Positions 1-64,000 of a stretch of 64,000 nucleotides of DNA are shown here, piece after piece; the first letter of the stretch is position 1, and each line of letters starts with the position of its first letter. The position numbers and the translations under genes are program-made. This DNA is from Enhydrobacter aerosaccus. GTDB lineage: Bacteria; Pseudomonadota; Alphaproteobacteria; Reyranellales; Reyranellaceae. The notes under the pieces are model-generated. The model did not search any database. It was not told the origin of the DNA and was given only the letters and a program-made list of their open reading frames with translations. The stretch lies in contig NZ_FUWJ01000001.1 in the NCBI RefSeq assembly GCF_900167455.1, forward strand, positions 992,001 to 1,056,000. Direction: 5' to 3'.

Positions 1-1322
1 CCGGGATCTTCATGAGCGCGGTGCCGATCCCGGACCTCCTGCCGACGCCGACGGGCACGATCTATCTGCTGGGCTTCATCCTGTGTCTGGCCACGCTTGC
101 CATTGCCTGGACAGTCGCGCATTCGCGGTTGGGCATGGGGCTTTATGCCATCCACGACGACGAGGACGTGGCCGAAGCCAAGGGGGTGCCGACCTTCAAG
201 TACAAGATCGCGGCCTTTGCTCTGTCGGCCGGCATCGCCGGCGCTGTGGGCGGCGTCCACGCTCTCTATGTCGGCTTCATCACGGTCTCCGGGACCTTCG
301 AACTGACGGTCCCGCTGTTCGTGGTCCTGATGAGCGTGATCGGGGGCTCTCGTCACTGGTTCGGTCCGGCCGTGGGCGCGACGTTCATTACAGTCCTTCT
401 CTATGCCTTCATCAGCGGCGGGGAGGCGATGGTCGGCCGTGCCATCGTCGGCGCGATCCTGATCCTGTCGATCCTGTGGCTGCCGGATGGGCTGATTCCC
501 GCCCTCAAGAAATGGCGGGTGAGGCGGGCCGTGTCGCAACCTCATCGTGCCGAGGTGGCGCCGGTCGTGCCGGCGGCCCGTCCGATCAAGGATCGGAATA
601 TCCTTGAGGTGCGCGCCGTCACGAAGCGCTTCGGCGGCTTGCAGGCCTTGGCCGGAGTCGATCTCGATGTACGCGAAGGGGAAATCGTCGGTCTCGTCGG
701 ACCCAACGGCTCGGGCAAGACCACGCTGATCAACGTCATCTCGGGACACTATCCGCTCACCACCGGCACCATTGCCGTGGACGGGGTGCAGATCGGCGCA
801 CTGCCGGCGCATGACATCGCGCGGCGGGGCGTGGCGCGGACCTACCAGATCCCGAGGCCGTTCACGAACATGACGGTGCTCGAAAACGTCGTTGCCGCCG
901 CTGCCTTCGGCGGTCCCTCGCGGTCGAGCAAGGAAATCCGCGATGAAGCCTTGCATTGGATTGGCTTCACCGGCTTGTCGGGCAAGGAAGAGGTGCTGCC
1001 GGCGGGTTTGAACCTGCACGAGCGCAAATTCCTCGAACTGGCCCGGGCGCTTGCCGCCAAGCCCAAGTTGCTGCTGCTCGACGAGGTGCTGTCGGGCCTC
1101 AATCCGACCGAGGTCGACAATGCCATCCAGCTGGTGCGCGCGATTCGTGCCCAGGGTGCGACCATCGTCTTCGTCGAGCATCTGATGCGCGCCGTGGTGG
1201 AACTCTCCGACCGTGTCGCCGTCCTCAACGAGGGAAGGTTGTTCGCTCTCGGGGCTCCGCGCGAGGTGATGCGCGATCCGCGCGTGGTCTCGATCTATCT
1301 GGGCAAAGCCTATGCTGCTTGA
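1..1322 (+). CDS. Branched-chain-type ABC transporter, fused permease (LivM) and ATPase (LivG), 5' partial
   Basis: Inner-membrane permease joined to a cytoplasmic ATPase of the LivM-LivG type, importing branched-chain amino acids or, as the neighbours suggest here, an aromatic acid. The reading frame is open to the left edge, and only about 160 residues of permease remain, about half a LivM, so the true start lies upstream. An ATG at 12 is in frame but internal. After the hydrophobic permease part comes a linker and then the ATPase: Walker A GPNGSGKTT, a LivG-type signature LNLHERKFLELARAL, Walker B LLLLDEVLSG and the LivG-specific SGLNPTE. LivF follows with an 11-base overlap, so the two are translated together. 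Fused LivM-LivG proteins are common in alphaproteobacteria. The substrate is inferred from context only. Confidence 0.9.
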   Translation, partial: GIFMSAVPIPDLLPTPTGTIYLLGFILCLATLAIAWTVAHSRLGMGLYAIHDDEDVAEAKGVPTFKYKIAAFALSAGIAGAVGGVHALYVGFITVSGTFELTVPLFVVLMSVIGGSRHWFGPAVGATFITVLLYAFISGGEAMVGRAIVGAILILSILWLPDGLIPALKKWRVRRAVSQPHRAEVAPVVPAARPIKDRNILEVRAVTKRFGGLQALAGVDLDVREGEIVGLVGPNGSGKTTLINVISGHYPLTTGTIAVDGVQIGALPAHDIARRGVARTYQIPRPFTNMTVLENVVAAAAFGGPSRSSKEIRDEALHWIGFTGLSGKEEVLPAGLNLHERKFLELARALAAKPKLLLLDEVLSGLNPTEVDNAIQLVRAIRAQGATIVFVEHLMRAVVELSDRVAVLNEGRLFALGAPREVMRDPRVVSIYLGKAYAA

Positions 1323-2019
1323 GACTCGCCACCTTCACATCGGCTACGGCGATGCCCCTGCCGTCTGGGACGCGACGCTCGACGTCGATGCCGGAGAGAT
1401 CGTCTCGGTGATCGGCCCCAATGGCGCCGGCAAGACGACGCTCATCAATGCCATCGCCGGTCTGCTGCGCTGTCGCCAGGGGGATCTGCGCTTCGACGGC
1501 GTGGACATGACGAACCTGAAGGCGCACGAATTCTGCGGCCACGGCATCGCGCTCGTGCCCGAAGGGCGCCGGCTGTTCGCCAAGATGTCGGTCGAGGAGA
1601 ATCTCGAGCTCGGCTGTTATCTACAGGCCGCCCGAGCCGCACGGTCGGACTCCCTCGAACGGGTCTATGCGCTGTTCCCGGTTCTGCGGCAGAAGCGGCT
1701 GCAGCCGGCCGGCGAGTTGTCCGGCGGCCAGCAGCAGATGGTGGCGATCGGCCGGGCGCTGATGGCACGCCCGCGGATCGTGCTGTTCGATGAGCCATCG
1801 CTGGGCCTGGCGCCGGCGATCGTGGACGATATGTTCGACATCATCGTGCGGGTGCGGGACGATGGGGCCGCAGTCCTGCTAGTCGAGCAGAATGTGCTGA
1901 AGGCGCTCGGCATCGCCGATCGTGCCTACGTGCTGGAGCAGGGCCGTATCGTCGCTCAGGGGGTGCCGAACGAGCTTCTGGACCAGCCGCATATCCGCGA
2001 AGCCTATCTTGGAGTGTGA
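1312..2019 (+). CDS. livF: Branched-chain-type ABC transporter ATP-binding protein LivF
   Basis: Second ATPase (235 aa) of the importer, expected to pair with the LivG half of the preceding fusion. Visible motifs are Walker A GPNGAGKTT (residues about 32-40), the signature LSGGQQQMVAIGRAL, Walker B IVLFDEPSLGLAP, and the switch histidine replaced by the LivF-typical VEQN. The start ATG lies inside the end of the LivMG gene, which points to coupled translation. The length is normal for LivF. Its position directly upstream of a regulator and ring-cleavage genes suggests the transporter feeds that pathway with an aromatic acid. No periplasmic substrate-binding protein gene is in view; it and LivH probably lie to the left. 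Confidence 0.93.
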   Translation: MLLETRHLHIGYGDAPAVWDATLDVDAGEIVSVIGPNGAGKTTLINAIAGLLRCRQGDLRFDGVDMTNLKAHEFCGHGIALVPEGRRLFAKMSVEENLELGCYLQAARAARSDSLERVYALFPVLRQKRLQPAGELSGGQQQMVAIGRALMARPRIVLFDEPSLGLAPAIVDDMFDIIVRVRDDGAAVLLVEQNVLKALGIADRAYVLEQGRIVAQGVPNELLDQPHIREAYLGV

Positions 2020-2027
2020 GAGGACCG

Positions 2028-2801
2028 ATGGCGAAGATCCTCAAGATGCCGGTGGAAATTGTCGACAGATCGCCGGCGACGACGGCGCCGCAGGACGTGT
2101 TGCGCGAGGATGCGGCCACCTTCGAGGTGCTGCGCCAGATGCGCGAGGACATTCTGTGCTGCGTGCTGAAGCCCGATCAGCGCCTGCGGTTCGGCGAGCT
2201 GCGCCAGCGTTACGACACGTCGGTCGGCACGCTTCGCGAGGCGCTGTCGCATCTCGTCTCCGAAGGCCTGGCGCGAACGGAGGCAGGGCGCGGATTCTCC
2301 GTGGCGCCGATTTCCCTGGCCGATTTTCTCGATCTGTCCGAGCTGCGCGTCTATCTCGAGACGAGGACGCTGGCGGATGCCATCCGCAACGGCACCGACG
2401 CCTGGGAGGCGGAGATCGTGAGCTCCTACTTCCTGCTGTCGAAGCTCGGGAAGCCGACACCGGATGATCCTGTGAGTCTTAAGCGGGAATGGGGCAAACG
2501 GCACAAGCGCTTCCATGATGCGCTGGTCGCGACCTGCACGTCGCCCTGGTCGCTGCACTTCCGCAGCGAGCTGTTCGATCAGGCACGACGGTATCACTGG
2601 CTGACCATGATCCACGCCCGTTCGCGGCGGCGCAACGAGCATCTCGAACTGCGCGATGCCGTATTGGCGCGGGATGTCGATCTCGCCTGCAGCCTGATCG
2701 AAAGACACATACGGAACACGGTCGAACAGGCCGGGTCCGAAGTGCCGGGACTGACGCTCCATGCGGCGAATGCCCGGTCGTCACGGCGAACCAAGGGATA
2801 G
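2028..2801 (+). CDS. GntR family transcriptional regulator (FCD domain)
   Basis: DNA-binding regulator of 257 aa, probably controlling the transport and aromatic-degradation genes around it. The N-terminal winged helix-turn-helix is seen in LRFGELRQRYDTSVGTLREA and the following LVSEGLARTEAGRGFSV. The rest is helical and fits an FCD effector domain, with His and Arg residues (ERHIRNTVEQ near the end) of the kind that bind metal and carboxylate effectors in this family. The ATG at 2028 is preferred, with AGAGGA just upstream, over an in-frame GTG at 2016 that overlaps the livF stop. FCD regulators usually sense an organic acid, which fits a catabolic operon, but the ligand is unknown. Confidence 0.85.
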   Translation: MAKILKMPVEIVDRSPATTAPQDVLREDAATFEVLRQMREDILCCVLKPDQRLRFGELRQRYDTSVGTLREALSHLVSEGLARTEAGRGFSVAPISLADFLDLSELRVYLETRTLADAIRNGTDAWEAEIVSSYFLLSKLGKPTPDDPVSLKREWGKRHKRFHDALVATCTSPWSLHFRSELFDQARRYHWLTMIHARSRRRNEHLELRDAVLARDVDLACSLIERHIRNTVEQAGSEVPGLTLHAANARSSRRTKG

Positions 2802-2810
2802 GAGGAAGCG

Positions 2811-4040
2811 ATGGATACGATTCAGCGCACATCGACCTACGACATTGGCGGCATCCGATATCCGCAGCCGTTCAAGATCCGTCGCCTCGGTCACTTCGGC
2901 TTCAACGTACCCGATCTCGATGCCGGCCTCGATTTCTATGCCGGCCTGCTGGGCTTTCGCATCACCGACACGCGGGACTTCAGCAAGATCGCGGGGCGCG
3001 AGGAGATGGCCAAGCGTATGCAGGATACGCGGATCGTGTTCATGAGCCACAACACCGATCATCACGCCTTCCTCCTGGCGCACAAGTCGATGGGGGCGAT
3101 CTTCGGCGACGATGCCGTCTCGAAAGACGTAACGGTGAACCAGATCACCTGGCAGGTAGGGACGATGGAAGAGGTGTTCGCGGCGGCCGATTATTTCCGC
3201 GACAAGCAGGTCGAGATCCGGCGTGTCGGCCGCGACATGCCGGGCAGCAACTGGCACACCTACATCCGCGATCCGGACGGCCATACGGTGGAACTCTACT
3301 ATGGCATGGAGCAGATCGGCTGGGATGGCCGCAGCAAGCCCGAGGCCATGTACTACCGTGCCTTTCGGGAACGCCCCGAACTGCCGCAGATCTCGGAAGA
3401 AACCGAGGTCCGCGAGGCGATCGCGAAGGGCGTCGACATCAATGCCGGCAATACCATCCGCGATCGATCCGACGAGGAATATGTCGTCGCCGGGGTGAAG
3501 TTGCCGCGGCCGTTCAAGATCGTGAATATCGGTCCGATGAGCCTGTTCGTTGCCGACGTCGGCGCTTCCGAGGCCTTCTACACGAAGACCATGGGTTTCG
3601 TGCGGACCGAGGTCGTGACCTACAAGGGCCATCGCTGCGTGTATCTGCGCAACGGCAGCGAGCATCACAGCCTGTCGCTGATGCCGAAGGCGCTGCGGGC
3701 CGAACTGGGGCTCAATCCGAATACATCGGTTGCGTCCATGGGCCTGCAGGTCGGCAGCTACCGCCAGCTCCGCGATGCCGTCGCCTTCCTGAAGAAGAAG
3801 GGTGTGCAGTTCACCGAGGCCATTCCGGCGGATCTCCATCCGGGCGTCGACTACGCCGCCCATATCGTCGATCCAGCCGGACACACCCTGATGCTCTACT
3901 ATTACATGGAGCGCGTGGGCTGGGACGGTCAGCCGAGGCCGGCCGCGCAACGTCGGCCCGTGGCGAAGGAATGGCCGGAGAGCCTCGAGCCGATGTCGGA
4001 CACCTATGCCGATCCCGTCTTCATGGGGCCGATCGGCTGA
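2811..4040 (+). CDS. Two-domain VOC family protein, extradiol-dioxygenase-like with altered metal triad
   Basis: Protein of 409 aa with two VOC (glyoxalase / extradiol dioxygenase) halves, and a good Shine-Dalgarno (AGGAGG) before the ATG. The halves resemble each other: both end in an RDPDGHTVELYY- or DPAGHTLMLYY-type strand followed by ME-x-(I/V)-GWDG. In two-domain type I extradiol dioxygenases the His-His-Glu iron site sits in the C-terminal half. Here the C-terminal half has Pro, Met and Met at those places. The N-terminal half offers His28, Gln111 and Glu161, so the second histidine is replaced by glutamine. It may therefore not be a conventional ring-cleavage enzyme. Its place at the head of the catabolic genes supports a role in the pathway. 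Confidence 0.8.
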   Translation: MDTIQRTSTYDIGGIRYPQPFKIRRLGHFGFNVPDLDAGLDFYAGLLGFRITDTRDFSKIAGREEMAKRMQDTRIVFMSHNTDHHAFLLAHKSMGAIFGDDAVSKDVTVNQITWQVGTMEEVFAAADYFRDKQVEIRRVGRDMPGSNWHTYIRDPDGHTVELYYGMEQIGWDGRSKPEAMYYRAFRERPELPQISEETEVREAIAKGVDINAGNTIRDRSDEEYVVAGVKLPRPFKIVNIGPMSLFVADVGASEAFYTKTMGFVRTEVVTYKGHRCVYLRNGSEHHSLSLMPKALRAELGLNPNTSVASMGLQVGSYRQLRDAVAFLKKKGVQFTEAIPADLHPGVDYAAHIVDPAGHTLMLYYYMERVGWDGQPRPAAQRRPVAKEWPESLEPMSDTYADPVFMGPIG

Positions 4041-4115
4041 CATCGAGCCATGACATGCGTTCGCCCGCGCGGTGAGCCAATCGTAGGGTCTGATTGTTCG
4101 GAGTGAGAGAGCATC

Positions 4116-6452
4116 ATGAGCAAGTACGGTATCGGTCAACCTGTCCTGCGCTTCGAGGATCCGCGCCTGCTGCGCGGGCAGGGACGCTTCATCAACGACG
4201 TCAATCTGCCCGGGCAGGCTCATGCCGTGTTCGTTCGCTCGCCGCATGCGCACGCGAAGATCCGCTCGATCGACGTCGAGGCGGCAAAGGCCGCGCCCGG
4301 TGTCCTTGCCGTCTATACCGGCCACGATGTGGCGGCGGATGGGCTTGGTATGCCGAAGGCCAACATGCCGAGAAAGCGGCCCGACGGTAAGCCGATGTTC
4401 GCGCCGCAGCGGCCGCCGCTGGTGACGGACCGCGTGCGCTATGTCGGCGATCCGGTCGTCATGGTGGTTGCCGACACGCTGGCCCAGGCCAAGGACGCGG
4501 CCGAGCTGGTCGACATCGATTACGAGCCGCTCCCCTCGGTGACGGCGACCGAGGATACCGTGAAGCCGGGCGCGGCAGCGGTCTGGGACGAGTGCCCCGA
4601 CAACATCTCCAACCATACGGAGCGCGGCAACAAGGCGGCGACCGACGAGGCAATCAAAACAGCGGCCAAGGTGATCAAGCGCCGCTACGTGATCACCCGG
4701 GTCCACGCCCAGTTCATGGAACCGCGTGGCACGCTCGGGACCTATGATCCGGGCGAGGATCGCATGACGCTGTACGCGGACGTGCAGTATCCCCACCGGG
4801 TGCGCAACATGCTGGCGCAGAACGTCTTCAAGGTGCCCGAGAGCAAGATGCGCGTGATCTCGGGCGATGTCGGTGGCGGGTTCGGTACCAAGGGCTGGCA
4901 GTATATCGAGCATCGCCTGACACTGTGGGCGGCACGCAAGCTCGTGCGCCCGGTGAAGTGGACGTGCGAGCGCAGCGAGGCCGTGATGGCCGACGAGCAC
5001 GGGCGCGACAATATCGGCGAGATCGAGTTGGCCCTCGACAAGGACAACAACTTCGTCGCCCTGCGGCTCCATATGCTCGCCAATATCGGCGCCTATGTCG
5101 GATCGGACCGCAACCTGCTGTCGCCGTTCGGGATGATTGGCACGGTGCTGGGCGTCTACAGGATTCCCAAGGCCTACATCAATGTGGTGGGCGTGCTCAG
5201 CAACACCAACCCGACGGCTCCCTATCGCGGCGCCGGTCGGCCCGAGGCGATCTATTTGATCGAGCGGCTGATCGACGATGCCGCCCGCGAGCTGGGCCTG
5301 GACCGTGTCGAGCTGCGACGCAGGAACATGCTGCCGGAATCGGCCTTGCCGTATCAGAGCCCGGTCGGTCCGTTCTACGATTGCGGCCAGTTCGAGAAGA
5401 ATCTGGACATGGCGTTGAAGCTGGCCGATGTCGCGGGCTTCGAGGCGCGCAAGGCCGAGTCGCAGAGACAAGGCAAGCTGCGCGGACTTGGCATCATCAA
5501 CGCCATCGAGCAGGCGGCGGGAACGGCCCAGCCGGAATATGCCGAGATCCGCTTCAACCCGAGCGGTACCGCGGCACTGCTGATGGGCACCAAGGCCCAG
5601 GGGCAGGGACACGAGACGATGTTCAAGCAGATCCTGAACGAGCGGCTGGGCATCGATCCGGCCGACGTGCAGTTCATCGATGGCGACACCGACCGCGTGG
5701 CATTCGGCATGGGCACCAACGGTTCCCGCTCGACGGTGCTCGGTGGCTCGGCGCTCTTTTTCGCTGCCAACAAGGTGGTCGAAAAAGGCAAGAAGCTGGC
5801 CGGTCACCTGCTCGAGGCGGGTGAACAGGACATCGAATTCGCCGACGGCGTCTTCAAGGTCACGGGAACGGACAAGTCCGTATCGCTGAAGCAGGTGGCA
5901 ATGGCCGCCTTCAATCCCACCAAATGGCCCAAGGGTGGCTTCGAGGGCGGGCTCTACGAGAACGCCACCTTCCTGGGGGAAAAGGACACCTATCCCAATG
6001 GCTGTCACATCTGCGAGGTCGAGGTAGATCCTGAAACGGGCGAGGTGAAGCTCGACCGCTATGCTGTCGTCGACGACGTCGGCACCGTCATGAATCCCAT
6101 CGGTCTCAAGGGCCAGATCCACGGCGGCGTCGCACAGGGCGTCGGCCAGATCCTGAGCGAACAGGTGGTGTGGGACCGCGAGAGCGGCCAGCTCCTGACG
6201 GCGAGCTTCCTCGACTACGCCATGCCGCGCGCCGACATGATGTGCAGCATGGAGATCAAGTCGAATCCGGTGCCGACCAAGTACAATCCGCTCGGCGCCA
6301 AGGGGGCTGGCGAGGCCGGCACCGTCGGGGCTATGCCGGTGGTGATGAATGCGGTGATCGACGCCCTGGCGCCGCTCGGCGTGACGGATGTTCCCATGCC
6401 GGCGACGGCGCAGAATGTCTGGCAGGCCATTCGGCAGGCCACGGCGAAATAG
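4116..6452 (+). CDS. Xanthine dehydrogenase / CoxL-family molybdopterin-binding large subunit (form II-like)
   Basis: Molybdenum hydroxylase large subunit (778 aa), which would hydroxylate a carbon centre using water. It shows PYRGAGRPEA at about residues 368-377, the form II type of motif rather than the AYxCSFR of true CO dehydrogenase. The C-terminal GAKGAGEAG carries the catalytic glutamate near residue 731. The family normally works with an FAD subunit and a 2Fe-2S subunit; neither gene is adjacent. It sits between two ring-cleavage-type genes, so oxidation or hydroxylation of an aromatic or heteroaromatic substrate, or of its side chain, is the likely job. A GAGAGAG stretch precedes the ATG. 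Confidence 0.88.
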   Translation: MSKYGIGQPVLRFEDPRLLRGQGRFINDVNLPGQAHAVFVRSPHAHAKIRSIDVEAAKAAPGVLAVYTGHDVAADGLGMPKANMPRKRPDGKPMFAPQRPPLVTDRVRYVGDPVVMVVADTLAQAKDAAELVDIDYEPLPSVTATEDTVKPGAAAVWDECPDNISNHTERGNKAATDEAIKTAAKVIKRRYVITRVHAQFMEPRGTLGTYDPGEDRMTLYADVQYPHRVRNMLAQNVFKVPESKMRVISGDVGGGFGTKGWQYIEHRLTLWAARKLVRPVKWTCERSEAVMADEHGRDNIGEIELALDKDNNFVALRLHMLANIGAYVGSDRNLLSPFGMIGTVLGVYRIPKAYINVVGVLSNTNPTAPYRGAGRPEAIYLIERLIDDAARELGLDRVELRRRNMLPESALPYQSPVGPFYDCGQFEKNLDMALKLADVAGFEARKAESQRQGKLRGLGIINAIEQAAGTAQPEYAEIRFNPSGTAALLMGTKAQGQGHETMFKQILNERLGIDPADVQFIDGDTDRVAFGMGTNGSRSTVLGGSALFFAANKVVEKGKKLAGHLLEAGEQDIEFADGVFKVTGTDKSVSLKQVAMAAFNPTKWPKGGFEGGLYENATFLGEKDTYPNGCHICEVEVDPETGEVKLDRYAVVDDVGTVMNPIGLKGQIHGGVAQGVGQILSEQVVWDRESGQLLTASFLDYAMPRADMMCSMEIKSNPVPTKYNPLGAKGAGEAGTVGAMPVVMNAVIDALAPLGVTDVPMPATAQNVWQAIRQATAK

Positions 6453-6462
6453 GGAGGCGGCC

Positions 6463-7320
6463 TTGGGTGAAATCGTCGGCGCTGCGATCGTCTCACACCA
6501 TCCGGGCCTCGTGCAGCCGAAGGAGATCCGGGTACGACGCGGCAATGGGCGCGATACCGACCTCATCGAAGGCTTCGACCGCGTGCGGGCGAAGATCGAC
6601 GAGGTGAAACCGGATACGCTCGTGCTGTTCGATACCCATTGGATCACGACCGGCCTGCACCTGGTGGCGGGGGCGGCGCACTACAAAGGCTCGTACACGT
6701 CGTCGGAGCTTCCCTTCTCGATGTCTCGGTTTGCCTATGATCATCGCGGCGCGCCGGAACTGGCGGCCCTGGTCGAGCAGGTCGCGCAGGAGAGGAAGGT
6801 CGGCGCCCGGAACGTTACCGACGAAACGCTGCCGCTACAGTATCCGACGCTCAACGTGATCCATTATCTCGGCCGCGGCGAGAAGGTCTTGAGCGTCGGT
6901 ACCTGCCAGACGGCACAGCTACGGCACTTCCTGCAGATGGGCGAGGTGATCGGCGAGGCGATCCGGCGATCGGACGCACGCGTCGTGCTGCTGGCGTCCG
7001 GCGCGATGAGCCACAAATTCTACGATCTGGACCATGTGCCGCCCAACCCGCGGGTCTGGCATCCCGACAACGTCTCCGATCCGGAGAACAGGGCGCTTGA
7101 TATGGAAGTCCTCGATCTCTGGAAGGAGGGACGCCACGACATCGTCCTCCATCGCTTTCCGGAGCTGGAGAGGGCGAAGTACGAGGGACACGGCGCGCAT
7201 TATGCGCAGATGATGGGGGCGCTGGGCGGTGGATCCTGCCGTGCCAGGGGCATCCAGCTTTCCGAGTACGAGAACGCTGCCGGCACCGGCAACGCGCATG
7301 TTTGGTTCGAGATTCAATAG
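6463..7320 (+). CDS. hpaD: Class III extradiol ring-cleavage dioxygenase, homoprotocatechuate 2,3-dioxygenase-like (LigB/HpaD)
   Basis: Cytoplasmic non-haem Fe(II) enzyme expected to open a catechol ring next to the hydroxyls. The 285-aa product matches the LigB superfamily and resembles HpaD of E. coli: SHHPG at the start (His12/13), FDTHW (His59), YTSSELPF, a serine-rich VLLASGAMSHKF stretch, and a C-terminal YEGHGAHY region whose Glu241 fits the LigB metal glutamate. The start is a TTG at 6463 with GGGAGG five bases upstream. A longer in-frame reading from ATG 6388 would overlap the upstream gene and has an arginine-rich non-family leader, so it is rejected. An FAH-family gene follows within 11 bases, the usual order in homoprotocatechuate-type pathways. 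Confidence 0.85.
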   Translation: MGEIVGAAIVSHHPGLVQPKEIRVRRGNGRDTDLIEGFDRVRAKIDEVKPDTLVLFDTHWITTGLHLVAGAAHYKGSYTSSELPFSMSRFAYDHRGAPELAALVEQVAQERKVGARNVTDETLPLQYPTLNVIHYLGRGEKVLSVGTCQTAQLRHFLQMGEVIGEAIRRSDARVVLLASGAMSHKFYDLDHVPPNPRVWHPDNVSDPENRALDMEVLDLWKEGRHDIVLHRFPELERAKYEGHGAHYAQMMGALGGGSCRARGIQLSEYENAAGTGNAHVWFEIQ

Positions 7321-7331
7321 AGGATGGGCAG

Positions 7332-8201
7332 ATGAGTGCTTTGGAGGGAACGCGCAAGGAAATCCGTCACGTCATCAAGGACGGGAGCGCTTATTGGACG
7401 GAGTTCAAGGACGGCAAGATCGTCTTTGCCGACGGCCGGACCTGTGACGAGAAGGATGTCGTCCACCTGCCGCCATGCTCTCCGACCAAGATCATCTGTG
7501 TGCACGTGAACTACATCTCGCGCTACTACGAGTTCAACAACACGCGCGTTCCGCCCAAGACGCCCACCTACTTCCAGAAGCCGCTGACCGCTCTGAATGC
7601 GCACAAAGGCGAACTGATCCGGCCCGCCGGCTACAAGTACGTGAACTACGAGGGCGAGCTGGCAGTCGTGTTCGGCAAGGTGACGAAGAACGTCACACGG
7701 GAAGAAGCCTGGGACTGCATCGCTGGCTTTGCGCCGGCCAATGATTTCGGTTGCCACGATTTCCGCGACACCGATGCCGGTTCCATGCTGCGCGTGAAGG
7801 GCATGGACGGATTCTGCCCGATCGGACCGGGGCTCGTGTCGGGAGTCGATATCCGCAACTCCACGCTTCGTTCCTACCGCAACGGGAAAGTCGTTCAGGA
7901 GGGAGCGATCAGCGAGCAGATATTCGACTGCGGATACCTGATCGCGGACCTGGCGCGGCACATGACCTTCCTGCCGGGGGACATTCTTCTCACCGGCACG
8001 CCGGCGAACTCACGGCCGCTCGATGTCGGCGACACGATCGATGTTGAGGTGACGGGCGTGGGCCGGCTGTCCAACAAAGTCGTCGAGGCTCCGGCGCCCC
8101 GGTCCAGCGACGGCTTCCCGTCGAGCCCCGACAGCGAGGGTGTGCGGCGGGTGGCGCTCGGCAATGACGAGCGTCTGCCGGACAAGATGAAGGGACGCTA
8201 G
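7332..8201 (+). CDS. Fumarylacetoacetate hydrolase family protein (HpaG-like isomerase/decarboxylase)
   Basis: FAH-fold enzyme (289 aa) that in meta-cleavage pathways isomerises or decarboxylates the ring-opened dicarboxylate, or hydrolyses a beta-diketo acid. The metal site is visible: YEGEL gives Glu107 and Glu109, and ANDFG gives Asp138. The FQKPLTAL and LTGTPAN signatures of the family are present. The ATG at 7332 is preceded by AGAGGATGGG; an in-frame ATG at 7302 would overlap the dioxygenase gene and adds non-family residues. It follows the HpaD-like gene directly, so it most likely acts on that enzyme's product. The C-terminal 40 residues (from about PAPRSSDG) extend beyond the core and look disordered. 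Confidence 0.87.
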   Translation: MSALEGTRKEIRHVIKDGSAYWTEFKDGKIVFADGRTCDEKDVVHLPPCSPTKIICVHVNYISRYYEFNNTRVPPKTPTYFQKPLTALNAHKGELIRPAGYKYVNYEGELAVVFGKVTKNVTREEAWDCIAGFAPANDFGCHDFRDTDAGSMLRVKGMDGFCPIGPGLVSGVDIRNSTLRSYRNGKVVQEGAISEQIFDCGYLIADLARHMTFLPGDILLTGTPANSRPLDVGDTIDVEVTGVGRLSNKVVEAPAPRSSDGFPSSPDSEGVRRVALGNDERLPDKMKGR

Positions 8202-8205
8202 CGGC

Positions 8206-8994
8206 ATGCGGATCGTCATCTTCCTCTTCGCGATGATCGTGGCGATCCAGGCCCATGCGGGCGAATCGGTGCTGACCTTGACGCCCCGGCCAGGTGCCGT
8301 CTTGCGGGTGCTGACCGACCGGCCGGCCAATCCAGTCGGCAGCGTCATCCTCCTGGCTGGCGCTGACGGGATCCTCGATCTCGACGCGCAAGGCCATATC
8401 GGCACCAGCCTGCGGGACAACGAGGTCATCCGCACGCGCGCCTCCTACGTGAAGGCAGGCTACGCGACCTTCGCGCCCGATGTTGCGAGCGATCTGCGGG
8501 GCACTCAGGGCTTCCGATTTGGATCGAGCTATGCGGCCGATCTAGGGGCGGTGGTCGGCGAAGCGCGCAAGCTCGGCGTGCCGGTGGCCGTCATCGGGAC
8601 CAGTCGCGGGGCGATCTCGATCGCAGCGTTGCTGCTGAAGCAGTCGGCTGCGCTGCCGGATGCCGCCGTGATCTCGTCGGGCGTCCTGATGGCGGACGCC
8701 GGGGAAGGGGGCAGCGCCAGCACGGTCGGGGATGTGGGCCGGATCCACATTCCCATCCTGCTGTTGAGGCATGTCCAGGATTCCTGTCCGGTGTCCCGAC
8801 CGGAAGATGCCGACAGGTTCAAGGCCCTGCTTGTCGGAGCGCCCAAGGTGGACATCGTCACCCTCAACGGCGGCGGCCCCGCGACCCGCGGCGCCGACCG
8901 TTGCGGGTCGTCGCACTTCCACGGCTTCTATGGAATCGACGACCAGGTAGTCGCGGCGACCGTCACCTGGCTTCGCGCCAATATGCGGCGCTAG
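8206..8994 (+). CDS. Exported alpha/beta-hydrolase-like protein
   Basis: Hypothetical protein of 262 aa with a clear signal peptide: MRIVIFLFAMIVAIQAHA followed by GES, a likely cleavage after residue 18. The mature part looks like an alpha/beta hydrolase: a GTSRG nucleophile elbow (GxSxG type), a VILLAG strand followed by ADG, and a late SSHFHGF histidine that could complete a triad. It is therefore placed in the periplasm. It ends the plus-strand run of catabolic genes; its stop and the stop of the opposite-strand gene share the four bases CTAG. It may hydrolyse an ester form of the pathway substrate outside the cytoplasm, but that is inference. No closer family could be named. Confidence 0.6.
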   Translation: MRIVIFLFAMIVAIQAHAGESVLTLTPRPGAVLRVLTDRPANPVGSVILLAGADGILDLDAQGHIGTSLRDNEVIRTRASYVKAGYATFAPDVASDLRGTQGFRFGSSYAADLGAVVGEARKLGVPVAVIGTSRGAISIAALLLKQSAALPDAAVISSGVLMADAGEGGSASTVGDVGRIHIPILLLRHVQDSCPVSRPEDADRFKALLVGAPKVDIVTLNGGGPATRGADRCGSSHFHGFYGIDDQVVAATVTWLRANMRR

Positions 8995-9938
8995 GGGCTG
9001 GCGTGGCCGAGAAAACGTTCCGGGGGATCTTCGCCCCACTGCGACTGGAAGCCTTCCTCGGCGCTGATCAGGTTGCCGCCGTTCGCGGCATTCAGGCGGT
9101 CGGTATCAGCCCAGCGTTCATGCACCCGACCCCACGGGTCGCACCAATAGTCATAGACCTGGCTGCCCAGAAGGTGACGGCCGATGCCCCACATATGGTC
9201 GTACTTGCCGAGCCCTTTCAGGTACTCGTGATCCTGGAAGATGGCGTCGACGTCCTGCGCCTCGAACGAGACGTGGTTGAGTCCGGTCTTGTCGTTGTGG
9301 ACACAGAACAGGACGTGGTGATCGACGTAATCGTCGCCTCGATCGAGACGGCTGAAGGCGCCGATGATGTTGTCCTGGTCGCCGGCATAGACATCGTCGG
9401 ATCGGATCATGCCGAGAGTGTTGCGAAACCAGGCGACTGTCTCCTTGACCTTCGGTGTGGCCAGAACGCCGTGACCGATCCGATGGACCGAGGTCGGCGA
9501 TTTGGACAGCCGCATGACGCGGCCGGCGCGGCGATGGGGTTCGCTGCCCGAATTGAGGAGATCTCGCTCGATCTTGATCGGAGAAGCACTCTGCATGCCG
9601 GCGATGACTTCTATCTGATAGCCGTTCGGCTCGGTCAGGCGCACGCGCTTGCCGCCGCCGGGCTCGTCCAGGTTCTCGATTCCCGACGCCCCAGGCAGTC
9701 GCGCAAGACGCTCGAGGTCCTCCTCACTTCCGGCATGGTAGGCAAAGCCGATGAACTTGGTCCCGCCCTTATGGGTCACATGCAGATGGTGACGGTCGTT
9801 GGTCCCGCGCATATAGAGCGCGTCCGGCGTTCGTTCCGCGCGGATCAAGCCAAAGTGACTGAGGAACTCTTCCATTTCGTCGAGATCAGGCGCTTCCAGA
9901 CGCGGAAAGGCGAAGTCTGCGACCTTGATTGCGGCCAT
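8991..9938 (-). CDS. Type I extradiol dioxygenase (VOC family, catechol 2,3-dioxygenase-like)
   Basis: Two-domain VOC enzyme of 315 aa, convergent to the exported hydrolase and divergent from the CMD gene. The C-terminal half holds the complete canonical iron triad: His156 in RIGHGV, His222 in LNHVSFE, and Glu274 in RVHERWA. The N-terminal half lacks it, as in BphC and XylE. It should cleave a catechol ring meta to the hydroxyls using Fe(II) and oxygen. This makes it a second plausible ring-cleavage enzyme in the island, from a superfamily unrelated to the LigB type. The ATG has GGGAGGAAAC upstream on the minus strand, in the 60-base divergent spacer it shares with the CMD gene. Confidence 0.85.
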   Translation of the reverse strand: MAAIKVADFAFPRLEAPDLDEMEEFLSHFGLIRAERTPDALYMRGTNDRHHLHVTHKGGTKFIGFAYHAGSEEDLERLARLPGASGIENLDEPGGGKRVRLTEPNGYQIEVIAGMQSASPIKIERDLLNSGSEPHRRAGRVMRLSKSPTSVHRIGHGVLATPKVKETVAWFRNTLGMIRSDDVYAGDQDNIIGAFSRLDRGDDYVDHHVLFCVHNDKTGLNHVSFEAQDVDAIFQDHEYLKGLGKYDHMWGIGRHLLGSQVYDYWCDPWGRVHERWADTDRLNAANGGNLISAEEGFQSQWGEDPPERFLGHASP

Positions 9939-10002
9939 TGTTTCCTCCCAAGCTTTTGTCGAACGCTATCCCGTCAACCGGCGACTGAAAAGGAGGATCA
10001 TC

Positions 10003-10335
10003 ATGACGAAAGCACCGGCTTCCAATCCCCGGGATCAGCTAAGGTCATTCGCGCCCAAGTTGATCGACCTTACCGAAAAGGTCGTCTTCGGAGACGTGTG
10101 GGAGCGGCCCGGCCTGTCCAAGCGGGATCGCAGCCTCATCACTTGTGCAGCGCTGGTCGCGCTCAACCGCACCGAACAGCAGCGCGGCCATTTTGCGCGC
10201 GCTATCGCCAACGGCGTGACGCATGACGAACTCGTCGAGTTGATCACGCATCTCGCATTCTATTCCGGCTGGCCGACCGCCATGTCGGCGGCGTTCGTCG
10301 CCAAGGAAGTACTTGGAGAGGGAGAGAAGAAGTGA
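10003..10335 (+). CDS. Carboxymuconolactone decarboxylase family protein
   Basis: Small AhpD-like helical protein of 110 aa. It shows the family core: DRSLITCAALVALNR, RGHFARAIANGVT, and ELITHLAFYSGWPTA. Members act as 4-carboxymuconolactone decarboxylases or as alkylhydroperoxidases. The core has a single cysteine (ITCAA) rather than the CxxC of AhpD, which favours the decarboxylase-like branch. The start at 10003 is set by AAAAGGAGG upstream; an in-frame start at 9925 lies in the divergent spacer and is rejected. The next gene begins with a GTGA overlap on this stop, so the pair is cotranslated. In context it may act on a lactone or keto acid formed after ring cleavage. Confidence 0.85.
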   Translation: MTKAPASNPRDQLRSFAPKLIDLTEKVVFGDVWERPGLSKRDRSLITCAALVALNRTEQQRGHFARAIANGVTHDELVELITHLAFYSGWPTAMSAAFVAKEVLGEGEKK

Positions 10336-11261
10336 AGCTTTGCTATTTCAATGATTACCGCCTGGGTGTGATCAAGGGCGATACCGTCGTCGACGTGACG
10401 GATGCGGTGAAGGACATTCCGCATCTGGATAACCGCGATCTGATCATCGGCCTCATCGCACGGTGGGACTCCCACAAGGCCAAGGTTGAGCAGGCGGCAG
10501 CGGCGGGGAAGGGCGTTTCTCTTGGCTCGGTCCGTCTGCGAGCGCCCGTCCCGAAGCCCGGAAACATCGTCTGCATGGCCGTCAACTACATGGAGGACGG
10601 CACGCTCAAGGAGAAGCCTCAGATCAATGCCTTCCACAAGGCGGCGACAGCGGTGATCGGCGACGGCGATACGATGGTGCTGCCGGACGTGCCGGCGACC
10701 ATCTTCGAGGGTGAGGCGGAACTGGCGCTGGTGATCGGCAAGCGCGCCACCCGCGTGCCGCAGGCCGAGGCGATGAACTACATCTTCGGCTATACGTGTT
10801 TCATCGACGGCTCCGCGCGCGGCCTGCCGCCGCCGGGCAATGTCTTCTTCCAGATGAAGTCCCGCGACACCTTCGCGCCGATCGGGCCGTGCATCGTCAC
10901 CGCCGACGAGATTCCTGATCCGCAGAACCTGGCCATCTCGCTGACCAACAACGGCCAGGTGATGCAGAAGTTCAATACCAACGACATGGCGCACAAGATC
11001 CCGCGCTGCATCGAATGGGCGAGTTCAATCCATACGCTGGAGCCGGGCGATATCCTTGCCACCGGCACCAACCATCGGGGTCTCAACGCCTTCATGGATG
11101 GCGACAAGATCGAACTGACGGTGGAGAAGATCGGCACGCTGCATGTCAGCGTGAAGGACGAACTGAAGCGCACCTGGGCGCGGACCACGCGGTCGCAGCA
11201 CAAGGACAAGGGCGGCGAGGGACCACACACGCCGCAGCTTACCGGCAAGTACGCCAAATAG
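10332..11261 (+). CDS. Fumarylacetoacetate hydrolase family protein
   Basis: Second FAH-fold enzyme in the island (309 aa), with a GTG start overlapping the CMD stop. The N-terminal domain begins MKLCYFNDYRLGVI, as in many FAHD-type proteins. The metal ligands are Glu128 and Glu130 in EGEAEL and Asp159 in FIDGS. The family motif SRDTFAPIGP is present. It is diverged from the FAH protein at 7332, so the two probably handle different steps, for example hydrolysis versus isomerisation or decarboxylation. A Lys- and Gly-rich tail follows the domain. With the CMD protein it forms a two-gene unit diverging from the type I dioxygenase. Confidence 0.87.
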   Translation: MKLCYFNDYRLGVIKGDTVVDVTDAVKDIPHLDNRDLIIGLIARWDSHKAKVEQAAAAGKGVSLGSVRLRAPVPKPGNIVCMAVNYMEDGTLKEKPQINAFHKAATAVIGDGDTMVLPDVPATIFEGEAELALVIGKRATRVPQAEAMNYIFGYTCFIDGSARGLPPPGNVFFQMKSRDTFAPIGPCIVTADEIPDPQNLAISLTNNGQVMQKFNTNDMAHKIPRCIEWASSIHTLEPGDILATGTNHRGLNAFMDGDKIELTVEKIGTLHVSVKDELKRTWARTTRSQHKDKGGEGPHTPQLTGKYAK

Positions 11262-11282
11262 GCGTAGGGCCGGGCGTTCCAA

Positions 11283-11831
11283 TCAAGGACGCGCGTCGAG
11301 CTTGGCCTGGATGCCCTGCATCCAGGCCTCGCGAGTCATGAATCCCGGACGCTGCCGGCACATGGCTTCGGTGCGTTGCTCGATCTCGCTGTTTGAAAGG
11401 TCGAGATCGAGCGGCTCGCCGCATGGTTGCGGCGTGTGGAAGGGCGTGTCGCAATACATCTCGACGGTATTGCCTTCCGGATCCTTGAAATAGAAAGCCC
11501 ATGCGTTGCCGTGATCGGTCTGGCGCAGCTCGATGACTCCCGCGGCGGTCAGGGCCTGGCGATAGGCCTTCAGGTGGTCGAGTGAATCCAGGTGGAAGGA
11601 GATCTGGTTCACCGGGTTATAGGGCATTTCCTCCGGCCGGCCGTCGAACAGGACGAACTGGTGATGGCAGTCCGCGCTTTGGGTCATGAAGACGACCTGA
11701 TTGCCCGTCTTGAGACGACCACGGTCGCTGATCACGAACCCCAAGGTGTCAGTGTAGAAGTCGACCATTCGGCCGATGTTCGTGGCGTGTAGTCCGAAAT
11801 GTGTGAGCTGGGCATTGATTGCTTTTGGCAT
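11283..11831 (-). CDS. Single-domain VOC family protein with His-Gln-Glu triad
   Basis: VOC protein of 182 aa, start chosen at 11831 (MPKAINAQ) with GGGGGAAG upstream on the minus strand. The longer in-frame reading from 11876 adds an unlikely basic leader. Candidate metal ligands are His11 (LTHFGLHA), Gln76 (VNQISFH) and Glu124 (NTVEMYC). The VNQI feature matches the two-domain protein at 2811, where a true extradiol enzyme would have an NH pair. The C-terminal 50 residues are helical and end in RPGFMTREAWMQGIQ. It converges on the second FAH gene. It may be a lyase or isomerase, or a dioxygenase variant, for the same pathway. Confidence 0.75.
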   Translation of the reverse strand: MPKAINAQLTHFGLHATNIGRMVDFYTDTLGFVISDRGRLKTGNQVVFMTQSADCHHQFVLFDGRPEEMPYNPVNQISFHLDSLDHLKAYRQALTAAGVIELRQTDHGNAWAFYFKDPEGNTVEMYCDTPFHTPQPCGEPLDLDLSNSEIEQRTEAMCRQRPGFMTREAWMQGIQAKLDARP

Positions 11832-11943
11832 GGCTCGCTTCCCCCTTTGCCGGAAAGTGTAGCTCCTGGGCGGCAAGGCGGAAGAGGACGCCGAGATGGG
11901 GAGCCGGCGGCCGAAAATGCGAGTGCGAACGGGTATCGTACGC

Positions 11944-11977
11944 GCAAACGAAAGGCGCCGCGGTTGCCCGCGGCGCC
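11944..11977 (-). terminator. Rho-independent terminator downstream of hsp20
   Basis: A perfect 10-bp GC stem (11954-11963 with 11968-11977, loop TTGC) is followed on the minus strand by a T-rich run read as TTTCGTTT (plus-strand AAACGAAA at 11946-11953). It lies 42 bases past the hsp20 stop, in the right orientation to end that transcript. Confidence 0.75.
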
Positions 11978-12018
11978 CCTCATAGGAGCAACCTGGCTGC
12001 AGGTTGCCCTGAAGATCG

Positions 12019-12468
12019 TCAGTGCGTCAGCGCCGGCTTGTTCGCCTCGGCCTGGATCTGGATGGCACGGGGCTTCTTCTCTTCCGGGATCTCGCGCTGC
12101 AGTTCGATGGTCAGCAGGCCGTTGGCGAGCTTCGCGCCCGAGACCTTCACATGGTCCGCGAGCTGGAAGCGACGCTCGAAGTTACGGCCGGCGATACCGC
12201 GATAAAGGTACTGCTTGCCCTCGTCGTTGGTCGGTGCGGCCTGGCCGGTGACCAGAAGCTCGTTCTCTTTCTGGGTTACGTTCAGCTCGTTCTCGGCGAA
12301 GCCGGCAACCGCCATGACGATACGGTAGGCGTTCTCGCCGACCTTCTCGATATTGTAGGGCGGGTAGCCGTTGCCGCTGGTCTGGCCAGCCACGTTGTCG
12401 AGCAGATCGAACACCCGGTCGAAGCCGACAGTGGCGCGATAGAACGGCGAATAATCGAATCCACGCAT
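12019..12468 (-). CDS. Small heat shock protein Hsp20 (IbpA-like)
   Basis: Alpha-crystallin-type holdase of 149 aa that binds unfolding proteins in the cytoplasm. The N-terminus MRGFDYSPFYRATVGFDRVF is typical of IbpA-class proteins. The alpha-crystallin domain spans about residues 35-130 with NIEKVGENAYRIVMAVAGF and the closing GLLTIELQREIPEE. The ATG at 12468 is chosen because AGGAGG lies nine bases upstream; the in-frame ATG at 12477 touches that Shine-Dalgarno directly. Upstream are a candidate RpoH promoter and a hairpin covering the ribosome-binding site, and downstream a strong terminator. It is thus a single-gene heat-shock unit. Confidence 0.93.
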   Translation of the reverse strand: MRGFDYSPFYRATVGFDRVFDLLDNVAGQTSGNGYPPYNIEKVGENAYRIVMAVAGFAENELNVTQKENELLVTGQAAPTNDEGKQYLYRGIAGRNFERRFQLADHVKVSGAKLANGLLTIELQREIPEEKKPRAIQIQAEANKPALTH

Positions 12469-12531
12469 AGTAGTCATCCTCCTAGCTGAGCGATGTCAGA
12501 AATCCCCGCCCCGGATGGGCACGGCGGACAC
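12469..12531 (-). ncRNA. ROSE-like RNA thermometer in the hsp20 leader
   Basis: The leader just before hsp20 can fold a hairpin over its own Shine-Dalgarno. On the minus strand CATC-G-CTC pairs with GAG-GATG around the loop AGCTAG, leaving one bulged G (plus-strand 12475-12495). The strand opposite the AGGAGG reads TCGCT, matching the U(U/C)GCU stretch conserved in ROSE elements, where a bulged G also lies opposite the Shine-Dalgarno. A second stem (CCGCC with GGCGG) lies further 5'. ROSE elements are known for alphaproteobacterial hsp20 genes. This is a motif-level call by eye, without a covariance search. Confidence 0.55.
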
Positions 12532-12537
12532 CAGCAA

Positions 12538-12565
12538 ATTTAGGAAGGGTGCGGCGGGCTTCAAG
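12538..12565 (-). promoter_or_regulatory. Candidate RpoH (sigma-32) promoter for hsp20
   Basis: On the minus strand CTTGAA (12565-12560), preceded by CCCT, is followed after 15 bases by CCTAAAT (12544-12538). This resembles the heat-shock sigma consensus of CTTGAA and a CCCCAT-type or CCTATAT-type -10. Transcription would start near 12531, giving a leader of about 60 bases that contains the thermometer hairpin. Confidence 0.55.
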
Positions 12566-12714
12566 AGGGCCGAGTGGAGGGCGGGAGAGCAATTTTTTCT
12601 GCAAATGGTTCTGGGCAGCAGATTTTGCCAAGACCCTGGAAACCTTCGGAAATTCCCGCCCTGGCGGACATGCGAAAAAGCGCCAGATCGAGAGTACGAA
12701 CAACGGGCGGAGTG

Positions 12715-12858
12715 ATGGCCCTTATCGACCAGTTTTCCCCGACAGCCTGGCAGGCCTTTTACGAGCGGCATCCGAATGCCGTTCTGTGGCTTGTGGGGGC
12801 GGTGCAGGTCGCGGCAATGCTGGCGCTTGGCGTACTGCTTCGCTGGCTGCTGGCATGA
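12715..12858 (+). CDS. Small single-span membrane protein upstream of cysG
   Basis: Open frame of 47 residues, starting MALIDQFSPTAWQAFYERHP. It ends in one strongly hydrophobic helix (VLWLVGAVQVAAMLALGVLL) followed by RWLLA. A GCGGAG Shine-Dalgarno precedes the ATG, and its stop overlaps the cysG start as ATGA, so the two are translationally coupled. It would sit in the inner membrane with the N-terminus probably in the cytoplasm. No family was recognised. The coupling suggests it is real and tied to siroheme or sulfite assimilation, but its role is unknown. Confidence 0.6.
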   Translation: MALIDQFSPTAWQAFYERHPNAVLWLVGAVQVAAMLALGVLLRWLLA

Positions 12859-14195
12859 AGCACCTGCCATTCTTCTTCAACCTCGTCGGCCGCACCGTGG
12901 TCGTCGTGGGGCAGGGTCACGCTGCCGATCGCCGGGCGGCTCTGGCCGCTTCGGCGGGGGCCGCGGTCAGGCGGGTCGAGGCGCTCGTCGTGGACATGCT
13001 TGCCGATGTGTCTGCAGTGTTCGTCGCCACTGGGGACCCGGCACGTGACGCCGCGGCAGCTCAGGTCGCGCGGCGGGCACGCGTACCCGTCAATGTCGTC
13101 GACCGCCCAGGTCTGAGCGATTTCATCATGCCCGCCATCGTCGATCGTGGCGATATCGTCGTGGCGATATCGAGCGGCGGTGCGTCGCCGACGCTGGCGA
13201 CGATGCTGCGGACGCGAATCGAGACAGTTCTGCCCGAGCGCATCGACATTCTCGCGAATCTGGCAAAGGCATTCCGAGCGCAGGTCAATGCCCTGATCGG
13301 CGAACCGGGGCGACGCCGGGCATTCTGGCGGAGGGTCGTGGAGGGCGCGGTTGGACGCTTGGCGCTTGCCGGCGATGTTCCGGCCGCCCGGCGCCTCATG
13401 CTGAGCGAACTCGATAGTGCCCGGAACGATCGGCCGGCGATTGGTATCGCCCATATTGTCGGCGCCGGACCTGGCGATCCCGATCTTCTGACCGTGAAGG
13501 CGGTTCAATTGCTGCAGGAAGCCGACGCCATTCTGCACGACGATCTCGTGCCGCCGGCGATCCTCAAGCGCGCGCGGCGGGACGCGGATCTGCTCGCCGT
13601 CGGCAAGCGCAAGGGCCACACGGGCTGGACGCAGCGTGCGATCGAGGCGGAGATGATCCGTCGTGTGCAGGCCGGCCAGACGGTCGTGCGGCTCAAGGCC
13701 GGCGATCCGTTCATCTTCGGCCGTGGCGGCGAAGAACTCGAGGCGCTACGGGCCGCCGGTCTACCAGCCACCGTCGTACCCGGCATCACGGCTGCTCTGG
13801 GGACGGCGGCGTCGGTAGGGATCCCGCTGACGCACCGCCGAATCGCCTCCGCCGTGACCTTCGTGACGGGCCATGTGGCCGAGGGCGGACAGGCACCCGC
13901 TTGGCCGGCGCTCGCCGCGCAAGGACATACGGTTGCGATCTATATGGGCGCAACCGAGGCCGCCGCGGTGCGGGATCGCCTGCTGGAGGCCGGTGCCCCT
14001 CCGCAGACGGCGGTCGCAATCGTCGAAAACGGCACGCGGCCGGATGAACGAATTTCGGTGGGCTGCCTGTCCGATCTGCCCCGACTGGCTGCTGCTCATA
14101 CGCCGACTGGCGGCGCCGGGCCCAGCCTCATCATCGTGGGCGATGTGGTGTCACTCGCCCATATCCACGAACAACCCGTAGCTCAGGTGTCCTGA
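12855..14195 (+). CDS. cysG: Siroheme synthase CysG (multifunctional)
   Basis: Makes siroheme for sulfite reductase from uroporphyrinogen III. The N-terminal part (about residues 1-210, MKHLPFFFNLVGRTVVVVG with a dinucleotide-binding fold, VAISSGGASPTLA) is the precorrin-2 dehydrogenase and ferrochelatase. The C-terminal part (about 215-446) is the SAM-dependent uroporphyrinogen III methyltransferase, with VGAGPGDPDLLTVKA, HDDLV, VRLKAGDPFIFGRGGEE and VTFVTGH. The 446-aa length agrees with E. coli CysG (457). The ATG at 12855 overlaps the small membrane protein stop. The frame is open further upstream, but that part reads as non-family sequence. The DUF2849 gene follows immediately. Confidence 0.95.
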   Translation: MKHLPFFFNLVGRTVVVVGQGHAADRRAALAASAGAAVRRVEALVVDMLADVSAVFVATGDPARDAAAAQVARRARVPVNVVDRPGLSDFIMPAIVDRGDIVVAISSGGASPTLATMLRTRIETVLPERIDILANLAKAFRAQVNALIGEPGRRRAFWRRVVEGAVGRLALAGDVPAARRLMLSELDSARNDRPAIGIAHIVGAGPGDPDLLTVKAVQLLQEADAILHDDLVPPAILKRARRDADLLAVGKRKGHTGWTQRAIEAEMIRRVQAGQTVVRLKAGDPFIFGRGGEELEALRAAGLPATVVPGITAALGTAASVGIPLTHRRIASAVTFVTGHVAEGGQAPAWPALAAQGHTVAIYMGATEAAAVRDRLLEAGAPPQTAVAIVENGTRPDERISVGCLSDLPRLAAAHTPTGGAGPSLIIVGDVVSLAHIHEQPVAQVS

Positions 14196-14509
14196 TGGCC
14201 AAGAATCTCAGCGGCGATCTTCAAGTGGCGTCCGCCAACCGCCTTGTCGACGGCGCTGTCGTGTTCCTCGACGGCGCGGGCCAGTGGACGGAACGTCTGG
14301 AGCGGGCGGAGGTCGCGCGCGACAAGCGGTCGGCGGAGATCCTGCTCGAGCGGGCGAAGACCGAGGCATTCGACATCGTCGATCCCTTTCTGGTCGCGGT
14401 CAGTGAGGACGACGACGGGCGTATCGAGCCGCTGTCCTTGCGCGAGAAGATCCGGGCGTCGGGGCTGACCTTCGCTGCCATCGCTGCCGATGCGGTGCGT
14501 TATGCCTGA
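14195..14509 (+). CDS. DUF2849 domain-containing protein
   Basis: Small protein of 104 aa with the DUF2849 pattern: an N-terminal stretch around ANRLVDGAVVFLD and a C-terminal PLSLREKIRASGLTF. The ATG at 14195 uses the last base of the cysG stop. In alphaproteobacteria this family is typically found between siroheme synthase and the sulfite reductase haemoprotein, as here, and it is taken to help sulfite reductase in an unknown way. The end overlaps the cysI start by eight bases. No catalytic residues are evident. Confidence 0.85.
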   Translation: MAKNLSGDLQVASANRLVDGAVVFLDGAGQWTERLERAEVARDKRSAEILLERAKTEAFDIVDPFLVAVSEDDDGRIEPLSLREKIRASGLTFAAIAADAVRYA

Positions 14510-16175
14510 CACCCATTTTTACCGGTATGACGATTACGACCGCTCGCTGATCGCGGAGCGGGTCGAGCAGTTCCGCGACCAGGTGCGCCGTCGGTTGGCG
14601 GGCGAGCTGACAGAGGAGCAATTCAAGCCCCTCCGACTGACGAACGGCCTTTATCTGCAGCTGCATGCCTACATGCTGCGGATCGCCATTCCCTACGGCA
14701 CGTTGTCGTCGCGCCAGTTGCGCAAGCTTGCCGATATCGCGCGGCGATTCGATCGCGGCTATGGTCACTTCACGACCCGTCAGAACCTGCAGCTTAACTG
14801 GATCAAGCTGGAGGATGCGCCGGACGCGCTGGCGGCGCTGGCCGAGGTCGACATGCATGCCATCCAGACCTCGGGCAACCTGATCCGCAACGTCACGGCC
14901 GATCACTTTGCCGGCGCGGCCGTCGACGAGATCGAGGATCCGCGCATCTGGTGCGAGATCATTCGCCAGTGGTCGACGTTTCATCCCGAATTCAGCTTTC
15001 TGCCGCGCAAGTTCAAGATCGCCATCACCGGATCGCCGAACGACCGTGCGGCCGTGCGCGTTCACGATGTCGGCCTGCGCCTGTGGCGCAACGACCAGGA
15101 CGATGTCGGGTTCGAAGTGATCGTCGGCGGCGGTCTCGGTCGCACGCCTCTGATCGGCAAGACCCTGCGCGAGTTCCTGCCGAAGGAAGAGTTGCTGGCC
15201 TATCTCGAGGCGACGCTGCGCGTCTACAATCGCTATGGCCGGCGCGACAACCTCTACAAGTCGCGCATCAAGATCCTGGTCCACGAGGTCGGCGTCGAGA
15301 AGGTGCGCGAGGAAGTCGAGGCCGAGTTCGCCGCGATCAAGGACGGTGCGCTCAAGCTGGCGCCGGAGACGATCGAGGCGATCGCCCGCCAGTTCGCGCC
15401 GCCGCCTCTGAGGCCCAAGCGCACCCGCGTACCGGAGGTCGAGGCGCTGAAGCTCGAGGATCGGGACTTCGCGCTGTGGCTGATCTCCAACACCGCGCCG
15501 CATCGTGTGCCGGGGCACGCGATCGTGACGGCGTCGTTGAAGCCGGCCGGCGCGCCGCCGGGCGACGCCAGCGCCGTCCAGATGGAAGGCATCGCTGATA
15601 TCGCCGATCGTTATAGCCAGGGCGAGATCCGGGTGAGTCACGAGCAGAACCTGGTTCTGCCGCACGTGGCGATCGAGGATCTCCCGGCGGTCTACAAGGC
15701 GCTTCGGCGGCTGGGCTTTGCCGAGGCCAATGTCGGCAAGATCACCGATATCATCGCCTGCCCGGGACTCGACTACTGCGCGCTGGCCAATGCCCGGTCA
15801 ATCCCCGTGGCACAGCGCATCTCCCTGCATTTCGCCGAGCTCGCCCGCCAGCACGATATCGGCGATCTGAAGATCAAGATCTCTGGCTGCATCAACGCCT
15901 GTGGTCATCACCATGTTGGCCATATCGGCATCCTGGGCGTCGACAAGAACGGCGTCGAGCTCTACCAGATCAGCCTCGGGGGCGATGTCGATTTCGGCAA
16001 GACGACGCTCGGCACCATTCTCGGGCCGGCGGTGGCGGCCGACAAGGTCGTCGAGGCGGTGGACGCGCTGGTGGCGACCTATCTCGAAACGCGACGCACG
16101 GGCGAGCGCTTCGTCGACACCTACCGGCGCATCGGCGCCCAACCATTCAAGGATCGAGTCTATGGCGCTGTATAG
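14502..16175 (+). CDS. cysI: Sulfite reductase haemoprotein (nitrite/sulfite reductase, CysI)
   Basis: Siroheme and 4Fe-4S enzyme (557 aa) that reduces sulfite to sulfide in the cytoplasm. It has ferredoxin-like half domains (FTTRQNLQLNW near residue 90, and a repeat ending VSHEQNLVLPH). The cluster-binding cysteines lie in ACPGLDYC (about residues 418-426) and GCINACGHHHVGHIG (about 461-475), the C-x5-C and C-x3-C pattern. The ATG at 14502 lies inside the DUF2849 gene; the GTG-type start at 14490 is less likely. DUF934 follows with a 14-base overlap. No cysJ flavoprotein is nearby, so another electron donor is needed. Confidence 0.93.
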   Translation: MPDTHFYRYDDYDRSLIAERVEQFRDQVRRRLAGELTEEQFKPLRLTNGLYLQLHAYMLRIAIPYGTLSSRQLRKLADIARRFDRGYGHFTTRQNLQLNWIKLEDAPDALAALAEVDMHAIQTSGNLIRNVTADHFAGAAVDEIEDPRIWCEIIRQWSTFHPEFSFLPRKFKIAITGSPNDRAAVRVHDVGLRLWRNDQDDVGFEVIVGGGLGRTPLIGKTLREFLPKEELLAYLEATLRVYNRYGRRDNLYKSRIKILVHEVGVEKVREEVEAEFAAIKDGALKLAPETIEAIARQFAPPPLRPKRTRVPEVEALKLEDRDFALWLISNTAPHRVPGHAIVTASLKPAGAPPGDASAVQMEGIADIADRYSQGEIRVSHEQNLVLPHVAIEDLPAVYKALRRLGFAEANVGKITDIIACPGLDYCALANARSIPVAQRISLHFAELARQHDIGDLKIKISGCINACGHHHVGHIGILGVDKNGVELYQISLGGDVDFGKTTLGTILGPAVAADKVVEAVDALVATYLETRRTGERFVDTYRRIGAQPFKDRVYGAV

Positions 16176-16623
16176 GGAAGGGGCGATCGAGCCGGTGGCC
16201 GACGAGGGTCCGGTTCCGGTCGCTTTCGCCGAATGGCTGAAGGATGGAAAAGCGCCGGCCGTGTCGCTGGCGAACACCGATCCGGTCGAGGCGCTGCAGC
16301 CCCATCTCGGCGGGCTCAGCCTGATCGTGCTGCACTTTCCCAAGTTCAGCGACGGCCGCGCCTACAGCCAGGCGCGCCTGCTGCGCGAACGGTTCGGCTA
16401 TCGCGGCGAATTGCGCGCAACCGGCGGCGTGCTGCGGGATCAGTTGCCGTTTCTGCTGCGGTGCGGCTTCGACTCGTTCGAGAGCGAGCAGACGGGATTC
16501 GGAGAGGCCCTGGCTTCGGCACGCACGCTGTTCAGCGTCGTCTACCAGCCGACCGGCGACGGTCGTGCCACAGCGTCCCAGCTGAGGCTGCAGCGCCGCA
16601 ACGTCCGACTGGCAGCGGACTGA
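16162..16623 (+). CDS. DUF934 domain-containing protein
   Basis: Protein of 153 aa with the DUF934 features LIVLHFPKFSDGRAYSQARL and a terminal RTLFSVVYQPTGDGR. The family is found next to sulfite reductase and APS/PAPS reductase genes in proteobacteria, and is thought to take part in sulfite reduction, possibly in electron delivery. The ATG at 16162 lies inside the cysI end. It closes the four- or five-gene sulfite operon; no cysH gene follows, which is the usual partner in related genomes. A convergent gene ends seven bases beyond. Confidence 0.88.
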   Translation: MALYREGAIEPVADEGPVPVAFAEWLKDGKAPAVSLANTDPVEALQPHLGGLSLIVLHFPKFSDGRAYSQARLLRERFGYRGELRATGGVLRDQLPFLLRCGFDSFESEQTGFGEALASARTLFSVVYQPTGDGRATASQLRLQRRNVRLAAD

Positions 16624-16630
16624 GCCGGCT

Positions 16631-17005
16631 TCAGTTCTCCGGCTGGCTGAAGAGCCAACGTCGGGCTTCGGCCTCGGTCGAGAAAACCTTCACGGGCCGC
16701 TTGGCGCCGCCGAGATTGGCGAAGCGCAGCGACGCCTCGATCGTCGATGGGGACGTCGCCACGATGGCAATGGGGCCGCGCGGGTCCATGTTGGCATAGA
16801 CCGAGACCCGGGCTCCGACCTCCATCACATCGGCATCGGTGTACTGATACTTGGCCTGGCTGCAGTCCCAGAGCTTCCGATAGGGCATGGCGCCCTGCAC
16901 GACGATCTGATCGAGATAGTCCTCCAGATCCTTCAAGGTGCAGACGCCCTCGGCAACGGCATGAACAAAGCGGGCGGCATGGTCGATCGTGAAGCGGACA
17001 GACAT
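16631..17005 (-). CDS. Conserved hypothetical protein, STAS/SpoIIAA-like, tandem paralogue A
   Basis: Protein of 124 aa starting MSVRFTIDHAARFVHAVAEG. It is clearly related to its upstream neighbour (17017-17391): both share a LKDLEDYLD- or LKDVLDYLD-type helix, a GARVS-Y-A segment, the exact MDPRGPIA, and a FANLGGAKRP- or YANLGGAARP-type ending. The alternation of strands and helices with an early acidic turn suggests a STAS-like fold, as in anti-sigma-factor antagonists, but no partner kinase is adjacent. The two genes lie 11 bases apart on the same strand and form an operon. The function is unknown. Confidence 0.7.
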   Translation of the reverse strand: MSVRFTIDHAARFVHAVAEGVCTLKDLEDYLDQIVVQGAMPYRKLWDCSQAKYQYTDADVMEVGARVSVYANMDPRGPIAIVATSPSTIEASLRFANLGGAKRPVKVFSTEAEARRWLFSQPEN

Positions 17006-17016
17006 AAGGACTCCGG

Positions 17017-17391
17017 TCAGGACTTGGCTTCGGCCTGCAGCCACTTCCACCCATCGTCGATCTTGCGGAAGATCTTGAGAGGGCGGGCAGCGCCGCCGAG
17101 ATTGGCATAGCGTCGGCCGAGATCCTCTGCTGTGTCGGACGCCACGATCAGGGCGATCGGACCGCGCGGGTCCATCTCGGCATAGGCGCTGACGCGCGCC
17201 CCGAGCACCATCATGTCGTCGTCGCTGAGCGAGAATTCGGCTCGTGTCGCATCGAACAGCTTTGCGTAAGCCATGACATCGCGCGTTGCGACCGTGTCGA
17301 GGTAGTCGAGAACGTCCTTCAGAAAAATCAGACCACTGGCTGTGGTACGCACCAGGCGCTGGTCGTGGTCGATGTCGATATGAAGGGGCAC
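17017..17391 (-). CDS. Conserved hypothetical protein, STAS/SpoIIAA-like, tandem paralogue B
   Basis: Protein of 124 aa, exactly the length of the next gene, with which it shares roughly 40 percent identity by eye, including GARVSAYAEMDPRGPIA and RYANLGGAARP. It begins MPLHIDIDHDQRLVRTTASG and ends GWKWLQAEAKS, while its paralogue ends RRWLFSQPEN. The spacing and equal length indicate a tandem duplication. It is first in the two-gene operon, with about 110 bases of spacer before the alkyltransferase gene. No known function; a small sensor or regulatory domain protein is the best guess. Confidence 0.7.
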   Translation of the reverse strand: MPLHIDIDHDQRLVRTTASGLIFLKDVLDYLDTVATRDVMAYAKLFDATRAEFSLSDDDMMVLGARVSAYAEMDPRGPIALIVASDTAEDLGRRYANLGGAARPLKIFRKIDDGWKWLQAEAKS

Positions 17392-17502
17392 GCAAGGTCC
17401 GTTCGAACGATCTCCATTATGATGATCGTCGGCCGGTCTACAAGCGCTCGCTGCAATTGGCGGTCGGCTTTACGAGATGTCAGCACTTTTGCTGCGATTT
17501 GA

Positions 17503-18027
17503 TCAACGGACGCTGACACCTTCGTGCGCAAGCAGCCAGCGCTTGCGCTCGAGACCGCCGCCATAGCCGGTCAGGCTGCCATCCGATCCGATCACGCGAT
17601 GGCACGGCACGACGATGCTGACGGGGTTCTGTCCGTTGGCAAGTCCGGCGGCGCGAATCGCCTTGGGCTTGCCGATGCGCCGGGCCAGTTCGGCATAGCT
17701 GATGGTCGCGCCGTCCTCGATCCGCCGCAGGGCTTTCCAGATCGCCGTCTGGAATGCGGTGCCGGGCGCCGCGGCCGGCAGGCTGGCAAGGATGGCGATC
17801 TCGCCCTTGAAGTAGCGGCGCATGGCGGCGGTCAATCCGCCCGGATCGCGCTTCGGCTGCAGTCTGTATCCGTGACTGCCGTAAGCGCGCGCGAGCAGTT
17901 GGTTCATGCGTGCTTCGTGATCCGTCCAGTCGATGGCGCGCAGCTTGCCGTCGCCGTCGGCGATGACGATCAACTCGCCGATGGGCGTGGCGAGCCGGTC
18001 GTGGAACAGGATTACCGGCTCAGCCAT
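17503..18027 (-). CDS. ogt: Methylated-DNA-[protein]-cysteine S-methyltransferase (Ogt)
   Basis: Suicide repair protein (174 aa) that takes the alkyl group from O6-alkylguanine onto its own cysteine. The active site PCHRVIG gives Cys142. The helix-turn-helix part TISYAELARRIGKPKAIRAAG and the closing LTGYGGGLERKRWLL are canonical. The start at 18027 (MAEPVILF) overlaps the end of the upstream Ada-like gene by eight bases, so the two are cotranslated. A longer in-frame reading from 18063 would add 12 residues inside that gene and is less likely. It probably belongs to an adaptive response to alkylating agents controlled by the upstream protein. Confidence 0.93.
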   Translation of the reverse strand: MAEPVILFHDRLATPIGELIVIADGDGKLRAIDWTDHEARMNQLLARAYGSHGYRLQPKRDPGGLTAAMRRYFKGEIAILASLPAAAPGTAFQTAIWKALRRIEDGATISYAELARRIGKPKAIRAAGLANGQNPVSIVVPCHRVIGSDGSLTGYGGGLERKRWLLAHEGVSVR

Positions 18028-19099
18028 GAGAGGCCATCCGCAGATGCTGGGCGGCATAGGCATGCCAGGGCCGCCATGCCGGCGGCGCGTCGGAATCGAG
18101 CGAGGTCCCCACGGTGTCGCGGTCCCAGTCGCCCGGCGCGCGCAGGCCCGGCCGTTTGGCGATCAGCGGCGCGAGCTTGGGATCACGGGCGAGATGGCTG
18201 CCGATGGTGGCGATGTCCGCGCCCAGGTCGAACACGCGCTTCACCCGCGCCACGATCGCCGGCAGCGCCCGCACCTCGGGAAAGCGGATGGTGACCGCTA
18301 CGGCATTGCGTTCGGCAAGATGCGCAACGGAGACCGTGCCCTGCTTGCCATCGAGTTCGACGATGCGATGCCAGACATCGTCGTCGACATGCTCGAGGCG
18401 CGCATCGGCTCGCGCGGCAAGGGCTTCGAGCATCCCGGTCCAATCATAGGGCGGCCGATAGGAGAGGCGCAGGGTGACACCTTCCTGGGCGGAGTGGCTT
18501 GTCCCGGTTCCGGCCGCCTTATGGCCGCGACGCAGGGCGCTGGGCGGACGGCCGAACATCTTGCGGAACGTCTCATTGAAGCGGCGCACGCTCCTGAACC
18601 CGGCCGACAACGCCACCTCCGTCATCGGCAGGCGCGTATCGTGGATCAGGTGCTTGGCGAAGAGCACGCGCCGCGTCTGCGCGACGGCGATCGGCGAGGC
18701 GCCGATATGCTGCTGGAACAGGCGCCGCAGCTGGCGGCCGCCGACCCCGAGCCGGGCGGCCAGCGCCTCGACGCCGGCCTCGCTCTCGTCGAGCGCCCCG
18801 TCGGCGATCAGCTTCAGGGCCCGATTGACCGTGTTGGACGTGCCGCGCCAGAAGGCCAGTTCGGGTGCGATCTCCGGACGGCAGCGCAAGCAGGGCCGGA
18901 ACCCGGCCTCCTGGGCGCCGGCTGCCGAGGCGAAGAAGCGGCAATTCTCGAACTTGGGCACGCGGGCCGGGCAGATCGGCCGGCAATAGATGCCGGTCGA
19001 AGTGACACCCACGAAGATCCGGCCGTCGAAGCGCGGATCGTGCGTCTGGAAGGCCCGGTAACAGGCCTCGCGATCGAGCAGTTCGTTGGACTGGTTCAT
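18020..19099 (-). CDS. Ada-AraC-AlkA-type regulator lacking the glycosylase core
   Basis: Starts with an Ada metal-binding domain, with zinc ligands Cys39 and Cys43 (IYCRPICPAR) and Cys70 and Cys73 (RPCLRCRPE). An AraC helix-turn-helix region (about 95-190, MTEVALSAGFRSVRRFNETF) and an AlkA N-terminal domain (about 205-315) follow. In AlkA proteins the sequence RPGLRxPG is followed by a HhH-GPD domain of about 130-150 residues with the catalytic Asp, and the protein ends in a WRPWRAYA-type helix. Here RPGLRAPGDWD runs within about 15 residues into AWRPWHAYAAQHL, so the middle is missing without loss of frame. It can probably still sense alkyl damage and activate transcription, but not excise bases. 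The start is uncertain (19099 or 19153). Confidence 0.85.
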   Translation of the reverse strand: MNQSNELLDREACYRAFQTHDPRFDGRIFVGVTSTGIYCRPICPARVPKFENCRFFASAAGAQEAGFRPCLRCRPEIAPELAFWRGTSNTVNRALKLIADGALDESEAGVEALAARLGVGGRQLRRLFQQHIGASPIAVAQTRRVLFAKHLIHDTRLPMTEVALSAGFRSVRRFNETFRKMFGRPPSALRRGHKAAGTGTSHSAQEGVTLRLSYRPPYDWTGMLEALAARADARLEHVDDDVWHRIVELDGKQGTVSVAHLAERNAVAVTIRFPEVRALPAIVARVKRVFDLGADIATIGSHLARDPKLAPLIAKRPGLRAPGDWDRDTVGTSLDSDAPPAWRPWHAYAAQHLRMASHG

Positions 19100-19156
19100 G
19101 CCGTCGATGATTTCACCGTTGCGGCGGCGTCGCTGGCGGTTTTCGGACTTCATTGG

Positions 19157-19252
19157 TCAGGCCTGCATGCCGAGCGACAGCGGGGCGATCTTCGCCGCGT
19201 CGTACACCACCGCCCACGGGATGTTGCGGATCGAATGGGGACGCCCAGTCAT
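19157..19252 (-). CDS. Possible 31-residue leader peptide upstream of the Ada-like gene
   Basis: A short frame reads MTGRPHSIRNIPWAVVYDAA and ends LGMQA, with GGAG eight bases before its ATG and GC-rich third positions like the real genes around it. It ends four bases before the alternative ATG (19153) of the Ada-like gene, so it could be a leader or a remnant of a longer gene. The rest of the region up to 19436 shows no other coding signal; it should carry the divergent promoters of the Ada-like gene and the ABM-domain gene. No family was recognised. Confidence 0.3.
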   Translation of the reverse strand: MTGRPHSIRNIPWAVVYDAAKIAPLSLGMQA

Positions 19253-19436
19253 GCCGGAGACTCCAGAGATAACGGCTGCTTGCGTAAGGAAAAATAGCCG
19301 GACCTACCGGTCAAGTCCCTGAAATCCTTCGGCCGTCTATCGGGAAACCGAACAGCGCTCCTTCGAGCGCGGCCGAAGCAATGGCCCAGCGCGATGCCCT
19401 AGTGTCGCCGCGTCAACGACCACGAAGGAGATGACC

Positions 19437-19748
19437 ATGTCCGACGCCGATGTCCGCAAGGACGACCTGGTGTTCACCGTCACCTGGGAGGCCAAGCCGT
19501 CCGAGGTCGATGCGCTGACCAAAATCGTCCAGACCTTCCTGCCCCTCGCCGAGCGCGAGCCCGGCCTCAAGGTGGTGCGCACGCATCAGGCGGTCGGCGA
19601 TCCGACCAAGTTCTTCTTCTACGAAGTCTTCGCCGACGCAGAGGCCTTTGCGGCGCATCAGGAGACCGAGCATTTCAAGACGCTGATCATGGAGCAGGCC
19701 GTGCCGAAGCTTGCGAAGCGCGAGCGTATCCAACACCGCCTCGTCTGA
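19437..19748 (+). CDS. Antibiotic biosynthesis monooxygenase (ABM) domain protein, YgiN-like
   Basis: Small protein of 103 aa with the ABM dimeric barrel: LVFTVTWEAKPSEVDALTKI, a central LKVVRTHQAVGDPTKFFFYE, then the FADAEAFAAHQETEHFK helix that typifies YgiN-like quinol monooxygenases. The family oxidises quinols or aromatic polyketides without cofactors, or acts in stress protection. The second of two close ATGs (19437) is chosen because GAAGGAG lies six bases upstream of it and directly abuts the first (19431). A likely terminator follows, so this is a single-gene unit. Confidence 0.85.
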   Translation: MSDADVRKDDLVFTVTWEAKPSEVDALTKIVQTFLPLAEREPGLKVVRTHQAVGDPTKFFFYEVFADAEAFAAHQETEHFKTLIMEQAVPKLAKRERIQHRLV

Positions 19749-19777
19749 GACCGCGACCGCAGAAATATCACACGCAG

Positions 19778-19812
19778 GGGATCGGCCGTCGGGGCCGGTC
19801 CCTTCTTGTGCT
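19778..19812 (+). terminator. Probable terminator after the ABM-domain gene
   Basis: A 10-bp stem with one G-T pair (19778-19787 with 19793-19802, loop GTCGG) is followed by CTTCTTGTGC. It lies 30 bases after the ABM stop. The T-run is imperfect, so termination may be partial. The CCCTTCTTG segment recurs about 20 bases on. Confidence 0.5.
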
Positions 19813-19939
19813 GTTGCCGATCCCTTCTTGGGTTGTTGAGGGTCTGCTGCGTGTCTCGTCGGCACCGCTGAACCGCCCCCGCGGCAACCTTCCGGTACGA
19901 CCTGCCGTTTTCCTGCCGATATCCCCTCGGAGGAACCGC

Positions 19940-20014
19940 ATGAACGCCATCATCTATCTGGTTGGCCTGGTCGTGATCGTCATGGCGATCCTGTCATTCG
20001 TCGGCTTTCGCTGA
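19940..20014 (+). CDS. 24-residue single-span membrane peptide
   Basis: A very short frame with an excellent Shine-Dalgarno (CGGAGGAA, five bases before the ATG) encodes MNAIIYLVGLVVIVMAILSF and ends VGFR. The whole peptide is one transmembrane helix closed by a positive residue. Peptides of this kind, about 24-30 residues, recur in alphaproteobacteria next to a larger membrane protein, as here with the gene at 20055. It is likely to be inserted in the inner membrane. Its role is unknown. Confidence 0.6.
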   Translation: MNAIIYLVGLVVIVMAILSFVGFR

Positions 20015-20054
20015 TCGACTTCAACTCGACTCCAAGCAGCCGATGGAGGCCTGA

Positions 20055-21017
20055 ATGCCGGATGTTGCACCCACTACCGATGTCGCGGTCCGTGCGCCGC
20101 GATTCCAGTATCTCGAATGGGGGCCGGTGATCGCGGGCGCCATCGGCGCGGCTGCGATCTCGTTCGTCCTGTTGACCTTCGGCTCGGCGCTGGGGCTGTC
20201 GGCGATATCGCCTTATCCGTATCGTGGCTTGTCGGCGCCCACCTTCATGATCGTGGCGACGCTCTATGTCGCGATGGTGCAGGTGTGCAGCTATGCCGCC
20301 GGTGGCTATCTCGCCGGCCGCATGCGGGCTCCCTGGTTGGATGGACCGCAGGCGGAGCGCCACTTCCGCGATGGGACACACGGCTTTGCCGTGTGGGCGC
20401 TGGGGTTGGTGATCTCGGCGGCCGTTGTTGCCTCCGGCGCCGCGGGCACCGCCAAGACGGCATTGGAGGCGGCGTCCGCTGTTTCCGCCAGCGCGGCAGG
20501 CGGGGCGGCTGCGGGCGCATCGAACAGCCTGCCGAACCCGGCGGACTATGCCACCGATCTGCTGCTTCGGCCGGCTCCGAATGCGCCGGATACTGGTACC
20601 AATCAGGCGCAGCAGGGTGCCCAATCGGGACAGGGGCAGCCAGGACAGGAGCAGCCCGGGCAGGCGCAGGTCGATCGGGGGCCGTTGGTGCGGGTCTTCA
20701 CGCGCAGCCTGTCGGATGGCTCGCTGCCCCAGCAGGATCGCACCTATCTGGGCCAGGTCGTCGCCCGCCAGACGGGACTGTCGCAGCAAGATGCCGAGAA
20801 GCGCGTCGACGACGCCTTCGCCCAGGCACGGAATGCCGAACAGAAGGCGCGGGACGTCGCGAACCAGGCGCGGAAGAAGACGGCCCTGGCCGGCTTTCTC
20901 ACCGCGGCGACATTTGCCGTCGCCTGTGCCGCCGCTTGCATCGCAGCCGGCCTCGGCGGCCGCGACCGAGACGAGAGAAGTGCGCGCTATTGGCTCGGCG
21001 CGCTTCGCTTCTGGTAG
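20055..21017 (+). CDS. Conserved hypothetical membrane protein, Gln/Gly-rich linker
   Basis: Protein of 320 aa with several membrane helices: two near the N-terminus (WGPVIAGAIGAAAISFVLLT and FMIVATLYVAMVQVCSYAAG), one around AVWALGLVISAAVVASG, and one near the C-terminus (TALAGFLTAATFAVACAAAC). Between them lies a low-complexity segment around residues 180-215 with repeated GQxxPGQ units (GQPGQEQPGQAQ), then a helical charged stretch (QQDAEKRVDDAFAQARNAEQ). It resembles alphaproteobacterial proteins sometimes labelled PhnA-like, without known function. It follows the 24-residue membrane peptide by 40 bases and may be cotranscribed with it. Confidence 0.65.
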   Translation: MPDVAPTTDVAVRAPRFQYLEWGPVIAGAIGAAAISFVLLTFGSALGLSAISPYPYRGLSAPTFMIVATLYVAMVQVCSYAAGGYLAGRMRAPWLDGPQAERHFRDGTHGFAVWALGLVISAAVVASGAAGTAKTALEAASAVSASAAGGAAAGASNSLPNPADYATDLLLRPAPNAPDTGTNQAQQGAQSGQGQPGQEQPGQAQVDRGPLVRVFTRSLSDGSLPQQDRTYLGQVVARQTGLSQQDAEKRVDDAFAQARNAEQKARDVANQARKKTALAGFLTAATFAVACAAACIAAGLGGRDRDERSARYWLGALRFW

Positions 21018-21033
21018 GCGCACCCATTCCTGA

Positions 21034-22005
21034 TCAAGCCGCGAGCCTGTGCTGGATGGCTCCGGCCAGGACGCGATAAATGGGATCGGGGCGGACGAAG
21101 TCCTCCTGCAGGCAGGCTTCGGTCAGTTTGACGGCGTGCTCGTCGTCATGGGCGACAGCCCGGCCGGCCAATTCTTCCCAAGGCAGCGAAGGCTGGAGCG
21201 CCAACGTCTCCGGCGCGGATGGTGCCGAACCCAAAGCAAGGCCGGCGATGTTCCTTCCCACACGTCGCACGCGCTCGCAGGCGTGCCAACCGACATCCGA
21301 GCAGAGGAGCGGCAACAGGGTGCGCAGCGCGGCCGCGGATGTGATCGTGTGGACCAGCTGGATGACGGAAACGATCTTTCGGTCGAGGTGTCCGAGCAGA
21401 AGGCGGGCATTGAAGGCCGTCCAGGCGCTAAGCACCAGGCTGGTCTCGGGTCGAGCCGCGTCTCGCGGCATGGTCGTCTCCAGAGCGCCATCGTCTTCAG
21501 GAGACCGATAGGTCGCGGCCCAATAGGCAAGACCACGCGCCAGCTCGTCGATCTGCAAGTCTGTCGGTTGGCCGTCCGCAGGCATGCCACGGACCGCATG
21601 GGCGGTCCGGATCAGGCCGTGGGTCAGCCCGCCCGCAAGACCGTCGATCAGCCGGGGAATCCACTCCTTCGTCGCATCCTGCCATTGGGTTTCGGACAAC
21701 TGGCGGCCAAAGAAATCGTGCCAGTCGGACAGGCGGGAGGGATCGCCAAGAGCGCTCCGCCAGTTTTCCATGTCGGATCCGTCGTCGGATCCGTCGATCG
21801 CTCGATAGCGAGGCGGCGGCTCCTTGTGGCGCCGTCGTCTCTTGTAGGAGTCCACCCAGCCCGCCACCGCCTCGTCATGGCCCAGCATGCTGATGGCTTC
21901 CGCGACCATGGGACCGTGCCCGGCATAGTCGGGCCCCCAGGTGAAGCCGACGTCGTGCAGGCGTGCCAGGGCGTCGTTTATCGCCTCTTGCCGTGACATC
22001 GTCAT
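21034..22005 (-). CDS. Questin oxidase family protein (DUF4243)
   Basis: Protein of 323 aa matching the questin oxidase-like family by its GHGPMVAEAISMLG, DWHDFFGRQLSETQWQDATKEW, GGLTHGLIRTAHAVR and LARGLAYWAATY motifs. The fungal founding member performs an oxygen-dependent ring opening of the anthraquinone questin, with a flavin or nicotinamide source reported; the bacterial members are mostly unstudied. The ATG at 22005 has GGAG seven bases upstream. It diverges from soxR, and the spacer contains a SoxR box inside a promoter that reads towards this gene, so it is very likely a SoxR target induced by redox-cycling compounds. Confidence 0.75.
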   Translation of the reverse strand: MTMSRQEAINDALARLHDVGFTWGPDYAGHGPMVAEAISMLGHDEAVAGWVDSYKRRRRHKEPPPRYRAIDGSDDGSDMENWRSALGDPSRLSDWHDFFGRQLSETQWQDATKEWIPRLIDGLAGGLTHGLIRTAHAVRGMPADGQPTDLQIDELARGLAYWAATYRSPEDDGALETTMPRDAARPETSLVLSAWTAFNARLLLGHLDRKIVSVIQLVHTITSAAALRTLLPLLCSDVGWHACERVRRVGRNIAGLALGSAPSAPETLALQPSLPWEELAGRAVAHDDEHAVKLTEACLQEDFVRPDPIYRVLAGAIQHRLAA

Positions 22006-22037
22006 CGTCGTTCTCCGCTCGGGCATCGCATCGACAC

Positions 22038-22068
22038 AGGCTACAAGTTCAAGTGAACTTGAAGTCAA
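22038..22068 (-). promoter_or_regulatory. MerR-type promoter with 19-bp spacer for the questin oxidase gene
   Basis: On the minus strand TTGACT (22068-22063) and TAGCCT (22043-22038) are separated by 19 bases. A 19-20 bp spacer is the hallmark of promoters switched on by MerR-family proteins such as SoxR, which untwist the DNA. The SoxR box lies within the spacer. The -10 is weak, as expected for an activator-dependent promoter. Confidence 0.65.
22048..22063. promoter_or_regulatory. SoxR box (operator)
   Basis: TTCAAG-TGAA-CTTGAA: perfect 6-bp arms around four bases, closely matching the E. coli soxS operator core CTCAAG-TTAA-CTTGAG. It lies between soxR and the questin oxidase gene and may also control soxR itself. 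Confidence 0.75.
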
Positions 22069-22094
22069 GTGACTCGACCGCGATACTGCCGATC

Positions 22095-22571
22095 ATGAAA
22101 GACGTCCTGCTGACGATTGGCGAGGTGGCGAAACGCAGCGGCGTCGCCGCCTCCGCCTTGCGCTATTACGAGGAGTGCGGCCTGATCGCCTCGGAAGGGC
22201 GGACGGGTTCCGGCCACCGGCGCTACGCACGATCCGTGCTGCGGCGCCTTGCGTTCATCGTGTTTGCCCAACGCATCGGCCTGTCGCTGGAGCAGATCGG
22301 AACCGAACTCGCCAAGCTGCCCGACGGCCGCATCCCGAAGGCGCGCGATTGGGCGCGACTGTCCCGTCCCTGGACGGACCAGATCGACCGGCGCATTGCC
22401 GAACTTCAGCGCCTGCGCGAGGGACTGACGCGCTGTATCGGCTGCGGATGCTTGTCGCTGGAGCATTGCGCGATGGTCAATCGTGGCGATCGTGCTGCCA
22501 CTCTCGGACCTGGCCCACTCTACTGGCGGGACGACCGACCGACCGGCAAGGGACGTGCGCCGACCCGATAG
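22095..22571 (+). CDS. soxR: Redox-sensitive MerR-family activator SoxR
   Basis: Dimeric regulator of 158 aa that carries a 2Fe-2S cluster and activates target promoters when oxidised by superoxide-generating or redox-cycling compounds. The MerR helix-turn-helix begins TIGEVAKRSGVAASALRYYE. The cluster ligands are Cys114, Cys117, Cys119 and Cys125 in CIGCGCLSLEHC, the exact C-x2-C-x-C-x5-C pattern of SoxR. The ATG at 22095 gives the family N-terminus; earlier in-frame starts run through the operator region. No soxS lies nearby, so as in most non-enteric bacteria SoxR should regulate targets directly, here the divergent questin oxidase gene. The 3' end overlaps the opposite-strand regulator by 52 bases. 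Confidence 0.93.
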   Translation: MKDVLLTIGEVAKRSGVAASALRYYEECGLIASEGRTGSGHRRYARSVLRRLAFIVFAQRIGLSLEQIGTELAKLPDGRIPKARDWARLSRPWTDQIDRRIAELQRLREGLTRCIGCGCLSLEHCAMVNRGDRAATLGPGPLYWRDDRPTGKGRAPTR

Positions 22572-23182
22572 GCGCAGCGTCGGGCTCCCGCAAGGATATG
22601 ATCGATCCGTTCGATCGCGACCTCCTTGCCGAGGACCGCCCGGAAGATCGTCAGCTCGGAACGGCACAGGCCCTGGCATGCCATGGCGGCGGCACAGATC
22701 GGGCAGTGGTTCTCGATGAACAGGAAACCGCCGCGCGCTTCTGCGACGACATCCGCCATGTAGCCTTCCCGGCTCCTGATATCGGCGAGCGCCGCCAGTT
22801 TCCCTCGCAGTGATCGCTGGCCGTCGACCGCCCGGCGATAGAGGGCGATGCTTGCGTGCTCCCGGTGCTCGATCAGTCTTTCGAGTCCGTCTTCGCCGAA
22901 GAGTTCGCGCGTCGATCTCAGCAGCTCAAGCGTCAGTTCGGAATGCCGGTCGGGAAAGCGGCCATGACCTTGCTGCGTGAGGCGCCAGCATTTCCGCGGT
23001 CGCCCGCGCCCCTGACGACGGTCCTCGCTTTCGACCAGACCGGCCGTCTCCAGCTTCAGGAGATGCTGTCGGGCGCCGACAGACGTCATGTCGAGCCGCG
23101 CGCCGATCTCGGCGGCAGTCTGCGCCCCTCGGGTCTTCAGGAGGAACAGAATTCGATCCTGGCTTCGATCGTCTTGACTCAT
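22520..23182 (-). CDS. Helix-turn-helix regulator with cysteine-rich C-terminus (SufR-like)
   Basis: Regulator of 220 aa. A DeoR/ArsR-type winged helix lies at the N-terminus (ILFLLKTRGAQTAAEIGARL, GARQHLLKLETAGLV). The C-terminal part has the cysteine signature of SufR-like iron-sulfur regulators: HCPIC (Cys160, Cys163), Cys169, Cys173, and Cys203 in ARRCAY. This suggests a 4Fe-4S or metal-sensing protein. Its tail overlaps the soxR tail, and it diverges from an MFS pump gene, which is its most likely target. A good sigma-70-type promoter precedes it. Confidence 0.8.
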   Translation of the reverse strand: MSQDDRSQDRILFLLKTRGAQTAAEIGARLDMTSVGARQHLLKLETAGLVESEDRRQGRGRPRKCWRLTQQGHGRFPDRHSELTLELLRSTRELFGEDGLERLIEHREHASIALYRRAVDGQRSLRGKLAALADIRSREGYMADVVAEARGGFLFIENHCPICAAAMACQGLCRSELTIFRAVLGKEVAIERIDHILAGARRCAYRVGARPLPVGRSSRQ

Positions 23183-23214
23183 GCGGCCACTGATTTAGAA
23201 AGCAATAAGTTTAT

Positions 23215-23243
23215 ATATTAAACGGGATGTCGGTCGCCGGCAA
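23215..23243 (-). promoter_or_regulatory. Sigma-70-type promoter of the SufR-like regulator
   Basis: On the minus strand TTGCCG (23243-23238) and TAATAT (23220-23215) are 17 bases apart, within the 93-base spacer between the regulator and the divergent MFS gene. The segment 23190-23222 is markedly AT-rich for this genome. Confidence 0.55.
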
Positions 23244-23275
23244 TCGTACATCCGAGGAACAGGGAGCGAGGCGCC

Positions 23276-24676
23276 ATGGCACGGGAGTCTGTCTCGCACG
23301 GAGGGTGGCGCTCGCTTCTCAAGGTGGAGTGGGCGGCGATGCTCGCCATCCTGCTGGGCGGTGTCCTGCTGCAGTCGATGAATGTCCTGCTGCTGGCGAC
23401 CGTTCTGCCCTCCGTCGTCGAAGAGCTCGGCGGCGTGGCGATGCTGAGCTGGCCGACGACCGCATCCCTTGCGTCCTCCATCGTTGCTGCAAGCTGCTCC
23501 GGACTGCTCGCGGCGAAGTTCGGGCCCCGCAACACCTACTGCGTCGGCGTGCTGACATTCGGCTTCGGCGCCGTGTTCTGTTCGCTTGCAAAGACCATGG
23601 GCTGGCTGGTGGTCGGACGTCTGGTCCAAGGCTTTGGCGGCGGCCTCGAGGCGGCTGTGGCCTATGTGATCGTCCGTGGCACCTTTCCCGAGGCCATGTG
23701 GTCGCGGGTCATTGCCCTGATGTCGGGCAGTTGGAGCATGTCCGTCCTGATCGGGCCGCTGGTGGGAGGGCTTTTCGCCCGGTTCGGAAACTGGCGCGGC
23801 GCGTTCATCGCGACGGCAATCGTTGCGGTCCTCCTGGCGGTGAGCGCGGTGTTCGTTCTGCCACCCCTGTCGGGACGCCGGTCCAAGGCGCCAGCCGTAC
23901 CGACCGGTCGTGTGGCCTTGATCTGCCTCGCGATCGCCTCGACCTCCTGTGCATCGATTGTCGCGGCACCGATCGCCAAGACGGTACTGATTGCTGCCGC
24001 GGTCGGCATCCTGGTCGTGATGCTGAAGCTCGATCGCGCGGCGGCGACGCCCTTGCTGCCGCGTGATGCGTTTTCACTCCAAACCCCGACAGGTGTGGGA
24101 CTGTGGCTCGCCCTGTTGCTGTGCATAACCTTCAGCCCATTGCAGCTCTATGTGCCGCTCTTTCTGCAACGCCTGCACGGGTTGGATCCGCTCGCCGCGG
24201 GCTTCGTCGTCGCCAGCGGCTCGATGGGATGGACGATCGCCTCGCTGGTTATCGCCGGTGCATCGGGACGGTGGCCGGATCGATTGATGCTGGCAGGTCC
24301 GCCGATCATGGGCATCGGGTTGATCGGCATCGCCGTGCTCATGCCACTGTCGACGTTCGTGCCCCTGATCGTGGCCATCATGGTGCTGGGAATAGGGATC
24401 GGACAATGCTGGCCCCTGGTCGCTCACCGCATCATGAGCGGTGCGCGTGCTGGCGACGAAGCGACAACGGCGGCGGCCGTTCCGACAGTCCAGCAGATGG
24501 GGTTCGCGTTGGGAGCGGCGCTCGCCGGCGTCGCCGCCAACGCCAGCGGGCTTTCGGGCACACTCACCGATCAGGCCGTCGCGCAGGCGGCCTTATGGGT
24601 GCCGGTGAGCTTTGTCGCGGTTGCGGCGACCGCCAGCTTGGCGAGCCTGCGATTGAGCCACGTGCGCCAAGCGTGA
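23276..24676 (+). CDS. MFS transporter, DHA2/EmrB-like drug efflux type
   Basis: Inner-membrane proton-driven exporter of 466 aa with about 12-14 hydrophobic helices. The cytoplasmic loop LAAKFGPRNTYCVG and the helix VALMSGSW-type GPLVGGLFARFGNWR segment (motif C-like in EmrB/QacA relatives) are visible. The start MARESVSHGGW has GGGAGCGAG upstream. It diverges from the SufR-like regulator and lies in a redox island with SoxR and questin oxidase, which suggests export of quinones or other redox-active compounds. It converges on a molybdopterin oxidoreductase gene. The substrate is inferred from neighbours only. Confidence 0.82.
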   Translation: MARESVSHGGWRSLLKVEWAAMLAILLGGVLLQSMNVLLLATVLPSVVEELGGVAMLSWPTTASLASSIVAASCSGLLAAKFGPRNTYCVGVLTFGFGAVFCSLAKTMGWLVVGRLVQGFGGGLEAAVAYVIVRGTFPEAMWSRVIALMSGSWSMSVLIGPLVGGLFARFGNWRGAFIATAIVAVLLAVSAVFVLPPLSGRRSKAPAVPTGRVALICLAIASTSCASIVAAPIAKTVLIAAAVGILVVMLKLDRAAATPLLPRDAFSLQTPTGVGLWLALLLCITFSPLQLYVPLFLQRLHGLDPLAAGFVVASGSMGWTIASLVIAGASGRWPDRLMLAGPPIMGIGLIGIAVLMPLSTFVPLIVAIMVLGIGIGQCWPLVAHRIMSGARAGDEATTAAAVPTVQQMGFALGAALAGVAANASGLSGTLTDQAVAQAALWVPVSFVAVAATASLASLRLSHVRQA

Positions 24677-24707
24677 AGGCAGCGCGATACGCCGCCGTCG
24701 GGTCTCT

Positions 24708-26759
24708 TTACGCCGCCACCTGCCGCGCCGCAGGCCAAGCCGCCACCTCGAGCCAGGTGCTCTGATACGTGGCGCCTTCGCCCATGTCGGTGTAGCGATC
24801 GGAGCAGAGCATGTTGATGGTGCCGGCGACCGCCTCCCTGGTCGGGCGCTGACCGGGCACCAGCACGACGCCAGGCTGCACCTCGTCGCTCACGCGCAGG
24901 GTAAGCGCGATCTCGCCTCGATCGTTGAACAGGCGCACGGCCGCGCCGTCCTCGAGGCCGCGCGCCTCGGCGTCCGTCGGATGAAGAATGCAACAGGGCT
25001 TGCCCTCGCGGGTGCGCAGGAAGTCGACGCCGGAGAAGGCCGTGTGCGCCTGGAAATAGCCCGGCGCCGTAAGCAGGCGGAGCGGCCATTTCGCTGCCTC
25101 GGCGGCCTCGAGCGGGTCCTCGTTCCAATCGGGCAGGGGCGGCAGGCCCTGTCGTGCCAGCTGCTCGGAATGGAATTCGAGCTTGCCCGAGGGAGTCGCG
25201 AAGGGCTGTCCGGCCCAATCGTGCGCGATGTGGATCGGTTCACCGGCGAACAGTTTGTCCGGATCCGCCTTGGCGGCAGGGCCCGTCGCGCCCTTGAACA
25301 GCTCCTTCGCGGCCTCGTGCGGCGGCAACGTGAAGATGCGGTCCGTCAGTCCCATGCGCTGGGCGAGGGCCTGCGCGACGTCGAAGTTGGAGCGCGCCTC
25401 GCCTTGGGGCGTGGCTGCCTGCTGGCCCCATTGCATCCAATAGGCACCGTAGGCGCGATAGAGATCGTCGGTCTCGAGGTAGCTCGCCGCGGGCAGAACG
25501 ATGTCGGCGTACTTCGCGGTATCGGTCATGAAGGGATCGTGCACGACCGTGAACAGGTCCTCGCGTGCCAGGCCCTTCTGCACCTTGTACACCTCTGGAC
25601 AGGTGACGGCCGGATTGTTGGCCGAGATGTAGAGCGCTCGGATCGGCGGATCCTTCATGTTCAGGAGTTCCTCGCCGAGTCTCAGATGGTTGACCAGGCG
25701 GGAAGTGGCGGGACCGGACGGCTTGCGCACGGCGGCATAGTTGAGATCGCAGGACGCTGCGGTCAGGAGCAGCGCGCCGCCGCCCTTCACGCCGTAATGG
25801 CCGGTCACGCCCGGCAGCAGCGCGACGCTGCGCAGCGCCTGGCCGCCGGCGGCGAGGCGGGTCATGCCTTCACCAAGCCGGATCAATGCCGCCTTCGCCT
25901 TGCCGTACATCGCCGCGAGCTTCTCGATATCGGCCACCGGCAGCCCGGTGATCTCCGCGACCCGGGCCGGCGGGAACTTCGGCAGGATCTCGCGCTCGAC
26001 CTTGTCGAAGCCGACCGTGTGGCTGGCGAGGTAATCGCGGTTGGCGAGGCCGTCGCGTACCAGGATATGCATCACGCCCAGCGCCAGGGCGGCATCGGTG
26101 CCGATCCGGATCGGCAGATAGAGATCGGCCGCCGTGGCGCTGCGCGTGCGGCGCGGATCGATGACGATCAGCGGCAAGCCGCGGCGCTTCTTCTGCGTCT
26201 CGACCAGCGCCCAGAAGTGCACATTGGTGGCGGCGAGGTCCGCTCCCCAGGCGATCACGAGATCGGAATGCACGACCGATTCGGGGTCGGCACCGCCGAC
26301 CGGTCCGACCGTCATGTCCCAGGCGGTCTCGCAGCAGGTGTCGCAGACGGTGCCGGCCTGCAGCCGAGTGCTGCCCAAGGCGTGGAACAGGCCGTTCACC
26401 AGGCCGCGATTCATCAGACCCTGATGAGCGGAGTAGGCGTAGCCGAGCAGGGCGAGCGGGCCGCTCTCCTTGATGATCGCTTTCCAGCGACTGGCGATCT
26501 CGTCCAGCGCGTCGTCCCACGAAATGGGTTCGAACTGGCCGGTGCCCTTCGGACCGGTGCGCTTCAGCGGGCTTTTAAGGCGTTCGGGAGAATTGACGAG
26601 ATCGGCGTCGCGGTTGACCTTCCCGCACGCAAACCCCGCCGTATAGGGGTGATCCGGATCGCCTTGCACGCGCACGACCTTGCCGTTGTCGACATGCGCG
26701 ATGAGGGAGCACATGTCAGGACAATCGTGTGCACAGACAACTCTTACGGACTTCACCAC
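24708..26759 (-). CDS. Molybdopterin oxidoreductase family protein (4Fe-4S, DMSO reductase superfamily)
   Basis: Cytoplasmic protein of 683 aa without a Tat signal. The N-terminal cluster motif is CAHDCPDMC with a fourth Cys in FACGKVN (about residue 45). The catalytic domain contains WDDALDEIASRW, VIDPRRTRSA, DIVLPAASYLE and the molybdopterin-dinucleotide domain (RLLTAPGYFQAH, PTDAEARGLEDGA, TREAVAGTINML). It belongs to the assorted oxidoreductase group that includes formate dehydrogenase and nitrate reductase relatives; the reaction is unknown. No electron-transfer subunit is adjacent, so it may use a soluble partner. A related, separate gene lies at 31393. Confidence 0.87.
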   Translation of the reverse strand: MVKSVRVVCAHDCPDMCSLIAHVDNGKVVRVQGDPDHPYTAGFACGKVNRDADLVNSPERLKSPLKRTGPKGTGQFEPISWDDALDEIASRWKAIIKESGPLALLGYAYSAHQGLMNRGLVNGLFHALGSTRLQAGTVCDTCCETAWDMTVGPVGGADPESVVHSDLVIAWGADLAATNVHFWALVETQKKRRGLPLIVIDPRRTRSATAADLYLPIRIGTDAALALGVMHILVRDGLANRDYLASHTVGFDKVEREILPKFPPARVAEITGLPVADIEKLAAMYGKAKAALIRLGEGMTRLAAGGQALRSVALLPGVTGHYGVKGGGALLLTAASCDLNYAAVRKPSGPATSRLVNHLRLGEELLNMKDPPIRALYISANNPAVTCPEVYKVQKGLAREDLFTVVHDPFMTDTAKYADIVLPAASYLETDDLYRAYGAYWMQWGQQAATPQGEARSNFDVAQALAQRMGLTDRIFTLPPHEAAKELFKGATGPAAKADPDKLFAGEPIHIAHDWAGQPFATPSGKLEFHSEQLARQGLPPLPDWNEDPLEAAEAAKWPLRLLTAPGYFQAHTAFSGVDFLRTREGKPCCILHPTDAEARGLEDGAAVRLFNDRGEIALTLRVSDEVQPGVVLVPGQRPTREAVAGTINMLCSDRYTDMGEGATYQSTWLEVAAWPAARQVAA

Positions 26760-26817
26760 ACCGTCTCCCCGAATTTGGAAGACGGTACTCTATCAGAGGT
26801 CGTGAAGAATCCAGGCC

Positions 26818-27108
26818 TTACTTCTTCTTGGCTGCGCCCTTAGCGGGCGTCGCCTCGGGCTTCGCACCCGACGACTTGGTGCCGGCGCCCACGCCGCCGG
26901 TCATGCCGAAGCGGTCCTTGAAGCGCTGCACGCGGCCGCCGCGGTCGATGGACTGGCGCACGCCCGTCCAGGCCGGGTGGGTCTTCGGGTCGATATCGAG
27001 GCGCATCGTCGCGCCTTCCTTACCCCAGGTCGACCGAGTCTTGAACGACGAGCCGTCGGTCATCGTCACGGTGATCTCGTGATAGTCGGGGTGGATCTTC
27101 TCTTTCAT
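26818..27108 (-). CDS. rpmE: 50S ribosomal protein L31 (zinc-free type)
   Basis: Ribosomal protein of 96 aa: [19 protein letters not shown] at the start and a PKTHPAWTG motif at the centre. The CxxC zinc pairs of the C+ form are absent, so this is the C- form. A Lys/Ala/Pro-rich tail (from about [10 protein letters not shown] to AAKKK) extends beyond the core. The ATG at 27108 has GGAG upstream; the earlier in-frame start at 27156 adds a non-family leader. The gene diverges from cyaY and the ABC exporter. Confidence 0.93.
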
Positions 27109-27249
27109 AGGCTTCTCCAGCGCTCCAGGACCGATTTCCGACCGGCCCCTGGCCAAGATTCAGGCAACAGGGCGCGGCTTATACCGGCCCGGGGGTGTGT
27201 CCACAAGCCCGGTTGTCGGGCCAGTCGCAGGCTTGTAGACCGCCCCATC

Positions 27250-27555
27250 ATGACCGACACCAGCTTCGAAAACCTCGCGGACAGCCTTCTGGAGGCCCTG
27301 GAAGAGGGGATCGGCGACCACGCCGACGCCGAGCGCCAGGGCGGCGTGCTGACGGTCGAGGGGCCCGACGGGACCTGGATCGTCAATAAACATGCACCCA
27401 CCAGGCAAGTCTGGCTGAGTTCGCCCAAGAGCGGCGCCCGCCATTTTGCCTTCGACACCCAGTCCGGCCTTTGGGCGGACACGCGCGGCGGCAGCGATCT
27501 TTTGGCGATCCTTTCGGCCGAATTGGGCGTTGCCCTGGAGTGGCATCCGGAATGA
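27250..27555 (+). CDS. cyaY: Frataxin-like iron-sulfur assembly protein CyaY
   Basis: Protein of 101 aa with the frataxin fold: an acidic first helix (FENLADSLLEALEEGIGDHA), then strands with VLTVEGPDGTWIVNKHAPTRQVWLSS-type sequence and the closing GARHF. It binds iron and modulates IscS-dependent cluster assembly in the cytoplasm. The ATG at 27250 suits the family length. The stop overlaps the next start as ATGA, coupling it to an ABC exporter, which is an unusual partner. A divergent L31 gene lies upstream. Confidence 0.88.
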   Translation: MTDTSFENLADSLLEALEEGIGDHADAERQGGVLTVEGPDGTWIVNKHAPTRQVWLSSPKSGARHFAFDTQSGLWADTRGGSDLLAILSAELGVALEWHPE

Positions 27556-29306
27556 ACCGTTTCGCAGGCCTTCGGCTTCTTGCCCCGTATCTCCGGCCGC
27601 ATCGCGGCCGGGTCGCCCTGGCGCTGCTGTCGCTGATCGTGGCCGCCGGCACGGTGCTGGCATTCGGCGCGTGCCTGCGCGCCCTGATCGATCGCGGCTT
27701 CGCCGAAGGCAAGCCGGCGGTGCTCGACTATGCGCTGGCCTCGATGCTGGCCGTGGCTGGCGTGCTGGCAATCGCCTCGGGCGCGCGCTTCTATCTCGTC
27801 TCGTGGCTCGGCGAGCGGGTGGTTGGGGACCTGCGTCGAGACCTCTTCGCGCACGTCATCCGGCTGGGGCCGGCCTGGTTCGAGATCAAGCGTTCCGGCG
27901 ACGTGATGAGCCGGATCTCGTCCGATGCCCAGCTCATCGAGCAGGTAATCGGTTCCTCGGCCTCGGTTGCCCTGCGCAACACCCTGATGTGCATCGGCGG
28001 CATCGCGATGCTCGTCATCACCAATCCCAAGCTGGCCGCGCTGGTCCTGGCGGTGGTGCCGGTCGTGGTGGCGCCGATCATCATCTTCGGGCGCAAGGTG
28101 CGGGCGCTGTCGCGGGCGGCGCAGGCGCGCATCGCCGACATGGTATCGGACGGGGCGGAAACGCTGGACGGCATCCGCACCGTCCAGGCTTTCGCGCAGG
28201 AGGGACGGGCGGCAGGACATTTCGGCGAGGCGACCGAACTGGCCTTCACCGCTGCAGTCCGCCGCATCACGCGCCGGGCCATCATGACGACCCTGGTGAT
28301 ATTCATCGTCTTCGCCGCCGTGGGCTTCCTGCTGTGGATCGGCGGATTGGACGTGCTTGCCGGGCGCATCACCGCCGGCGACCTGTCGGCCTTCGTCTTC
28401 TATGCCGTGCTGGTGGCCAGTTCGGGCGGCGCGATCAGCGAGACGATCGGCGATCTGCAGCGGGCTTCGGGTGCCGCCGAGCGCCTGTCCGAATTGCGGG
28501 CCGAGCAGCCCGTCATCCTGGAAAGTCCGACACCGAAGACGCTGCAACAGCCGGTCAAAGGGACCGTGGCGTTCGAGCAGGTCTCCTTCCGCTATCCGAC
28601 GCGGCCCGACGCGCTGGCCCTGGAGCGGTTCGATCTCTCGGTGGCGTCGGGCGAGACCGTGGCGATCGTCGGCCCCTCGGGTGCCGGCAAGACGACGGTC
28701 TTCAATCTTCTGCTACGGTTCTACGATCCCGAGGCCGGCACGATTCGGCTGGATGGGGTCGACATCCGCGATCTTCGGTTGGCCGACCTGCGCCGCCAGT
28801 TCGCGATCGTACCGCAGGAACCCATGCTGTTCACCGCCACGGTCGCCGACAATATCCGCTACGGACGCCCTGAGGCGTCGGACGCCGAGGTGCGGGCGGC
28901 GGCCCAGGCGGCATCGGCTCTGGGCTTCGTCGAAGCCCTCCCGCAGGGCTTCGCCACGCATCTCGGGGCGCGCGGCGTGCGTCTGTCGGGCGGCCAGCGG
29001 CAGCGCATCGCCATTGCCCGGGCGCTTCTCTGCGATCCGGCCGTGCTGCTCCTCGACGAGGCCACAAGCGCCCTCGATGCCGAGAGCGAGCTCGCCGTGC
29101 AGCAGGCCCTGGATGCGCTGATGCACAAGCGGACGACCCTGGTGATCGCGCACCGACTGGCGACAGTGCAGAAGGCCGATCGGATCGCCGTGGTGGATGC
29201 GGGCCGGGTGGTCGATGTCGGCACGCATGCCGAACTGGCCCGACGGGGTGGGCTCTATGCGCGGCTTGCCGAATTGCAATTCAACCTGTCGGCTGCCGCC
29301 AGCTGA
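27552..29306 (+). CDS. ABC exporter half-transporter (fused membrane and ATPase domains, MsbA-like)
   Basis: Protein of 584 aa with a six-helix export domain (about residues 15-310) followed by an ATPase: Walker A GPSGAGKTT near residue 373, the signature LSGGQRQRIAIARAL, Walker B AVLLLDEATSALD, and the switch His in LVIAHRLATV. It would dimerise in the inner membrane and export lipids, peptides or small molecules. The start overlaps the cyaY stop by four bases. The location beside rpmE is common for such exporters in alphaproteobacteria. The substrate cannot be told; a role in iron or haem compound export is possible from the cyaY coupling. Confidence 0.88.
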   Translation: MNRFAGLRLLAPYLRPHRGRVALALLSLIVAAGTVLAFGACLRALIDRGFAEGKPAVLDYALASMLAVAGVLAIASGARFYLVSWLGERVVGDLRRDLFAHVIRLGPAWFEIKRSGDVMSRISSDAQLIEQVIGSSASVALRNTLMCIGGIAMLVITNPKLAALVLAVVPVVVAPIIIFGRKVRALSRAAQARIADMVSDGAETLDGIRTVQAFAQEGRAAGHFGEATELAFTAAVRRITRRAIMTTLVIFIVFAAVGFLLWIGGLDVLAGRITAGDLSAFVFYAVLVASSGGAISETIGDLQRASGAAERLSELRAEQPVILESPTPKTLQQPVKGTVAFEQVSFRYPTRPDALALERFDLSVASGETVAIVGPSGAGKTTVFNLLLRFYDPEAGTIRLDGVDIRDLRLADLRRQFAIVPQEPMLFTATVADNIRYGRPEASDAEVRAAAQAASALGFVEALPQGFATHLGARGVRLSGGQRQRIAIARALLCDPAVLLLDEATSALDAESELAVQQALDALMHKRTTLVIAHRLATVQKADRIAVVDAGRVVDVGTHAELARRGGLYARLAELQFNLSAAAS

Positions 29307-29318
29307 GTTTGCACTTTA

Positions 29319-29353
29319 AGTGATCTGAAAATATCGTTGAATTTCAGATCACT
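29319..29353. repeat. 12-bp perfect inverted repeat after the ABC exporter
   Basis: AGTGATCTGAAA (29319-29330) pairs with TTTCAGATCACT (29342-29353) around an 11-base loop, 13 bases past the exporter stop. It lacks a T-run, so it could be an mRNA-stabilising hairpin or a protein-binding site rather than an intrinsic terminator. Confidence 0.65.
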
Positions 29354-29416
29354 GGTGGATATCGTTCGAGCCATATTTCAGTCGTATTTTTACATCGACC
29401 ACATATTGGGTCCGCC

Positions 29417-29581
29417 ATGTTCGCTCGACTCTCGCTGCGCTCTTCCTCAATCGATTCAATAACTTATTCAAATCGGCTAAGCCGAATTGCGGATTGGTGG
29501 CCGGCCGCGCTGATCGGCTTGTTGGCATTGATCGGCAACGGAACCGACAGCAACGCCCAGACGCTTCTCGGGCTGTTTTAG
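29417..29581 (+). CDS. Doubtful 54-residue open frame with one hydrophobic helix
   Basis: Starts MFARLSLRSSSIDSITY and contains a hydrophobic segment WWPAALIGLLALIGNG before a TAG. There is no Shine-Dalgarno and codon use is not typical of the neighbours in its first half. It is listed because it fills most of an otherwise empty stretch. Confidence 0.25.
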   Translation: MFARLSLRSSSIDSITYSNRLSRIADWWPAALIGLLALIGNGTDSNAQTLLGLF

Positions 29582-29657
29582 GGACACGCGGGACACAGCG
29601 GGACGGGCGGGACGGCGGGACAGCGCCGCCAAAAACCTGTCGGCATCGTATTCGAAC

Positions 29658-29679
29658 CCGTCCCAGCCCCTTGGGACGG
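29658..29679 (-). terminator. GC hairpin downstream of the acyl-CoA synthetase
   Basis: Perfect 8-bp stem CCGTCCCA (29658-29665) with TGGGACGG (29672-29679), 20 bases beyond the synthetase stop on the minus strand. There is no immediate T-run, so factor-independent termination is uncertain. Confidence 0.4.
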
Positions 29680-29698
29680 CGGGCTGGACGGCCTCCTG

Positions 29699-31333
29699 TC
29701 AGCGGGCGGCCTTGCCTTCGGCATCGAGGCGTCGAAGTTCGCGGCGCAGGATCTTGCCGGTCGTCGTCAGCGGCAGTTCAGTCACGAACTCGACCTCGCG
29801 CGGATACTCGTGGGCGGCGAGGCGCTTCTTCACATAGTCCGCCAGCTCGGTCTTCAGCGCCTCGGTCGGCGGGATCTCGGAGCGGAGCTGGACGAAGGCC
29901 TTCACGATCTCGGTACGGACCTTGTCCGGTACTCCGACCACGCCGACCATCGCCACCGCCGGGTGCTTCATCAGGCACTCCTCGATTTCGCCCGGGCCGA
30001 TGCGGTAGCCGCCCGAGGTGATGACGTCGTCATCGCGGCTCTTGAAGAAGACATAGCCGTCCGCATCGATGCGGCCGAGATCGCCGGTCAACAGCCAGTC
30101 GCCGGCGAACTTGCGCGCCGTCGCCTCGGGGTTGCGCCAGTATTCCAGCATGACGATGGGGTCGTGCCGCCAGCCGGCGATCTGCCCTTCGACATCGGGC
30201 GGCAGGACATTGCCGGCCTCGTCGACGATCGCGACCTTTCGGCCGGGGCAGGCACGGCCGCATGACCCTGGTCGGACCTCGAACCAGTCCGGCGAATTCA
30301 GCAGCATGAGATTCATCTCGGTCTGGCCGTAGCCTTCGGAGATCGTGGTGCCGAAGGTCTCGCGCCCCCAGGCCAGCAGTTCCTCGCCCATGGCCTCGCC
30401 GCCGGTGCTGACGGCGCGCAGATCGTAGGTCCAGCGCTGGCGCGGCTGGTCCACCTGCCGCATCAGCTTCAGCGCCGTCGGCGGAATGAAGGCGACACCG
30501 ACCTTGTGGCGCGCCAGCAGGGCGAAGGCGCGCTCCGGGTCGAACTTGGCGAAACGGTGCGCCACCACCGGCGTGCCATAGTACCAGGCCGGGAAGAGGG
30601 CGTCGTAGAGGCCGGCGATCCACGCCCATTCGGCCGGCGTCCACATCACCTCGTTGCCCTGCGGCCAATGGCTCAGCCACTGCTCGACCGGCGGGATCGA
30701 GCCCAGCAGCATGCGATGGGCGTGCAGGGCGCCTTTCGGTTGGCCGGTGGTGCCCGACGTATAGATCAGCAGCGCCGGATCTTCCGCGCGCGTATCGACC
30801 GTCGCGAAGCGATCCGATGCGCTCGCCAGCAGAAGATCCCAGTCGAAGAAGTCCTGCCCGTGAGCGCCGGCGCCGATCACGATGACCGTCTTCAGATGCG
30901 GCAAGCGCTCCCGCACGGCGAGCACCTTCGGCAGTTGCGCGAGATCGGTAACGATCGCCGAGGCTTCGGCGTTCGCCAGCCGGTACTCGACCGCCTCTTC
31001 GCCAAACAGCGTGAAGAGCGGCAGTACCACGGCGCCCAGGCGATAGCCGGCGAGATGACCGATGGTGAGCTCAGCGCCCTGGCTCAGGAACACCGCCACG
31101 CGGTCGCCCTTGTGGACGCCTTTGTCAGTGAGGGCGTTGGCGAGCCGGGAGCTGGCGGCCAGCAGTTGGCCGAAGGTCCAGTTGCGCACGCTGCCGTCGG
31201 CGTTTTCCACAATCAGGGCCAGCGTGTCGGCGGGATGGCGCTCACACACCGCCCGGCCGATGTTCAGGTGTTCCGGGATGCGCCAGCGGAAGCGACGCAT
31301 GGCTTCGTCGTAGGAAAGGCCGCGAGGGATCAT
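29699..31333 (-). CDS. AMP-dependent acyl-CoA synthetase
   Basis: Ligase of 544 aa that activates a carboxylic acid with ATP and CoA. Motifs in order: the P-loop LIYTSGTTGQPKGALHAHR, GYGQTEMNL, LTGDLGRIDADGYVFF, the hinge SRDDDVITSGGYRIGP, and the catalytic Lys in TTTGKILRREL near the end. It resembles the medium-chain or acetyl/propionyl-type enzymes. The start at 31333 (MIPRGLSY) is preferred to 31369, whose extra residues do not fit. It diverges from the second molybdopterin oxidoreductase with only 59 bases between. The substrate may be a fatty or aromatic acid. Confidence 0.9.
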   Translation of the reverse strand: MIPRGLSYDEAMRRFRWRIPEHLNIGRAVCERHPADTLALIVENADGSVRNWTFGQLLAASSRLANALTDKGVHKGDRVAVFLSQGAELTIGHLAGYRLGAVVLPLFTLFGEEAVEYRLANAEASAIVTDLAQLPKVLAVRERLPHLKTVIVIGAGAHGQDFFDWDLLLASASDRFATVDTRAEDPALLIYTSGTTGQPKGALHAHRMLLGSIPPVEQWLSHWPQGNEVMWTPAEWAWIAGLYDALFPAWYYGTPVVAHRFAKFDPERAFALLARHKVGVAFIPPTALKLMRQVDQPRQRWTYDLRAVSTGGEAMGEELLAWGRETFGTTISEGYGQTEMNLMLLNSPDWFEVRPGSCGRACPGRKVAIVDEAGNVLPPDVEGQIAGWRHDPIVMLEYWRNPEATARKFAGDWLLTGDLGRIDADGYVFFKSRDDDVITSGGYRIGPGEIEECLMKHPAVAMVGVVGVPDKVRTEIVKAFVQLRSEIPPTEALKTELADYVKKRLAAHEYPREVEFVTELPLTTTGKILRRELRRLDAEGKAAR

Positions 31334-31392
31334 GGCGGGCGGCACTCTATGGCAGGTGGACCATCCCAAGCCAGCGGGAGTATCTTTTCGCC

Positions 31393-33504
31393 ATGAGCCC
31401 GGACGATCATTCCCACGCTCCCGCGACGCGCGCGAAGGGCGCCGAGACGGGCATCACCATTGTGCCGTCCGTCTGTCCGCACGATTGCACCAGCACCTGC
31501 GCGCTCGAGGTGGAGCGGCTGTCGCCGACACGAATCGGCCGCGTCCGCGGCTCGCAGCGCAACAGCTACACCGCCGGCGTCATCTGCGAGAAGGTGGCGC
31601 GCTATGCCGAGCGCATCCACCATCCCGATCGCCTGACGAAGCCCCTTCGCCGGGTGGGGCCGAAGGGATCACGGCAGTTCGCCGAGATTTCGTGGAGCGA
31701 TGCACTCGACATCGTTGCCGAGCAGTTCATCGCCAAGGCGCGCCAATACGGCAGCGAGACGATCTGGCCCTATTACTATGCCGGCACGATGGGACTGGTG
31801 CAGCGCGACGGCATCAACCGACTGCGCCATGCGATGAAATACTCGCGCTGGTTCTCGACCATCTGCGTGGCGCTTTCCGATACCGGCTGGATCGCAGGCG
31901 TCGGCGCCAAGCGCGGTGCCGACCTGCGCGAGATCGACGACCACTCGGATCTGGTGGTGATCTGGGGCGGCAACCCGGTCAACACGCAGGTCAATGTCAT
32001 GACCCATGCCATGCGCGCGCGGAAGCGCGGCGCCAAGCTGGTCGTGATCGATCCCTATCGCACCGGCACGGCCGAGCAGGCCGACATGCATCTGGCGGTG
32101 CGGCCCGGCACCGATGGCGCGCTCGCGGTCGGCGTCATGCATGTGCTCTTCAAGGAAGGCTACGCCGACTGGGACTATCTGCATCGCTACACCGACGCGC
32201 CGGACGAATTGGCGGCCCATGTCGCCCAGCGTCCGCCGGAGTGGGCCGCCGCGATCACCGGCCTGCCGGTCGAGGAGATTGTTTCCTTCGCGCGCCTGTA
32301 CGGTCAGGCCAAGGCCGCCTTCATCCGCTGCCATCACGGCTTCAGCCGTTCACGCAACGGCGCGGCGAACATGCATGCGGTGACCTGCCTGCCTGCGGTG
32401 ACGGGCGCGTGGAAGGCGAAGGGCGGCGGCGCCCTTTATGGCCATACCGGCATGTATCCGATCAGCAAGAGCCTGATCGAGGGCCACGACCTGATCGATC
32501 CGTCGATCCGGGAACTCGACCAGTCGCGGCTCGGGCCGATCCTGACCGGCGATCGCGAGGCGTTGAAGAACGGCCCGCCGGTGACGGGGCTTCTGATCCA
32601 GAACACCAACCCGGCTATGGTCTGCCCCGAGCTCGAACTGGTGCACAAGGGCTTCAAGCGCGAGGACCTGTTCACCTGCGTGCACGAGCAGTTCCTGACC
32701 GAGACGGCGGCCTATGCCGACATCGTGTTGCCGGCGACCATGTTCCTGGAGCACGACGACTTCTACACAGCCAGCGGCCATACCTACTTCCAGGTCACGA
32801 AGAAGGTGGTAGAAGCGCCGGGGGAGTGCCGCGAGAACCACTATGTCATTAGCGAACTGGCCAAGCGGCTGGGCGCGACGCATCGCGGCTTCGAGATGAC
32901 GGTCTGGGAGATCATGGACGAATCACTGAAGGCCTCCGGCATGTGGGACGCGGAGACCAACTGGCGCAGCGGCGGGCAGGATTTCCATCTCGGCTTCGAG
33001 ACCTCGCATTTCCTCGACGGCTTCGCCTGGCCCGACAAGAAGTTCCGCTTCAAGCCGGACTGGTCGGCCTATGGTCCGCGCGGCAGGGACATGCCGAGCC
33101 TGCCCGACCATTTTGATGTCATCGATAACGCCACGACCGACAAGCCCTTCCGTTTGGTGGCGGCACCGGCGCGCACCTTCCTCAACTCCACCTTCACCGA
33201 GACGCCCTCGAGCCAGAAGCGCGAGGTGAGGCCGACCGCGATGATGAATCCCGAGGATTGTGCGGCGATGGCAATCGCCGACGGTGACCGGGTCGAACTC
33301 GGCAACGAACGCGGCAGCACGATCGTCCACGCAAAACCGAAGGCCGGTCAGCAGCGCGGCGTCGTGGTGGTCGAAGGTATCTGGCCCAATCGCAATTTCG
33401 AGACCGGCATCGGCATCAACGCCGTGACGTCGGCCGATCCGGGCTGGCCCAATGGTGGCGCGGTGTTCCACGACACCGCCGTTTGGATCCGGAAGCTCCC
33501 GTGA
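31393..33504 (+). CDS. Molybdopterin oxidoreductase family protein (4Fe-4S, DMSO reductase superfamily)
   Basis: Second member of the superfamily in the window (703 aa), again without a Tat signal and without subunits. The cluster cysteines are in CPHDCTSTC (about residues 28-36) and VICEK (about 65). Other marks are WSDALDIVAEQF, VIWGGNPVNTQ, VVIDPYRTGTAEQ, the HHGFSRSRNG loop, DIVLPATMFLE and the C-terminal molybdopterin domain with FLNSTFTETPS. It shares architecture with the gene at 24708 but is clearly a separate family branch. The next gene, mipZ, starts within its stop (GTGA), an odd pairing of a redox enzyme with a cell-division ATPase. Confidence 0.88.
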   Translation: MSPDDHSHAPATRAKGAETGITIVPSVCPHDCTSTCALEVERLSPTRIGRVRGSQRNSYTAGVICEKVARYAERIHHPDRLTKPLRRVGPKGSRQFAEISWSDALDIVAEQFIAKARQYGSETIWPYYYAGTMGLVQRDGINRLRHAMKYSRWFSTICVALSDTGWIAGVGAKRGADLREIDDHSDLVVIWGGNPVNTQVNVMTHAMRARKRGAKLVVIDPYRTGTAEQADMHLAVRPGTDGALAVGVMHVLFKEGYADWDYLHRYTDAPDELAAHVAQRPPEWAAAITGLPVEEIVSFARLYGQAKAAFIRCHHGFSRSRNGAANMHAVTCLPAVTGAWKAKGGGALYGHTGMYPISKSLIEGHDLIDPSIRELDQSRLGPILTGDREALKNGPPVTGLLIQNTNPAMVCPELELVHKGFKREDLFTCVHEQFLTETAAYADIVLPATMFLEHDDFYTASGHTYFQVTKKVVEAPGECRENHYVISELAKRLGATHRGFEMTVWEIMDESLKASGMWDAETNWRSGGQDFHLGFETSHFLDGFAWPDKKFRFKPDWSAYGPRGRDMPSLPDHFDVIDNATTDKPFRLVAAPARTFLNSTFTETPSSQKREVRPTAMMNPEDCAAMAIADGDRVELGNERGSTIVHAKPKAGQQRGVVVVEGIWPNRNFETGIGINAVTSADPGWPNGGAVFHDTAVWIRKLP

Positions 33505-34439
33505 GCGTGTTCCAGCCTGCGGTCAATCCGAGCATCACGCAGACCCAGGTCGAGCGCGTGCCGGGACGCGCCCACGTCCTGGTGATCGGCAACGAGAAGG
33601 GTGGGTCGGGAAAGTCCACGACGGCCCTTCACATCGCGGTCGCCTTGATGAGCGAGGGCGCTTCGGTGGCGACGCTCGATCTCGACGCGCGACAGGGCAC
33701 GCTCAGCCGCTATGTCGAGAATCGGGCCGCCTACGCCCGGCGCCGCAATATCGAGCTGCCGATGCCGGTGCATGCCGCCGTCATGCCCTCGACCCTGTCC
33801 GATCGCGCCGCGGCGGAAGCCGACGAGCAGGCCCGCTTCGAGGACGCGCTCGAGCCGCCGCTGTTGAGCGCCGATTTCGTGCTGATCGACACACCCGGCA
33901 GCGACACGCACCTGTCGCGCCTCGCCCATACCTGGGCCGATACGCTGCTGACTCCGCTGAACGACAGCTTCATCGATCTCGATCTGCTGGCGCGCGTCGA
34001 TCCCGACACGCTGAAGATCGTGCGTCCCTCGGTCTATGCCGAGGCGGTGTGGAAGCAGCGCCAGGTCCGCGCCATCCAGGGCGGCCGCCCGGTCGACTGG
34101 ATTGTGATGCGCAATCGCCTATCGTCGTTGGCCGCGCGCAACAAGCGCGACATGGGGACGGTGATCGAGGCTCTGGCCAAGCGTATCGGCTTCCGCGTCG
34201 CGGCGGGCCTCAGTGAGCGCGTGATCTACCGCGAGCTCTTCCTGAATGGCCTGACGCTGCTCGATCTCAAGCGCGGCGGCAATGGCGGCGGCCCATCGCT
34301 GACCCTGAGCCACGTCGCGGCACGGCAGGAGGTGCGTGACCTCGTGGCGTCGCTCAATCTGCCACCGCCGCTGCGTGACTTGTCATTGGACGCCCCGGTG
34401 ACAGAAGCAGCCACAGCAGAGCCGCAAGCTGCAGGATGA
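33501..34439 (+). CDS. mipZ: Division-plane positioning ATPase MipZ (ParA family)
   Basis: P-loop ATPase of 312 aa that in alphaproteobacteria forms a gradient from the poles with ParB and keeps FtsZ rings at midcell. The deviant Walker A is GNEKGGSGKST, followed by LDLDARQGTLSRYVENR, which is diagnostic for MipZ. Then come FVLIDTPGSDTHLS and DWIVMRNRLSSLAARNKRDM. The GTG at 33501 overlaps the preceding stop. The C-terminal tail is extended and overlaps the opposite-strand MFS gene by 86 bases. MipZ is a marker of alphaproteobacteria. Confidence 0.92.
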   Translation: MSVFQPAVNPSITQTQVERVPGRAHVLVIGNEKGGSGKSTTALHIAVALMSEGASVATLDLDARQGTLSRYVENRAAYARRRNIELPMPVHAAVMPSTLSDRAAAEADEQARFEDALEPPLLSADFVLIDTPGSDTHLSRLAHTWADTLLTPLNDSFIDLDLLARVDPDTLKIVRPSVYAEAVWKQRQVRAIQGGRPVDWIVMRNRLSSLAARNKRDMGTVIEALAKRIGFRVAAGLSERVIYRELFLNGLTLLDLKRGGNGGGPSLTLSHVAARQEVRDLVASLNLPPPLRDLSLDAPVTEAATAEPQAAG

Positions 34440-35613
34440 ACAGGGAGCCAAAAGCCCAGGCGTAGCCATCTGGCGCATAGCCCGTCGCCGTCTGGGGCCA
34501 CAGGCCCACGACCTTTCCCATGGCCCACTGGCCGAAGAAGATCACCACGAACACCAGAAGGTTCACGCTGGTGCTGACGCGTCCGGCATAGGCTCCGGGA
34601 AATGACGCGATGAGTTGCGGGAAGTACTGGATCGGATAGGCGCCGAGGAAGCCGAACAGCATCCATGCGACGGTCGGATGGTCGGGCGGCAGGAACGCCA
34701 GCCAGCCGACGACGAGCGCGAACAGCAGCGTCACCACGTTGGTGGAAGCGAGGTCGCTGATGCCGCGCCGCCGCAAGGCGTCGGCGACGAGACCGCTGGC
34801 GGCGAAGCCAAGCGTCATCGCGGCGGAAGTGTAGAGCAGGATATCGGCGCGCCCCCCCTTGTCGGCGATGCCGCCGACGTCGCGCAGCCATGGCCCGATC
34901 CAGAGAGAGACGGAAGCGATGAAGGTGAGTTGCTGCAGGCACAGCAACGGCTGGATGCGCCAGTAATAGGAGTCGGTCAGAATCACCCGCGTGATGCGGA
35001 ACTGGTCGCGCAACGTGCCGGAGGCGGTCGGAGCGGAACCTTCGGGCACGGCCACGAACAGCCACGCGCCGGCGAAGAGGGAAATGCCCGCCAGCCAGAA
35101 GAACAGGCCCTGCCATGTCACGACCGACAGCGACCATTCGACGGGCACGGTCGCGGCCATGGAACCGGCTCCGCCGGCCATCATGTGAAAGCCGGTGATC
35201 AGTCCCCAGCGGCGCGGCGGATACCAGATGGTGATGGCTTTCATGGCGGCCATCAGCCCGCCGGCGAATCCAAGGCCGATCAGCCCGCGCGCCAGGACCA
35301 GGCCGGACAGCGACGTCGCCAGCGCGAACAGGATCGCACCAAGCGCTGCAACGGCCATCAAGGTCGACTGCAAGCGACGCGGCCCATAACGGTCGAGCGC
35401 CACGCCCAGCATCGGCTGGCAGGCGGCGAAGAACAGGAAGAAGGCTGATGTCAGCAAGCCAAGATCTTCCGCCGTCACGCCGACGTCGCGCTCGAGATAC
35501 GGGAAGATGACCGCGTTGACGCCGCGCACGATGTAGGAAAGGAAATAGACGAACGCGAAGGGCAGAAAGACTCGCAGGAATAGCGCGGTGGCCGTCTGTG
35601 CTTTCGCGGTCAT
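34354..35613 (-). CDS. MFS transporter
   Basis: Inner-membrane transporter of 419 aa with 12 predicted helices. The first is FLRVFLPFAFVYFLSYIVRG, and the loop 2-3 motif is LDRYGPRRLQ. A periplasmic-to-cytoplasmic arginine motif follows (WYPPRRWGLITGF). It resembles the sugar-phosphate or anion/cation symporter group, judging by NAVIFPYLERDVG. The start at 35613 is chosen; the frame from 35703 would overlap the next gene's end. Its last helix is encoded in the 86 bases that also encode the MipZ tail. It is probably cotranscribed with the SGNH hydrolase gene, which ends just upstream. Confidence 0.85.
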   Translation of the reverse strand: MTAKAQTATALFLRVFLPFAFVYFLSYIVRGVNAVIFPYLERDVGVTAEDLGLLTSAFFLFFAACQPMLGVALDRYGPRRLQSTLMAVAALGAILFALATSLSGLVLARGLIGLGFAGGLMAAMKAITIWYPPRRWGLITGFHMMAGGAGSMAATVPVEWSLSVVTWQGLFFWLAGISLFAGAWLFVAVPEGSAPTASGTLRDQFRITRVILTDSYYWRIQPLLCLQQLTFIASVSLWIGPWLRDVGGIADKGGRADILLYTSAAMTLGFAASGLVADALRRRGISDLASTNVVTLLFALVVGWLAFLPPDHPTVAWMLFGFLGAYPIQYFPQLIASFPGAYAGRVSTSVNLLVFVVIFFGQWAMGKVVGLWPQTATGYAPDGYAWAFGSLFILQLAALLWLLLSPGRPMTSHAAAVAD

Positions 35614-35614
35614 G

Positions 35615-37117
35615 TCATCCCGGCTTGCAGTCGAGTTCGATGCGTCGCGGCTTGAATGTCGGCAGGGGCGGCGGATCCTTCGCCAGCGGCTTGGGCCAGG
35701 CACCGCTTGCCAGATGCCGCTCCACGACCGGGATCAGGTACTGCAGCACGACCCAGGCCCGTGTTCGCACGCCGCCCGCCGTATTGTGGATGGCGTCCTG
35801 AAACAGGGTCGGATCGAGCGGCATGTCGTGGGCGACATCGATGAAGGGCAGGTGATGCTCGGCCGCGTATTTCTCGAACACCCGGTTCTGGAATGCCGCG
35901 AGCCGCACGATGTCGCGATAGCGCGCCGGGTATTCGCTGATGTTCAGGTCTTCGAGGATGTACTTGTCGCGGATCGGATTGAGCACGAGTCCGTCCTTCA
36001 CCATCCAGACGAAAGAACTCAGGGCCAGTTCGGAATCGATTCCCGCCAGATCGCCGCGGATCTGATCGAGATCGTGCAGGATGGTATCGAGGTGCAGTGG
36101 CAGGCGCGGATCGGCGATATCGGGATTCTTCTCGTCGAGGCCGGCCGGCATGACGATCTTGTAATCGGGTTTCGGCCATTCACGGCCATCGAGATTGCTG
36201 CCGGTATAGCCGATGGCCGCCTGGATGCGTCGAGCGAGATCGGAAAAGCGTGTGGCCGCAAGAAGCCAGGAGGGCGGCGTCTCGATCGGCAGCGTCGGCC
36301 GCACGATGTCGCCGTTCTGCGGCATGTCGGGAAATACTGTCGGCAGCCAGAACTGGTTGTGCCCTTCGTAGTAGACAACGAGATCAGGCCGCAACGGCAC
36401 CACTTCCGTCCGCACGATCTCGGCGATATCGGTCGAGGTGATGCTCTCGCGGCCGGCGTTCAGCGCCTCGAAGCGCACGTTCAGCTTCTTCGCCTTGGCC
36501 CAGACATTCAGCCAGTAGCCGACATACTCGGGATATGAAAACGGCAGGTGGTGGCCATCGACGGTGGTCGACGCGCCGACGAAGACGATCCGGATGGTGT
36601 TCGGCGCCCGCGGTTCGACGATCGGCGGTCCGCGCCATCCGATCTGGTTGGTGACCAGGCCGAGGGGAGTCGTCACGTCCGGCAGGAAGCGATAGGGCGG
36701 TACGCGCCGTTCGTCGGGCGGATCGTAAAGATACAGCATTCCCGGCGCATGCTTGAGGAAGCTGTTCCTGCAAGGATCGCCGGCAAAGACGGAATTCCAA
36801 GCCTTGAAGATATCCGCAGGCCGGAAGGGGGCGTACGTCGCCGGATGGTTCCGCACATCGTTGAACAGGCGCTGCCAGTCTTCACGCGTGGCCGTCCGGT
36901 TCGGCAGGGGCGGCGGATCGTCGAAGAACCAGTCCCGCGATACTCCGGAGGCCAGCGGGATTTCGTCGCGCTGCTGGCTGGTCGCGGCAACGCCGACACC
37001 CTCGGGCAACGGCACGGCAAACAATGGCAATCCGTCGATCCCGCGCACGACGACCTCGGCAACGACCGTGCTGAGGAGGATCGAGGTGATCACCAGCAGT
37101 AGGTCGGTCGCTTTCAG
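35615..37117 (-). CDS. SGNH/GDSL-type hydrolase, membrane-anchored
   Basis: Protein of about 500 aa with an N-terminal anchor (LLLVITSILLSTVVAEVVVRG). Catalytic blocks fit SGNH enzymes: a nucleophile block VFVGASTTVDG, a GHN block (YYEGHNQFW), and a terminal DAIHNTAGG containing D-x-x-H. This family deacylates or transfers acyl groups on sugars in the periplasm. The start is debatable. A GTG at 37093 has no ribosome-binding site, whereas a CTG at 37117 has GGGAG seven bases upstream and would complete the membrane anchor; no ATG fits the frame. A second SGNH protein lies at 37978, with a VWA-like gene between. It may modify the surface polysaccharide. Confidence 0.75.
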   Translation of the reverse strand: MKATDLLLVITSILLSTVVAEVVVRGIDGLPLFAVPLPEGVGVAATSQQRDEIPLASGVSRDWFFDDPPPLPNRTATREDWQRLFNDVRNHPATYAPFRPADIFKAWNSVFAGDPCRNSFLKHAPGMLYLYDPPDERRVPPYRFLPDVTTPLGLVTNQIGWRGPPIVEPRAPNTIRIVFVGASTTVDGHHLPFSYPEYVGYWLNVWAKAKKLNVRFEALNAGRESITSTDIAEIVRTEVVPLRPDLVVYYEGHNQFWLPTVFPDMPQNGDIVRPTLPIETPPSWLLAATRFSDLARRIQAAIGYTGSNLDGREWPKPDYKIVMPAGLDEKNPDIADPRLPLHLDTILHDLDQIRGDLAGIDSELALSSFVWMVKDGLVLNPIRDKYILEDLNISEYPARYRDIVRLAAFQNRVFEKYAAEHHLPFIDVAHDMPLDPTLFQDAIHNTAGGVRTRAWVVLQYLIPVVERHLASGAWPKPLAKDPPPLPTFKPRRIELDCKPG

Positions 37118-37200
37118 AAAACGTCTCCCGGGAAGCTCTCATGCTCATGGCGTCCACGAGCGGCGCGCACCATATTCGACAGGCAGGAAAGGGTCAAAGA

Positions 37201-37908
37201 ATGCCCGATGAACGCAAGACACCAGCCGTTTCGACGGATGCCAGTGCGGTCGATGCCTTTGTGCGCGAGGTCGGAAGATTGCCCGCGTCCCGAGGCAGCG
37301 GGGGTCGCGGCCGGCTGTTGTTTGCCATGGATGCGACGGCAAGCCGCGAACCGACCTGGGATCATGCCTGCGGCATTCAGGGAGAGATGTTCGTGGCGGC
37401 CGAGGCGCTGGGTGGTCTCGACGTCCGCCTCGCCTTCTATCGCGGGTTCGATGAATTGAAGGTCAGCCGCTGGACGTCGGACGGGCGGGAGCTTGCCCGG
37501 TTGATGGGCTCGGTGCGCTGCCTTGCCGGACGGACACAGATTGGCCGCTTGCTGCGCTATGCTGCTGACCAGCGGCGCGAGAGCCGGCTCGATGCTGCGG
37601 TCTTTGTCGGCGATTGCTGCGAGGAGGATGTCGATCAGGTCGGCCACGAGGCGGGACAGTTGGGCCTGCTCGGCCTGCCGGTCTTCGTGTTCCAGGAAGG
37701 AAACGATCGCACTGCTTCCCGGCTCTTCCCGCAGATCGCAAAGCTGACCCGGGGCGCATACGGTCGGTTCGACCGCAACAGTCCGGAGCAGCTCAAGCGG
37801 CTGCTGGGGGCCGTCGCCGCTTATGCGGCGGGCGGGCGCGACGCGCTCCTGAAGTATGGTAAAGAGAAGGGCGGCGCCGCCGCGCTGCTGACAAATCAGA
37901 TGAAGTGA
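37201..37908 (+). CDS. VWA-like domain protein
   Basis: Cytoplasmic protein of 235 aa with a von Willebrand factor A-type fold. A MIDAS-like motif DATAS lies in LLFAMDATASREPTWD, near residue 40. Later strands are VRLAFYRGFDE, DAAVFVGDCCEEDVDQVG and VFVFQEGNDRTA. The C-terminal part carries AKLTRGAYGRFDR and ends in a helix with YGKEKGGAAALL. Similar stand-alone proteins occur in alphaproteobacteria with no assigned role. The ATG at 37201 has an AGGAAAGG upstream, and an earlier in-frame ATG at 37141 is less likely. It lies between two SGNH hydrolase genes and diverges from the first. Confidence 0.7.
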   Translation: MPDERKTPAVSTDASAVDAFVREVGRLPASRGSGGRGRLLFAMDATASREPTWDHACGIQGEMFVAAEALGGLDVRLAFYRGFDELKVSRWTSDGRELARLMGSVRCLAGRTQIGRLLRYAADQRRESRLDAAVFVGDCCEEDVDQVGHEAGQLGLLGLPVFVFQEGNDRTASRLFPQIAKLTRGAYGRFDRNSPEQLKRLLGAVAAYAAGGRDALLKYGKEKGGAAALLTNQMK

Positions 37909-37977
37909 GATGGATCTCGCCGCGCCTCTTCCGGATGTCCCGATCCTTTTGAACGCTCCCCCCGAAGTGGCGCCGAT

Positions 37978-39279
37978 ATGAAGAAGACGCGCTGGTTTGC
38001 CGTCGTCTACGGCCTGATCCTGACGGTGGTGACCCTGGCCGGAATCGAGGCCCTGGCCAGCTTCTACGTGCCGGCCTGGCCGGCGCGCGCCTTGCGGACC
38101 ATTCCGCCGGTCAACATGGATACGACCATGAAGGCCCTGACCGACAAGCCGTGGATGGGCAAGCCGTTCAATTCCTGGGGCATGAACGATCGCGAGCACT
38201 CTCTCGCGAAGCCCGCGGATGTATCGTTCCGCAGCGTCTTCGTCGGCGACAGTTTCGTCGAATTCGCGCTCAACCCGCAGACCTTGCCGGCTGCGGTGGA
38301 AGAACGCGCGACCGAGCACGGCGTGAAGGGGTTCGAGGCGGTCAATCTCGGGATCTCGGCCACCAATCCCCGAAGCTATTACTACCGCATGCGGGATGTG
38401 GCGCTGGCCCTCTCTCCCGATGCGCTGCTGGTCTTCTTCTTCTCCGGCAACGACTTCATGGGCGCCGATGCCGGTTATGGCAGCCTGATTCCGCCCCTGG
38501 TCGATGAATCGCCGGGAGGATCGATCCTGGGCAGCATCATGCCGCGCACCAACTGGCTGCTCGTCAACCGCTTGCGGCTGTCGGAATTCCTGCGCGGAAA
38601 CAAACCGATTCCTGGCGAGTTCGACACGCTCTATGCGATCGCCCATGGACCGGCAGCCGATCGCATCCCGGCCACCGTCGAGCACGTGAAGAAATACTAC
38701 TATCCGGACCTCAGCGAGCAGAAGCTTACCGAGATCCTGTCCCGTGGCGGCGACCGCTTCTGGGCGGCCTTCGAGAAGCGCCCGCATGACGAGGAATATC
38801 TGATGGGCTGGCTGCTCAATCTGATCGTGGCGTCGGAAGTTCGGCAGGACAACCAGGCAACGATCCGTACGCCTGAGGATGCGGAGAAGTACAAGGCCGA
38901 CGGCGAAATCTCAGCGACCCTGTCGTGGTTGCAGGCCATGCAGAATCTGGCAGCCGAGCACCATGTCCCACTCCGCGTGTTCCTGATTCCGAATGCCAGC
39001 GTCGCCCCCGACTTCGTCGACTTCTGGAAGCCCTGGCCGCGCTATTACAGCTGGTACATCCTGACTGACGTCTGGCACCAGAAGCTTGCCCAGGCGCTCG
39101 CCCACACCGATGTCCCGTTCGTCGACTTGCGCCAGGACTTCATGGGCGTGTCCGGCACGTACCGCATGATCGACGCGCATTGGACCGAGAAGGGTGTCGG
39201 CATCGCCGCCGATCACGTCTATTCCGAACTGACGGCGATGATGGCGAAGCAAAAGCAGCGTTCGTCAGGCGCCCATTAG
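37978..39279 (+). CDS. SGNH-type hydrolase/acyltransferase-like protein, membrane-anchored
   Basis: Protein of 433 aa with an N-terminal anchor after MKKTR (WFAVVYGLILTVVTLAG). The nucleophile block is VFVGDSFVEF (GDS), the oxyanion glycine lies in NLGISATN, the GND block is FFFSGNDF, and the late D-x-x-H is DAHWTEKG. It therefore keeps a complete SGNH catalytic set and should act in the periplasm on an acyl or acetyl ester. It is about 70 bases after the VWA-like gene and possibly in one operon with it. It is diverged from the SGNH protein at 35615. The 3' end overlaps the SDR gene by 15 bases. Confidence 0.75.
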   Translation: MKKTRWFAVVYGLILTVVTLAGIEALASFYVPAWPARALRTIPPVNMDTTMKALTDKPWMGKPFNSWGMNDREHSLAKPADVSFRSVFVGDSFVEFALNPQTLPAAVEERATEHGVKGFEAVNLGISATNPRSYYYRMRDVALALSPDALLVFFFSGNDFMGADAGYGSLIPPLVDESPGGSILGSIMPRTNWLLVNRLRLSEFLRGNKPIPGEFDTLYAIAHGPAADRIPATVEHVKKYYYPDLSEQKLTEILSRGGDRFWAAFEKRPHDEEYLMGWLLNLIVASEVRQDNQATIRTPEDAEKYKADGEISATLSWLQAMQNLAAEHHVPLRVFLIPNASVAPDFVDFWKPWPRYYSWYILTDVWHQKLAQALAHTDVPFVDLRQDFMGVSGTYRMIDAHWTEKGVGIAADHVYSELTAMMAKQKQRSSGAH

Positions 39280-40014
39280 CCGGGCTGTCCAACCGCCAGG
39301 CAGGAGGCCGCCGAACCACACGGCGGCCTTGGTCGGGATTGGAAAGGCGATGCGGGCCTTGTTACGGGCCAGTCCGCGGCGAATGATCGACGAAGCCCGT
39401 TCCGCCGACATCAGGAAGGGCATGGGGAAAGGGGCATCGGCGGTGATACGCGTGGTGACGAAGCCCGGGCAGATGACGCTGACCCCGATTCCGTCCTTCT
39501 TCAGCACATAGCGGATGCTTTCGCCCCAGACGCGAACGGCGGCCTTGCTGGCGTTGTAGGATGCCGAGTAGGGCAGGCCGATGAATGCAGCCAGCGAGGA
39601 AACGACGGCGATCTGCCCGCGCTTCCGGCCCATAAGGCGGCCGATCAGGGGCTCGACCGTATTGAAGACGCCGTCGATATTGACAGCCATCGTGTTGCGC
39701 ACGGTCGAGAAGTCGTCGAGCGACGAGTTGTCCTTGTCGATGGATACGCCCGCATTGGCGATCAGCAGGTCGACCGGATGGTCGTCGTCGAAATTCATAA
39801 GCCACGCGGCAAGGGCCTCACGGTCAGTGACATCGATGGCTCGCGCATCGACGTAAGCGCCCTTGGCGCGGCAGGCCTCGGCGACGGCGCGGAGTCGTTC
39901 GTCGTCCCGGCCGTTCAAGGCCAGGGCGATGCCCGGTGCGGCGTAATCGAGAGCCAGAGCCTGGCCGATCCCGCTCGAAGCGCCCGTGATGACAATGTTG
40001 GTGAAACTCTTCAT
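39265..40014 (-). CDS. Short-chain dehydrogenase/reductase (SDR)
   Basis: NAD(P)-dependent oxidoreductase of 249 aa. The cofactor motif is TGASSGIG, then NAG (LLIANAGVS), the catalytic Ser in AVVSSLAAF and YNASK (Tyr-x-x-x-Lys). The tail has a hydrophobic segment around AAVWFGGLLPGGW, typical of membrane-near SDRs acting on lipids or quinones. The start at 40014 (MKSFTNIV) is chosen; the longer frame runs through the promoter of yicC. It converges on the SGNH gene and diverges from yicC. The substrate is unknown. Confidence 0.87.
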   Translation of the reverse strand: MKSFTNIVITGASSGIGQALALDYAAPGIALALNGRDDERLRAVAEACRAKGAYVDARAIDVTDREALAAWLMNFDDDHPVDLLIANAGVSIDKDNSSLDDFSTVRNTMAVNIDGVFNTVEPLIGRLMGRKRGQIAVVSSLAAFIGLPYSASYNASKAAVRVWGESIRYVLKKDGIGVSVICPGFVTTRITADAPFPMPFLMSAERASSIIRRGLARNKARIAFPIPTKAAVWFGGLLPGGWTARLMGA

Positions 40015-40112
40015 GGGATAACCTTCGAGCGCTCCGCGTTGTACCCACACCGCACCGATACTAGAGTGTCGCGCCGCAGCGCGGCCAGTGGACTGGAGAC
40101 GGAGTTGGATTT

Positions 40113-41006
40113 TTGATCGCAAGCATGACGGGATACGCGCGCGCCCAGGGAGCGGATGACCTTCGACGCTGGGTTTGGGAGGCGCGCAGCGTCAATGGAC
40201 GCAATCTCGAGGTCCGGTGTCGCGTCCCGCAGGGATTCGAGCGGTTGGAGAATCCGGCCCGTACCGCCGCCGGCGCCAAGCTGAGGCGCGGGAATATCTC
40301 CCTCTCCCTCACGGTGGCCAGCGAGCGCTCGTCCAAGCCTCTGCGCATCAATCGTGCGCTCCTTGGCGAGCTGTCTGTCCTGGTGGCGGAGATGCGCCAG
40401 GCCGGCGCGACGGCTCCTAGTGCAGACGGCCTGCTGCGTGTCCGGGGAGTCATCGAGGAAGAGGAACAAGGAGAAGAGAGCGAGGAAGCGCTGGTTCGTC
40501 TCGACAAAGCCCTGAGCGATACGCTCGACGCGGCCCTGAAGGCGCTGGCCTCGGCCCGCGCGGCCGAGGGCAAGGCGTTGGCCACGGTGATCTCGGGCCA
40601 TGTCGACGAAATCGAAGGGTTGTGCACCCGCGCTGCCGAACGGGCGCAGGCCCAGATCGGTACCGTGCGTGCCCGCTTCCAGACCCAGCTTGCGGAATTG
40701 CTCGACCGCGCGCCGGCATTGTCGGAAGAGCGCTTCGCCCAGGAAGTGGCCTTGCTCGTCGGCAAGGCGGATGTGCGCGAGGAGTTGGATCGCTTGTCCG
40801 CCCATGTCGCCCAGGCGCGTACGCTGCTGGCTGAGGCACGGCCGGACAATCCTGTCGGCCGGAAGTTCGATTTCCTGTGCCAGGAGTTCAATCGCGAAGC
40901 CAACACGCTGTGTTCGAAATCGGCCGACATCGAACTGACGCGGATCGGCATCGACTTGAAGGGCGCGATCGAGCGCATGCGGGAGCAGGTACAGAATGTC
41001 GAATGA
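40113..41006 (+). CDS. YicC/YloC family endoribonuclease
   Basis: Protein of 297 aa starting MIASMTGYARAQG, the family's characteristic beginning. The start codon is TTG with GGAG eight bases upstream. The C-terminal part has ETNTL-type NREANTLCSKSADIELTRIG with a terminal IERMREQVQNVE, typical of the family. YicC proteins are RNases active in RNA turnover and are generally found next to guanylate kinase, as here: gmk begins 11 bases before the yicC stop. Confidence 0.9.
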   Translation: MIASMTGYARAQGADDLRRWVWEARSVNGRNLEVRCRVPQGFERLENPARTAAGAKLRRGNISLSLTVASERSSKPLRINRALLGELSVLVAEMRQAGATAPSADGLLRVRGVIEEEEQGEESEEALVRLDKALSDTLDAALKALASARAAEGKALATVISGHVDEIEGLCTRAAERAQAQIGTVRARFQTQLAELLDRAPALSEERFAQEVALLVGKADVREELDRLSAHVAQARTLLAEARPDNPVGRKFDFLCQEFNREANTLCSKSADIELTRIGIDLKGAIERMREQVQNVE

Positions 41007-41646
41007 TGCAGGCGCGCCGGTGCTTCAGAGGCGCGGACTGATGCTGGTCCTTTCTTCGCCCTCTGGCGCCGGCAAGACGACGCTGTCGCGGCAGCTTCTG
41101 GATAATGACGCCGAGATTCAGCTGAGCGTTTCCTGCACTACACGCGCCAAGCGGCCCGGTGAAAAGGACGGAGTGGATTACCGTTTCGTCGATACCGCGA
41201 CGTTCCGCGACATGATCGATCGTGACGAGTTTCTAGAGCACGCCCGGGTGTTCAATCACTACTACGGAACGCCCAGGGCCCCTGTCGAGGCGGCGTTGAG
41301 CCAGGGACGCGATGTCCTGTTCGATATCGACTGGCAGGGAACGCAGCAGCTTTCCGAGAAGGGGCGCGAGGATCTGGTGCGGGTCTTCATCCTGCCGCCC
41401 TCGACACGCGATCTCGAACGTCGGCTGATCACCCGGGCGCAGGACGCGCCGGACATCGTTGCCCAGCGCATGGCCAAGGCGGCGGACGAGATGAGCCACT
41501 GGCCCGAATACGATTACGTGATCATCAATCGCGACATCGCCACGAGCCTGACGCAGCTCAAGTCGATCCTGACGGCCGAGCGCCTGAAGCGCGAACGGCA
41601 GTACGGGCTTTCCGACTTCGTAAAGGCGCTTCGCGAAGGCCGTTAG
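40996..41646 (+). CDS. gmk: Guanylate kinase
   Basis: Essential nucleotide enzyme (216 aa) converting GMP and ATP to GDP and ADP. The P-loop is SSPSGAGKTTL, and the GMP-binding region is VSCTTRAKRPGEKDGVDYRF with YGTPRAPVEAAL. The LID segment RLITRAQDAPDIVAQRM is present. The N-terminus has about 15 residues before the P-loop, normal for alphaproteobacteria. The start overlaps the yicC end. The stop shares bases with the convergent rsmA stop (TTAG at 41643-41646). Confidence 0.95.
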   Translation: MSNDAGAPVLQRRGLMLVLSSPSGAGKTTLSRQLLDNDAEIQLSVSCTTRAKRPGEKDGVDYRFVDTATFRDMIDRDEFLEHARVFNHYYGTPRAPVEAALSQGRDVLFDIDWQGTQQLSEKGREDLVRVFILPPSTRDLERRLITRAQDAPDIVAQRMAKAADEMSHWPEYDYVIINRDIATSLTQLKSILTAERLKRERQYGLSDFVKALREGR

Positions 41647-42485
41647 GGCAGAGCGGCCGCCAGGCGCACGAAGTCGGCAACCGACAGTTCCTCGGCTCGC
41701 GCCGTGGGCTGAAGTCCAAGCTTCTCGAGAACCGGGACGGGGTTGGGGAAGACTCCCAGCAGGGATCCGCGCAGCATCTTGCGACGCTGGCCGAACGCCG
41801 CGGCCGTCACCTTTTCCAAGGGGCCGAGATCGGCGAGACGCTGATCGGCGGGACGCGGCGTGAGATGGGCGACCGAAGAGGTCACCTTGGGGGGCGGCAC
41901 GAAGGCGGAGGCCGGGATGTCGAACAGGCGGCGAACCTCGCAGACATGCTGGGCCAATACCGAAAGCCGGCCGTAGTCTTTGGTGCGCGGCGCGGCAGCA
42001 AGGCGATCCACAACTTCCTTCTGGAACATCAGGACCATATCGGTGATGTCGCTGGCCGCATGCAGCCAGCGCACGAGCAGCGGCGTGGAGACGTTGTAGG
42101 GCAGGTTGGCGACGATGCGACGGGGCGCGGGGCCGAGCGTGGCCGGATCGATCGACAGCGCATCGCCCTCGATGAGGTGCAGGCGTCCGGCCGATGCCGT
42201 CTGCAACTCCCGCAGGGCATCGATGGCGCGAGGATCGACTTCGATCGCAACGACGCGCGCGGCGCCTTCCAGCAGCAGGGCGCGGGTCAATCCGCCGGGT
42301 CCGGGACCGACTTCGATGACCGTGCCTTGGTCGAGGGGCGCGGCCGCGCGGGCGATGCGGCGCGTGAGGTTGAGGTCGAGAAGGAAGTGCTGGCCGAAAC
42401 GCTTGCGCGCGTCGAGGCCATGGGCGGCGATGGTCTCGCGCAGGGGAGGCAGCGCGGCCACCGGATCGATGGACGGCGCTTCCAT
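41643..42485 (-). CDS. rsmA: 16S rRNA (adenine-1518/1519) dimethyltransferase RsmA (KsgA)
   Basis: SAM-dependent enzyme of 280 aa that dimethylates two adenines near the 3' end of 16S rRNA during 30S assembly. It shows KRFGQHFLLD, the SAM motif IEVGPGPGGLTRALL, the acidic AIEVDPRAI, and the catalytic NLPYNVSTPL (NxPY). The C-terminal part has FGQRRKMLRGSL. It lies two bases after pdxA in the surA-pdxA-rsmA operon, a conserved proteobacterial order. Confidence 0.95.
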   Translation of the reverse strand: MEAPSIDPVAALPPLRETIAAHGLDARKRFGQHFLLDLNLTRRIARAAAPLDQGTVIEVGPGPGGLTRALLLEGAARVVAIEVDPRAIDALRELQTASAGRLHLIEGDALSIDPATLGPAPRRIVANLPYNVSTPLLVRWLHAASDITDMVLMFQKEVVDRLAAAPRTKDYGRLSVLAQHVCEVRRLFDIPASAFVPPPKVTSSVAHLTPRPADQRLADLGPLEKVTAAAFGQRRKMLRGSLLGVFPNPVPVLEKLGLQPTARAEELSVADFVRLAAALP

Positions 42486-42487
42486 CG

Positions 42488-43498
42488 TCAGGCGTTGCGG
42501 CGTCGCGCCATGTCGTCCGCCATGGCCAGCGCGGCCTTCAGGCTGGTTGCGTCAGCACGGCCTGTTCCGGCGATATCGAGAGCGGTTCCGTGGTCCGGCG
42601 ACGTGCGCACGAACGGCAGGCCGAGGGTGACATTGACGCCACCGGAGAAATCGATGGTCTTGATCGGGATCAGGGCCTGATCGTGATACATGCACAGCGC
42701 GGCATCGTAAGTCGCGCGCGCGGCGGGATGAAACAGCGTATCGGCCGGAGCGGGACCCTGGACGGCGATGCCATCTTTCCGAAGGGCGGCGATGGCTGGG
42801 GCGATGATCCGGCTTTCCTCGTCACCCATGGCCCCCTGTTCGCCGGCATGCGGATTGAGGCCGGCGATGACAAGCCGAGGCTTGGCGATGCCGAACAGTT
42901 CTTTCAATCCGGCGGCAGTGATGCGGCCCATGCGCACGATCGCGTCGGTGGTGAGCGATCTGGCCGCTTCGGCGAGCGAGACATGGATCGTGACCGGCAC
43001 CACGCGCAACTCGGGGCAGGCCAGCATCATGGCGACATCGACCGGCTTTGCCGCGGCGCGCGACGCGAGCTCGGCCAGGAACTCCGTGTGGCCCGGATGC
43101 CGAAAGCCGGCGTCCTGCAGCGTTTTCTTCTGGATGGGATTGGTGACGACGCCCGCGACCTGTCCGTCGAGAGCGAACCCCACGGCTTGCTCGATCGCAC
43201 CGATGGTCGCCGGCGCATTGGCGGGATCGGGGCGGCCGGTTCGCACAGGGGCCTGCAGGACGACGGGCAGCACGGGCAGCGCGGTCGGAAACACGGCGGT
43301 TGCCTCGGCGGGCCGCGCGATCGGCTTGATCGGCACAGGCAGGTCGAGCGCGGCGGCGATCGCCGTGAGGCGCGCCGGATCGTCGAGAACGAAAAAGGGG
43401 CGCGCGGCCTGATCGCGATCCAGCCAGGCCTTGAGGGTCAATTCGCCGCCGACGCCAGCCGGCTCGCCCATCGTGATGGCGAGCGGCGTCATGGTCAT
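42488..43498 (-). CDS. pdxA: 4-hydroxythreonine-4-phosphate dehydrogenase PdxA
   Basis: Enzyme of 336 aa in pyridoxal phosphate synthesis, oxidising 4-phosphohydroxy-threonine with NAD. Family marks are ITMGEPAGVGGEL, TNPIQKKTLQDAGF, GHTEFLA, GLNPHAGEQGAMG and the metal-binding CMYHDQALIPIK near residue 280. The ATG at 43498 overlaps the surA stop as ATGA; a second ATG lies two codons later. The frame runs open far upstream inside surA, but that part is not PdxA. Confidence 0.95.
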   Translation of the reverse strand: MTMTPLAITMGEPAGVGGELTLKAWLDRDQAARPFFVLDDPARLTAIAAALDLPVPIKPIARPAEATAVFPTALPVLPVVLQAPVRTGRPDPANAPATIGAIEQAVGFALDGQVAGVVTNPIQKKTLQDAGFRHPGHTEFLAELASRAAAKPVDVAMMLACPELRVVPVTIHVSLAEAARSLTTDAIVRMGRITAAGLKELFGIAKPRLVIAGLNPHAGEQGAMGDEESRIIAPAIAALRKDGIAVQGPAPADTLFHPAARATYDAALCMYHDQALIPIKTIDFSGGVNVTLGLPFVRTSPDHGTALDIAGTGRADATSLKAALAMADDMARRRNA

Positions 43499-44763
43499 GC
43501 CGGCTGCTTGATGTCGATCGTCGCGGTGCGGCGAAGGTCGCGCATGTAGCGGCGGGCGGCGGCCTCGATCTTCTGGAGCAGGAGCTGCTGCGAGATGGCT
43601 TCCCGCGACGGCAGGCCACTGGCGCCTTCCTTGCTGCAAAGCGCCACCACCTGCAGTCCCTCCGCGACACGGAAGGGCCCGGCAGTCCCACCGATTCCGA
43701 GCTTCGGGATGTCCTGATACATTTGTGGGTTCGCGGCGAGGTCGCCAACCCGAATTCCCTTCAGGTCGCCCGACGTCGCACCTTTCAGCTGCCTCGCCTG
43801 GGCATGCAGATCGGTGCACTGATGCACACCCGCCATGGCTTTTTGCGCTTCGGCGCTGGCGCGGCTGATTTCATCCGGCGAAGCATTGGCCGGAAGCGCC
43901 AGCGTCATCTGCACCAGGTTGAGACGCACGTCGTCGGGGCGCGCGGTCGCGAACGGACGGCGATCGACCACCAACATGACATGCCAACCGGCCGGTGTCC
44001 GGATCGGCTCCGAAACCTGTCGAACAGGTAACTTCTCGATAGCGGCATCGAGCGTCGGATCGAGCGAGCCAGGAAGGACCCAGCCCAGATCGCCGCCGTT
44101 CCGCGCCGTCTGACCTTGCGAGAATTGCTGAGCCAGCGCCGAGAAAGAAGCGCCACGCTTCAGCTGCTCGACGATGCGATCGGCCGACCGACGCGCCTCG
44201 TCCGCCTGGTCGGGCCGGTCGATCGGGACGAAGATCTCGGCGACATGCGTCTCGGTCTTGCCCACGTTGGCCCGCATCCGGTTCAGGGCGTCGTCGATCT
44301 CACCATCCGACACGTCGACCTGCGGTCGAATGCGTCGCCGGATCACCTTGGTCCAGGCGATACTTGCCTGGATCTGCTGAGAGGCGATGTCGAACGGCAC
44401 GCCGATGCTCTGCAGATAGGCCCGGAAACTGCCGGGGGCCATGCCGGCTGCTCTTTCAATTTCGCCGACGCGCGCATTCGTTTCGCCTTCGGTCGGAGCG
44501 ACGCCGAGTGCCTTGGAATTCTGGATCTGCAGCTTTTCGTCGACCATCTGGCGCAGGATCTGCAACGCCAGACGCTGATGCATCTCCGGCGTGTCCTGCA
44601 GGCCGGAGCTGCGGATCGCGAAGATGATCCGCTGGTTCAGATCGAAATCCGTGATGGCCTCGTCGTTGACGCGAGCGACCACCCTCAGGCCTTGGGCCGA
44701 GGCAAAGAGCGGGCAGAGAACGAGGACAGTCGCCACTAAGGCGCGGAGAAGCAACGCAGGCAT
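43495..44763 (-). CDS. surA: Periplasmic chaperone / peptidyl-prolyl isomerase SurA
   Basis: Exported outer-membrane-protein chaperone of 422 aa. The start at 44763 gives a normal signal peptide (MPALLLRALVATVLVLCPLF then ASAQ). The in-frame starts at 44814 and 44796 lie at or before the -10 box of the promoter seen upstream. The SurA N-domain follows (VARVNDEAITDFDLNQRI, LRQMVDEKLQIQ). A parvulin domain is seen in GGDLGWVLPGSLDPTLDAAI and SEPIRTPAGWHVMLV, and a second, degenerate one near the C-terminus. It heads the surA-pdxA-rsmA operon. lptD, which usually precedes it, is absent here. Confidence 0.9.
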   Translation of the reverse strand: MPALLLRALVATVLVLCPLFASAQGLRVVARVNDEAITDFDLNQRIIFAIRSSGLQDTPEMHQRLALQILRQMVDEKLQIQNSKALGVAPTEGETNARVGEIERAAGMAPGSFRAYLQSIGVPFDIASQQIQASIAWTKVIRRRIRPQVDVSDGEIDDALNRMRANVGKTETHVAEIFVPIDRPDQADEARRSADRIVEQLKRGASFSALAQQFSQGQTARNGGDLGWVLPGSLDPTLDAAIEKLPVRQVSEPIRTPAGWHVMLVVDRRPFATARPDDVRLNLVQMTLALPANASPDEISRASAEAQKAMAGVHQCTDLHAQARQLKGATSGDLKGIRVGDLAANPQMYQDIPKLGIGGTAGPFRVAEGLQVVALCSKEGASGLPSREAISQQLLLQKIEAAARRYMRDLRRTATIDIKQPA

Positions 44764-44794
44764 TTCACCGATGGGGGAACGAGAGGGTTTTTGC

Positions 44795-44822
44795 ATTATA
44801 TTCAGCATGCTCATCGCCGCAA
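44795..44822 (-). promoter_or_regulatory. Sigma-70-type promoter for surA-pdxA-rsmA
   Basis: On the minus strand TTGCGG (44822-44817) and a perfect TATAAT (44800-44795) are 16 bases apart. Transcription would start near 44788, about 25 bases before the chosen surA start. It also rules against the upstream in-frame start codons. Confidence 0.55.
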
Positions 44823-44876
44823 CGAGCGCAAGACTTGGCGGAATCGGGCCGATCTGGCAAAAGCCTGGGACCGCAA

Positions 44877-46175
44877 ATGAGAATTCTCTACGCCGATACC
44901 GGGCTGCGCAGCCTCGAGGGCCATCATGCCAGCTCCGGCGTGGCTCTTCCCGCAGCGTTCCGGCGTCTGGGACACGATGTCACCGTCCTCGGCCATCACG
45001 AACTCCTTCCAGTCTTGCAGCAGAAGGCAGGCGCTCAGCCTTTCTTCCGCTTCTTTACCTACGGCGGGCCGTCGACGGATCCCATCGCCGGTTGGCTGAC
45101 CAACTTCACGGCCGCTGTTGACGTCACGATGGCGGATTTGCGGCAGGCTTGGGCCAAGTTCGGTCCGTTCGATTTCATCTACTTCAATTCGGCCAAGCCA
45201 GCGCAGATTGCGGCACTGGGCCTGTGGATGAAGTCGGCGTTCGCGGATCCGGGGATGGCGCCCGCGGTTGCCATCGAGCTGGGCACCGAAGCCGGTCTGG
45301 CGCGCTCGGGCCCGGAGGGCGCACCAGTGTTCACGGTGCGTGAGCCAACGGCCATCCTCTATCGCCACGTTGCGGAGCGTCTGGGTCCACCGTGGCTTGC
45401 GCGTCTGTCGTTCCTCGCCATGACCTCCGCTGCCGCGGAGGAATATGCCTTCATCCTCGGGACTCCGGTTACCGTCGTGCCTTTGCCGCAGCCGTTGCCG
45501 CCGCTCCGGCACCGACGGCGGACGGCGGCGGCACTGGTCGTCGGATTGCTAGGTCATCAACGTCCGGACAAGGGATGGCAGCTGGCCGCAGACTTCGTGC
45601 CTCTTCTCCTGCGACAGCATCCCGATGTGAAGGTGATTGCCCACCAGAGTGATCCAGAGGGAATGGTCGAGGCCACGGACAGGTTGAGGGTGGTGGCGCG
45701 CAACGAATCGCGGCTTGAGCTTCTGGTGCAGCCGGCCATCCACGACGCCTGGTTTGCCTTGCTCGACCGATGCGACATCATCGCCTTGCCGTACGATCCC
45801 GCGCGCTATGAGGGCGCCTATTCGGCCATCGTCGGGGAATCCCTGGCGGCCGGAGCGCCGGTCGTCGTGCCGGCCGACACCACGTTGTCGGCGGCCGTGG
45901 AGGCGGCGGGCGGTCCGGGCACGACCTTCGGCCGCTGGGATGCGGCATCGATTGCAGACGCGATCGGAGAGGCTATCGACCAATTCGATCCCCTGGCAGA
46001 GCGCGCCTATCACGCCGGCCTGGCCTGGCGCGAGAAGCATGGGCCGGATCGGTTCGTCGCTGCCGCGATCGAGGCGGCGGGATTGCAGGGCGCTACCGGC
46101 ACGGCGCGGCGCGCCGCTGTTCGCATAAAGCGCGGCTTCGGAGCCCTTTGGGGCTGGCGCATGCGTTCTCCCTAA
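44877..46175 (+). CDS. Glycosyltransferase (GT4-like, GT-B fold)
   Basis: Protein of 432 aa. The N-terminal part begins MRILYADTGLRSLEGHHASS, a Rossmann-like start with GHH. The C-terminal part has the GT4-type pattern: VVGLLGHQRPDKGW, then CDIIALPYDPARYEGAYSAI and GESLAAGAPVVVP, where the acidic residue in the (E)-GESL region binds the nucleotide sugar. The start at 44877 is chosen; the earlier in-frame ATG at 44835 adds an unlikely leader. It is the first gene of the surface-polysaccharide locus and diverges from surA. The acceptor and donor sugars are unknown. Confidence 0.8.
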   Translation: MRILYADTGLRSLEGHHASSGVALPAAFRRLGHDVTVLGHHELLPVLQQKAGAQPFFRFFTYGGPSTDPIAGWLTNFTAAVDVTMADLRQAWAKFGPFDFIYFNSAKPAQIAALGLWMKSAFADPGMAPAVAIELGTEAGLARSGPEGAPVFTVREPTAILYRHVAERLGPPWLARLSFLAMTSAAAEEYAFILGTPVTVVPLPQPLPPLRHRRRTAAALVVGLLGHQRPDKGWQLAADFVPLLLRQHPDVKVIAHQSDPEGMVEATDRLRVVARNESRLELLVQPAIHDAWFALLDRCDIIALPYDPARYEGAYSAIVGESLAAGAPVVVPADTTLSAAVEAAGGPGTTFGRWDAASIADAIGEAIDQFDPLAERAYHAGLAWREKHGPDRFVAAAIEAAGLQGATGTARRAAVRIKRGFGALWGWRMRSP

Positions 46176-46282
46176 ACGGGTAATGGCCTCTGAGGCTGTT
46201 GAAATTTCGCCGAAGCTCGGGCACTGGTCATGCCAGTGCCTCGGCCTCGCCGACGGCAAGAGTGAAAGGATGCATAAACCGC

Positions 46283-46531
46283 ATGACAGGCGCGACCGTG
46301 GCCATCGGCATTCTTGCCGTCTTGATGTCCACCCTGGCGACGCTGAGCAACCTCGTGATCGCACGGGAATTCCCGGCACACGATCCCCGGCGCGACCTCT
46401 ACCTCCCTCTGGATCAGTCAATGCGGGTGTCGCAATATCGCCAAGCGGCCAAGCTCTTCTACCTGCAGGCTCTCGTGCTGTGGGGGCTTTTCTGCATATT
46501 GCTGATCACCAAGCTGCTCTTCAGCCTGTAA
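46283..46531 (+). CDS. Small two-helix membrane protein
   Basis: Frame of 82 aa with an N-terminal helix (TVAIGILAVLMSTLATLSNL) and a C-terminal helix (YLQALVLWGLFCILLITKLL). Between them a polar loop (REFPAHDPRRDLYLPLDQ) probably faces one side of the membrane. The ATG at 46283 has AAGGA about 12 bases upstream; an in-frame start at 46199 would add a low-complexity leader. It sits between a glycosyltransferase and the convergent radical SAM gene. No family was recognised. Confidence 0.5.
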   Translation: MTGATVAIGILAVLMSTLATLSNLVIAREFPAHDPRRDLYLPLDQSMRVSQYRQAAKLFYLQALVLWGLFCILLITKLLFSL

Positions 46532-46537
46532 CCGCAC

Positions 46538-47923
46538 TCAGCTGTCTGCGCTGATCTGCCCGGCCGCGGTGCGGCCTTCCTGAAGCTGCCGCGTCAATTC
46601 CTGGAACTTCACGTTCCCGTCCTTGGCGCGCTGGTATCCCTGATCGACTTGGGCACCCTGGTATTTGCCGAGGTTCCCCTGATGCGCCAGCGTATGCAGA
46701 GGTGAGCCTTCGATCTCTGCCGTGCCGGATTCCTGCCAGGTGTCGAGGCCGAGCGAATGCAGGTAGCGCTTGGTGTCCTGCATCTGCTCGGGCGTTTCGC
46801 CGGGGAGGCCATAGGTGAAGGTGCCGTGCACTGTCATGCCGACACGCTTGATCTCTTCGACCGCCTTGCGGGCATAATCGAGATCGAGGTGCTTGTTGAC
46901 GATCTTGTCGACGACGTACTGGTTGCCACTCTCGAAGCCGAGCTTCACGCCGAAGCAGCCGCTGTCCTTCATGACTTTCCAGAGGTCGACGCTGATCGTG
47001 TCGGCACGGCACATGGCCGACCAGGGAATGCCGATCCGCCGCATGACGGCCGCCATCCGCTCGACGTGGCGATTGCCGAGGTTGAAGGTGTCATCGTCGA
47101 AGTAGATCGACTTGAACTTGTAGCGGCCGACGATCTCCGACAGGAACGTTTCCATGTAGTCGGCGCCATATTGGCGGACGCTGCGCTTTTGCGTGCCGTC
47201 GGGATCGTTGCCCGTCATCGCCGCCGGCCATACGCAGAAGATGCACTTGTAGGGACAGCCCCGGCTGGACCAGACATGGGCCTGCGGGAACTGCACGCCC
47301 TTTGGGTTGGAATCGCAATATTTGGCGGCAATCACGTCGTCGTAATAGGGGAACGGCGCCGCGTTCATCTCTTCGAGCGTGAGCAGATCGAAGTCGATCA
47401 CACCTTCGGCGCCATTGACGACCTTTACCGCTCCCTTTTCGTATTCGCCCTTGATGGCGGCCACGATGGGCGCCTGTTCCAGGATCTTGGCACCCATGGT
47501 CGCGATCGGACCGGCGACCACGATCTTGGCTTCCGGCCGCAGTCTCTTGATCTCGCGCATCACCAGCACATCGTGCTCCCAGCTGGGTGATGCGCTCTCG
47601 ATGAAGATGTAGTCGAACCGCTCGCCCTCGAGCCACCGGAAGTAGCTCTTGTAGGACTCCTTCATGACCACGCTGTCACGCAGCACCACCTCGGCGCCGG
47701 TCTTCTGCGCCAGGTAGGTCGTCGCGTATCCCATGAAGAAGGGATAGGGCACATAATCGCCGAAAACATGGTAGTCCGGCCGCGACAATCCCCATTGGGT
47801 GAACGGCCAGCGCGATCCGGCCCGCACGCCGTGCCAGTCGATGGCCAGCCGCTTGCCAAAAGGCGGTACCCGCAGTGGCTTCTTGGTGACCCACCACGGG
47901 GGATTGGTGAACAGGACTCGCAT
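46538..47923 (-). CDS. B12-binding-type radical SAM protein
   Basis: Protein of 461 aa with an N-terminal cobalamin-binding-like Rossmann region (MRVLFTNPPWW, VVAGPIATMG), in which the DxHxxG motif is not seen. The radical SAM barrel has the cluster motif GCPYKCIFC (Cys223, Cys227, Cys230). Barrel strands with YFDDDTF and LGFESGNQYVVDKI follow. Family members catalyse methylations, C-C bond formation or ring contractions; many occur in polysaccharide, hopanoid and natural-product loci. It diverges from the epimerase at 48131. The substrate is unknown, but the neighbourhood suggests a sugar or lipid-linked intermediate. Confidence 0.82.
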   Translation of the reverse strand: MRVLFTNPPWWVTKKPLRVPPFGKRLAIDWHGVRAGSRWPFTQWGLSRPDYHVFGDYVPYPFFMGYATTYLAQKTGAEVVLRDSVVMKESYKSYFRWLEGERFDYIFIESASPSWEHDVLVMREIKRLRPEAKIVVAGPIATMGAKILEQAPIVAAIKGEYEKGAVKVVNGAEGVIDFDLLTLEEMNAAPFPYYDDVIAAKYCDSNPKGVQFPQAHVWSSRGCPYKCIFCVWPAAMTGNDPDGTQKRSVRQYGADYMETFLSEIVGRYKFKSIYFDDDTFNLGNRHVERMAAVMRRIGIPWSAMCRADTISVDLWKVMKDSGCFGVKLGFESGNQYVVDKIVNKHLDLDYARKAVEEIKRVGMTVHGTFTYGLPGETPEQMQDTKRYLHSLGLDTWQESGTAEIEGSPLHTLAHQGNLGKYQGAQVDQGYQRAKDGNVKFQELTRQLQEGRTAAGQISADS

Positions 47924-47974
47924 GGCGGCGTTCGATTTCCTTGGTCGCAGGCGCGGAGTTTAGCGGATTCGATC

Positions 47975-48088
47975 CCTGGGGATAGGCGACGGCCGGGCTT
48001 CGTATCGAAGGGCCAGGGCCTTGGCAACCGGTGCCGACGCTGCCGTGACCCCAAAGCTGTTGCGCGGCGCCACGACCTGGGGATAGGG
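47975..48088. repeat. Pair of 12-bp direct repeats in the divergent spacer
   Basis: CCTGGGGATAGG occurs at 47975-47986 and 48077-48088, both in the 207-base region between the radical SAM gene and the first epimerase gene. They could be two binding sites of one regulator; there is no other support. Confidence 0.35.
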
Positions 48089-48130
48089 AAGGCCCGCCGA
48101 TGCCGAAGATGGCCGTGGGATGGGGCTCGA

Positions 48131-49195
48131 ATGCGAATTCTGGTGACTGGGGGAGCGGGTTTTGTCGGATCGAGCCTTGCCATCCTGTTCAAGCGGGACC
48201 GGCCGAAGGCCGAGGTCGTGGCGCTCGACAACCTGAAAAGGCGTGGATCGGAGCTCATCCTGGGCCGCCTCCGTGAGGCCGGCGTCGGTTTTGTCCATGG
48301 CGACGTGCGGCTGGCCTACGACCTCGACAATGCCGGCGGTTTCGATGTCATGCTCGAATGTTCTGCCGAGCCTTCGGTGCAGGCGGGCTACGACGGCGCG
48401 CCGGCCTATCTGATCGACAGCAATCTCACGGGGGCAGTGAACTGCCTGGAAGCGGCGCGCCGCAACAAGGCCGTCCTGGTGTTCCTGTCGTCGAGCCGGG
48501 TCTATCCGATGAAGGCCCTGCGGGAGATCCCTCTGGAGGTCAAGAACGAGCGGTTCGTTGTCCGGCCCGGAGCCCATGGGTTGGGCTGGTCCGAAGCCGG
48601 CATCTCCGCGGATTTTCCGCTGGCGGGAGCGCGGTCTCTCTATGGCGCCACCAAGCTCGCCGCCGAACTGCTGATCGAGGAATACCGGGCGCTGTATGGC
48701 TTGACGGCAATCGTCAATCGCTGCGGCGTCCTGACCGGTCCGTGGCAGATGGGCAAGGTCGACCAGGGCGTATTCGTTCTCTGGGCCGCCCGACACCTGT
48801 TCGGGGGGAGCCTGACCTATATCGGCTACGGCGGCCAAGGGCGGCAGGTGCGGGATTTCCTGCATGTCGAGGATCTCTATGAGCTGATCAAGCTGCAACT
48901 CGAGGCGCCGCAGAGCTGGAGCGACGTGCCGCACAATGTCGGCGGCGGCCCGGCCCTCAGCCTGTCCCTGGCCGAACTCACGCGAGAGTGCAGGGCACGG
49001 GCTGGCCGCGCGATCGAGATCGCGAGTGATTCCGTGGATCGCCCTTACGACGTGCCGTATTATGTCACCGATGCAGGGGCAGTGACGGGTCGCTCCGGCT
49101 GGACGCCGAAATGGCGGGCAGCGGACGTTCTCGATGATATCTTTGGCTGGTTGCGGACCCATCAGGACGCGTTGCGTCCCGTGTTGGCAGGCTGA
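48131..49195 (+). CDS. NAD-dependent epimerase/dehydratase (CDP-paratose 2-epimerase-like)
   Basis: Extended SDR enzyme of 354 aa. The cofactor motif is TGGAGFVGS. Features shared with CDP-paratose/tyvelose 2-epimerases are [17 protein letters not shown] in the place of the usual STNKVYG, YGATK (catalytic Tyr and Lys), and [14 protein letters not shown]. The end has [13 protein letters not shown] and GWTPKW, again like that family. The ATG at 48131 is preceded by GATGGGG. A second enzyme of the same family follows 20 bases downstream. Both probably act on a nucleotide-linked sugar in the polysaccharide pathway; the exact sugar is not known. Confidence 0.83.
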
Positions 49196-49215
49196 GTGGG
49201 CAGGGGACAAGAAGT

Positions 49216-50289
49216 ATGTCAGTTGTCGTTGTGACCGGTTCTTCAGGGCTGATCGGGTCCGAGGCGGTCGCCTTTTTTTGCGAGAAGGGGTTCGACGTCG
49301 TCGGTCTCGACAACGACATGCGGGCCTATTTCTTCGGCGGCGAAGCGAGCACCGCCTGGAATCGCGAGCGCTTGAAGAAGGCCTACCGTAATTTCACTGC
49401 GCATGACGTGGACATCCGGGACTTCGGCGCTGTAAAGGCGCTGTTCGCCCGTCATGGCAAGGCCATCTCGGCGGTGGTGCATACGGCCGCGCAACCGTCC
49501 CATGACTGGGCCGCCCGCGAGCCGCTGACCGACTTTTCGGTCAACGCCACGGGTACGCTGAACCTTCTCGAGGCGACGCGCCTGCACGCGCCCGAGGCGG
49601 CCTTCGTCTTCACGTCGACGAACAAGGTGTATGGCGACCAGCCCAATATCCTGCCGCTGGTCGAACTGGAGACGCGCTGGGAACTTGCCCCTGACCATCG
49701 CTATGCCGCCGACGGCATCGATGAGACCATGAGCATCGACAATACCCTCCACTCGGTCTTCGGGGCGTCCAAGGTCGCCGCCGACGTCATGGTGCAGGAA
49801 TATGGCCGCTATTTCGGTCTGCGTTCCGCCTGCTTCCGGGGCGGTTGCCTGACCGGGCCGCACCATGCCGGAGCGAAGCTGCACGGCTTCCTGGCCTATC
49901 TCGGCAAATGCGCCGTCACCGGCGAGCCCTATACGGTGCTGGGTTACAAGGGCAAGCAGGTGCGCGACAATATCCATTCGGCCGACCTGGTCGACGCCTT
50001 CTGGGCGTTCATCCAGGCGCCGCGCAGCGGCGAGGTCTACAATATGGGGGGAGGGCGCTTCGCCAATTGCTCGATGCTCGAGGCGATCGCCCTGTTCGAG
50101 CGGGCGACCGGCCGGCCCATGAACTGGACCTATTCGGACGACAATCGCACCGGCGACCACATCTGGTGGATCTCCGATACCGGCAAGTTCGAGGAGCATT
50201 ATCCCGCCTGGAAGCGTCGGGTAACACTTGAAGAAACGGTGTCGGAGATCGTCGACGCCGTATCGCAACGTCGGCTGAACGCAGGTTGA
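49216..50289 (+). CDS. NAD-dependent epimerase/dehydratase (CDP-paratose 2-epimerase-like)
   Basis: Second tandem extended SDR (357 aa): cofactor motif [10 protein letters not shown], the typical [17 protein letters not shown] in place of YxxxK (the Tyr is replaced by Phe at the usual position), [14 protein letters not shown], and [15 protein letters not shown]. The motif set fits CDP-paratose 2-epimerases better than that of its neighbour. The apparent Tyr to Phe change, if not an alignment slip, would matter for catalysis. It is followed at once by a GT2 gene. The two proteins differ in length and in most motifs, so they are old paralogues rather than a recent duplication. Confidence 0.83.
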
Positions 50290-50300
50290 AGACGAGCCAA

Positions 50301-51293
50301 ATGGGAACTGCGAAACTGCCCCGCGTCGGCGTCGTCATCGCCAACCACAATAACGAATCCTATGTTGCCGATGCGATCGCCTCGGCGGCGCGCCAGACGG
50401 TTCGCAACATCGAGGTCATCGTCGTCGACGACGCATCGACCGACGGTTCCGACAAGATCATTCGCGATACGCTGGCGAGGATGTCGGATCCGCGCTTCCG
50501 GTACGTCCGGCTGGAGAAGAACTGCGGCCAAACGGGCGCGATCCGGCGCGGCGTCGCCGAATTGCGCGCGCCCTTCGTCTGCTTCCTGGATTCGGACGAC
50601 GTCTGGTACGAGAACTTCGTCGAACGCCATCTCGCGGCGCACTTGAATGCCGACTTTCCGGTGGCCTTCACCTACTGCGATTCGCACTTCATCAATGGCG
50701 ATGGCGAACTGCTGGCCGGCACGGCCTGGTGGTTCGAGCTTCCGCCCAATCACGAGCTTCACCGGCCGATCGAACCGGACGCAGCGCCGGCGATCGATGC
50801 CGCATCGGGCCAAGCCCGGTTTCCGGCCAATCCGATGATGACCCTTCACGGTCACTGGACGCCCACCTGGTCGTCCAACAGCACGGCGGCAATGATGTTC
50901 CGGCGGGATATCATCGAACTCGTTCTGCCGGACAATGACGAGCAGCTCCGACTCTATCTGGATTTCTATCTGTCGACGTTCTGCATCCTGATCGTAGGCT
51001 GCATTGCCGTCCATGAGGCGCTCTATGCCTATCGCATGCATGGCAAGAACAAGCATTCCGATGGCCTGATGCTCGGCGGAGCGTCGCAGACGTCGCGCAA
51101 GAACTGGGCCCCCATCAGCGAGAGCGTGTTCAATCTCATCCTGAACGTGATGCTGGAGCGGCGCGACGCGCTGACCGGCGCAATCGGGACGATGCGCTAC
51201 GAGCAGGCAGTGAAGACGCTTCACTTCGCGATGAGTCAGTCCCGACGGCCGCCTTGGCTCGCCAGACTGCTTGCGCTGTTGAACAAGAGGTAG
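50301..51293 (+). CDS. Glycosyltransferase family 2
   Basis: GT-A fold transferase of 330 aa: VGVVIANHNNESYVADAIAS, the nucleotide-binding VIVVDDASTDGSDKII, CGQTGAIRRGV and the acidic FLDSDDVWYENFVE (DxD-like). The C-terminal part (LDFYLSTFCILIVG) may associate with the membrane. The ATG at 50301 is chosen; a TTG at 50286 that overlaps the epimerase stop is the alternative. It probably adds one sugar to the repeat unit made by this locus. AGE isomerase and ManC genes follow on the same strand. Confidence 0.87.
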   Translation: MGTAKLPRVGVVIANHNNESYVADAIASAARQTVRNIEVIVVDDASTDGSDKIIRDTLARMSDPRFRYVRLEKNCGQTGAIRRGVAELRAPFVCFLDSDDVWYENFVERHLAAHLNADFPVAFTYCDSHFINGDGELLAGTAWWFELPPNHELHRPIEPDAAPAIDAASGQARFPANPMMTLHGHWTPTWSSNSTAAMMFRRDIIELVLPDNDEQLRLYLDFYLSTFCILIVGCIAVHEALYAYRMHGKNKHSDGLMLGGASQTSRKNWAPISESVFNLILNVMLERRDALTGAIGTMRYEQAVKTLHFAMSQSRRPPWLARLLALLNKR

Positions 51294-51299
51294 GCGATC

Positions 51300-52454
51300 G
51301 TGCAGGGCCTCGAGGAGAGCAGCGCCGTCCTGAGAGCTTGGGCCGTCGACCAGGCCCTGCCGCTCTGGGCAACCGCCGGCTTTGACCCCAAGACGGGACG
51401 GTTTCGGGAAGCGCTCGACCTTGATGGCGTGCCGCTTCTCGATGTCCCGACGCGATTGATCGTTCAGAGCCGGCAGATCTTCTCTTACGCCTTGGCTGCC
51501 GAGAGGAAGTGGTTCTCCGGCGCGGTCGAGATCGTCGAGCGGGCGTATGAAGCTCTGGTCCGCGATTATTACCGACCCGATGGAAAAGCAGGGTGGGTCT
51601 ATTCGGTCCATGCCGATGGCCGGATCGGCGATGCCAGGCGTGATCTCTACAGTCACGCCTTCGCGCTTCTGGCCATCAGCTCCTACATCAGGGCAACAGG
51701 CCGTCGCGAGGCGTTGGCCCTTGCGGACGAGACGCTGGCCTTCATCGACCGCGACATGCATGCGCCGAACTCGGGCGGCTATATCGAGGCCCTCCCTCAG
51801 GCGGAGGGACCGCGGCGGCAGAATCCGCACATGCATCTGTTCGAGGCCTTCCTGTCGCTATGGTCCGTCACGCGCGAGGGCCGTTTCCTGGCGCGGGCCG
51901 GAGAGATGTTCGCGCTCTTCAGTTCGCGGTTTTTCCGCGCTTCTTCCGGCACTCTGGGCGAGTATTTCGACAACGCGCTCCACCCTGCCGCCGGCGCGGC
52001 TGGCGACATCGTCGAGCCCGGGCACCACAGCGAATGGGTCTGGCTCCTGCGCTGGTTCGAGCACGAGACCGGCCGTTTCGTTCAGCCCTATATCGATCGT
52101 CTCTATGCGCATGCCGCGCGCCATGGATATGATTCTGCCGGCCTGATGGTCGACGAAGTGCTGATCGACGGCACGCACCGACTGCCCTCACATCGCACCT
52201 GGCCGATGACCGAGGCGATCAAGGCCAATGTCGCCGAAGCCAGGGCAGGCCGTGTCGCGGCGGCCGATAAGGCGGGCGAGCTTGCCACGCTCCTGTTCGA
52301 GCGATTCTTCAAGCCAGCACATCCCGGCGGCTGGATGGATCGGCTCGACGCCAACGGCGGACCGGCGGCAAGCACGATGCCGAGCAGTACTCTTTACCAT
52401 GTGCTTTGTGCGGTCGATGAGCTCGATCGCTTTGTTGTCGCGCCAAGCACCTGA
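51300..52454 (+). CDS. AGE family epimerase/isomerase (mannose isomerase-like)
   Basis: Protein of 384 aa with an (alpha/alpha)6 barrel of the N-acylglucosamine 2-epimerase family. It shows QSRQIFSYALAAERKW, HAFALLAISSYIRATGR, NPHMHLFEAFLSLW and GHHSEWVWLLRWFEH, which hold the conserved His and Glu/Arg of the active site. The start is a GTG seven bases after the GT2 stop. Next comes a bifunctional GDP-mannose-forming enzyme, so this gene may supply mannose or mannose 6-phosphate to it. The exact reaction is uncertain. Confidence 0.83.
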   Translation: MQGLEESSAVLRAWAVDQALPLWATAGFDPKTGRFREALDLDGVPLLDVPTRLIVQSRQIFSYALAAERKWFSGAVEIVERAYEALVRDYYRPDGKAGWVYSVHADGRIGDARRDLYSHAFALLAISSYIRATGRREALALADETLAFIDRDMHAPNSGGYIEALPQAEGPRRQNPHMHLFEAFLSLWSVTREGRFLARAGEMFALFSSRFFRASSGTLGEYFDNALHPAAGAAGDIVEPGHHSEWVWLLRWFEHETGRFVQPYIDRLYAHAARHGYDSAGLMVDEVLIDGTHRLPSHRTWPMTEAIKANVAEARAGRVAAADKAGELATLLFERFFKPAHPGGWMDRLDANGGPAASTMPSSTLYHVLCAVDELDRFVVAPST

Positions 52455-52481
52455 CACGCGACCTTTCGAAATGGTTTTGTC

Positions 52482-53903
52482 ATGACCGCATTGATCACGC
52501 CCATCATCTTGGTCGGGGGCTCGGGCAAGCGCCTGTGGCCTCTGTCACGCGAGAGCATGCCCAAGCAGTTCGTGCCCCTGCTCGGCGAGCGCTCGACCTT
52601 CCAGCAGACGCTGCTGCGCGTGGGAGACAAGTCCCTATTTGGCCGGCCGGTCATTGCGACCAACGAAAATTACCGATTCATGGCCGAGCAGCAGGCGCGC
52701 GAGCTGGGTATCGAGATCGACCTGCTGATCGAGCCGTCACGTCGCGACTCGGGACCCGCGATCGGAGCCGCTGCGGCCTATGCCAAGAGCCTGGGCACGG
52801 AGGCCGTGCTGGCCCTTGCCTCCGACCATCTGATCATCGGCGAGGAAGAGTTCCGGGCTGGGTGCCGCGACGGACTGGCGGCGGTGCGCCAGGGCGGCAT
52901 CGTCACGTTCGGCATACCGCCGACCGAACCCAAGACCGATTACGGATATATCCGGCTCGGCAGCGAGAAGATCGGTGACGTCAGGAAGGTCGCCGCCTTC
53001 GTGGAGAAGCCCGACGCACAGACGGCGCTGCGGTACATCTCGGAAGGGCTGCTGTGGAACAGCGGCAATTTCCTGTTCTCGCCGGCTTTGCTCCTGGCTG
53101 AGATGGCGCGCTTCGAGCCGGCCATGGCGACCGCCGTGGAAGAGGCTGTCGCCAAGGCGAGGAGGGACGGCGCGACGGTGTTTCTGAACGCCGACGCATT
53201 CGCCCAGGCGCCAGCGAAGTCGATCGATTACGCGGTCATGGAGCGGACGGACAAGTGCTGGGTCGTCCCGGCTCGGTTCAGCTGGTCCGATCTCGGCACC
53301 TGGGGGGCGATGCTGGATGTCGGCACCGCCGATAGCGCCGGGAACGTCACGGAAGGGCCGGTCGAGCTCGATCAGGTCCGGAATTCCTATGTCCGCTCCG
53401 ATGGCCCGCTCACGGCCGTGATCGGCGTCGAGAACCTGGTCGTGGTGGCGATGCATGACGCCGTTCTCGTCGGGCATCACGACGACCTGCCGCGGCTGAA
53501 GGACGTCGTCCAGCGCATGTCGGATCGCAACCACAAGGCGGCAACCGAATATGCGCGCATGCATCGATCCTGGGGCAGCGCCGAGGATATCGGGCGCGGA
53601 CTGCATTTCCGGGTGCGACGGCTGACCATGAAGGCCGGCGAGCGGCTGGTCCTGCAAAGCCACAGACGACGCGACAAGCATTGGTTCGTGGTCAACGGCG
53701 TCGGCGAGGTACTGCTCGATGGCAAGACGCGCACCCTTGCCGTGAATGACTCGATTCTGATCCCACGGAACGGCATCCACAGCTTGCGCAACCCGGGATC
53801 GGAGATGCTGGAGTTCATCGAGATCCAGACGGGCGAACACCTCGACGAGGAGGACTTCGTCCGCCACGAGGACAGCCTGCAGCGTCCTCAGGCGGCCGTG
53901 TAA
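52482..53903 (+). CDS. manC: Mannose-1-phosphate guanylyltransferase / mannose-6-phosphate isomerase (ManC type)
   Basis: Bifunctional enzyme of 473 aa that makes GDP-mannose. The N-terminal nucleotidyltransferase has ILVGGSGKRLWPLSRESMPK, ALASDHLI and the FVEKPD motif. The C-terminal cupin-type isomerase has ERLVLQSHRRRDKHWFVVNG and NDSILIPRNGIHSL. It supplies GDP-mannose to the GDP-mannose 4,6-dehydratase-like protein at 56799 and to mannosyltransferases. It is the last gene of the plus-strand block. The end overlaps the opposite-strand GT2 gene by 16 bases. Confidence 0.93.
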   Translation: MTALITPIILVGGSGKRLWPLSRESMPKQFVPLLGERSTFQQTLLRVGDKSLFGRPVIATNENYRFMAEQQARELGIEIDLLIEPSRRDSGPAIGAAAAYAKSLGTEAVLALASDHLIIGEEEFRAGCRDGLAAVRQGGIVTFGIPPTEPKTDYGYIRLGSEKIGDVRKVAAFVEKPDAQTALRYISEGLLWNSGNFLFSPALLLAEMARFEPAMATAVEEAVAKARRDGATVFLNADAFAQAPAKSIDYAVMERTDKCWVVPARFSWSDLGTWGAMLDVGTADSAGNVTEGPVELDQVRNSYVRSDGPLTAVIGVENLVVVAMHDAVLVGHHDDLPRLKDVVQRMSDRNHKAATEYARMHRSWGSAEDIGRGLHFRVRRLTMKAGERLVLQSHRRRDKHWFVVNGVGEVLLDGKTRTLAVNDSILIPRNGIHSLRNPGSEMLEFIEIQTGEHLDEEDFVRHEDSLQRPQAAV

Positions 53904-55210
53904 CCGACCCGCTCTTCGGGCGGGACCGGCGGGATCAACCCGACAAGCCGGGCCGCGGCGCGCCAGGTCTCCGATGCTTCCTGGAAGCGTCCTTCGCTTT
54001 CGTACCCTTGGGCAAGCCGGGCATACATCCGGGCCTTCATCTCTGGGGGAGGGGGAGGCGGCAGCACGATAGCTGGACCGGCCGGCGCAGCGTCGCGGCG
54101 GCCAAGAGCCGTCATCAGCGCTTCCCGAGAGGAAGGGGCATCGGTGGACGGGGAGAAGCGAGCCGCGACGAGCGCGGCCTGGAAACGCTCGCTCCACTGC
54201 TGCAGCCGCGGCTGTCCCACCAGCTTTTTCACGGACGACGGTGTGCGCTGCAGGAGGTCGGTCCAGGCAGCTCTGGCCGTTCGGCGATAGACGTAGGCTT
54301 CGTCGTAGGGGAAGCCGTCGAGGTCGACCGGCGGAAACCGGCCGGCAACATCCTTGGCAATTTCGAAGAGCGCCTGCGCCAGTTCGGGACGGCCTACTGC
54401 CAGCGCGTGATTGATGAACGCGCGAGCATGGCCCCAGATGGAAAGCGCCCGCAGCATCGGATCGCCGCCCACCAGATTCGAGCTGGTGCAGATCGTGGCA
54501 ATGAGTTCGAGACGCCCCCTGAAATGCACTGTCGCATCGCGCGGGTTGCTGCTGCTCTGACCGGCGTGCGAAGCGTATTTGGCAAAGGTCTCGGGCACGT
54601 ACATCACGCGGGCGCGCGCTGCCAGTCGACACCAGAGTTCGAACTCGATGCAGTCCATGCCCCAGGTCTCCGCCTGGAGACCGGCATCGATCAGCGCCTG
54701 GCGACGAAAGAAGCTGGAGACGAAATAGGGAGTATAATCGCACGATAGATAGTCGAGGAAGTTGAAGGGACCACTCTTCCAGAATCCGGTCTGCTTGCCG
54801 GCAAGATCCGTCAGGATCGCATCGCCGGTGATGGCACCGGCATCAGGGCTTTTCTGCAACAAGGCGACGGCTCGTTCCACCGCATCGGGCAGAAGCTCCT
54901 CGTCAGCGAGGCAGGAGCCGATGAACTCGCCATTGCAGCGTTTGAGTGCCCGCCACAAACCTTCGCTCGGTCCGTTGTCGGGCTCCGATACGAGCTGCAC
55001 GCGCTCGCCGTACTGCCGAAGGATGTCCAGCGTGCCGTCGGTCGATACGCCGTCCTGGACGATGAACTCGATGTTTGGATAGGTCTGGGCGCGTATGCTC
55101 TCGAGGGCGCGCCGGATAGAAGGCGCGCCATTGCGCACAAACATGAAAAGAGAGACGAGAGGGCTCTCGCCGGATTTCGCGTGGGCTTTTCCGGCGGAGG
55201 CTCCTGTCAC
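53888..55210 (-). CDS. Glycosyltransferase family 2 with TPR-like C-terminus
   Basis: Protein of 440 aa. The GT2 domain shows LVSLFMFVRNGAPSIRRAL, FIVQDGVSTDGTLDIL and the acidic SCLADEELLPDA. After residue 240 the protein becomes helical and ends with a TPR-like RMYARLAQGYESEGRFQEAS, preceded by a run of seven prolines (PPPPPPP). The GTG at 55210 overlaps the previous stop as GTGA and has AAGG six bases before it; the ATG at 55258 would overlap the upstream gene by 52 bases. Its GT2 half resembles the GT2 half of the fusion at 57936, so the two are probably paralogues. Confidence 0.82.
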   Translation of the reverse strand: MTGASAGKAHAKSGESPLVSLFMFVRNGAPSIRRALESIRAQTYPNIEFIVQDGVSTDGTLDILRQYGERVQLVSEPDNGPSEGLWRALKRCNGEFIGSCLADEELLPDAVERAVALLQKSPDAGAITGDAILTDLAGKQTGFWKSGPFNFLDYLSCDYTPYFVSSFFRRQALIDAGLQAETWGMDCIEFELWCRLAARARVMYVPETFAKYASHAGQSSSNPRDATVHFRGRLELIATICTSSNLVGGDPMLRALSIWGHARAFINHALAVGRPELAQALFEIAKDVAGRFPPVDLDGFPYDEAYVYRRTARAAWTDLLQRTPSSVKKLVGQPRLQQWSERFQAALVAARFSPSTDAPSSREALMTALGRRDAAPAGPAIVLPPPPPPEMKARMYARLAQGYESEGRFQEASETWRAAARLVGLIPPVPPEERVGYTAA

Positions 55211-55716
55211 TGCGCGCCTTGATCCCGCTGGGAAACGATCGGGCTCTGGATCGGCCACCAGATTTTCAAGGTCGGATCATTCCAGTGGATCGTGAATTGC
55301 GAGGCGCGATCGTATTCCGAGGTCTGCTTGTAATGGAAGATCGCGCGCTCGCTCATGACGACGTGACCGTTGCCGAACTTGGGAGGAACGAGAACCTGCA
55401 GGCGATTCGTGTCCGAGAGGGTGAACGAGGTCCACTGCCGATACTGGGCTGAATCCGGGTCGTTGTTCACGACCACGAAGTAGAAGGAGCCGTGCAGGCA
55501 GGAAATCAGTTTCCAGGTCTTGTTGTCGCCGTGAATGCCGCGCAGGACATGGCGATAGGACACGGAAATGTCGTCCTGGATGAACTCGATCGGGATGCCG
55601 GACGAGTAGTAGATGTTCTTGTTGTAGGTCTCGACGTAGTGACCCCGAAAATCCTCGAAGATTGTCGGCGGCTTGATCAGCAGCACCGAGTCCAGCTTGG
55701 TCGGAAAGACTTCCAT
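55207..55716 (-). CDS. dTDP-4-dehydrorhamnose 3,5-epimerase-like protein (RmlC family)
   Basis: Cupin-fold protein of 169 aa: a DFRGHYVETYNKN start, RHVLRGIHGDNKTWKL (catalytic His region) and VPPKFGNGHVV. The tail IHWNDPTLKIWW with PILS-like PIQSPIVS ends the RmlC core. The family epimerises C3 and/or C5 of a nucleotide 4-keto-6-deoxy sugar. No rmlA, rmlB or rmlD lies in the window. Here it may act on the keto sugar made by the GDP-mannose 4,6-dehydratase-like enzyme. It lies between the GHMP kinase and the GT2 gene on the same strand. Confidence 0.83.
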   Translation of the reverse strand: MEVFPTKLDSVLLIKPPTIFEDFRGHYVETYNKNIYYSSGIPIEFIQDDISVSYRHVLRGIHGDNKTWKLISCLHGSFYFVVVNNDPDSAQYRQWTSFTLSDTNRLQVLVPPKFGNGHVVMSERAIFHYKQTSEYDRASQFTIHWNDPTLKIWWPIQSPIVSQRDQGAQ

Positions 55717-55755
55717 CCTGTTCTCCCGTTCGGCCCGAGGGCCGTCCCCTGCCTT

Positions 55756-56742
55756 CTATTCCTGACGATAGATGATCGTCGATCCGGTGAAGTCGGCCCG
55801 CACCGGCACGCTGATGAGATGAGACAGCGCCTCGCGCACCTGCCGCCGCCGCTCGACGGGAACGACGAAGACCATGAAGCCGGCTCCGCCGGCTCCCAGC
55901 AGCTTGCCGCCCAGCGCTCCCGCGCGCATGGCGTCGTCATAGATCCGGTCGATGGTCGATGTGCTGATGGCGCTGGTCAGCGATCGCTTGAGTTCCCAGC
56001 TCTCGTGCAGAAGTCGCCCGAATGAATCGAAGTCGCTGCTGCGGAGAAGATTCACAGCCTCCGGAACCATCGCCTGCATCTTCTTGAGCGACGCGACGCG
56101 GGCATCGAAATTGTCGATGAGCTGCTTCGACAGCGTGCTCGAGAGCCGGCTGGTGCCGGTGTAGACCACCACCAGACGGCGCTCGAATTCCTCGCGCTGA
56201 TCCTCGGCAAGATCGATCGGTTCGACGGCGAATCCGCCATCGGACTTGAACTGGATGACATTGAAGCCGCCATAGGCACTGGCGATCTGATCCTGGCAGC
56301 CGACGGCTTCCTTCAGCCGGTTCTGCTCGAGATCGATGGCGGCTTCCGCCAGAGCGTGTTTGTCGATGGTGCTGCCGCGCATGGCATGCAGCACATTGAT
56401 CAGTCCGACGGCGAAGGCAGAGCTGGATCCGATTCCCGATCGCGCCGGCAGGTCGCCCTGGTGATGGAGTTCCACTCCCTCGTCGTCGTCGAAACTGACA
56501 GCCTGCAGGCCTTCGCGGACCGCCGGATGAAGAATCTCGGAGATCGCCCCGACCGTTTCGATATGCGACCAGACGATCCGGTGCTTGATACCGAAAAACG
56601 GGGGCAGGTGGCGACCGGTAATGTAGCAATACTTGTTGATTGCCATGGAGAGCACGGCGCCGCCGTGGGTCTTGTACCAGCCAGGATAGTCGGTACCGCC
56701 ACCGAAAAACGAGATTCGGTACGGCGTCCGAGAGATCGCCAT
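55756..56742 (-). CDS. GHMP family sugar kinase (D-glycero-D-manno-heptose 7-phosphate kinase-like)
   Basis: ATP-dependent kinase of 328 aa: N-terminal RTPYRISFFGGGTDYPGW, the phosphate loop PARSGIGSSSAFAVGLINVL, and the C-terminal LGGKLLGAGGAGFMVFVV. The opening matches heptose 7-phosphate kinases (HddA) found in O-antigen and capsule clusters; fucokinase-type kinases look alike. The start at 56742 (MAIS) is used, with an ATG at 56748 just before it. No gmhA, gmhB or hddC gene is in view. It suggests a heptose or fucose-like sugar in the product. Confidence 0.85.
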   Translation of the reverse strand: MAISRTPYRISFFGGGTDYPGWYKTHGGAVLSMAINKYCYITGRHLPPFFGIKHRIVWSHIETVGAISEILHPAVREGLQAVSFDDDEGVELHHQGDLPARSGIGSSSAFAVGLINVLHAMRGSTIDKHALAEAAIDLEQNRLKEAVGCQDQIASAYGGFNVIQFKSDGGFAVEPIDLAEDQREEFERRLVVVYTGTSRLSSTLSKQLIDNFDARVASLKKMQAMVPEAVNLLRSSDFDSFGRLLHESWELKRSLTSAISTSTIDRIYDDAMRAGALGGKLLGAGGAGFMVFVVPVERRRQVREALSHLISVPVRADFTGSTIIYRQE

Positions 56743-56798
56743 TAACATCGTATGAGATAATCCTATTGGAATGCCGGCCTCAAGGGGAAGCTCTGACG

Positions 56799-57818
56799 CT
56801 AGCGCGTCAGGAAGCGATTACCTTCGGTTTGAACCCGGCCCCTCCAGTAGTCGAGCAGGTCGCGCAGCGTCTGCTCGTAGGGGATTTCCGGCTTCCAGCC
56901 CGTGTGGGCCTCGAACTTCGCGGTGTTCGGGACCTGCAGGTCGGCATCGATGGGGCGCAGCCTGTCCGGATCGACCTCGATCCGGATATCGGACTTGCGC
57001 GGAGAAAAGGACAGGAGGGTGTCGAGAATCGCGCCGACCGTGCAGGAGTGCCTGCCGCCGATATTGTAGTAGGCGCCGACGATCGGATTGACGGTCACGA
57101 GCATGAAATAGGCCCGCACGGCATCGCGCACATCGGCGACTGTCCGCAGCGATTGCAGATTGCCAACCTTCACCACCGGCGGAATGAGATCGCGCTCGAT
57201 CATGGCGATCTGTTTGGCAAAGGTCGATTCGGCAAAGACGTCACCGCGACGTGGCCCGGTATGGGTGAACATTCGCGTCGTCATGACGGTCATGCCGTAG
57301 GCCTCGGCATAGAAACGGCCCACCAGATCGGTGCCGACCTTCGAGATCGCGTAGGGAGAGGCCGGGTGGAAGGTGCACTCCTCGTCGATTGGTAGCTTCT
57401 CCTTCGGGACGCGGCCGAAGACTTCGGACGAGGCGCAGACATGGATCACGGCCTTGGGACTGGTCTGCCGCAGGGCATCCAGGACGCGCACCGTCCCCTG
57501 GATGTTCGTGTCCATCGTGTCCAGAGGTGCGTCGAAGCTGGTTCTCGGAAAGCTCTGTGCCGCGAGGTGGAAGACGTAATCCGGCCGGGCCTGGGCGACC
57601 GCCGTCTGGATCGAGATGGTGTCCCGCAGGTCGCCATACAGCAGGAACACGCGATCGCGCGCATTGATGCGACTGACCAGGTTGCTGAGATTGTCGAGCG
57701 GACTGCGCCAGCGGCAAAGGCCGTAGATGTCCCAATCGGTATTGGCGATCAGGTATTCTGCGAGGTGAGACCCGACCATGCCGGTGATGCCGGTAATGAA
57801 GACCCGCTTGGCCGTCAT
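56799..57818 (-). CDS. GDP-mannose 4,6-dehydratase-like protein
   Basis: Extended SDR of 339 aa: TGITGMVGSHLAEYL binds NAD(P), YGDLRD follows, and HLAAQSFPRTSF fits the GMD/GDP-rhamnose pathway pattern. The catalytic triad region has SSEVFG and YAISKVGTD (Tyr-x-x-x-Lys). Later come TGPRRGDVFAEST and RTVADVRDAVRAYF. It should turn GDP-mannose, made by ManC, into GDP-4-keto-6-deoxymannose. It may instead be a related 4-reductase. It begins the minus-strand run that also contains the GHMP kinase and the RmlC-like gene. Confidence 0.87.
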   Translation of the reverse strand: MTAKRVFITGITGMVGSHLAEYLIANTDWDIYGLCRWRSPLDNLSNLVSRINARDRVFLLYGDLRDTISIQTAVAQARPDYVFHLAAQSFPRTSFDAPLDTMDTNIQGTVRVLDALRQTSPKAVIHVCASSEVFGRVPKEKLPIDEECTFHPASPYAISKVGTDLVGRFYAEAYGMTVMTTRMFTHTGPRRGDVFAESTFAKQIAMIERDLIPPVVKVGNLQSLRTVADVRDAVRAYFMLVTVNPIVGAYYNIGGRHSCTVGAILDTLLSFSPRKSDIRIEVDPDRLRPIDADLQVPNTAKFEAHTGWKPEIPYEQTLRDLLDYWRGRVQTEGNRFLTR

Positions 57819-57935
57819 GTTCGTGTCGTCCTCGCTGTTCGAATTTCGATAGTATCCGCCTCAAATCGGCGGCGATGCGCTAACACAGCCAACGCCTTGC
57901 CGCCAGCCCGACCTTGAGGTCGATTGCCCTCAAAA

Positions 57936-60389
57936 TCAGGCGCCGCACTTGTCGAGCATGGTCGTGAAGGCCTCCTCCAGGCGCCGGGCGAACAGCTTGG
58001 AATCCCCAAGGCCGAACTCCAGGGACATGCGCCTGAGATTGCGCCGAAGCTGCACGAGCTTGTCGCTGTCGGCAGCGAGCTTGGCGGCAACTTCGATATA
58101 CTCGTCACTAGTGTGTCCAACGAGATCCGCACATCCGGCCGCTGCCACCAGCGAGGCGCCATAGGTGCTGGCAAAGCGGTTGCCGCGATAGGTCACAACC
58201 GGCACACCGTGCCACAGCGACTCGGCGATCGTGTTGCCGCCGCAGTAGGGCCAGGTGTCGAGGCTGATATCCACCCGGGCATAGCTGCGAAGCAGGAGCG
58301 GACGGTCCACGCCTCCCTCCAGCACAAGGCGGTCGGGCGGGATTCCGCAAGCCTCGAAACGGTCCGACATGAACCGGCGGTCGCTCGCCTGCGACAGTTG
58401 CGGATTCTGAACGTGCAGGACAGCGTCCGGGACGCGATGCAGCAGTCGAGCCCAGATCTCGACGAGCTCACGGCCGATCTTGGCGCCGGTCCCGAAGCAT
58501 CCGAACGTGACGTAGCCGTTCTTGAGATGCGGTGCCTCCGTGACCGGAGGTTCGTCGAGCTTCGAATAGTCGAAGCAGAAGAAGCTGCCGGGGAGGCGAT
58601 AGATCTCTTCAGAATAGTATCTCTCGGCAGGCGATCCGGTCGGGATGCAGACCTCGTCACTGATGACATAATCGACGTTGGGGACCTGGCTCGTGCCGGT
58701 GTGATTGAGGAAACTGACCTGAGCGGGCGCGCATCGCAGGCTCATCGCGCCAAAGCGATGGCCTGGGGAAAAGCCGGTCAGTTCGATGAAGACGTCGATA
58801 TCGTCGGACCGGACCAGCTCGACGAACTCGCGGTCCGAACAGCTGGCGGGAGGCGTGTGACGCCAGACATCGAATATGGCCAGGATATCCGCCGGCAGCT
58901 TCTCCGGCGCATAGCCATAGATTTCGAACTTGGCGCGGTCATGGGCCTTGATCACTTCGCGCATCATGTTGCGCATCGTGTCCTTGTCCATGAAGGCGCA
59001 GTGATAGCCGATCCGGATCTTCCGGCCATTACGGCTTTTCGGAGTAAGCGTGATTGCCGGTCGGTCGCCGAGATGACGTCGAACCCACTCGGCCTGGCGG
59101 GCAGCCAAGGCCTCGTCGGTCGCCGTCGGGCTTTTCAGCATCGCCTGGCAGGCGACGCTGTCCAAGGTCGGACTGTCGGGCGGCCGGGCGCGGTCCCACA
59201 TGGCGAGAGCGAGATCGATCTGTCCTCGGGTTTCATACCGCTCGCCGGCCATCGCGTAGAGTTCGGCATACATCGCATCCCACGGCGGCGCGGCCGGATG
59301 AAATCGTGCGCTCGGCAGGGTGAGGGCAACAACCTTCTGCGTGACCCACTGACCCCAGAGAGGATGATCCCAGACCTTGTAGCCGGCGTCGATCGACTTG
59401 CGGTCTTCCTTTCCCGCCCGGGCGGCCAGCATCTTCTGGATGGGCTTTTCCATCAATCCAAGGTTGTGGCTGCGGAGACAGAGAAGCCGATGGAGATTGC
59501 GCAAGGTCCGATGGTCGACGCGCAGCTGCTGGCGAAGGCCGGCGACCACCGTCATCAGGGGCGCCATGATCTCGGCTTCGACTTCGGGGCGGCCGAGGGC
59601 CCGGAAATCCTGCCACAGGATGGCGAGCTGGTCGGCTTTGCTCTCCCAGGAGAGCGACGGTCCGCCATTGGCAAAGAAGCCGTTACGCGAGAACTGCTGC
59701 GTGACCAGTTCGAGGCGATCGTCGATCGCGCGCTGCACGGAATTGGCAAGGCCGTCCACCTGCCGCAACGGATCGCGGCATTCGATGATCTGCAGATCGC
59801 AATAAGCGAGGCCCCATGTACTGGCGACACGGCAGCAGAGATCGAGCGCCAGCGAGTGGGAGAGCCAGTCATGCCGGCTCAATCCGACCGCGGCGAGTGC
59901 AGCGCGTCGAAAGAAAGCGGCAGGGAGAAAGGGCCTGTAGGGCGTGAGAAGAAGCGCGACGATATCCGCCTGCTTGAGGCAATCGCCGAAGGCGTTGATC
60001 AAGAAGCCGTCGGTGCAGATCCCGCCGATCGAGGGCCGTAACTCGAACTCGCGTTGCAATTTCGAAAGGGCGTCCGCGTGGAAACGTCCTTCATTGGGGC
60101 AAATGCCAAGGTATTCCCCACGGCATCGGCGGAGCGCCGACAGAATCGCGTCTCCCGCATGGTCCGCACAGCGCTCGAAGATCCGGATCCGCTTGTCGCT
60201 GTCGGCGGCAGCGCGAAACAATTCCAACGTGCCGTCAGTCGACCCGCAATCCTCGACGATCAATTCGAAGTCGGTGAGGGTCTGCAGACGCATCGCCTCC
60301 AGGGTTTCCCTTGCGGAGGCAGCTCGATCGCGGCCGTACCATATGATCGAAAACAGCGGTTTGGACGCGTCTGCCGGGACGCCTCCCAT
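57936..60389 (-). CDS. Glycosyltransferase fusion: GT2 domain plus SPINDLY/OGT-type (GT41) domain
   Basis: Large protein of 817 aa. The N-terminal part (about 1-230) is GT2: FSIIWYGRDRAASARETLEA, FELIVEDCGSTDGTLELF. A helical stretch with a TPR-like RYETRGQIDLALAMWDRA follows. From about residue 450 a GT41-like domain begins GRKIRIGYHCAF, then IDVFIELTGFSPGHRF, LRCAPAQVSFLNHTGTS, FGCFGTGAKIG (with the UDP-binding-type Lys), and WPYCGGNTIAESLWHGVPVV. The two histidines thought to aid catalysis in human OGT seem replaced. The start at 60389 has AGGGGG upstream. It likely adds two sugars or couples synthesis to protein glycosylation; which is unknown. Confidence 0.82.
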   Translation of the reverse strand: MGGVPADASKPLFSIIWYGRDRAASARETLEAMRLQTLTDFELIVEDCGSTDGTLELFRAAADSDKRIRIFERCADHAGDAILSALRRCRGEYLGICPNEGRFHADALSKLQREFELRPSIGGICTDGFLINAFGDCLKQADIVALLLTPYRPFLPAAFFRRAALAAVGLSRHDWLSHSLALDLCCRVASTWGLAYCDLQIIECRDPLRQVDGLANSVQRAIDDRLELVTQQFSRNGFFANGGPSLSWESKADQLAILWQDFRALGRPEVEAEIMAPLMTVVAGLRQQLRVDHRTLRNLHRLLCLRSHNLGLMEKPIQKMLAARAGKEDRKSIDAGYKVWDHPLWGQWVTQKVVALTLPSARFHPAAPPWDAMYAELYAMAGERYETRGQIDLALAMWDRARPPDSPTLDSVACQAMLKSPTATDEALAARQAEWVRRHLGDRPAITLTPKSRNGRKIRIGYHCAFMDKDTMRNMMREVIKAHDRAKFEIYGYAPEKLPADILAIFDVWRHTPPASCSDREFVELVRSDDIDVFIELTGFSPGHRFGAMSLRCAPAQVSFLNHTGTSQVPNVDYVISDEVCIPTGSPAERYYSEEIYRLPGSFFCFDYSKLDEPPVTEAPHLKNGYVTFGCFGTGAKIGRELVEIWARLLHRVPDAVLHVQNPQLSQASDRRFMSDRFEACGIPPDRLVLEGGVDRPLLLRSYARVDISLDTWPYCGGNTIAESLWHGVPVVTYRGNRFASTYGASLVAAAGCADLVGHTSDEYIEVAAKLAADSDKLVQLRRNLRRMSLEFGLGDSKLFARRLEEAFTTMLDKCGA

Positions 60390-60403
60390 AGCGCCCCCTT
60401 GGA

Positions 60404-61339
60404 TCACTCCTTCGGCTCCCAGACATGGATGCTGAAGCACTCATGGAAGCGGCTGCCGAAGCGCAGGCGTCGCGAATACACCAGGTTGATCCGGTCATCC
60501 GCCGCGAGCTTCTTGAGAGCCGGAAGCAATCCAACCAGGTATTTGCGGCGAGTGTGGTATTCGATAGCGAGTTGATCGTGTCTGGTCGTCGGGTCGTAGA
60601 GTTCGACCGTCGGCTCGACATGGACAACGCGGCGAGGACGCTGCTGGAGCAAGTAGTCGAGGAATGCGCCGAAGCGGTCGCCGGTCTGTTCCAGAGCGCA
60701 CATGGTGAATACACCGGCGCCCGGACCGAGAACGAGATCCTTGCTGGGGGCAAAGAAGTCGAAGCGTTCGCCGCGGACCTTCATCCCCAGACGTTCGCGC
60801 AACAATTCGGCGATCCGTACGGCCGCCGGAGCCCAATCGAGCGCGCAGGCGGGGACTTCCGGAAACAGCTTCGCATAGGCCGCGACATTGAAGGCGCTGC
60901 CGCTGCCGAATTCGAAAAATCTGTCGACGTCCGAAAGGTAGGTTCGAAACAGCACATCCCGGAGGATTTCCATCACCCGGAGTTCGAACTGATTGCTCAG
61001 ACTGAGCACGTACTGGCCTTGCCAGCGCAAGATCGTGGAACCATCCACAAACTTGGGGTTCAGGGCCGTCAAGTCGTATCCGGACGCCTCGAACCGCTCC
61101 AACTGCTCCTGCCAAGCGTCCCGCCAGATTTCCTTGCGGTGCTCGCCGACGACGGTGAAGCCTTCGTCGATGCGCTGCATCGTCTCGGCCTCGAGCGCCG
61201 ACTGGCCTGCGGCATCTATTCTTGCGTAGGTGAGCTTTGCGCTGTGCAGAAGCTCTGTGGTTCTGGCATCCAGGGTTCCAGGCGCAATGCCGAGTGCCTG
61301 CTCGAACTCGGCAGGGCCAATCGTGACTTCGGTATTCAT
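60404..61339 (-). CDS. SAM-dependent methyltransferase-like protein
   Basis: Protein of 311 aa. The middle has a class I methyltransferase pattern: FFEFGSGSAFNVAAYAKLFP (motif I, with an acidic-Gly-x-Gly pattern) and CALDWAPAAVRI as motif II. Before that is a helical N-terminal domain (about residues 1-120) of unknown type. It lies 14 bases upstream of the GT2-GT41 fusion on the same strand and is probably its operon partner. It may O-methylate a terminal sugar, as chain-length-ending methyltransferases do, but the acceptor is unknown. It diverges from the epimerase at 61535. Confidence 0.65.
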   Translation of the reverse strand: MNTEVTIGPAEFEQALGIAPGTLDARTTELLHSAKLTYARIDAAGQSALEAETMQRIDEGFTVVGEHRKEIWRDAWQEQLERFEASGYDLTALNPKFVDGSTILRWQGQYVLSLSNQFELRVMEILRDVLFRTYLSDVDRFFEFGSGSAFNVAAYAKLFPEVPACALDWAPAAVRIAELLRERLGMKVRGERFDFFAPSKDLVLGPGAGVFTMCALEQTGDRFGAFLDYLLQQRPRRVVHVEPTVELYDPTTRHDQLAIEYHTRRKYLVGLLPALKKLAADDRINLVYSRRLRFGSRFHECFSIHVWEPKE

Positions 61340-61457
61340 GGGAAAGCCGCGAAACGGAGCGACGTCTGGAAGCGGTCGGGGGCAGAGGGACGACGTTGCG
61401 GCATGCGACTCCGTGCGTTACGAAGCAGTGAAAGGGCGACACTTTGAACTTGCCGAG

Positions 61458-61467
61458 GTTGTACAAC
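61458..61467. promoter_or_regulatory. 10-bp palindrome in the divergent spacer
   Basis: GTTGTACAAC is a perfect palindrome in the 195-base region between the methyltransferase and the epimerase genes. It could be an operator for either. Nothing else supports it. Confidence 0.25.
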
Positions 61468-61534
61468 GACTGGAAGCGGCGGAGCAACTTGGTGTCGGCG
61501 CGAGAAAGCCCCAGTGGGAAGGTCGGCTGAAGCC

Positions 61535-62485
61535 GTGACAATTGCAGTCCTGGGGGCCACCGGCCTCGTCGGTAGATACCTTGTCGAAGCCCTTGCAGAG
61601 CAACGGTCCGAGCGCCTCATCGGCACCTTCCGCCACCGTCCTCCCTACGACGTTCCCCAGATCGACTGGATGCAGTGCGACCTCCGCCAGACGGATGCCG
61701 CAAAGCCCGTACTGGAGAAGGCCGACTGTGCTGTACTGTGCGCCGGTCAGCTCGCCACGAGCAGCGTCCTCCAGCACGATCCTGTCACGCCCATCGTCGA
61801 TACGCTGAGAATCGTGACAAACGTTCTCGAGGCGGCGGCGGCGGTCCGGGTGCCGCGCTTTGTCCTCGTCAGTTCCTGTACCGTCTATCCGGCCCTGTCG
61901 CGGCCGGCGGTCGAGAGCGATGCCATGACAGGGGAACCGCAAGGGCAATGGTTCGGCGTCGGCTCAATGCACCGATATGGCGAACAGCAGCTGCGCTGGT
62001 ATGTCGAGCGCCTGCAGCGAATCGGATCGGGGATCGTCCTGCGTCCGACCCTCGTCTATGGCCGTTACGACGATTTCTCGCCTCAGACCGGTCATTTCGT
62101 TCCGACCTTGATCTCCAAGGTCGTGGATCGCGTTCGACCGATCGAGATCTGGGGCAACGGCGAGCAATCGCGCAATCTGCTGCACGGGGCCGATCTAGCA
62201 CAGGCCGTGCTCGCGGCCTTGGACGCAGACCTGCCGACTTACGCGACATTCAACGTCGTCTCTCCGGACGACGTGACCGTAAACAGGATCGTGCGGGAGC
62301 TTGTCGATCTGGACGGCTTCATCGACGCCGATATCCGCCACGATCTTGCGCGAGGCGGCGGCCCGTCCACCCTGGCAGTGTCAGGATCAGCGTTTGGAGC
62401 GGCCACGGGCTGGAAAGCCAGGACTGGCCTCCGGGAAGGGCTTTCGGATGCTGTCGCATGGTACCGGCAGGCTAACAAGTCTTGA
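61535..62485 (+). CDS. NAD-dependent epimerase/dehydratase (UDP-sugar type)
   Basis: Extended SDR of 316 aa: cofactor motif VLGATGLVGRYL, then LVSSCTVYPAL with the catalytic Ser. The usual Tyr-x-x-x-Lys is not plain: MHRYGEQQLRWY occupies the place, with Tyr followed by Glu and Gln. GNGEQSRNLLHGADLAQAVL and GFID follow. The GTG at 61535 is favoured because it starts exactly at the Rossmann strand; a GTG at 61514 is the alternative. It begins the last plus-strand block and is followed by the TPP-dependent E1 pair. It may make or convert a nucleotide sugar, or act on a keto acid intermediate. Confidence 0.78.
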   Translation: MTIAVLGATGLVGRYLVEALAEQRSERLIGTFRHRPPYDVPQIDWMQCDLRQTDAAKPVLEKADCAVLCAGQLATSSVLQHDPVTPIVDTLRIVTNVLEAAAAVRVPRFVLVSSCTVYPALSRPAVESDAMTGEPQGQWFGVGSMHRYGEQQLRWYVERLQRIGSGIVLRPTLVYGRYDDFSPQTGHFVPTLISKVVDRVRPIEIWGNGEQSRNLLHGADLAQAVLAALDADLPTYATFNVVSPDDVTVNRIVRELVDLDGFIDADIRHDLARGGGPSTLAVSGSAFGAATGWKARTGLREGLSDAVAWYRQANKS

Positions 62486-62606
62486 TGGCTTGGCGGAAGC
62501 GACGGCTCTGCTCCCAGGTTGGCGCATTGAAAGACCTTCCTCCTTTGGGTACGACTGTGGCGCCAATCCAGGTGAACAGTGGCCCTTGCGATGGGGAGAG
62601 TCGAAT

Positions 62607-63536
62607 TTGAGCAGCCGTGACGAGTTATATCGCCGTCTCTTCAGAACCGCGCTTCTGATCAGACTCGTCGAACAGCGCATCATCGAGCTCTATCCCTCCG
62701 ACAAGATCCAAAGCCCTGTGCATCTTTCCATCGGGCAGGAAGCCGTTGCCGTCGGCGCGTGCGATGCCTTGCGCAAGGATGACGTGGTCTTTGCGACTTA
62801 TCGGTCGCATGCCTTCTATATCGCCAAGGGCGGTCGGCTGGATGCCATGTTTGCCGAGCTCTACGGCAGGATGGGGGGCGTTTCGAAAGGCAAGGCGGGA
62901 TCGATGCACCTCTCTGCCCCGGAGGTCGGCCTCATGGGCTCGTCCGCCGTTGTCGCCAGTGCCATACCGCATGCCGTCGGTGCCGCCTTGGCTTTCAAGC
63001 GCCGGAAGAGCTCGCGTATCGCGGTGACTGTGTTCGGCGACGGTGCAACCGAAGAGGGCGTCTACCACGAAAGTCTGAACTTCGCCGCGCTGACGAAGGC
63101 ACCGGTTCTCTTCCTGTGCGAGGATAACGGTCTGGCGGTTCATAGCCACCGCCACATCCGGCAATCCTACGGCTTGTTGCAGCATGCCGCCTCCTACGGG
63201 ATTGCCACCCGGAGATTGGATGAAGGGTGGGACGCCGTTGCGGTCCGAGAGGCGACAGTCGAGGCGGTGGAGCGAGTGCGTGCAGGCGAGCCGTTCCTGC
63301 TCGAGATCGCCACCGCACGCTACAAGGAACATGTTGGCGTCGGCGAGGATTTCCATTTCGGCTACCGAGCCCAGGCCGATATCGACCGGTGGAAGCGGCA
63401 CGATCCGCTGATCCAGGACAGGCAGTTGGTCGAAGCGCTGACGCCGGAAGTCGAACGCGAGATCGCCCAGGCCGTGGCATTCGCCGAGAGCAGTCCCACG
63501 CCCGGACGGGCGGAACTGCTCACCGATGTCCTCTAA
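62607..63536 (+). CDS. TPP-dependent dehydrogenase E1 alpha subunit
   Basis: Alpha subunit of a 2-oxo acid dehydrogenase-like enzyme (309 aa). The thiamine diphosphate motif is GDGATEEGVYHESLNFAAL, ending in LCEDN. HLSIGQEAVAVGACDAL and the phosphorylation-loop-like TARYKEHVGVGED also mark E1 alpha. The start is a TTG at 62607, with GGGGAG eight bases upstream; the longer reading from 62301 would lie within the epimerase gene. Translated from TTG it begins MSSRDELYRRLFRTALLIRL, which fits the family. The beta subunit follows within about 10 bases. No E2 or E3 is seen. In sugar loci such pairs may make a branched or keto sugar precursor. Confidence 0.87.
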   Translation: MSSRDELYRRLFRTALLIRLVEQRIIELYPSDKIQSPVHLSIGQEAVAVGACDALRKDDVVFATYRSHAFYIAKGGRLDAMFAELYGRMGGVSKGKAGSMHLSAPEVGLMGSSAVVASAIPHAVGAALAFKRRKSSRIAVTVFGDGATEEGVYHESLNFAALTKAPVLFLCEDNGLAVHSHRHIRQSYGLLQHAASYGIATRRLDEGWDAVAVREATVEAVERVRAGEPFLLEIATARYKEHVGVGEDFHFGYRAQADIDRWKRHDPLIQDRQLVEALTPEVEREIAQAVAFAESSPTPGRAELLTDVL

Positions 63537-63543
63537 TTCGCGG

Positions 63544-64000
63544 ATGCCGACAATGAACGTTACTGCGACGAAGCAGAAGCCCACCGCAACACGTGTCCTG
63601 TCTTATGCGGGTGCGCTTCTCGAAACGATGGATGCCGGTCTCGCCTCGAGCCCCAATGTCTTCATCATGGGGCAGGGGGTCGATGACTTTAAGGGCATCT
63701 TCGGGTCGACGACCGGGCTTGCTGAAAAATACGGTGCCGACCGCGTGTTCGACGTCCCACTCATGGAAGAGGGGATGACCGGTGCGGCGATCGGAGCGGC
63801 TTTGGTCGGTGATTATCCGATCACCACGCACATTCGCGCCGATTTCGCCTTCCTGGCGATGAACCAGATCATCAATCTGGCGTCCAAGTATTCCTATATG
63901 TTTGGCGGTCTAATGCGCTGCCCGATGCTGATCCGCGTCGTGGTCGGTCGCAGCTGGGGACAGGGGGCACAGCATTCGCAGAGCCCGCAGGCGACCTTCG
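63544..64000 (+). CDS. TPP-dependent dehydrogenase E1 beta subunit, 3' partial
   Basis: N-terminal part (about 152 residues) of the transketolase-like beta subunit that pairs with the preceding alpha subunit. It contains VLSYAGALLETMDAGL, a DVPLMEEGMTGAAIGAAL motif whose glutamate activates thiamine diphosphate, and GGLMRCPMLIRVVVGRSWG. The gene runs off the right edge. The ATG at 63544 and one at 63553 are both possible; neither has a strong ribosome-binding site. Together the subunits would decarboxylate or transfer a two-carbon unit in the polysaccharide locus. Confidence 0.85.
   Translation, partial: MPTMNVTATKQKPTATRVLSYAGALLETMDAGLASSPNVFIMGQGVDDFKGIFGSTTGLAEKYGADRVFDVPLMEEGMTGAAIGAALVGDYPITTHIRADFAFLAMNQIINLASKYSYMFGGLMRCPMLIRVVVGRSWGQGAQHSQSPQATF

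Follow-up and report, generated by a model that had tools for sequence, protein, structure and literature searches.

Oxidation of its 2Fe-2S cluster is the event by which SoxR activates transcription. In non-enteric bacteria, its direct targets are a small number of transporter and small-molecule-enzyme genes, activated through a promoter box, as set out in the accessible part of one account (PMC4146615). The regulons given there, six genes in S. coelicolor and PA2274 plus transporters in P. aeruginosa, resemble the locus analysed here in that enzyme and transporter targets are reached via a promoter box; they differ in their targets, given in that part of the source as a monooxygenase, reductases/oxidoreductases, an epimerase/dehydratase and transporters, with no DUF4243 or questin-oxidase protein named among them (PMC4146615). 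In layout, our locus is reminiscent of mfsA-soxR of Stenotrophomonas maltophilia, where, in the available portion of the report, the two genes stand head-to-head around one SoxR box with an over-long spacer in the target promoter (PMC4411124). The target there is an MFS pump, whereas in our locus the predicted SoxR target is an enzyme and the pump adjoins a SufR-like gene. That SoxR drives small-molecule enzymes is known; the DUF4243 (questin-oxidase) enzyme class as a SoxR target was not found in searches of open-licence papers.

The locus lies in a 64,000-nt stretch of DNA that was analysed as a whole (the window; Table 1). As the preliminary description had claimed, a soxR gene with an intact C-x2-C-x-C-x5-C cluster motif (CIGCGCLSLEHC) is divergent from a DUF4243 gene, a claim borne out by family membership, motif and coordinates alike. 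The regulator scores 176.4 bits against the TIGR01950 equivalog model (cut-off 116.9), and its closest PDB sequence is SoxR 2zhg (E 8.2e-38). It is the one SoxR above the family cut-off in the genome, with eight weaker MerR-type matches falling below. The divergent gene belongs to PF14027 Questin_oxidase (‘Questin oxidase-like’; 55.4 bits, gathering cut-off 27) and is present in a single copy in the window genome.

Table 1 Features of the soxR-DUF4243 locus (positions in the window).
Feature	Position	Strand	Remarks
DUF4243 / questin-oxidase-family gene	21034-22005	-	PF14027; 323 aa, counted from the ATG at 22005; predicted non-heme iron dioxygenase
-10 element TAGCCT of DUF4243 promoter	22038-22043	-	from the sequence; 19 bp from -35
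SoxR box TTCAAG-TGAA-CTTGAA	22048-22063		0 mismatches to TCAAGTTNACTTGA on the minus strand
-35 element TTGACT of DUF4243 promoter	22063-22068	-	from the sequence; 19 bp from -10
soxR	22095-22571	+	divergent from DUF4243; TIGR01950 match
SufR-like regulator with CPIC-x5-C-x3-C	22520-23182	-	convergent with soxR; TIGR02702
AT-rich stretch in SufR-like/MFS spacer	23191-23222		candidate SufR-like operator; aligns with the spacers of L096, L097, L108 and L109
MFS efflux-type transporter	23276-24676	+	divergent from SufR-like gene; PF07690, 134.7 bits

Between the two genes, the minus strand reads TTGACT, a 19-bp spacer (TCAAGTTCACTTGAACTTG) and TAGCCT, pointing at DUF4243, and the box is centred in the spacer between -35 and -10, which is the arrangement of a SoxR promoter. 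In this direction nine of 12 hexamer positions match, versus two of 12 in the opposite one. A search with TTSACYTCAAGTTNACTTGARN at up to three mismatches returned one match in the 6.77-Mb genome, the DUF4243 promoter site, and the reversed control pattern returned none. The box and its 19-bp-spaced promoter thus stand exactly where they had been placed from the sequence, with no core mismatch and no second site in the genome. Chance occurrence was ruled out by the genome-unique match, a Markov comparison of loci and the repetition of the geometry in other genomes. For the Markov comparison, 98 DUF4243 loci (the window excluded) were set against three Markov replicates; at no more than one mismatch there were six strand counts (two in L012, one each in L107 and L118, two in L121) versus none in the replicates, and at two mismatches seven matches versus 11 in the three replicates combined. 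The match in L121 is a Rhizobium plasmid palindrome that occurs with two mismatches in L122 and L124; in all three loci it runs into TTGACA, overlaps a -35 element and lies outside the spacer. These matches were judged not to be of SoxR type and left uncounted, as was a box match at 9018 of L110, which is not upstream of DUF4243.

Further genomes with DUF4243 were collected by alignment searches of the window's order (76 genomes, four with a match), class (385 sampled genomes, nine) and phylum (398 sampled genomes, four), of the order of G165 (five genomes, one match, in G165 itself), of the order of G602 (399 sampled genomes, 14) and of the family of G1042 (10 genomes, four with a match, no new case). 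These sets overlap and together hold at least 28 different Pseudomonadota genomes with DUF4243; the large searches scored five candidates per genome, so that members may be missing from the counts. For 26 of the 28, the 200-bp region preceding DUF4243 was scored with a single script, with start codons assigned mechanically. The two left out, G1079 and G963, both lack SoxR, and their loci contain a single two-mismatch match, inside the gene (L159, position 2030). Loci from the order of G602 were also scanned whole, about 1.5 kb on each side.

A SoxR-type promoter precedes DUF4243 in seven of the 28 genomes (the window, G036, G165, G602, G1042, G994 and G845); the box has 0-2 mismatches and its centre lies 47-56 nt before the start codon, and 9-11 of the 12 hexamer positions match. 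The remaining 19 scored genomes show 4-7 box mismatches and 1-6 hexamer matches. SoxR itself exceeds the cut-off in 11 of the 28 (window 1/1; other sets 5/14 and 5/13), and the box stands before DUF4243 in seven of these 11 versus none of the 17 without SoxR (15 judged by the 26-genome scoring, two by locus scan). Six of the seven wired genomes have soxR divergently adjacent to DUF4243, and G602 keeps the box upstream of DUF4243 although soxR sits elsewhere in the genome. Counting against the SoxR reading, SoxR and DUF4243 occur without the box in G042, G546, G1086 and G1124; a contig end truncates the DUF4243 gene of G546, and a stop lies within the match in G1086. Confinement to close relatives, which the preliminary description had named as the outcome that would count against it, is ruled out by L107, L118, L150, L154 and L156. 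The predicted control of DUF4243 by SoxR is well supported by this comparison. Among the best 80 of 174 DUF4243 loci, some with flanks shorter than 5 kb, soxR and the box were found together only in L012, a relative of the window, and the 78 non-Pseudomonadota loci within these 80 contained no SoxR in the fetched flank and no box at up to two mismatches, which also speaks against the link. A first contig scan with a single protein as query had found nothing.

In a DUF4243 tree of 31 rows, the SoxR-wired members occupy four separate places: the window with L096 (the box-less L097 among them), L107, L118 with L150, and L154 with L156. The starred branches of this tree force at least five label changes, a count hardly below that of shuffled labels (57 of 500 shuffles were as low), and the label is therefore not strongly clustered. 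The pattern fits repeated gain of SoxR wiring, with the label count unable to separate gain from loss. Seen from the regulator, among 30 soxR loci of the window's order the divergent target reads as a VOC-superfamily gene in 16 (L130, L187, L189, L191, L193-L195, L197, L199, L201-L203, L205, L208, L210 and L211) and DUF4243 in two; the other 12 were not counted, a wrong-frame ORF having been picked in six and no clear target promoter having been found in the other six. The VOC targets are small genes of glyoxalase/extradiol-dioxygenase type, two of them confirmed by Pfam, and share the divergent layout and the 19-bp promoter with soxR-DUF4243; what differs is the enzyme and, mostly, the SoxR lineage. 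In a SoxR tree of 25 rows, the window's regulator clusters with L131 and L193, while 12 further SoxRs of the order, the VOC-linked ones included, lie elsewhere. With VOC as the usual partner and this separate grouping, soxR-DUF4243 seems to be an alternative cassette rather than the default of the window's order. A very divergent DUF4243 gene was seen in G042 of the window's genus (L098, 5280-6254), with 26% identity to the window's protein, the longest branch of the tree and no SoxR box despite SoxR in the genome.

As for the enzyme, its predicted overall fold is of the BTG13/PaD type, and the nearest structurally known members in fold are hydroquinone dioxygenase and questin oxidase. Residues H32, H131, H221, H292 and K295 are invariant across 20 members; judged by alignment only, all five match in PaD and four in BTG13, enzymes whose metal site we take to consist of four His and one Lys. 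Predicted fold and aligned His/Lys residues thus place DUF4243 with the hydroquinone/anthraquinone ring-cleaving dioxygenases, and by analogy with these it is likely a non-heme iron dioxygenase. Its predicted fold agrees with that of the fungal ring-cleaving dioxygenases GedK, BTG13, AflY and PaD over ~300 residues; the Pfam family is the same and the candidate His/Lys residues align, at an identity of 13-17% and with a length of 323 versus about 440-470 residues. Unlike them, the window's protein is bacterial, encoded outside a biosynthetic cluster and under predicted SoxR control. That all members of the family use iron is contradicted by GedK, described as cofactor-free in the accessible part of a review, where it acts on a hydroquinone made by a reductase and not on the quinone itself (PMC9890505). 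No dedicated GedF-like reductase was recognised beside DUF4243 in the window.

The initial account of the locus, correct for soxR, DUF4243 and the box, had missed a SufR-like regulator and the divergent MFS pump. The regulator scores 117 bits against TIGR02702, below the cut-off of 178.8, and is for this reason called SufR-like only. Its CPIC-x5-C-x3-C motif, common to the window, L096, L097, L108 and L109, may bind an Fe-S cluster. In the spacer of the SufR-like gene, the arms of an inverted repeat are 14 nt long in L096 and 9 nt long in L097; in the window, the repeat is weak. The pump, conserved in L096 and L097, has DHA2/multidrug efflux models as its best NCBIfam matches, at scores below their cut-offs. 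Two relatives in the window's genus carry this block: L096/L012 keeps the order MFS, SufR-like, soxR, DUF4243 with a TCGACC-19 bp-TAGACT promoter, and L097/L011 has neither soxR nor box, with DUF4243 directly after the SufR-like gene and no SoxR over the family cut-off in its 91% complete genome. In three genomes besides that of the window, DUF4243 is paired with a SufR-like gene in place of soxR, in tandem in G041 and divergently in the alphaproteobacteria G197 and G300 (47% identity). Actinobacteria present a third kind of wiring, with DUF4243 often divergent from a MarR-type gene (L024, L065, L040 and other Streptomyces/Nocardia loci); MarR matches were obtained for 14 of 32 scanned DUF4243 neighbours, which had been hand-picked from 92 upstream neighbours of mixed phyla.

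We consider it reasonably probable, from sequence comparison, that the SoxR-type promoter switches on DUF4243, a likely iron dioxygenase opening a quinone-type ring, when SoxR is oxidised by a redox-cycling compound. By the example of known SoxR promoters, such a compound would oxidise the 2Fe-2S cluster, and SoxR bound at the over-long spacer would then remodel it for RNA polymerase to transcribe DUF4243; soxR probably also represses itself via the same box. If the enzyme works as its fungal homologues suggest, it would hold iron by four His and one Lys and use O2 to cleave a C-C bond of the hydroquinone, a form that some reductase of the cell would need to provide. The MFS pump, which the SufR-like regulator probably controls, may export the compound or its product, in which case the locus would join efflux with destruction. 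Destruction of the redox-active ring by DUF4243 would in turn remove the SoxR-activating signal. Extended to a general ‘sense and shred’ quinone defence, in which a SoxR-induced four-His/Lys iron dioxygenase cleaves the reduced quinone and so ends the signal, one that at least four bacterial lineages would have built up independently and in which SoxR could be exchanged for a SufR-like regulator, the proposal is tentative and falls somewhat short of being probable. SoxR-inducible pumps, reductases and monooxygenases are already known; linking SoxR to a ring-opening dioxygenase would extend the list to irreversible destruction. Recurrence of this link would also point to a physiological function for the bacterial proteins of a family labelled by a fungal namesake, and the reading predicts inducers as well as substrates. 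Bacterial DUF4243 enzymes might degrade quinones, whether natural ones or pollutants.

The substrate is where a different reading has most to offer, namely that SoxR does control DUF4243 and the enzyme acts on a non-quinone electron-rich ring of the aminophenol, aminopyridine or phenazine type. The DUF4243 domain of MinC handles an aminopyridine-type C-nucleoside intermediate in minimycin biosynthesis, according to the available part of PMC8724604, and both phenazines and quinone-type antibiotics elicit a SoxR response, as stated in the accessible part of PMC4146615. Rhizobium plasmid operons pair DUF4243 with an FAD oxidoreductase, amidohydrolases and an 8-oxoguanine deaminase (2460-8790 in both L122 and L124), a different DUF4243 role under another regulator; these operons sit behind a TCAAGCGCACTTGA palindrome running into TTGACA. 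The chemistry of the family may therefore be wider than quinones. Nevertheless, the closest structurally known folds are those of ring-cleaving enzymes acting on hydroquinone and questin, and PaD has all five candidate ligand residues at aligned positions, so that we regard a non-quinone substrate as unlikely, though worth keeping in sight. Of the quinone-detoxifying switch first suggested, SoxR regulation is upheld by the comparison and ring-cleaving kinship by fold and residues; a quinone as the substrate is not, in view of the C-nucleoside and deaminase settings and of the hydroquinone used by GedK.

Control of DUF4243 by SoxR could itself be questioned in two ways. The box might serve soxR alone, for self-repression, with DUF4243 a mere chance neighbour; in S. 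maltophilia, the part of PMC4411124 at hand has a box common with the divergent gene that can repress soxR. We hold this to be very improbable, as only in the DUF4243 direction do the 19-bp register and the two hexamers fit, the geometry recurs across the seven wired genomes, and G602 retains the box before DUF4243 away from soxR. Alternatively, the locus might be governed mainly by the SufR-like regulator, with SoxR a side branch and DUF4243 answering chiefly to Fe-S/iron status. The adjoining genes in G041, G197 and G300 and the common AT-rich spacer motif speak for such control. In the window, however, soxR lies between the SufR-like gene and DUF4243, which share no spacer; the SufR-like gene was seen in just four genome lineages (window, G036, G041 and G197/G300), and the scanned loci of the SoxR-wired G165, G602, G1042, G994 and G845 have no SufR-like neighbour. 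Primary control by the SufR-like protein is accordingly improbable, and the SoxR promoter remains our preferred explanation for the regulation of DUF4243.

Beside the block lies an ABM-family monooxygenase gene (PF03992; window 19431-19748), whose conserved counterparts in L096 and L097 are 56% identical; the genome-wide pattern search found no SoxR box of its own. Genes for an Ada-type regulator and an O6-methylguanine-DNA methyltransferase (window 17503-19153) are conserved at the corresponding position of L096 and L097.
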